A program made the translations under genes and the position numbers. From Acidobacteriaceae bacterium (GTDB lineage Bacteria; Acidobacteriota; Terriglobia; Terriglobales; Acidobacteriaceae): a DNA stretch of 42,790 bases. Positions 1 to 42,790 of the stretch are shown here, one piece after another (positions within the stretch are counted from its first letter, which is position 1; each line of letters opens with the position of its first letter). The notes beneath the pieces were generated by a model. That model was not told the DNA's origin. It saw only the letters and a program-made list of their open reading frames with translations, and searched no databases. Where the stretch lies: positions 35,552 to 78,341 of the forward strand of contig PKXK01000116.1 in the NCBI GenBank assembly GCA_003132325.1. Direction: 5' to 3'.

Positions 1-130
1 GGCGATTTCAAGGCGCGGCGCATCACACCGCGCCTTGAAACTTCGTGCCGCGACGCGGCCGACCTCCTGCCGCAGCTCGTGGAGCTGGCGCAGGCGGTCA
101 GCAACGATTATGACGGCGTCGAAGCCCGGC

Positions 131-421
131 TCAGTCCGGGATCGACGGCCTGAGCTTTTGAGCGAGCCCAATATCGAGGGCGAAATCCTTTGCGCTGCAT
201 CCCTGAACGAAGGCAATTGCGACTTCAGACCGCGTAACCATCATCCAGTCAAAGGGCACAAGGAAAATCTTCTCGAACCGCACGGCGACAGCATCGTGAT
301 ACTCGAATTCGCGCAGCATTTCACGCTCCCGATCCGTGAGCCCCCCGGGGACATTGGCAGCGGTGTACTCCAGAATTTGGATATGGTCGTTGACTTCTTC
401 GATGGTCATGTAGTCGGTCAT
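131..421 (-). CDS. hypothetical accessory protein (MTDYMTIEEVNDHIQILEYTAANVPGGLTDRER...)
   Basis: ORF with AAGGAG-type RBS; start placed at internal ATG 421; shares QILEYxAxNxPxGxT with small ORF at 4081-4245. Confidence 0.7.
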   Translation of the reverse strand: MTDYMTIEEVNDHIQILEYTAANVPGGLTDREREMLREFEYHDAVAVRFEKIFLVPFDWMMVTRSEVAIAFVQGCSAKDFALDIGLAQKLRPSIPD

Positions 422-442
422 GGTCTTTCTCCTTAATGGGCT

Positions 443-464
443 AAAAAGTTGCGTATGCAACTTT
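443..464 (-). terminator. hairpin AAAGTTGC-ATAC-GCAACTTT followed by T-run, 22 nt upstream of the 421 start codon
   Basis: perfect 8-bp inverted repeat followed by TTTTT on the minus strand. Confidence 0.45.
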
Positions 465-490
465 GCTAGGCCCGCGCCGATGAGCAGGGA

Positions 491-597
491 ATCCCGTCAA
501 GGCACCGGCCTGCCGGAGGGGGATCACCCGGCTTGCAGCTCTTCGCGAAAGGCGGGGATACCGGCAGGACGCGCTCGCGTCCAGTGCTTGACGGGAT
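491..597. ncRNA. structured element: 11-bp closing stem ATCCCGTCAAG/CTTGACGGGAT enclosing CCTGCCGG/CCGGCAGG and an ACGC-GCTC-GCGT hairpin
   Basis: perfect nested inverted repeats read directly from sequence. Confidence 0.5.
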
Positions 598-622
598 GGG
601 GGCGCAGCCCCCCTCTGTTTTT
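598..622 (+). terminator. GGGGGC-GCA-GCCCCC hairpin followed by T-rich tract
   Basis: perfect 6-bp GC stem then ctctgttttt. Confidence 0.45.
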
Positions 623-744
623 ATTCCTGAAGGTACGGCGTAGCCGGGCAAACAACGAGCCGGACTTTCAGGCGAGCTTCTGCGTAAGCCTTGTCGGACG
701 ATATTTGGTTCGCTGCGCAGCAGTCTTGAGTGGACGCTTGCAAA

Positions 745-849
745 TTACCGTAGGGGTTTCGGCAACCAGCCCGAGGCGACGAGTTGGCGTTCGGCCTCAC
801 TGGCAAGGTCACTCTTCTTGAGCTTTTCCCAGGCCGGTGGCGGCGGCTG
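745..849 (-). pseudogene. C-terminal fragment of a second ParB-like gene
   Basis: minus-strand translation QPPPPAWEKLKKSDLASEAERQLVASGWLPKPLR* matches C-terminus of ParB at 2232-4061 (PPAPAWEKLKKADLANEAERQIAGSGWLPKPLR*). Confidence 0.8.
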
Positions 850-1003
850 GGCGCCGGTCCTATTTCCGGCACGAGATCCGTTATCGGCATCGGGTCACCC
901 ATCGCTGGTGACCGGCCGTGCTATATGCCCTCTTAAGGCGCATCTTCGAAGGTCGACATTGCTTAGAGTTCCAGTTTCGAACGACGCAAAACCCGGCTCC
1001 GAC

Positions 1004-1468
1004 TCAAGCAAGGACATTCAATCTATTCGCGGAATTATTGCTTGCATCTTGCGTCCCGGCGGAGATATTAATCGTGATGTTCACCGTGCTGTTGTCGCTT
1101 GAGCCATTCGCTTTAGCGCCTTGCTGAAGGCTCGAAAGACTTTGCGCAAATTGCTGTTCCGTAAGGCTGCCGGTTTTATTGGGGTCCAACTTCGCCCATA
1201 GGGCATCCGCGGCTTGTTTGGTACCGCCGGCTTTGGTTACGGCGGCCTCAAGGTCGGTTTTGTTAATGGTGCCTTTCCCGGTGGTGTCGATCTGGTTGAA
1301 TAGCGATTGTGCAGTGTCCGTAGACGTCTGGCTTGACGTCGTACTCCCAGAGGTTGACTGCGACGACTCTAATAACTTCAGCAACGCCTTCAGTGCTGCC
1401 TGCGCACTGTTTGCGTTCGTTGTTCCGGATACTGAAGAGGATGGTGCGCTTGTAACGCTATTGACCAT
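1004..1468 (-). CDS. EF-hand domain-containing protein
   Basis: two EF-hand-like loops (FNQIDTTGKGTINKTDLEAAV; WAKLDPNKTGSLTEQQF); AAAGGAG RBS before ATG 1468. Confidence 0.75.
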   Translation of the reverse strand: MVNSVTSAPSSSVSGTTNANSAQAALKALLKLLESSQSTSGSTTSSQTSTDTAQSLFNQIDTTGKGTINKTDLEAAVTKAGGTKQAADALWAKLDPNKTGSLTEQQFAQSLSSLQQGAKANGSSDNSTVNITINISAGTQDASNNSANRLNVLA

Positions 1469-1712
1469 GACAGGCTCCTTTCGAGCAGTGTTTATGTTTA
1501 ATCGGAATCGCGGGTTCTCCGCGACTTTTGTTTCCAGCATGACATGCCGGCGGTAAAGGAATCCTTCACGGGAATGGTCATAAATCATTAACCAAGAGTT
1601 TCGCCAGGTTTCCAGTGTTCTGGGCGACGGAGAGAAAATTGCGCGACGGGCGAGTGGGTACCTGTCGCGTGGAGGTGATCAGGCTAAGAGCGAGAGCTAG
1701 GCTTTTGCCCTG

Positions 1713-1976
1713 TTACGGCCCTCCTTCCGCTGCGAGCATCACGTCGACATAGGCGACAGGGCCGCCGGCAGCAGCGATGATGGAAGCGGGCAGGGCGTTC
1801 GAGTAATAGCCTTGCCGGGCGATCGGCAAGGGCGCGTCGGTCGGGTAGATGCTCCGCACCTGGAGGTGCGCGATCTCTTCGCCCACGATCCGTGCCGGCA
1901 TCCATTGAGGTTCGTAGGTGATCTCCAGCAGCATGCCGTTCCAGTCCATGCGGTGGGTTTCTGTCGTTCGTTTCAT
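1713..1976 (-). CDS. hypothetical accessory protein
   Basis: ORF with AAGGAGA RBS before ATG 1976; structured leader at 2022-2131. Confidence 0.65.
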   Translation of the reverse strand: MKRTTETHRMDWNGMLLEITYEPQWMPARIVGEEIAHLQVRSIYPTDAPLPIARQGYYSNALPASIIAAAGGPVAYVDVMLAAEGGP

Positions 1977-2021
1977 CGCGTTCTCCTTTTCGCTTTCGGT
2001 TTCTCGATACGCACAACACAA

Positions 2022-2131
2022 AGCCGGGCGGACAAGCCGACAGGTCACCCGCGTCTTCGCGGGGGAACAGGCAACCCGGGAGCGCAAGCGAATGGAGCGG
2101 GCGGCCTGTTGACCTGGCGGCGCGCCCGGCT
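2022..2131 (-). ncRNA. conserved structured leader, copy A
   Basis: nested stems AGCCGGGCG/CGCCCGGCT, AGGTCA/TGACCT, ACAGGC/GCCTGT plus hairpin; compensatory changes relative to copy B at 12617-12723. Confidence 0.65.
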
Positions 2132-2231
2132 AGTGTCAGGCGTAATGATCGAGAACCGAAACCCGAGAAAAAGGAGACGCCGATCGCGTGAACGACCGGC
2201 GTCATGAACTTTTGAGTGGACGGTTGCGTGA

Positions 2232-4061
2232 CTACCGCAGGGGTTTTGGCAACCAGCCTGAGCCGGCGATCTGGCGTTCGGCTTCGTTGGCAAGGTCAGC
2301 CTTCTTGAGTTTTTCCCAGGCGGGTGCCGGCGGTTGGCCCTTGGCTTCCTTGATGGCTGCCAGGATTTGCGGCTTGCCGATACGTGTGAAGTAGTTTTGC
2401 GCGGTCGGCGTGAACCACGTTTTCATGTCGAGGCCCACGGCCGCCGCGATCTGGTTCGCGTGAGCGAGACGCGCACTGTCCACGCGGTCTTGCTTTGTCT
2501 GGATCGCGTTCATCGCGCCTGCGGTGCAGAAAGCCAACAGGTCGAGAAGGACGTCCCGGTGCTGGTTGAGGCACCAGTCCCAGAGAGCATCTTCCTGGCC
2601 GGGGAGTTTCTCGCTCCAGGTTTCGCGCGCGGCTTCGATCTGCCCGAGAGCTTTCGATCCCTCGACTTTCCGGAAGGATTGTTGCTCGACGCTGATCTGG
2701 AGGGAGGTATAACCGCTGTGGAAGGTCTTGCACGCCATCGCATGAACGACGGCCGCAAGTGCGATGTCGGGACGCTGCAGCAGCTCGGCGCTGACGGCCG
2801 CAGATTTCTGGGCTGTCAGGTCCTCGATCAGACCAGACGGGAACTCGCTCCGGACTTGATGGTCGCCGCTTTCGGCATCGCCCGTCGCGTCGCCGGATGC
2901 AGGCGTCTTGGACGTACCGCTTTTCTTCGGCATATCCTCGGGCCGCACGAGGCCGCGCACGATCGAGGCCTTGCCGCCATGATCGAGGTGGACGACGACA
3001 CCGGCGATCGCCAGCGTGTCAGCGGGCCAGAAGGGCGCTCGCTCGGCGGTGAGCGTTTCGATGCGCTCGCCGACCTCGTCGAGACGCGCGGGTCTGTCGC
3101 CATCATCGTTCGAATTGAGCCATTGCTCTTCGAGGGCCTCGTATTCGGCTTTGAGCGTTTCAAGCTCCGCCTGTTTCTTGGCGGGCAGGGGCGTCAGCTC
3201 TTCGCGGCGGATGTGGAATTTCGACTTGTCCTGGTAGTCGAATTCAGGGTGGACCTCAACCCATTTCCAGCCTTCCTTCTGGACGGTGTTCGCTGCGCGG
3301 TCGAGCTTTTCGCCGACCAGCCGGTCGAGTAAAGGCACGTCCAGAATGAACACGCCATCGTCGTCCTGGCTGAAGAGGTCGCGGCGCACGGTGCCTCCGG
3401 CTTTTTCGTAAGCCTTCAGTGTGACGTAGCGGACCCGCTTGTCGGTCACCGTGACCTCGTTCTCAGTGAGCGAGTCCCGGATGTCACTGGCGTCGTTGCG
3501 ATCAGGATCGAAGTCCCGCAACACGGCCTCTTGCGCCTCGTGATCGTCGGATACCGCGAAGGCCTGAACCTGTTCAAGGTTCAGCTTTTCCTTGCGGTAG
3601 GCTGCGACGACGACCGGGCTCACGCGCGCGAGCTTCAGACGCTGCTTGACGTAAGTTTCCGTTTTCCCAAAGCGGGCGGCCACGTCTGCGATCGGAGCGC
3701 CATTGTCGATGAGGTGCCGGTAGGCGTCGCATTCGTCCGCGGGGTGCATGTTCTCGCGCACGGTGTTTTCAGCAAGGCTGATCTCCGTAGCTTGGGCGTC
3801 GTTGTCGAGGACCTGGCAGGGCACCTCGAAATCGGCGTCGATTTTGCTGGCCTTCAGCAGGGCTGCGAGCGCCGCGAGCCTGCGGTTGCCGGCGACGACG
3901 GCGAATTTCTTGCCGTCCTTCCGGACCACCAGCGATTGCAGGAGGCCGTGTGCCTCGATGCTGGCGGCCAGTTCGTCAATGCCGCCCTTGTTCTGCGTCT
4001 TGCGGACGTTGCCTTCCCAGGCGGTGAGCTTGTTGAGCGGGATGTTGGTGATGTCAATCAT
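2232..4061 (-). CDS. parB: ParB/RepB/Spo0J family partition protein
   Basis: N-terminal ParB nuclease-like motifs (NVRKTQNKGGIDELAASIEAHGLLQSLVV, VAGNRRLAAL, ENTVRENMHPADE) and HTH (VAARFGKTETYVKQRLKLARVSP). Confidence 0.9.
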   Translation of the reverse strand: MIDITNIPLNKLTAWEGNVRKTQNKGGIDELAASIEAHGLLQSLVVRKDGKKFAVVAGNRRLAALAALLKASKIDADFEVPCQVLDNDAQATEISLAENTVRENMHPADECDAYRHLIDNGAPIADVAARFGKTETYVKQRLKLARVSPVVVAAYRKEKLNLEQVQAFAVSDDHEAQEAVLRDFDPDRNDASDIRDSLTENEVTVTDKRVRYVTLKAYEKAGGTVRRDLFSQDDDGVFILDVPLLDRLVGEKLDRAANTVQKEGWKWVEVHPEFDYQDKSKFHIRREELTPLPAKKQAELETLKAEYEALEEQWLNSNDDGDRPARLDEVGERIETLTAERAPFWPADTLAIAGVVVHLDHGGKASIVRGLVRPEDMPKKSGTSKTPASGDATGDAESGDHQVRSEFPSGLIEDLTAQKSAAVSAELLQRPDIALAAVVHAMACKTFHSGYTSLQISVEQQSFRKVEGSKALGQIEAARETWSEKLPGQEDALWDWCLNQHRDVLLDLLAFCTAGAMNAIQTKQDRVDSARLAHANQIAAAVGLDMKTWFTPTAQNYFTRIGKPQILAAIKEAKGQPPAPAWEKLKKADLANEAERQIAGSGWLPKPLR

Positions 4062-4080
4062 AGCGATGTACTCCTTTGTG

Positions 4081-4245
4081 TTAAGCCTGCTGAGCGCGCA
4101 GGCGTTGTTCGTGTTTTTCGAGCTTCCGCTGAAGGATGCGATCGCCTTCGGTCATGCCTTTCGGCGTGTTGTAGGCGATGTACTCCAGGATCTGGAGCTG
4201 GTCGGTGACCTCGCTGAGTGTGAGTGCCGAGATTTTCTTCGTCAT
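4081..4245 (-). CDS. small accessory protein (54 aa), absent from the supplied ORF track
   Basis: MTKKISALTLSEVTDQLQILEYIAYNTPKGMTEGDRILQRKLEKHEQRLRAQQA; AAGGAG RBS upstream of ATG 4245; resembles protein at 131-421. Confidence 0.7.
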   Translation of the reverse strand: MTKKISALTLSEVTDQLQILEYIAYNTPKGMTEGDRILQRKLEKHEQRLRAQQA

Positions 4246-4282
4246 GGCGATGCACTCCTTCTGAGAAGGAGAGGAAGAGCGC

Positions 4283-4521
4283 TTACGCGCCCTTCCCCTC
4301 GGTTGCTGCGGGCTGCTCGGCAGCGGGAGCAGATTTCGCCTTGGGCGGGAATGCCGCGTAGCGTTTGCCGCCGATCAGGATGGTGAAGCCTTTGCCCTTC
4401 TTGTGGACGAAGGCCGCGCCGGCCGGCTTGCCGTTCTTCTGTCCTTCGCCCTGGTTCTCGAAGATGTAGAAGTCGGGAGCCTGCTTTGCCTTGGTCGTCG
4501 TCGTTTCGGTTGTCGTTGTCA
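4283..4521 (-). CDS. hypothetical small protein (MTTTTETTTTKAKQAPDFYIFENQGEGQKNGK...)
   Basis: ORF with AGGAGAAAG RBS before ATG 4521; style typical of plasmid/ICE accessory genes. Confidence 0.65.
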
Positions 4522-5052
4522 TGGTCTTTCTCCTTTTGAGCAATTACCCTTTCGGGCGTGCCCCTGAACGGCCAGGCGCGGGAGCGGCGTCAACAGGAAA
4601 ATTGGGGGAGACCTTTAGGGGGAACCGAGGCTTCCTGTTTACGCTGGGAGCGAGCGCGTATGGCAAGGGGCTCGAACATGCCCGATGGGTTTTGCTCGGG
4701 AGAAAGCTGACAACACCTAAGCCGGAACCGTGACCACGAAGCATGGTCCTGACAGGACAGCGTTGATCGGGAAACAGGCGGCATGATGAAGAACGCCTCG
4801 TAGCCGGTCGGGCCTCCATCCCATCTAAGCAGGGCGCGAACATTCATCCGGTACGGTGGCGGTAAAAAGCGGCGGCAGTGTTCCCGACTTTGAAAGAAGC
4901 CCGTCTCTGCCGAGCACCATGATGCACGGAGAGAATTAGGCCTCGCGGCGGGCCTCTTCCCGGACAGGCGTGCGGATTGTACGGTATATAAAACTACGGC
5001 GGTCTGCTGGGATTTGGAGAACAGCGCCCTTAAGGGCTGAGAGGAGCATCGC

Positions 5053-5616
5053 GTGAAATTGTCGCCACGCTTTTCGGAGAAGCAATGGAACACGGCCTTT
5101 GACGGCCGCGAAGACTGGGACACGGCGATCGAGATCGTTGCGGACCGTGTCAAGGGCAGGTGGCTCGATGCGGCAGGTCGGCTGATAGATGAGCGGCATT
5201 CGGGGTTCGCCATTCTCGCGCTCGACTGTATCGTTCTGGAATCTCTGTGGGGATTCATGAACGGAAAGGCGGTTCCGCGCGGCGGTGAAAGGCAGGTTTA
5301 TCGGGCTGTGCTCATGAGCCCCCGGTTCGGTTGGACGGAAACCCAGAGCGACAGTTTCCGCGAGCTTGTGCGGAACGGCATCATCCATGATGCCGAAACC
5401 AGGAGCCGGTGGCTGGTCGAAAGGACAGTTCCGCGCACAGTCGTTCCTCAGGTGAACAAACAAGGCGATTACGTCCTCAACCGGACGAAGTTTCATGGCG
5501 CGCTCGTGGCGTTGTTCGAGGAATGGATCGCCGGGCTTCGAGCTGGTGATGTAGTGTTGCGGGTTCGCATGCGCCAACGGATGGACCAGATTATCGCGAA
5601 ACACTACGTCACGTGA
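5053..5616 (+). CDS. hypothetical protein, 187 aa
   Basis: ORF, GTG start with AGAGGAG RBS; immediately upstream of the AAA/subtilase cluster. Confidence 0.7.
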   Translation: MKLSPRFSEKQWNTAFDGREDWDTAIEIVADRVKGRWLDAAGRLIDERHSGFAILALDCIVLESLWGFMNGKAVPRGGERQVYRAVLMSPRFGWTETQSDSFRELVRNGIIHDAETRSRWLVERTVPRTVVPQVNKQGDYVLNRTKFHGALVALFEEWIAGLRAGDVVLRVRMRQRMDQIIAKHYVT

Positions 5617-5698
5617 GGAGAACCGGCGAACTGATTGAAATGCCTAACGAAACGGTCTAACGACCACCGAAGGGGCTTCCCATAGCATCGCGCCGGAC

Positions 5699-5727
5699 TT
5701 GACAGCCGTCTCACGAAATGGCATTAT
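5699..5727 (+). promoter_or_regulatory. predicted sigma70-type promoter TTGACA-N17-CATTAT, 6 nt before the AAA+ ATPase ATG
   Basis: box spacing read from sequence; predicts a leaderless or nearly leaderless transcript. Confidence 0.55.
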
Positions 5728-5733
5728 CGTCTC

Positions 5734-6897
5734 ATGAAGGCAGATACAAGTTTCATGAGCGAGCTGTTTCGTATCGTTAATGGCGCTCTTCGTCTCGATA
5801 TAGACAAAGTGCGCAACTATACGGCATTCCTCGCGGACAAACTGGAAAAGGCTGGTGATGTGTCATCGGCCGGCCGCCTGCGCAAAATGCTGGAAGAGAG
5901 CGATCAGCAGTTGCGGCCTGCCGGTGCTGCGTTCGCGAGAGCTCTTCCCGTCGATGAAGATAGCAGGTTTCCGCTGATCGAACAGGTCAACCTCAAGAGC
6001 GTGTCCGAGGCGCCCGTCGTCCTCGGCCAGGATCAATGGGATACCGTCAACGAATTCTTGAGCATCGCGAAGAGTTACGCGCTGGCCGATACCGACGTCC
6101 TGTCCACATCCTTGAGCTTGCTGATGTACGGTCCTCCGGGAACCGGGAAGAGCCGTCTTGCGCGGCACATCGCCAAGGAACTCGGTCTCGATCTCTACGT
6201 TGCGCGCTTGGACGGCCTGATCTCGTCGTTCCTTGGAAGCACCTCGAAGAACATCCGTGCGCTTTTCGATTTCGCGGCCAAGACGCCTTGCGTGTTATTC
6301 CTCGACGAGTTCGACGCCATCGCGAAGCTGCGCGGCGATAGCCAGGAACTCGGCGAGCTGAAGCGGGTCGTGAACAGCTTCATCCAGAACCTCGACACGC
6401 TGGGCAGTCACTCGATCGTGATTGCGGCAACGAACCACCGGGAGTTGCTGGACTCCGCCGTGTGGCGGCGCTTCAGCTACCGCCTCGCGCTCGATTTCCC
6501 GTCGGCTGAGTTACGCGAGAAAATGTGGACCACCTTCAGCGGCACGATGGAGTTCACGGAGCGGGAGATCGCTCTACTGGTCGATCTGTCCGAAGGGTTT
6601 ACTGGTTCGGACATTCGCGAGGTCTACGTGCGGCTCCGGCGCCGCCAGTTGACGAAGCATGAGCACCCCGGTCTGAAGGACGCTTTCCAGGTTCTTCAGA
6701 ACATGGGCATCGGCGAGGGCGAAGACCGCCGCTTCCTGTCGCTCTTGCGCAGCAAGGATGTTCCGGGCATCGCGGCTTCGCTGCGCGAGCGAAACGCGAA
6801 GCTGTACAGTCACGCCGCGCTCGCCGATCTGCTGGGCGTTTCAAAAGCAACTGCTCATCGATGGGCCGCGGGAACGGAGATAGAGACCAATGGCTGA
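5734..6897 (+). CDS. ietA-like: AAA+ ATPase, IetA-like, with C-terminal HTH-like segment
   Basis: Walker A GPPGTGKSRLAR, Walker B VLFLDEFDAIAK, sensor IVIAATNHRELLD; C-terminus LADLLGVSKATAHRWAAG; 8-nt overlap with downstream subtilase gene. Confidence 0.85.
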   Translation: MKADTSFMSELFRIVNGALRLDIDKVRNYTAFLADKLEKAGDVSSAGRLRKMLEESDQQLRPAGAAFARALPVDEDSRFPLIEQVNLKSVSEAPVVLGQDQWDTVNEFLSIAKSYALADTDVLSTSLSLLMYGPPGTGKSRLARHIAKELGLDLYVARLDGLISSFLGSTSKNIRALFDFAAKTPCVLFLDEFDAIAKLRGDSQELGELKRVVNSFIQNLDTLGSHSIVIAATNHRELLDSAVWRRFSYRLALDFPSAELREKMWTTFSGTMEFTEREIALLVDLSEGFTGSDIREVYVRLRRRQLTKHEHPGLKDAFQVLQNMGIGEGEDRRFLSLLRSKDVPGIAASLRERNAKLYSHAALADLLGVSKATAHRWAAGTEIETNG

Positions 6898-15782: not shown

Positions 15783-16463
15783 TCAGAGCAGCCCTCCGGC
15801 TGCCGCTTGGGCCTCGCTCCATCTGAAATCCTGCGGCAGCGCTGCGACGGCCTTGGCCAGGCGTTTGGCAGTTTCCGCCCAGCACTTGCGCGCCTCGTCC
15901 TCGGTACGCCCGTAGTTTTTGATCTGCATCATTAATCCCCAGGGGAGACTTGTGCCCGCAAGAAAGCGCATCCTCTGCAGGACCATCGAAACATCTGCCC
16001 ACCACTTTTCGCACCCGTCGATCGCAGACGCGAGGTGGCAGGCAAGCAGCAGAGCGTTTTCGGGGGCGTCATTCAGACTGGCGTCAGTAAAGATGACATC
16101 GACGTATGATCCCAACAACACCGTTGCGCCTGGCACGGTGGTGGAGGGCGTGAGCGCTTTCTCGCAGCCGACGCTCTCGATCGGCGATCCCAGAGCGTTG
16201 ATGCTGGTAAGGAGCTCTCCGAGGGCGGGAAAGTCCGCGACTTCGGGAATTCGCCGGATCGCCGCAACATCTCGCTTTGTGCGCATGTAGCCGTGGTTCC
16301 GGGCGCCATCCGCATGGTCGACGGGCGGGTAGGGCACAGCCGGCCCCCAGGAATTGTCGATCCAGATACCCCGGCTGCCCTCTCCCCATAACCTGACGAC
16401 CGCCGGGGGCGGTCCCGTCAGGCCTCGATAGGGCTGGAGCAGGGGGAGGACGGCGTCGAACAT
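15783..16463 (-). CDS. hypothetical protein, first gene of the four-gene operon
   Basis: ORF directly abutting downstream gene (TGAGTG junction). Confidence 0.7.
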   Translation of the reverse strand: MFDAVLPLLQPYRGLTGPPPAVVRLWGEGSRGIWIDNSWGPAVPYPPVDHADGARNHGYMRTKRDVAAIRRIPEVADFPALGELLTSINALGSPIESVGCEKALTPSTTVPGATVLLGSYVDVIFTDASLNDAPENALLLACHLASAIDGCEKWWADVSMVLQRMRFLAGTSLPWGLMMQIKNYGRTEDEARKCWAETAKRLAKAVAALPQDFRWSEAQAAAGGLL

Positions 16464-16468
16464 TCTTA

Positions 16469-16494
16469 TGAATGATAACGTCCTTTATCATTCA
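16469..16494. promoter_or_regulatory. perfect inverted repeat TGAATGATAA-CGTCCT-TTATCATTCA
   Basis: 10-bp arms, 6-bp spacer, 5 bp upstream of the ATG at 16463. Confidence 0.75.
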
Positions 16495-16641
16495 CAACAA
16501 GAGGTTCGGCAAGGAAGCGGTCACTTTCCGTAAGAACAGCCATTGAACCAGAACTTGCTTCTTCGGCGGTTGATTGACGGGAAGATTGGTCTGCCTCTTG
16601 ACATTTTTCAAGCAGTTGCTTTAATCTGATATTTCAAGCAG

Positions 16642-16830
16642 GTGATGGGATACACAACGTCCAAACTCGATCAGGATGCGACGCGGACCATGCTGATCCA
16701 GGCCGCATCGCGGCAGTCAATTATCACTTCCGCGACAATTTGCCGCTATATACCGAGGTTCTTACCCGCGAACAGGCGCTCGGCGTCCTCGCTGAAGCAA
16801 TCAACGACTTCATTCGTGACAAGACATTCG
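16642..16830 (+). pseudogene. degenerate TetR-family regulator, internally deleted and frameshifted
   Basis: shares ...LDQDATRTMLIQAA and (shifted frame) IAAVNYHFRDNLPLYTEVLTR with intact TetR at 18831-19514; HTH segment missing. Confidence 0.75.
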
Positions 16831-17070
16831 CCCGCCTCCATGGCCGAAACGCTCTTCGGCGTCGTTGCTTGGCACCATGCTGGAGTGGCGGATGCGAGAG
16901 GGATGTCCCCGAGGAGTTGCTGGCGGAAACCGTGCAGACGCGGGCTCAAGTTCTCCTTGGAGGCGGTGCAATGAAGCAGGGTTGCATTCGGATCTTATTC
17001 GCGAATCATATGCGAGCGTTTGATTCATTCAAAGATTGCCTGAGCGCACTGGCGCAGTGAAAAGGAGTCT

Positions 17071-18621
17071 ATGATGCCTCACGAAACAGACAAGACGGTT
17101 CCAGTTCTGATTATCGGTGCGGGGCCCACGGGTCTGAATCTTGCGCTCAGTCTTGCGCGACGAGGTGTACCCTTCCGCCTCATTGATGAAAAAGAAGGAC
17201 CTGGGGAACACTCCCGAGCGATGGTTGTGCAGGCTCGAACCCTCGAATTCTATCGCCAGTACGGCTTCGCGGACGAGGTTGTCGAGGCCGGTGTTAAGGT
17301 CGAGGCGGCGCACGTCCGCGAAGGCGGGGAGAACGGAGAGAGTCACGAACTCGTGTCGTTCAGGTTCACTGACTTCGGAGAACATCTGACGCCGTTTGCG
17401 TTTCCTCTCGCGTACCCACAGGACGACCATGAACGACTGCTCGTTCGCAAACTTGAGGAAGCCGGTGGCCGAGTTGAATGGCAAACAAAACTGGTCAGCT
17501 TTACTCAGGACCAAACTGGTGTCACGGCAAAATTGGAGTACCCCGACACAGACGCCGTGTCTGAGGTGCGTGCTAGTTACATCTGTGGCTCCGATGGAGG
17601 ACACAGTGTCGTTCGCGAGCAACTTGGAATTGGCTTTGCCGGAGGGACCTATCCGCAACTCTACTACGTCGCGGATGTGAAGCTGGAGCAGGGTTTCCAG
17701 CGTGATTTCACAGTGTATCTCGGCTCGAAGAGATTCGATCTTTTGACGCCTGTCAGGTCCCGAGGCGTGCAACGGCTGATCGGAGTTGTTCCCGAAGAGC
17801 TGAACGGTCGCGAAGACCTGACCTACGAAGATATTCGAGGACACGTTGAGCCATTCATGAACGTGAAAGTCTCGGAAGTGAATTGGTTCTCAACCTATAA
17901 AGTGCATCACCGGGTCGCCGACCACTTCCGGCAAGGGAGGGCTTTCCTCCTCGGGGACGCGGGCCATGTGCATAGTCCCACTGGCGGCCAGGGGATGAAT
18001 ACTGGCATCGGCGATGCGATCAACCTTGGATGGAAGCTTGCACAGGTCTCCCAAGGTCGAGCAGGCCAGTCGCTGCTGGACAGCTACGAAACAGAACGGA
18101 TTAAGTTCGCTCGAAGCCTGGTCCGAACAACGGACGAGGCATTCAACGTTATTATTTCCGCCGGACCGCTTGGCTCTCTTGGCCGTCGCTATCTCATTCC
18201 GGGGATTATAGCGCTGGCGTCTAAGTTCAAGGCGGGGCAGCATGCCTTCTTCAAGGCGGTCTCTCAGACCGAAATTGAGTATGAAGACAGCGAGATAAGC
18301 GACGGGAGCCGTGGCGAGTTACGCGGTGGCGATCGACTCCCCTGGATCGATGACGGAACCGATAACTTCGCGCCATTGTCTTCGCTCGACTGGCAAGCGC
18401 ACGTCTACGGAACAGCCGACGACAGCCTTCGCGCTACGTGCTCCAAGCTGCAACTGCCATTGCACACATTCGCATGGACGGAAGTCGCAGAGAAAGCCGG
18501 CTTCAAGAAAGACGTTTCTCTGCTGATCCGGCCTGACGGATACATAGCCCTTATCCTGCCGCAGACGGACATAACGAATCGGCTGACGTCGTTTTGCGAA
18601 GAGTTCGAGTTGAAGTTCTGA
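17071..18621 (+). CDS. FAD-dependent aromatic-type monooxygenase (PheA/TfdB-like FAD_binding_3)
   Basis: VLIIGAGPTGLNLALSLARRGVPFRLIDE; FLLGDAGHVHSPTGGQGMNTGIGDA. Confidence 0.9.
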   Translation: MMPHETDKTVPVLIIGAGPTGLNLALSLARRGVPFRLIDEKEGPGEHSRAMVVQARTLEFYRQYGFADEVVEAGVKVEAAHVREGGENGESHELVSFRFTDFGEHLTPFAFPLAYPQDDHERLLVRKLEEAGGRVEWQTKLVSFTQDQTGVTAKLEYPDTDAVSEVRASYICGSDGGHSVVREQLGIGFAGGTYPQLYYVADVKLEQGFQRDFTVYLGSKRFDLLTPVRSRGVQRLIGVVPEELNGREDLTYEDIRGHVEPFMNVKVSEVNWFSTYKVHHRVADHFRQGRAFLLGDAGHVHSPTGGQGMNTGIGDAINLGWKLAQVSQGRAGQSLLDSYETERIKFARSLVRTTDEAFNVIISAGPLGSLGRRYLIPGIIALASKFKAGQHAFFKAVSQTEIEYEDSEISDGSRGELRGGDRLPWIDDGTDNFAPLSSLDWQAHVYGTADDSLRATCSKLQLPLHTFAWTEVAEKAGFKKDVSLLIRPDGYIALILPQTDITNRLTSFCEEFELKF

Positions 18622-18830
18622 ACACCTTTCGAAATCTATCCATGAGGCGGTGGCGACTATCGGCAAGTACTCGAATAATGGCCCCGGAGAAAGCATGCAG
18701 CAGGGGGCCAGATTGAAAAGCGGCTCGGTGATTCACGCGAATGATCTGCGGACGTTAGTACACCACACAGAGCTGGTTTGGGAATATCGCGGTTGTTTGA
18801 ATTTTAGATTTCAAGCAGGTGGTGAGAGAC

Positions 18831-19514
18831 ATGACGGCCATTCCTCAGGAATTAAATCAGGATGCGACGCGGACCAAGCTGATCCAGGCCGCGGGAGAAG
18901 TATTTGCGGAGGTCGGGTATCAGGCCGCGACCACCCGGGAAATCTGCAGGCGGGCGGGCGCCAATATTGCGGCTGTAAATTATCACTTCGGTGACAAGCT
19001 GGCGCTCTACACCGAGATTCTTAAGGCCGCAGTCATAAAAAGAGAGCAGCCTGCCGTCGAGGCGCTGCTTGCGACCAAGACGTCGGAAGAGGCGCTTCGT
19101 GCATTATTGTTCGGGATATTTCGGCAACTCACCGATCCGGATCGCCCGGCTTGGTATGTCAAGGTCATGGCGCACGAGTTGGCGAATCCCACCCCCGGAC
19201 TTACCGCGGTGGTAGAGCATGTGATTCGACCGAATGTCACTTTGCTCTGCACCATCGTCGGCCGAATCATCGGCCGGCCTCCACAGGACATGAAGACTCG
19301 AATGTGTGCGCACAGCATCATCGCGCAAGTCATCCACTACATCCACGCCCGTCCCGTGATCGCATTGCTCTGGCCAGACTGGAAGATGACACAAGAGGCC
19401 ATCGAAGAGATCGCAAGCCACATCGCGGAGTTTTCGATCGCTGCATTGAAAGAGATTGGTAAGAGTGCTCATCCTGCTCATCCGCAGAAGAGCACAACGA
19501 GGAGGTCGAAGTGA
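18831..19514 (+). CDS. TetR/AcrR family regulator, CecR(YbiH)-like
   Basis: HTH LIQAAGEVFAEVGYQAATTREICRRAGANIAAVNYHFGDKLALY; adjacent to ybhGFSR-like genes. Confidence 0.85.
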   Translation: MTAIPQELNQDATRTKLIQAAGEVFAEVGYQAATTREICRRAGANIAAVNYHFGDKLALYTEILKAAVIKREQPAVEALLATKTSEEALRALLFGIFRQLTDPDRPAWYVKVMAHELANPTPGLTAVVEHVIRPNVTLLCTIVGRIIGRPPQDMKTRMCAHSIIAQVIHYIHARPVIALLWPDWKMTQEAIEEIASHIAEFSIAALKEIGKSAHPAHPQKSTTRRSK

Positions 19515-20803
19515 CGGATCAAGAGACGAAGGAATCAGGGACCGGTGCACCCTCAAGCGGCAAGAGCCCCGTCGTGACATCGAAAGAGACTCCAGAAAAC
19601 GGTGCCGAGAAGAAACACAACCGGCGTGTTTGGCTCATTCGCATTGGAGTTGTTGTTTTGCTGGCGATTGGCGCGTTGGTGCTCTGGATGGTTCTTCGCG
19701 GACCGGGCGTCTCCGACAAGGTTGTTCAGTTAAGTGGCCGTATCGAGGGCGACGACTCGGCAGTTGCGAGTAAAACGAGCGGACGCATTCTGGAAGTTCG
19801 CTTTCGCGAGGGCGACAGCGTTCATCAGGGAGCTGTGATCGCCGTCCTCGACGACGCTCAGATTCGTGACCGCGAAAATCAGGCGAAGGCTACAGTGGAG
19901 CAGGCACAAGCTCGCGTGAACGCGGCGCAGGCGCAAATCGGAGTACTGAAACAGCAACTGATTCAAAACCAACTCCAGGCAACACAGTCCAAAGGGGATG
20001 CGGCAGGTCGTGTTCAGCAAGCCGAAGCGGATCTTGCGGCAGCAAAATCCGACTACGCTCAGCAGTACTCGAACCTTCAACTTGCCGAGTTTGATCGTCA
20101 GGCCTATACGCGGCTCGCAAAGTCCGGAGCCGTTTCGGAGCGTCAAGGCAAAGAGGCTGCATCGAAGGCAGATGCACAGGTAGCCGCGGTTGCCGCAGTA
20201 AAGCAGCGTGTCGAAGCAGCACAGGGTGCCTTGGTCCTTGCGAATGCCAGCCTCGCCAATCCGGCCATCCGCAATGCGGCGACGGCTGGGGTGCAGAGCC
20301 AGATATTACAGCAAGCATCGGAAGTCACGAGCGCGCAAGCCCAGTTAACTGGGGCTCGTGCACAGCTCGCTGAAGCACAGGCTAACCGCCAGGATCTCGT
20401 CATTCGCGCCCCGTTCGACGGCTCCATCGTCACGCGCGCTGCGGAGCCTGGCGAGGTGATCGCTGCCGGGACGGCGGTCGTAACGATGATCGACCTCACT
20501 AAAGTGTATCTTCGGGGATTTATCCCGGAGGGACAGATAGGGAAGGTCAAGCTGGGTCAGTCTGCACGCATCTATCTCGACTCGGCGACCAACAGTTCTC
20601 TGGAGGCGTTCGTTGCGAGAATCGATCCGCAGATGACGTTCACACCCGAGAACACTTACTTCAAGGATGATCGCGTGAAGCAGGTCGTCGGTCTTAAGCT
20701 CCAGTTGAAAGCAGGGTTTGGCTACGCCAAGCCGGGTATGCCTGCCGATGGGGAGATCCTGGTCCAGGGCGATCAGTGGCCCCCGCACTCAAAGCAGCAG
20801 TAA
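19511..20803 (+). CDS. HlyD family secretion/adaptor protein (YbhG-like)
   Basis: N-terminal TM, VVQLSGRIEGDDSAVASKTSGRILEVRFREGDSV, coiled-coil, C-terminal beta-barrel; GTG start overlapping tetR stop. Confidence 0.9.
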   Translation: MTDQETKESGTGAPSSGKSPVVTSKETPENGAEKKHNRRVWLIRIGVVVLLAIGALVLWMVLRGPGVSDKVVQLSGRIEGDDSAVASKTSGRILEVRFREGDSVHQGAVIAVLDDAQIRDRENQAKATVEQAQARVNAAQAQIGVLKQQLIQNQLQATQSKGDAAGRVQQAEADLAAAKSDYAQQYSNLQLAEFDRQAYTRLAKSGAVSERQGKEAASKADAQVAAVAAVKQRVEAAQGALVLANASLANPAIRNAATAGVQSQILQQASEVTSAQAQLTGARAQLAEAQANRQDLVIRAPFDGSIVTRAAEPGEVIAAGTAVVTMIDLTKVYLRGFIPEGQIGKVKLGQSARIYLDSATNSSLEAFVARIDPQMTFTPENTYFKDDRVKQVVGLKLQLKAGFGYAKPGMPADGEILVQGDQWPPHSKQQ

Positions 20804-20839
20804 TGGCGATTTCACAGTAGCGGAATTGGATTAGCAACT

Positions 20840-22810
20840 ATGAGCACTGTTGTTGAAGAAACTCGGGTCTTGTCCTCGCCGGGGGCCGAGCGAGCATCTG
20901 TGCGGGTCGTCGACCTCTGGAAGAAGTACGGCGACACGGAGGCGGTGCGTGGCATCTCGTTTGAAGTTCAGCCCGGAGAGATCTTTGGGCTGATCGGCCC
21001 TGACGGCGCGGGCAAGACATCCACCTTTCAGATTCTAGGGGGGGTCATGTCTGCAACGTCCGGTATTACCGAAATCTACAGTAAGGCGTCACGCGATGCG
21101 CGGTCCCTGGTCGGCTATCTCACTCAGGCGTTTAGTCTTTATCCGGACCTTACGGTCGGGGAAAACATTCGTTATGTTGGCGACTTGCGTCGCGTTCCGC
21201 CGGAGGAGATAACGAGCCGCGGTCACGAGTATCTTTCGATGTTCGACATGGATCGCTTCATTGGTCGGCTCGCGGGCAAACTCAGTGGTGGCATGAAACA
21301 GAAGCTCTCACTCGTCGCAGCTCTGGTCGCCCAGCCCCGTGTTCTCCTGCTGGATGAACCAACTACCGGCGTAGATCCCGTGTCCCGCCGTGAGTTTTGG
21401 GACACGCTGGCTCACCTCGCGGACAACGGTCTGACGATCGTCGTGGCTACGCCTTATATGGACGAGGCCGAACGCTGTCACCGCGTCGCGTTGATGCAAC
21501 TCGGTGAGATTCATCAGATGGGGACTCCAGCGGAGTTGCGCGGTGGGCTCGGCTTGAAGCGCATGGAGGTCCGCACTGCCAATCTTAGTGAGGCCGAGGA
21601 CCGTCTCGATACGGACGAAAAGGACAAGGGTCCCATCGTTGATGTGCAACGCTTCGGTGACAGGCTGGATGTCATGGTCAGCGATGTCGAAGCCGGTCGT
21701 CGCGAGATCGACTCGAAGTTCAACCAGGGCACTCCGCCTGAGATCCGGGTCGCAGACCCGACACTCGAGAATGTGTTCGTCGCAACGTTACGCTCACTAG
21801 GCCAGGAGACGCACACCCCACCATTTCCAGGCGAGCATCCACACCAGGACCTGCGCGGCAAGATCGCCATCGACGCGAAACATTTGACGAAGAAGTTCGG
21901 CGACTTCACGGCGGTCAAGGGGATTAACCTTCAGATTCAATACGGAGAGATCTACGGGCTGCTCGGCGCAAACGGGGCTGGCAAGACCACCGCAATCAAG
22001 ATGCTGTGCGGTCTGCTGGCACCGACCCTTGGCGATATGACCCTGGCCGGGGAAAGCGGAAGCTTGCGGTCGTCGTCGGTCCGCGAACGGATTGGGTACA
22101 TGTCGCAGAAGTTCTCTTTGTACGATGACCTGAGCATTGAAGAGAATCTGGAGTTCTTCGGCGGTATCTACGGCGTACCTCAGAGCGAACTCGCAGCAAA
22201 AAAGGCCTGGGTCATGGAGTTCTCCGGTCTGAAGGGAAAAGAAGCGCTCATTACCGGAACGTTGCCGGGTGGATGGAAGCAGCGCGTAGCCTTCGGTGCG
22301 GCAATCATGCATGAACCGAGCGTCTTATTTCTTGATGAACCAACTTCCGGCGTTGATCCGCTGGCGCGCCGCGCCTTCTGGCGAATGATCAACAAGCTTG
22401 CTGATGTGGGTACGGCCGTTCTTGTGACGACCCACTATCTCGAAGAGGCTGAGCAGTGCAATCGTCTGGGTTTCATGGTGGCAGGTGAGCTTGTGACCGA
22501 AGGCACGCCCAGCGGTGTGAAGAAGCAACAGGGAGGCCATCTTCTGGAGTTTCTGGTGGACAAGCCACAGGCTGCGGCCGACATGCTCAAAGAAAAGATG
22601 GACCGGTGGCGAGTCTCGATCTTTGGCTATCGTCTGCACGTGATCACGGACGAAGATGCCGAAACCGGTCAACGCACCGTAACGAAATTACTGACTGACG
22701 CCGGGATCGTGGTGCATGGCGTCCAGGAAGAGTCTTACTCGCTTGAGGACGTCTTTATTGCTGTGGTCGAAAAGAATCGTGCCAGTGGAAAGTTTGCGGC
22801 GGAGGACTAA
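20840..22810 (+). CDS. ABC transporter with two fused ATPase domains (YbhF-like)
   Basis: two Walker A motifs GPDGAGKTST and GANGAGKTTA, two Walker B VLLLDEPTTG / VLFLDEPTSG. Confidence 0.92.
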   Translation: MSTVVEETRVLSSPGAERASVRVVDLWKKYGDTEAVRGISFEVQPGEIFGLIGPDGAGKTSTFQILGGVMSATSGITEIYSKASRDARSLVGYLTQAFSLYPDLTVGENIRYVGDLRRVPPEEITSRGHEYLSMFDMDRFIGRLAGKLSGGMKQKLSLVAALVAQPRVLLLDEPTTGVDPVSRREFWDTLAHLADNGLTIVVATPYMDEAERCHRVALMQLGEIHQMGTPAELRGGLGLKRMEVRTANLSEAEDRLDTDEKDKGPIVDVQRFGDRLDVMVSDVEAGRREIDSKFNQGTPPEIRVADPTLENVFVATLRSLGQETHTPPFPGEHPHQDLRGKIAIDAKHLTKKFGDFTAVKGINLQIQYGEIYGLLGANGAGKTTAIKMLCGLLAPTLGDMTLAGESGSLRSSSVRERIGYMSQKFSLYDDLSIEENLEFFGGIYGVPQSELAAKKAWVMEFSGLKGKEALITGTLPGGWKQRVAFGAAIMHEPSVLFLDEPTSGVDPLARRAFWRMINKLADVGTAVLVTTHYLEEAEQCNRLGFMVAGELVTEGTPSGVKKQQGGHLLEFLVDKPQAAADMLKEKMDRWRVSIFGYRLHVITDEDAETGQRTVTKLLTDAGIVVHGVQEESYSLEDVFIAVVEKNRASGKFAAED

Positions 22811-23919
22811 TGTTCAGACGAATATTTGCGCAAGCCCGTAAAGAATTGACCCAGATCTTGCGTGACCGGCTGGCGCTGGTCCTGGCGCTTGTGTTGCCGC
22901 TCTTTCTCATCCTGCTCTTGAGCAACGCGCTCTCGTTGACCGTCAAAGATATGCCGCTTGCGGTGCAGGACTTCGATAGCTCGGCGGCCTCACGGTCTTA
23001 TATCGATGCGTTTCGTGCTTCCATCACGTTCCGAGTGGTTCCCTTGGCCTCGAACATGCAACCGGAGCAGGTCCTGCGAACTGGCGCTGCGAGAGGCGTC
23101 TTGATCATCCCGGAGCATTTTGGGCGCGATCTTGCCCGCGGCAATGTGTCCGATGTCCAACTCCTGATCGACGCCGGCGATGCGAACACCGCAAAGCAGA
23201 TGAACGGTTACGCCGGCCAGATTACGCGTGCGTATCAGTTGCGGATTGCGGGTGGCTCCGCCACGGCGTTGGTTACACCGCAGATTCGACTGTGGTTCAA
23301 TCCCGGCCGGGACTCGAAGAAATTCTACGCACCAGGCATCTTTGTGCTCGGCCTCTCGATGTTTCCACCGCTCCTGGCCTCCTTAGCGATGGCCAAGGAA
23401 GGCGAACAAAAGACCATACTCCAGGTCTATGTTTCGAGCATCTCTGTCCACGAGTTCCTCCTCGGCAAGATCCTTGCGTTCACAATCATCGCGATGTTCG
23501 AGTGGGTGTTGTCGCTCACGTTGTTGCTCACAGTGTTCGGGCTCCACCTTACCGGCGACCCGACCGTATTCATCGTTGCTACTGTGCTGTATGCCATTTG
23601 CGTGGCCTCGTTCGGGACATGGGTCGGCTCCGCTATCCCAAGTCAAGCGGCAGCAATTCAAGTTGTCTCGCTGGGCGGATTTTTGCTTGTTTTCCTGCTG
23701 TCAGGACTCATCTATCCGCTGCGAAATATACCCGGCGGCCTGCGCTGGGTCTCAAGTCTCGTGTGGGGCAGCTACTACATCAAGATCGTTCGTGACGCGC
23801 TGTTGCAGGGGGGTGGATGGCCCGCCATGTGGTTCAACGTGCTCATGATCGCAGTCATTGGGGGCGTCTTCTATCTACTTTGCTGGCGAACGATGCGAAA
23901 GATGCAGGTGAACGCATGA
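22810..23919 (+). CDS. ABC-2 type permease (YbhS-like)
   Basis: multi-TM protein with ABC-2 permease features, coupled to ATPase gene. Confidence 0.9.
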   Translation: MFRRIFAQARKELTQILRDRLALVLALVLPLFLILLLSNALSLTVKDMPLAVQDFDSSAASRSYIDAFRASITFRVVPLASNMQPEQVLRTGAARGVLIIPEHFGRDLARGNVSDVQLLIDAGDANTAKQMNGYAGQITRAYQLRIAGGSATALVTPQIRLWFNPGRDSKKFYAPGIFVLGLSMFPPLLASLAMAKEGEQKTILQVYVSSISVHEFLLGKILAFTIIAMFEWVLSLTLLLTVFGLHLTGDPTVFIVATVLYAICVASFGTWVGSAIPSQAAAIQVVSLGGFLLVFLLSGLIYPLRNIPGGLRWVSSLVWGSYYIKIVRDALLQGGGWPAMWFNVLMIAVIGGVFYLLCWRTMRKMQVNA

Positions 23920-25085
23920 ACTCCGAACTGCCGGTCATCGGTTTCTGGAAACGGCTTCGCGTCCTGATCCAGAAAGAGTTTCGTCAGATCCGCCGCGACA
24001 AGCGCCTTGCGATTTCGCTCGTCGTGCCGCCTACTTTGCAGATCCTTCTTTTCGGGTTCGCACTGAATTCGAACGTAACGGCCCTGCGCCTTGGCATTCA
24101 GGACGACAGCAAAACGCCTGAAAGCCGCGAACTCATTGCAACGCTTACCGAGAGCAAAAGCTTCACTTTCCAGAATTACTACTTCGACGGCAACACCATC
24201 AGCGCGGCGATCGATCGTGGCCAACTCGATGCCGCTGTTGTCATCCCCTATGACTTTGCGCGCGATATCAATCGCGAGCGGCCAACCAACATACAGTTGA
24301 TCCTCAACGCGGTTGACACCAACACCGCTTCGATCGGCCAGGGGTACGCGGAAGGCGTCGTGGCGGACTATAACGCGACACTCGCCTCAAAGGGCCTGCA
24401 CGCCAGGGTCAACACGGTGCCTGTGCAGCGCAGCCGCAAGGGCACGGTCAATCTGATCCCCGCGTTTCTGTACAATCCAGGCCTCATCAGCAATTGGTTC
24501 ATCGTCACCGGGACGCTCGGAACATTGCTGATCCTGAACGGGTCTCTCGTCGCGTCCACCGCCATGATCAAGGAACGCGAAGCCGGCACGGTCGAACAGC
24601 TTCTTATGACGCCCGCTGGTACCACCGAGATCATCGTTGCCAAGATTGCGCCGATCTTCGCGCTCCTCACGGTCGTCATCTTTCTGGCGACCGGACTGAT
24701 CCGTTTTGTCTTCAACGTGCCGATGCGAGGCAGTTTTCTGCTTGTGTTCGGAGGGGCGGTCTTGTGCCTGCTGTGCGGTATCGGCATAGGAACTTTCATT
24801 GCCACCTTCACCCGTTCCGCACAGCAAGCGCAACTGCTCAGCTTCTTTGTCAACCCGCCGCTGGCTTCGCTCTCCGGCGCGCTGTCTCCGGTTGAGGCCA
24901 TGCCCTCGTGGCTTCAGCCGATCACCTGGCTTAACCCGATTCGCCACTTCGGGATTATCACCCGTGGAGTCATGTTGAAGGGGAGCACGTTCGCAGAACT
25001 ATGGCAATACTTCGCCGCCCTGATCGCCTTTGCCGTCGTTTTGGTGGGATTCAGTGTTTGGAGATTCCGTAAGCAGCTTGGCTGA
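23916..25085 (+). CDS. ABC-2 type permease (YbhR-like)
   Basis: multi-TM, MIKEREAGTVEQLLMTP motif; ATGA overlap with previous gene. Confidence 0.9.
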   Translation: MNSELPVIGFWKRLRVLIQKEFRQIRRDKRLAISLVVPPTLQILLFGFALNSNVTALRLGIQDDSKTPESRELIATLTESKSFTFQNYYFDGNTISAAIDRGQLDAAVVIPYDFARDINRERPTNIQLILNAVDTNTASIGQGYAEGVVADYNATLASKGLHARVNTVPVQRSRKGTVNLIPAFLYNPGLISNWFIVTGTLGTLLILNGSLVASTAMIKEREAGTVEQLLMTPAGTTEIIVAKIAPIFALLTVVIFLATGLIRFVFNVPMRGSFLLVFGGAVLCLLCGIGIGTFIATFTRSAQQAQLLSFFVNPPLASLSGALSPVEAMPSWLQPITWLNPIRHFGIITRGVMLKGSTFAELWQYFAALIAFAVVLVGFSVWRFRKQLG

Positions 25086-25107
25086 CGCGGACTGGGAGAA
25101 ACGACAA

Positions 25108-26619
25108 ATGACGATGAATACGAAATACGCTGCATTTCTTCTCTGCGGATTGTCATTGACCATAGCATCCGCACAGCAAAGCTCGACGGGCGGTGGCACG
25201 CAAGCCAACCAGGTGCCTCTATCGGGCCGCGCGGGTCAAAACGGGTCCGTCACCGCGCAGCAATCCGCCGTACCGGGTACCACACAGAGCGTAGACACCT
25301 TGAACTCGACCGTGTCAGTCCAGGGCCCCTACGCGCAGAGCGTTCTAAGCAATCAGCCGGTTACTGGGCCCCTTACCATGCGGGAAGCTATACAGCGCGG
25401 CCTCGAATACAATCTGGGCGCGACTGGCCAGATGAACGGCATCATTCAGGCGCATGGGCAGATGAGGGTTGCCAGGAGTTCGCTCTTGCCGAACCTGAGC
25501 GGGTCGCTGCGGGAGGTTCTTCAGAAGTCGAGCCTTGCAGCACAGGGGCTCAGGGTTGCCTTCATTCCGCAGGTTGTAGGTCCCTACAACTATTTTGATT
25601 TGCGCGCAGCGCTGACTCAGAATGTCGTGGACTTAACAGCAATGAACAACTACCGTTCCGCGCAAGAGAACCTGAAAGCGGCACAGATGGCCGCGAAAGA
25701 TGCACGGGATCTCGTTGTCCTCGCGGTAGGTGGCGCTTATCTCCAGGTGCTTTCAGCAGAGGCGCGAGTGGCCTCTGCAAAGGCTCAGGCCGAAACTTCA
25801 AAAGCCGTGTATGAGCAGACGCGCCAACGCCGTGAGGCTGGTCTCAATGCGCAGATCGACGTCAACCGCAATCTGGTGGAATATCAAACGCAGCAACAGC
25901 GGCTCACAACGCTCCAGAACGATCTGGCAAAGCAGAAGATCAACCTGGCCAGAATCATAGGGCTCGACCCGAATATCGACCTCGTGTTAGCAGACAAGGT
26001 TCCCTACGCCCCGGCGCCCATCCTGATTTATGAAGATGCAGTCAGAACCGCTTTGGCCACGCGGGCGGATCTGAAAGCCGCGGACTCAGCCGCGCGCGCC
26101 GCGCAACGAGCACACTCCGCTGCCTTGGCAGAGCGCCTACCGTCGCTTTCGGTTTCAGCAGACTATGGCTCCATTGGAGTCAATCCTTCGCAAGGCTCGG
26201 GAACCTACAACGTGACGGGAACTCTTCGTATTCCACTTTGGCAGGGCGGCAAAGTGGAGGGAGACATTGAGCAATCCAAGGCTGCCCTCAACCAACGGCG
26301 CGCGGAGTTGAGTGAGATCGAAGGACGCATCAAGACTGACGTGAAAAGCGCCTTTCTCGATTTGGAGGCCGCGACCAGCCAGTTGCAGGTGGCAGAAAGC
26401 AACCGCAAAGTTTCGAATGAGAATCTGGATCTCACGCGGCAGCGCCTGGAGGCGGGAATTGCGGACTCGGTGGAAGTGACGCAAGCGCAGGAAACTGTAG
26501 CCAACGCCGAACTCGATTCCATCACCAGTCTTCTTGCATTCAACCTTGCAAAGCTCAGCCTTGCGCGAGCCTTAGGAGATTCTGAAAACAAGGTATCGCA
26601 ATACCTCGGGCTTCCTTAG
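25108..26619 (+). CDS. TolC family outer membrane protein
   Basis: signal peptide, outer membrane efflux coiled-coil repeats (QTRQRREAGLNAQIDVNRN; LTRQRLEAGIADSVEVTQAQE). Confidence 0.9.
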   Translation: MTMNTKYAAFLLCGLSLTIASAQQSSTGGGTQANQVPLSGRAGQNGSVTAQQSAVPGTTQSVDTLNSTVSVQGPYAQSVLSNQPVTGPLTMREAIQRGLEYNLGATGQMNGIIQAHGQMRVARSSLLPNLSGSLREVLQKSSLAAQGLRVAFIPQVVGPYNYFDLRAALTQNVVDLTAMNNYRSAQENLKAAQMAAKDARDLVVLAVGGAYLQVLSAEARVASAKAQAETSKAVYEQTRQRREAGLNAQIDVNRNLVEYQTQQQRLTTLQNDLAKQKINLARIIGLDPNIDLVLADKVPYAPAPILIYEDAVRTALATRADLKAADSAARAAQRAHSAALAERLPSLSVSADYGSIGVNPSQGSGTYNVTGTLRIPLWQGGKVEGDIEQSKAALNQRRAELSEIEGRIKTDVKSAFLDLEAATSQLQVAESNRKVSNENLDLTRQRLEAGIADSVEVTQAQETVANAELDSITSLLAFNLAKLSLARALGDSENKVSQYLGLP

Positions 26620-26769
26620 CCTTGGCGCGAATGAACGGCGGCTTCAGGCGGTGAAATGAACGGTTTTGTCCTGCGCGCGACCTACCTCGTTATGCCACTA
26701 GCTTTGCTCCTTACGCGGCAAGGTTGTGGTGAGTAAACACATTCTGATCGATGGAGAGGAGAAACAATT

Positions 26770-27132
26770 GTGAACTACGAACTGGGTGGATGGATTGTAT
26801 CGGCCCTTTCGGTGCTGCCAGTTGTGGCTAGTGGGGTAATGATGATATTGGGCAACCCCCGGATGGTCAACAACATGGAGCGCGTGGGTTTCTCTAGGGA
26901 CAGGTTGTTGAAGTTGGGAATCGTCAAGTTGGTGATAGTCCTGCTGTATCTAGTTCCGCAGACTTCATTCTTCGGGGCAATCCTGGTTACTGGTTGGATG
27001 GGCGGGGCTATCGCCGCTCATGTTCGAATCAGGGATCACTTTGTTGTGCAAGCCCTGATCCCGACTATGGCCTGGATAGGTTTTGGCCTAAGGCACCATG
27101 AGGATATGGCCAGGTTAATCGGCCTGCAATGA
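26770..27132 (+). CDS. DoxX-like small membrane protein
   Basis: four predicted TM segments, GTG start with GGAGAGGAG RBS. Confidence 0.6.
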   Translation: MNYELGGWIVSALSVLPVVASGVMMILGNPRMVNNMERVGFSRDRLLKLGIVKLVIVLLYLVPQTSFFGAILVTGWMGGAIAAHVRIRDHFVVQALIPTMAWIGFGLRHHEDMARLIGLQ

Positions 27133-27158
27133 CTAACTCGAAGCGGGAAGAGGCACAG

Positions 27159-27578
27159 ATGTTAATGAAATCAATACTGGTCGGATTTGTGTTTGCAACT
27201 ACAGTGAGCGTCGCTCAGAGAGCAACGCCCAGTATCCCTGCTGGGGTGTGGCAGAACAAGGAGGAAGGTTTTGTAGTTAGGGTTGAGTCATGCGGCGGCG
27301 GATTTTGCGGAGTTGCGGTCGGTGCTCCAAAGAACGGGAAGCATAAACCCGAAGAGATTTGTGGAAAGACTCTGCTCAAAGACTTCTTGTGGAATGGGAA
27401 TTCCCACAAATGGGTCGGCCACATGCAGCCACCGGACATGGATAGGGCGCTCAACAGCGAAGTTGAAACCGACGGCATGACATACATGAAAGTACACGCC
27501 CACATACTCATGATGTCAAAGACGCTGAACTTTCAGCCCTACACGGGGCGGTTGGGGGATCACTGTGAGCTCGAATAG
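27159..27578 (+). CDS. DUF2147-like secreted protein
   Basis: signal peptide, GVWQNKEEGFVVRVESCGGGFCGVAVG. Confidence 0.65.
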   Translation: MLMKSILVGFVFATTVSVAQRATPSIPAGVWQNKEEGFVVRVESCGGGFCGVAVGAPKNGKHKPEEICGKTLLKDFLWNGNSHKWVGHMQPPDMDRALNSEVETDGMTYMKVHAHILMMSKTLNFQPYTGRLGDHCELE

Positions 27579-27718
27579 CCGACAGCGCCTAACGCGCTTG
27601 TTGAAGAGTAGTTTTCGTCAATTCACTTTCAGCCGTCAAAACGACTGCAAGATCCTGTTTTTCGCAGAAAGATTTTGACTGCTGGCGCTGACCTTACCAA
27701 ATCGGTTATTCGAGGTGC

Positions 27719-28255
27719 TTAGCTGGCTTGAGCCCTAACGCCCTTGGTGAGGGTGAGCAGCTCATCAACGGACCACTGGTCATAGGCATCAGTGCCGTAC
27801 TTCACCGCGTTCATCCGTCCGGAGGACGAGATCAAGAAGTCGGCCGGGAGGCCCAATGGGCCACCGGAAGGCCGCAGGCCAAAATGCCCTTGCGCCATTC
27901 CGCGCATGCCGGCCACCAGGGCCTTCAGGCTCATGAAGCGGAATGAAGTTTCGACCCCAAATTCTCTATAAAAACCCTTCTTGGGATCGCCCACCATCAA
28001 AAAGGGGATGTCCTTCTGATATGAGCGGATCGATGCCGGCGAGGAATGAAACACGATTATTTCCTCGATGCCCGCCGCTTCGATCTCTCGTGCGCGCATC
28101 CTGAATTCGGCGATGTGCGTGTTGCAGATCGGACAATCAACAAAGCGCCGGAATTGTAGGTGGATGAGGCGCTCTAGATTGGGAAGATGTATGGCCTCCC
28201 CGGTGACGGCTTTCATTTCCGTCGTCGGCAACATGTCTCCCGGCTTGAATTTCAT
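27719..28255 (-). CDS. AhpC/TSA (peroxiredoxin-like/thioredoxin-fold) protein
   Basis: FRRFVDCPICNTHIAEFRMRAREIEAAGIEEIIVFHSS. Confidence 0.8.
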   Translation of the reverse strand: MKFKPGDMLPTTEMKAVTGEAIHLPNLERLIHLQFRRFVDCPICNTHIAEFRMRAREIEAAGIEEIIVFHSSPASIRSYQKDIPFLMVGDPKKGFYREFGVETSFRFMSLKALVAGMRGMAQGHFGLRPSGGPLGLPADFLISSSGRMNAVKYGTDAYDQWSVDELLTLTKGVRAQAS

Positions 28256-28278
28256 GCGGACTTCCCTGTCGCTTCCCC

Positions 28279-28355
28279 AATCCAGCTAGACTCTTGGCAA
28301 TACCGGCGCTGATCCCTTTGGAACCACCGGTGACAACTGCAAGCTTGGTACTCAT
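28279..28355 (-). pseudogene. N-terminal remnant of a short-chain dehydrogenase/reductase
   Basis: MSTKLAVVTGGSKGISAGIAKSLAG (TGxxxGxG-like) ending abruptly. Confidence 0.65.
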
Positions 28356-28374
28356 GGTGTCCCCAAAAAGGGGT

Positions 28375-29847
28375 CTATTGTGTGCCTCTCTGGTTCCACC
28401 AGCCGCCACCGAGCGCACTAAACAGCGCGGCCGTGTCGGCGAGACGAGCCGCCTGAGCTTGGGCAAGATCGAAGCGTGTCTGCTGGTATTGGCGCCTGGC
28501 ATCCAGCAAGGTCAGATTGCTTGCCCCTCCCAGGTTATTTTGCTGCTTTGTTATCTTCCATGCAGCCTTGGCCTGTGTATTTGCTGCAGCGCACGCTTCA
28601 AGTGTTCGTGCGTCGGCCTCCAGTGCCTTCAGGGTATCGGCCACGTTCTGAAAGGCCTGGAGCACGGTCTGCCGATAGTTGGCAGCCGCCTGGTCATATG
28701 CGGCTTTGGCGGCGCGACGCTTTGCCTTCAACTCACCACCATGAAAGAGCGGTTGTGTCACTGATCCGGCAAGAGACCATACTATCGAGTGACTGTTGAA
28801 TAACTCGTGGGCTTCAGTTGTCTCCGGCCCATATGCCGCTGAAATTTTGAATTGCGGGAATAGGTTGGCGGTTGCAACGCCAATTTCGGCGCTGGCTTCG
28901 TGCAGCTTCGCTTCAGCAGCACGGATGTCAGGACGCTGGCGCACCAGCGACGAAGGAAGACTCACCGGCAATTTACGCGGCAGGGTGAAGTCTGCCAGTT
29001 GGAATTTTGGCAAGTTACTTTCGCTAGGTAACTTTCCCGCATAGACGGCAAGCTGGTTGCGTGCCTGCTCCAACCCTTTTTCAATCGGAGGCAGCGTCTC
29101 TTTCGTCTGCTCAAACTGCTTTCGCTCTGCAATAACATCCGCTCGCGCTGTTCCTCCCAGCGCCAGTTGCTTCTCCATTATTGATAACTGCTTACCCTGC
29201 GCATCGATCATCCCGCGTGTCGCCTCCAACTGGCCTCGCAACGCGGCTTCCTTGAATGCCGTCGTCGTTAGGTTGGAGACGAGTGCAAGGTGGGCAGCTT
29301 TGAGCTCGTAAGACTGATACTCGACTTCCGCTGCCGATCCTTCGATTGCACGCCGTGTACCGCCGAACAGGTCGAGATTATACGAAATGTTGACTGAGGC
29401 ATTGTAGAGGTTAAAGATACTCGGCGGAATGGCAAGCGCTTGGCCGAACCCAGCGGCCGAAAACTTCTCGCGGGTGTCGGAGGCATTGAGATCAATTTGC
29501 GGGAAGACCGCGCCATCCTGCGCTTTCGAATTCTCACGCGCCTGGCGCAGCGTGGCTTCGGCGGCGGCAACCCCGGGACTTTTAGCCAGCGCCTGCTGAA
29601 CCAGTCCGTTCAGTGCCTCGCAATGGAATAGCTTCCACCAATCGGCGGGCAGATCCTGCCCCGTAACAAAAATCTGCTCTTCGCCTTCCGCGGAGTTTGC
29701 GCCCTTTGTTTTGGCCGGTAACGGACTGGCCGTATAGTGGTCGGTCACAGGCGCGGCCGGTCTCAGGAAATCAGGTCCCACAGTACACCCGCCAAGGAGG
29801 ACGGCAAGAAGGGGCGGCATAAGCCGGGCCGTTATTCTCATTTGCAT
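28375..29847 (-). CDS. efflux transporter outer membrane factor lipoprotein (NodT/OprM-like)
   Basis: lipobox LLAVLLGGC; OEP repeats. Confidence 0.9.
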   Translation of the reverse strand: MQMRITARLMPPLLAVLLGGCTVGPDFLRPAAPVTDHYTASPLPAKTKGANSAEGEEQIFVTGQDLPADWWKLFHCEALNGLVQQALAKSPGVAAAEATLRQARENSKAQDGAVFPQIDLNASDTREKFSAAGFGQALAIPPSIFNLYNASVNISYNLDLFGGTRRAIEGSAAEVEYQSYELKAAHLALVSNLTTTAFKEAALRGQLEATRGMIDAQGKQLSIMEKQLALGGTARADVIAERKQFEQTKETLPPIEKGLEQARNQLAVYAGKLPSESNLPKFQLADFTLPRKLPVSLPSSLVRQRPDIRAAEAKLHEASAEIGVATANLFPQFKISAAYGPETTEAHELFNSHSIVWSLAGSVTQPLFHGGELKAKRRAAKAAYDQAAANYRQTVLQAFQNVADTLKALEADARTLEACAAANTQAKAAWKITKQQNNLGGASNLTLLDARRQYQQTRFDLAQAQAARLADTAALFSALGGGWWNQRGTQ

Positions 29848-29851
29848 GGCG

Positions 29852-31018
29852 TCAATCCAGCGTCTTTCGGTAAAAAGTGATGCCAATCGTGAGCACCACC
29901 ACATTGAAAACCAATAGCGGCCAGATATTCGGCCATAGTTCCGTCCAGCCGCTGCCCTTAAGCATGATGCCGCGCACCACGCGCGTGAAGTAAGTAAGGG
30001 GAACCACGCCGCCGATAGTTTGCGCCCACACAGGCATACCCTTGAAGGGGAATAGGAAACCAGAAAGGAGGAGGGATGGCAATATCGTGAACATACTCAT
30101 CTGCATCGCCTGCATTTGATTGCGTGCAAAAGAAGACAAGGTAATACCGAGAGCAAGATTTCCGGCAATGAACAGCAGGATCATAATGAACAATAGGGTA
30201 AGGCTGCCAAGGAACGGTATGTGAAACAAGAAACGGGTGGCAACAATGATAATGGTGGACTGAATAAGCCCGATAAAAATATAAGGAACCAATTTGCCGC
30301 TGATGACTTCAAAGGGTCTTACCGGCATCGCCAGCAGATTTTCCATGGTGCCACGCTCGCGCTCGCGGGTGATGGCGACCGCCGTCATCATGACGAGCGT
30401 CATGGTTAGGATGAGTCCCATCAGGCCAGGAATAATGTTGTATGTTGTGATGCCTTCGGGATTATAAAGTTTGTGCAGCACGACACCGTAGGAAGTCGAA
30501 TTGCCGCCAGAAAGCACCTGCGCCGTGCCGGGTAAATCCCTCTGTATCACGGAACCGGCCAACGCTTCCACCGCTGCTGCCGCGTTGCCGATCGCCGTGG
30601 GATCGGTGGCGTCCGCTTCTACTAACAGATCGGGATGTTCGCCGCGCAGAATCTTGCGGGTGAAATCCACCGGGATAGTGATGACGAATTGCACCGTACC
30701 TGTGGTGAGGGCTTCTTTCGCACTGGGTTCGTCCCATGCCTTATCCACGAACGTGAAATATTCTGTGTTCTTCATCGCCGCAATAAAACTGCGGGTAAAG
30801 ATACTCTGGTCAGCATAAACAATAGCGGTAGGCAGGTGCTTGGGATCGGTGTTGATGGCAAATCCGAATAAGAACATCTGAATGAGGGGAATGCCCACAA
30901 TCATGCCGAGTGTAGGCCGGTCGCGCTTGAGCTGAATAAACTCCTTCCGCGCGATTGCAAACCAGCGGGAGAGAGAGAATCCTTGAGAGGAATCTTTGGT
31001 ATCTGCATGTGCCTTCAT
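29852..31018 (-). CDS. ABC-2 type permease
   Basis: multi-TM, ITRERERGTMENLLAMPVRPFEVISGK. Confidence 0.9.
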   Translation of the reverse strand: MKAHADTKDSSQGFSLSRWFAIARKEFIQLKRDRPTLGMIVGIPLIQMFLFGFAINTDPKHLPTAIVYADQSIFTRSFIAAMKNTEYFTFVDKAWDEPSAKEALTTGTVQFVITIPVDFTRKILRGEHPDLLVEADATDPTAIGNAAAAVEALAGSVIQRDLPGTAQVLSGGNSTSYGVVLHKLYNPEGITTYNIIPGLMGLILTMTLVMMTAVAITRERERGTMENLLAMPVRPFEVISGKLVPYIFIGLIQSTIIIVATRFLFHIPFLGSLTLLFIMILLFIAGNLALGITLSSFARNQMQAMQMSMFTILPSLLLSGFLFPFKGMPVWAQTIGGVVPLTYFTRVVRGIMLKGSGWTELWPNIWPLLVFNVVVLTIGITFYRKTLD

Positions 31019-31947
31019 GCAGTTCCTTTTTCGCCCGGTGCACCCTTGGTGCTCACCAGATGGATAAATACATCATCCAAGCTGGTATCGATCGGCTGTA
31101 CCTTGTACTTGGCATCGATAGCCGACAGGGTCTTTTTCAGCGCCTCTTCATCTTCACCGCTCACATGCAATGCGTCGCCGAAAGTAATGGTCTGATCGAC
31201 GCCTGGTTTGCCCTTCAGTTCCTGCGCTAATGCGGGCAGATCACCGCCGTGAACGGCGAACGTGCTGATATGCTGGCTTGCGATGACTTCCTTGGCGGAG
31301 CCCTGCGCGATGAGCTGGCCATTGAAAATATAGGCCAGCTTGTTGCAGCGCTCGGCTTCGTCCATGTAGTGCGTGCTGACTAATACGGAAATGCCCGTTG
31401 CCGCCAACTGTTGCAGTTCTTCCCAGAAATCCCGCCGCGCCTTGGGGTCAACACCCGCCGTCGGTTCATCAAGCAGTAATACTTGTGGTTTGTGCAACAT
31501 GCAGGCAGCAAGAGCCATGCGCTGCTTCCAGCCACCCGATAACGCGCCGGCCAACTGTGATTCGCGATCCTGAAGGCCAAGTTGTTTCAGGGTTTGATCA
31601 ACACATTGCTTCCGGTCAGGCATCTCGTACATGCGGGCGACGAAATCGAGATTTTCACGGATAGTCAGATCTTCCCACATGGAAAAACGCTGGGTCATGT
31701 ATCCTACACGCCGCTTGATCTCTTCGCTTTTCGTGATGATGTCATAGCCGAGGCATGTACCCTCACCGGAATCGGGCGTAAGCAGCCCACACATCATACG
31801 GATTGAGGTAGTCTTGCCGCTGCCGTTCGGCCCCAGGAACCCGAAAATTTCGCCGCGCGCGACCTGCAAGGACACATCGCGCACGACATGCTTATCGCCG
31901 AAATGCTTATTTAAGCCGCGAACGTCGATGGCAAGGCTATCGTTCAT
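31015..31947 (-). CDS. ABC transporter ATP-binding protein
   Basis: Walker A GPNGSGKTTS, signature LSGGWKQRMALA, Walker B VLLLDEPTAG. Confidence 0.93.
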   Translation of the reverse strand: MNDSLAIDVRGLNKHFGDKHVVRDVSLQVARGEIFGFLGPNGSGKTTSIRMMCGLLTPDSGEGTCLGYDIITKSEEIKRRVGYMTQRFSMWEDLTIRENLDFVARMYEMPDRKQCVDQTLKQLGLQDRESQLAGALSGGWKQRMALAACMLHKPQVLLLDEPTAGVDPKARRDFWEELQQLAATGISVLVSTHYMDEAERCNKLAYIFNGQLIAQGSAKEVIASQHISTFAVHGGDLPALAQELKGKPGVDQTITFGDALHVSGEDEEALKKTLSAIDAKYKVQPIDTSLDDVFIHLVSTKGAPGEKGTA

Positions 31948-32875
31948 TCACGTGCACCTCAATCGGCTGGCCGGGATGCAGCAAATTAGCATCCTCCCCC
32001 CTTGGCCTGGCTTCGGTCATAAACACCAGCTTGGAGCGCGCTTCATTGCTGTAGATGACCGGCGGAGTGAATTCCGGCTCAGGCGAGATATAGGTGATCT
32101 GCGCTGGCACGTCTTTCGCACAGCCATCGCAGTGTATCGTCACCGCCTGTCCCGCTTTCAGCGCGCCCACCGTTTTTTCCGGCAGGAAGAAACGCACCTT
32201 GATATTGCCAGGGGGCAACAGCGATACGACAGGCGTTCCTGCAGGAACCCATTCGCCTGGCACGAATAATGTATCGAACACCAGCGCGGCTTGACCGGCA
32301 CTTGCTGATTTCTGCGAAAGTCTCCACTGCGCCTGGGCCAGCGTCGCCTCGGCGGCACGGATTTGGTCTGCCCGCGCCGGTAGCTCGCCCGTCTTTAGCT
32401 GGTTACGCAGCTCATCGACATGCTCTTTGTCGCGATTATGCGTGGAGGCGCTCGTATCGAGCTGCGCCTGGGAGATAGCCCCGATATTGTGTTGTTCCTC
32501 ATCACGCGCAACTTGAGTAGCGGATAATCTTTCAGCAGTGATCGCCTGTTCGAGTTGCGCCTGCAGTACGTCGATTTCTTCCTTGCGTTTGCCGGTTTGC
32601 AAATCCTCAAGCTGCGCTTTTGCCTGCTGCACTTCAGCAGTCTCATTCGCATGTTCCAGTTCGAATAGCGGCGCATTCGACGCCACCGTTTCGCCACGGC
32701 TTACCGCCAGCTTGTCAAGTCTGCCCGCTACCGAGGTTGCGACATAGACATATTCGCCTTCGGCGTACCCTTGGAAATGGCTTTTATCGTCGTCATTGCA
32801 TGACGTGAGCGACAGCACCATAACAAATGCCAAAGCTGCCTTGCGAGGACAGATTGACCTGGGGCTATTTGTCAT
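31937..32875 (-). CDS. HlyD family adaptor lipoprotein
   Basis: VATSVAGRLDKLAVSRGETVASNAPLFELE; coiled-coil; TSCN lipobox-like. Confidence 0.88.
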   Translation of the reverse strand: MTNSPRSICPRKAALAFVMVLSLTSCNDDDKSHFQGYAEGEYVYVATSVAGRLDKLAVSRGETVASNAPLFELEHANETAEVQQAKAQLEDLQTGKRKEEIDVLQAQLEQAITAERLSATQVARDEEQHNIGAISQAQLDTSASTHNRDKEHVDELRNQLKTGELPARADQIRAAEATLAQAQWRLSQKSASAGQAALVFDTLFVPGEWVPAGTPVVSLLPPGNIKVRFFLPEKTVGALKAGQAVTIHCDGCAKDVPAQITYISPEPEFTPPVIYSNEARSKLVFMTEARPRGEDANLLHPGQPIEVHVNER

Positions 32876-32946
32876 GGTTCCGCTCTTCCCACAATTCGTG
32901 TCTTATCAGGCCAGCATGCGCTATTAATGTAAGTGACTCTTTGCCT

Positions 32947-34503
32947 TCAGGGTGCAGGACCCGCCTGTATAGTTTTCTTCGCATTAGCCTGTTTGAAAAC
33001 GAGTCCATGCTTCTCGATAAAGTTCTTTAGAGGCGTCGCGTCTTGCCGGCGCATAGCGAGGGCCACATATCCATCAGGCCTTATCAAGTAAGCGCCGTCC
33101 GGCTTAATGCCAGCCTTCCTTGCGGAGGCCTTGTCGGGAAACGCATATAAGTCAACCCCCAAGGCTTTAACCTCGCTAACAAAGGCTGGGCTCGCGTCAC
33201 CGTAGATATGAACCTGCCAATTCATCCTCTGAAGACACTTATGATTGTCACTCTGTGGCTCGCTAATCCATGGCAAGCGATCGCCCCCTTCAAGGTGACC
33301 AGCCTTTCCTTCGCTTAACGAGCTATGGCGATAATTAATTGTGACCTGGGAGACAGTCGTAAAGATTTTCCTGCGCAGCCCTGAAAACCCCGCCATTAAA
33401 GGCACGAGATAAGGCACCAATACGGCGCGGGTAAATGTGCCTCTTAACCCGCCTCCCACCATTGCGTCAAAAGCCTTATCTGTGGACGCAACAAGCTTTC
33501 GGGCAAAGCTAATACGTTCAGTTTCGTAAGTGTCCAACAATGAAGGGTCTGCCTGTTTGCCAATTACCTTAGCCAACTTCCACGAAAGATTTACTGCATC
33601 CCCAATACCCGTATTCATGCCTTGTCCACCAGCGGGACTATGCAGGTGTCCTGCATCCCCCAGAAGAAAGCTCCTACCTTCCCTAAACTTGTCAGCGACT
33701 CTGTGATGAACGCGATAAGTCGAAAACCAGTTGACAGAGTCAACTGTTGTGCCGATCACCGGCTCAACTGTCTGACGTAAATCATCAAAGCTCAGCTGTT
33801 CTTTGGATGCGAGGTCCGCAGGCACAGTTCCTATCAGGCGGTGCGAACCGCTGGTCCGAACAGGGACCATCAAAACAAAACTTTGAGAGCCCAACTGTAA
33901 GGATAGGCCGGAACCACTTTCCCTATTTGTCTTTACATCTGCAACATAGAATAACTTGTCGTAAGTCCCCCCGGGAAAGCCTATATTGAGCTGCTTGCGT
34001 ACCCGACTGTGAGCGCCGTCGCAGCCACACAAATAGGAAGCGGCCGTGACTTCCTCAGTTCCGGCTTTGTCAAGAATCGCGCGTACGCCAAGTCGATCCT
34101 GCGTGAAGCTTTTAAGCTCGGTACCCCATTCAATGTTGACGCCAGCTCTCTTGAGCTGATCTACAAGCACCTTTTCGTGGTCGTCTTGCGGAAGGCTTAG
34201 CGCGAAAGGAAAAGGGCTAAGACCGTTGCCCATATCTTTCAATGAGAAGTGTGCAAATTCTTTTTTGTTTTCACGGAGATGAATCGTCTCTACTTTTATT
34301 CCTTTGCTCACTATGTCGTCGACAAAACCAAGCTGATCATAAAATTCCAACGTCCTCGCATGCACGACAATTGCCCGTGACGCCTCGCCTGGTCCCTGGT
34401 TTTTATCTATAATGCGCACAGGAATACCTTGCCGGGTCAGGCTCAATGCCAACACTAGTCCGGTTGGACCAGCACCTACTATCAAAACTGGGGTGTCCGA
34501 CAT
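32947..34503 (-). CDS. FAD-dependent monooxygenase, paralogue of 17071-18621
   Basis: VLIVGAGPTGLVLALSLTRQGIPVRIIDKNQGPGEASRAIVVHARTLEFYDQLG; FLLGDAGHLHSPAGGQGMNTGIGDA. Confidence 0.9.
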   Translation of the reverse strand: MSDTPVLIVGAGPTGLVLALSLTRQGIPVRIIDKNQGPGEASRAIVVHARTLEFYDQLGFVDDIVSKGIKVETIHLRENKKEFAHFSLKDMGNGLSPFPFALSLPQDDHEKVLVDQLKRAGVNIEWGTELKSFTQDRLGVRAILDKAGTEEVTAASYLCGCDGAHSRVRKQLNIGFPGGTYDKLFYVADVKTNRESGSGLSLQLGSQSFVLMVPVRTSGSHRLIGTVPADLASKEQLSFDDLRQTVEPVIGTTVDSVNWFSTYRVHHRVADKFREGRSFLLGDAGHLHSPAGGQGMNTGIGDAVNLSWKLAKVIGKQADPSLLDTYETERISFARKLVASTDKAFDAMVGGGLRGTFTRAVLVPYLVPLMAGFSGLRRKIFTTVSQVTINYRHSSLSEGKAGHLEGGDRLPWISEPQSDNHKCLQRMNWQVHIYGDASPAFVSEVKALGVDLYAFPDKASARKAGIKPDGAYLIRPDGYVALAMRRQDATPLKNFIEKHGLVFKQANAKKTIQAGPAP

Positions 34504-34532
34504 AAGAGCCTCATGATTGTTTAAAACGACAG

Positions 34533-34859
34533 CTATAAGCCGATTAAGACTGAGTCGCCCTCAATTGTTACCGGGTAAGTGACCGCATTCTTTGTTCTGA
34601 GTCTCCAAAAGAGAAGTTTTGGTCCCTCAAGAGCTTTGCCGCTTTCCACGTCAAAGCGCGCAGAATGCGTCGGGCAAGTTACTACGCGACCGACGAGCTG
34701 ACCTTTGCAGAGATTGCCCCCCATATGAGGGCAGTTCTGTTGCATAGCGAAAAACTTCCCGCCTACATTCGCAATTAATATCTTTTTCCCTTCGGCCAAG
34801 AATGGCTTCATCTGACCTGGCAAAACGTCAGCTACCTTGGCGGCCACAATATATCTCAT
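34533..34859 (-). CDS. Rieske-type [2Fe-2S] ferredoxin, copy 1
   Basis: CPHMGGNLCKG...CPTHSARFDVESG. Confidence 0.9.
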   Translation of the reverse strand: MRYIVAAKVADVLPGQMKPFLAEGKKILIANVGGKFFAMQQNCPHMGGNLCKGQLVGRVVTCPTHSARFDVESGKALEGPKLLFWRLRTKNAVTYPVTIEGDSVLIGL

Positions 34860-34931
34860 ATTCGGAAGCCCTTTCCTTAAGTCAACTCTCGTAGCGATGA
34901 GGTTATTACTCCTGTGTTAGATAGTCAGCGG

Positions 34932-34960
34932 ACAATACGAGCCGGCATGGCGAATGTCAA
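34932..34960 (-). promoter_or_regulatory. predicted promoter TTGACA-N17-TATTGT for Rieske copy 1
   Basis: consensus-like boxes, conserved in copy 2. Confidence 0.6.
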
Positions 34961-34986
34961 CCATATGGATTGACCAAGTGGTTGAC
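34956..34986. promoter_or_regulatory. inverted repeat GTCAACCA-N15-TGGTTGAC (candidate TetR operator, copy 1)
   Basis: 8-bp perfect arms overlapping -35. Confidence 0.6.
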
Positions 34987-35002
34987 TAGCATTAGCAGTC
35001 GG

Positions 35003-35335
35003 TTATTGCCATAATCCGATTAGCACTGAGTCGCCCTCAAGTTTTACCGGATAAGTAAGCGCCTTCTTTGTTCTCAGTCTCCGAAAGAGAATGAATGGTC
35101 CTTCAAGAGCTTCGCCACTTTCCACGTCAAAGCTTGCAGAATGCTTCGGGCAGGTTACTACTCCACCAACTAGCGTGCCTTTGCAAAGATTGGCCCCCAT
35201 ATGAGGGCACTTCTGTTGAATGGCGAAAAACGCCCCGCCCACATTTGCAATTAGTATCTTTGTTCCTTCGGCCGAAAAGGACTTCATTTGACCTGGCAAA
35301 ACGTCAGCTACCTTGGCGGCCACAACATATCTCAT
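35003..35335 (-). CDS. Rieske-type [2Fe-2S] ferredoxin, copy 2
   Basis: CPHMGANLCKG...CPKHSASFDVESG. Confidence 0.9.
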   Translation of the reverse strand: MRYVVAAKVADVLPGQMKSFSAEGTKILIANVGGAFFAIQQKCPHMGANLCKGTLVGGVVTCPKHSASFDVESGEALEGPFILFRRLRTKKALTYPVKLEGDSVLIGLWQ

Positions 35336-35407
35336 ATTCGGAATCCCTTTTCTTAAGTCAACTCTCATAGCGACGAGGTGATTGCTCCTGTGTTAGAGAG
35401 TCAGGGG

Positions 35408-35436
35408 ACAATACGAGCCGGCATAGCGAATGTCAA
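35408..35436 (-). promoter_or_regulatory. predicted promoter TTGACA-N17-TATTGT for Rieske copy 2
   Basis: consensus-like boxes. Confidence 0.6.
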
Positions 35437-35462
35437 CCATGTGGATTAACCAAGTGGTTGAC
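35432..35462. promoter_or_regulatory. inverted repeat GTCAACCA-N15-TGGTTGAC between divergent Rieske and tetR promoters
   Basis: each arm contains one of the divergent -35 boxes. Confidence 0.65.

Positions 35463-42790: not shown

Follow-up and report, generated by a model that had tools for sequence, protein, structure and literature searches.

Covarying hairpins of mobile elements that probably act as single-stranded DNA promoters of the leading region

The 42,790-nucleotide stretch of Acidobacteriaceae DNA analysed here (the window) carries the same hairpin element twice. Judged from sequence, copies A and B are very probably leading-region single-stranded DNA (ssDNA) promoters of an integrated mobilizable element, resembling in their action the Frpo promoters of the F plasmid. 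The features that support this reading are the hairpin itself, the covariation of its stems, the strand on which it folds, its co-orientation with the relaxase, a conserved −35-like sequence with its spacing, a fixed leader length and the variety of the genes that follow. Coordinates are collected in Table 1.

An earlier note on this DNA had described the two copies as a covarying, structured leader RNA, and both copies, with the stems that it quoted, were found at the positions it gave. Specifically, the outer stem of A joins AGCCGGGCG (2022-2030) to CGCCCGGCT (2123-2131), and that of B joins AGCCGCGCG (12617-12625) to CGCGCGGCT (12715-12723). The copies align with 85% identity and their stem substitutions are paired, which bears out the compensatory changes that had been noted between them; the distance from the end of the hairpin to the ATG, previously put at 40-46 nt, is 45 nt for A and 40 nt for B. 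The window contains exactly two occurrences of the conserved core (expected 0), and a search allowing up to three mismatches gave no further site in the 5.3-Mb genome beyond A and B. Both copies fold better than nearly all shuffled sequences (z −3.5 to −4.7), and they do so on either strand, so the energy of these two copies alone cannot decide which strand is the relevant one.

Approximately 35 relatives of A and B were found, and the plasmids and mobile elements that carry them belong to several phyla. BLAST searches with the copies and the core yielded credible copies in about 24 plasmid records, chiefly from alphaproteobacteria (roseobacters, rhizobia, Xanthobacter, Ancylobacter and Methylorubrum) with Variovorax besides; a pattern scan of species genomes added copies from Verrucomicrobiota, Planctomycetota and Nitrosomonas, a further two loci came from searches among relatives of the window, and another two from viral contigs. 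When all relatives were aligned with MAFFT, the 5′ arm was placed wrongly, and the covariance model was instead built from a subset that aligned well; it recovered the known relatives plus some further copies. When 400 class-level genomes and the 200 nearest ones were scanned with the pattern, few extra copies emerged, as expected of a mobile element. After removal of chance matches the set comprised 34 elements in 21 clusters (families). Among the rejected candidates were an Actinomyces locus with a core-like stretch but no arms (L005), viral-contig matches to a relaxed pattern that lacked matching arms (L042-L055), and a palindrome on contig C192 of the window's genome, a near-perfect inverted repeat without the core. 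The last of these (L074, G000:C192:20817-20916) is a palindrome of roughly 100 bp on ACGTAGGGACAGCCGCCC that matches the model weakly and is a different element. Within the set, L072 (G069:C17:160406-160553) stands out by an insertion that interrupts its apical core and by having the best −10 of all elements.

Covariation in the relatives, a check that the earlier note had proposed, was overwhelming, with 192 double-changed cells against 65 ± 6 after shuffling. When 25 sequences were aligned under the guidance of the model, 90.8% of cells were paired and the covariation score was 0.435, compared with at most 0.081 when pairing partners were slid. Since an alignment of this kind is biased towards its own structure, a model-free arm-swap test was added, in which the elements' own arms reached a mean of 44.7, the best permutation with arms swapped between families reached 37.7, and none of 20,000 permutations attained the mean of the own arms. 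The apical core is much more conserved than the stems.

With respect to the strand that folds, the wobble pairs are informative. On the strand opposite the gene, in-helix wobbles numbered 18 G·T and 2 A·C across the 21 families, and 29 G·T and 3 A·C across all 34 elements, whereas swapped-arm controls gave 232 G·T to 263 A·C (Fisher p 1.2e-4 for families and 6e-7 for elements); the two wobble types were given equal scores in this test. A gene-sense RNA would give the reverse bias, and the excess of G·T therefore identifies the folding strand as the one antisense to the gene. Folding energies agreed: with DNA parameters the strand opposite the gene was the more stable in all 21 families (p 1e-6), and with RNA parameters in 18 of them. 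Part of this energy difference may stem from the conserved loop, and the wobble test is the cleaner of the two. Taken together, the wobble pattern and the folding energies show that selection acts on the strand opposite the gene, and they speak against the earlier proposal of an RNA structure, or leader RNA, on the gene strand.

Table 1. Coordinates of the hairpin copies, their promoter-like parts and neighbouring features in the window
Feature	Position	Strand	Remarks
Gene proposed to be controlled by A, 87-aa protein	1713..1976	-	no Pfam match; AGGAG Shine-Dalgarno sequence at 1987-1983
Copy A, whole hairpin	2012..2140	+	folding strand, antisense to gene; most likely T-strand
A, 5′ arm (template arm of proposed promoter)	2022..2072	+	asymmetric GACAA bulge at 2031-2035; extra small hairpin at 2048-2063
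A, apical loop with nearly invariant core CGGGAGCG-N1-2-AGCGAAtGGAGCGGG	2073..2102 (core proper 2077-2101)	+	kept in ~34 relatives from several phyla
A, −35-like TTGACC in 3′ (non-template) arm	2109..2114	+	TTG(A/C) equally far from core in 18/21 families
A, −10-like TAGTGT after 16-nt spacer	2131..2136	+	at hairpin base, opposite mismatched/extra A-rich template bases; hexamer 3/6
Terminator-like hairpin between ParB-like gene and A	2176..2203	-	1 found, 0.6 expected in shuffles
Gene upstream of A, ParB-like	2232..4061	-	
Candidate third element C, different apical loop	4545..4690	+	upstream of 86-aa ORF 4283-4543 (-) and ParB-like gene
75-aa ORF, next after DUF2958 in the unit proposed to be driven by B	11984..12211	-	no Pfam match
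Gene proposed to be controlled by B, DUF2958	12220..12576	-	PF11171, E 6e-42
Copy B, whole hairpin	12607..12732	+	folding strand
B, apical loop with conserved core	12665..12694 (core 12669-12693)	+	
B, −35-like TTGACC	12701..12706	+	
B, −10-like TACGGT after 16-nt spacer	12723..12728	+	over mismatch bubble

Read 5′ to 3′, the folding strand presents the antisense of the gene, the 5′ arm, the apical core, the 3′ arm with the −35-like sequence, a spacer and, at the base of the hairpin, the −10-like sequence. The core, with the full pattern CGGGAGCG-N1-2-AGCGAA-N-GGAGCGGG, spans approximately 25 nt and is nearly invariant. In 18 of the 21 families TTG(A/C) follows 7-8 nt past it, and the remaining three have GGGAC or TGGAT in place of TTGAC; the first T of TTGAC is retained though its partner varies or is absent, such that this base is often unpaired. 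At the hairpin base, 15-17 nt after TTG(A/C), stands Y-A...(T/C), and the −10 hexamers are poor across families, often matching at two or three of six positions, with L072 (TTGATT-N16-TATGAT) at the better end. The 5′ (template) arm recurrently carries an A-rich 4-nt bulge opposite spacer position +12/+13 and 3-5 extra bases opposite the −10. The promoter-like hexamers point out of the hairpin base, so that the template runs on into the gene; in double-stranded DNA the same hexamers would face away from it. From the core to the start codon there are about 64-117 nt in nearly all cases, usually with a Shine-Dalgarno sequence. No consensus sigma-70 promoter was found on the gene strand upstream of A or of B, and gene-sense read-through into A is predicted to be discouraged by the terminator-like hairpin that reads from 2203 to 2176 on the minus strand.

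The position of the copies relative to the transfer genes is equally regular. On the contig to the left of the window, the minus strand encodes a MobA/VirD2-type relaxase (PF03432) and a type IV secretion system coupling protein (PF02534), and ParA and a Rep3-type initiator are also found there; dnaX- and recR-like sequences in the list of open reading frames still further left suggest that the element is integrated, and a tyrosine recombinase lies within the window (14047-15027). The genes following A and B are on the relaxase strand and upstream of the relaxase. The same arrangement, in which the gene behind the element shares the strand of the relaxase and lies upstream of it (on the leading-region side), holds in 10 of 10 lineages and in all 17 replicons with a locatable relaxase; the element-relaxase distances toward the leading side range from approximately 0.6 to 22 kb. 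Besides the window, the co-oriented lineages include Xanthobacter, Ancylobacter (two copies), Peteryoungia (two), Rhizobium CB3171, Rhizobium X9 and ZX09, Methylorubrum, Mesorhizobium 131-2-5 (two copies), roseobacter MOBP plasmids and a Planctomycetota contig. Where a replicon has several copies all face one way, and some copies lie on contigs in which no relaxase was detected. According to published work, relaxase genes usually belong to the lagging region, and the anti-defence genes of the leading region are found exclusively on the T-strand, the transferred strand (PMC11541004). By these rules and the co-orientation with the relaxase, the folding strand (plus in the window) is most likely the T-strand.

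The genes behind the elements are mutually unrelated, comprising ArdC (PF08401 and PF18818), an N6/N4 DNA methylase, DUF2958, DUF3768 and DUF6876 proteins and several small proteins without a family, and this variety leaves a gene-specific leader unsupported. The company of ArdC, DNA methylase and ParB-like genes is typical of a leading region; the ArdC of R388 is required in the recipient and counters HsdRMS restriction (PMC7213743).

These observations bear on the other roles that such a hairpin might have. A gene-sense cis-regulatory RNA leader (attenuator, riboswitch or thermosensor), as the earlier note proposed, would account for the covariation of the stems and for the presence of a conserved loop 40-46 nt ahead of start codons, and A and B also fold well on the sense strand. 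Nonetheless, we regard it as very improbable: G·T wobbles are tolerated on the opposite strand and not on the sense strand, folding energies point the same way, many unrelated genes lie downstream, a consensus promoter is missing ahead of the element while a terminator-like hairpin stands just upstream of A, and the co-orientation with the relaxase would be left unexplained. The suggestion of a new cis-regulatory motif on mobile elements thus holds insofar as the element is structured, covarying, unfamiliar and placed upstream of accessory genes, and it fails where it supposed a gene-sense RNA leader. No family of Rfam 15 matches A or B at curated thresholds, the best sub-threshold match for B (Pyrobac-1, 22 bits against a cutoff of 40) being at chance level, and our literature search found no published description of the hairpin family.

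The same T-strand hairpin evidence, namely the wobbles and folding, would also suit an ssi/sso site whose main task is the priming of complementary-strand synthesis on the incoming T-strand, by RNA polymerase or primase, and not gene expression. Frpo is indeed able to prime DNA synthesis in vitro, and the name ssi has also been used for sequences of the Frpo type (PMC7690428); however, priming alone needs neither a position directly before start codons, nor a short leader, nor several copies per replicon, and we consider this role unlikely. A binding site for a partition, replication or relaxase accessory protein encoded by the element itself, with the apical core as the part that is read, would fit the much stronger conservation of the core than of the stems in different phyla and types of replicon. 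That core is common, however, to replicons with differing Rep, Par and Mob functions (RepC with a MOBP relaxase, RepA/Rep3 with MobQ), so no common element-encoded partner is evident and such a site seems highly unlikely, although protein binding at the core could coexist with a promoter role.

For the ssDNA promoter, we infer use by RNA polymerase, the start site, the timing and the identity of the T-strand from the arrangement described above. During conjugation, the T-strand (here plus) would arrive in the recipient as ssDNA and fold into the hairpin, the stem of which would rebuild a duplex −35 (TTGAC) and a partly melted −10. Host RNA polymerase would then start at the hairpin base and read the single-stranded template into the gene, expressing the 87-aa protein from A and the DUF2958 unit from B; in the relatives, ArdC and DNA methylases made in this way would help before restriction acts. 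Conversion to double-stranded DNA would remove the hairpin and leave the hexamers facing away from the gene, such that expression would be a pulse.

A plain RNA-polymerase promoter does not explain the nearly invariant apical loop. One tentative and rather doubtful explanation is that the loop, which lies shortly before the −35 at the place where activators or the alpha-CTD act, folds into a DNA aptamer, perhaps of a non-B purine type like GGGAGCG/AGCGA structures, and would thereby attract a conserved host factor, for instance RNA polymerase itself. The apical core shares GGGAGCG, AGCGA and GGAGCG tracts with GGGAGCG-repeat and AGCGA-quadruplex folds (PMC4275592, PMC5442326). It has only one strict AGCGA tract, however, and the resemblance is one of sequence only. 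If true, the aptamer would constitute an activator made of ssDNA that functions across bacterial phyla.

Frpo1 and Frpo2 of the F plasmid are known ssDNA promoters (Masai & Arai 1997; PMC9849209; PMC7690428), and their use on entry into the recipient has been shown in vivo (PMC9849209). As proposed for A and B, they are stem-loops of the leading-region T-strand in which −35 and −10 are rebuilt in the stem, with the −35 in the 3′ arm and the promoter directed outward past the base of the hairpin into a gene oriented toward oriT; they too occur in several copies per plasmid, in the company of methylase, antirestriction and ParB-like genes. The F leading region encodes methylase, antirestriction, SSB, ParB-like and PsiB proteins, all toward oriT, and the F hairpins, folded in the same analysis, had the same topology and likewise an imperfect −35 and a non-canonical −10. 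The covariance model (R1) gave no match in the F leading region up to E 5, and sequence similarity was not detectable. Whereas the F Frpo has an AT-rich apical stem, a leader of approximately 120 nt and few copies, in the A/B family the stem is GC-rich, the loop is purine-rich and nearly invariant, the leader measures 20-50 nt and the distribution extends over several phyla.

The Frpo′ and Frpo* candidates of anti-defence islands (Samuel et al. 2024, PMC11541004) embody the same idea of T-strand ssDNA promoters driving anti-defence genes. They were identified with five known Frpo/ssi sequences as BLAST queries and with a consensus scan of selected islands (PMC11541004), and their overlap with the A/B family is unlikely. 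RNA-polymerase-dependent sso/ssi sites are similar in that folded ssDNA is recognised on one strand only, and differ in that elements of the A/B type stand just before the start codons of many unrelated genes. The Frpo principle is thus already known, and what appears to be new is the sequence family.

In the literature that we found, the ssDNA promoters described are chiefly those of F and ColIb-type plasmids of enterobacteria, together with homologues and candidates derived from them. If the reading of A and B as ssDNA promoters is correct, early expression from ssDNA would be a general strategy, represented by a sequence-unrelated, GC-rich family that occurs on MOBP/MOBQ plasmids and integrated elements in alpha- and betaproteobacteria, in Verrucomicrobiota and Planctomycetota, and in the lineage of the window itself. 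The conserved loop would then provide a handle for finding early-expressed, probably anti-defence genes in phyla whose leading regions are unmapped, among them DUF2958, DUF3768, DUF6876 and small proteins without assigned function.

A hairpin-energy scan for other promoters produced candidates but no clear class except element C, which is oriented as A and B are, has one relative, on the Sphingopyxis plasmid pSREG01, and is possibly a second class of ssDNA promoter. On a Roseivivax plasmid (L036), strong T-strand hairpins without the core lie upstream of accessory genes at 2090-2310 and at 16400-16620 (minus strand), and one of them precedes the plasmid's DUF2958 unit; from these coreless hairpins, more hairpin classes may exist. 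Elsewhere in the window, a Group I intron (RF00028, 53.6 bits) at 37967-38170 on the minus strand apparently splits a tRNA-Leu(UAA) gene, with flanking halves GCGGGCGTGGCG...GGACTT and AAGAAAATCC...CCGCCCGCACCA, and is adjoined by a recombinase-like ORF at 38219-39442.
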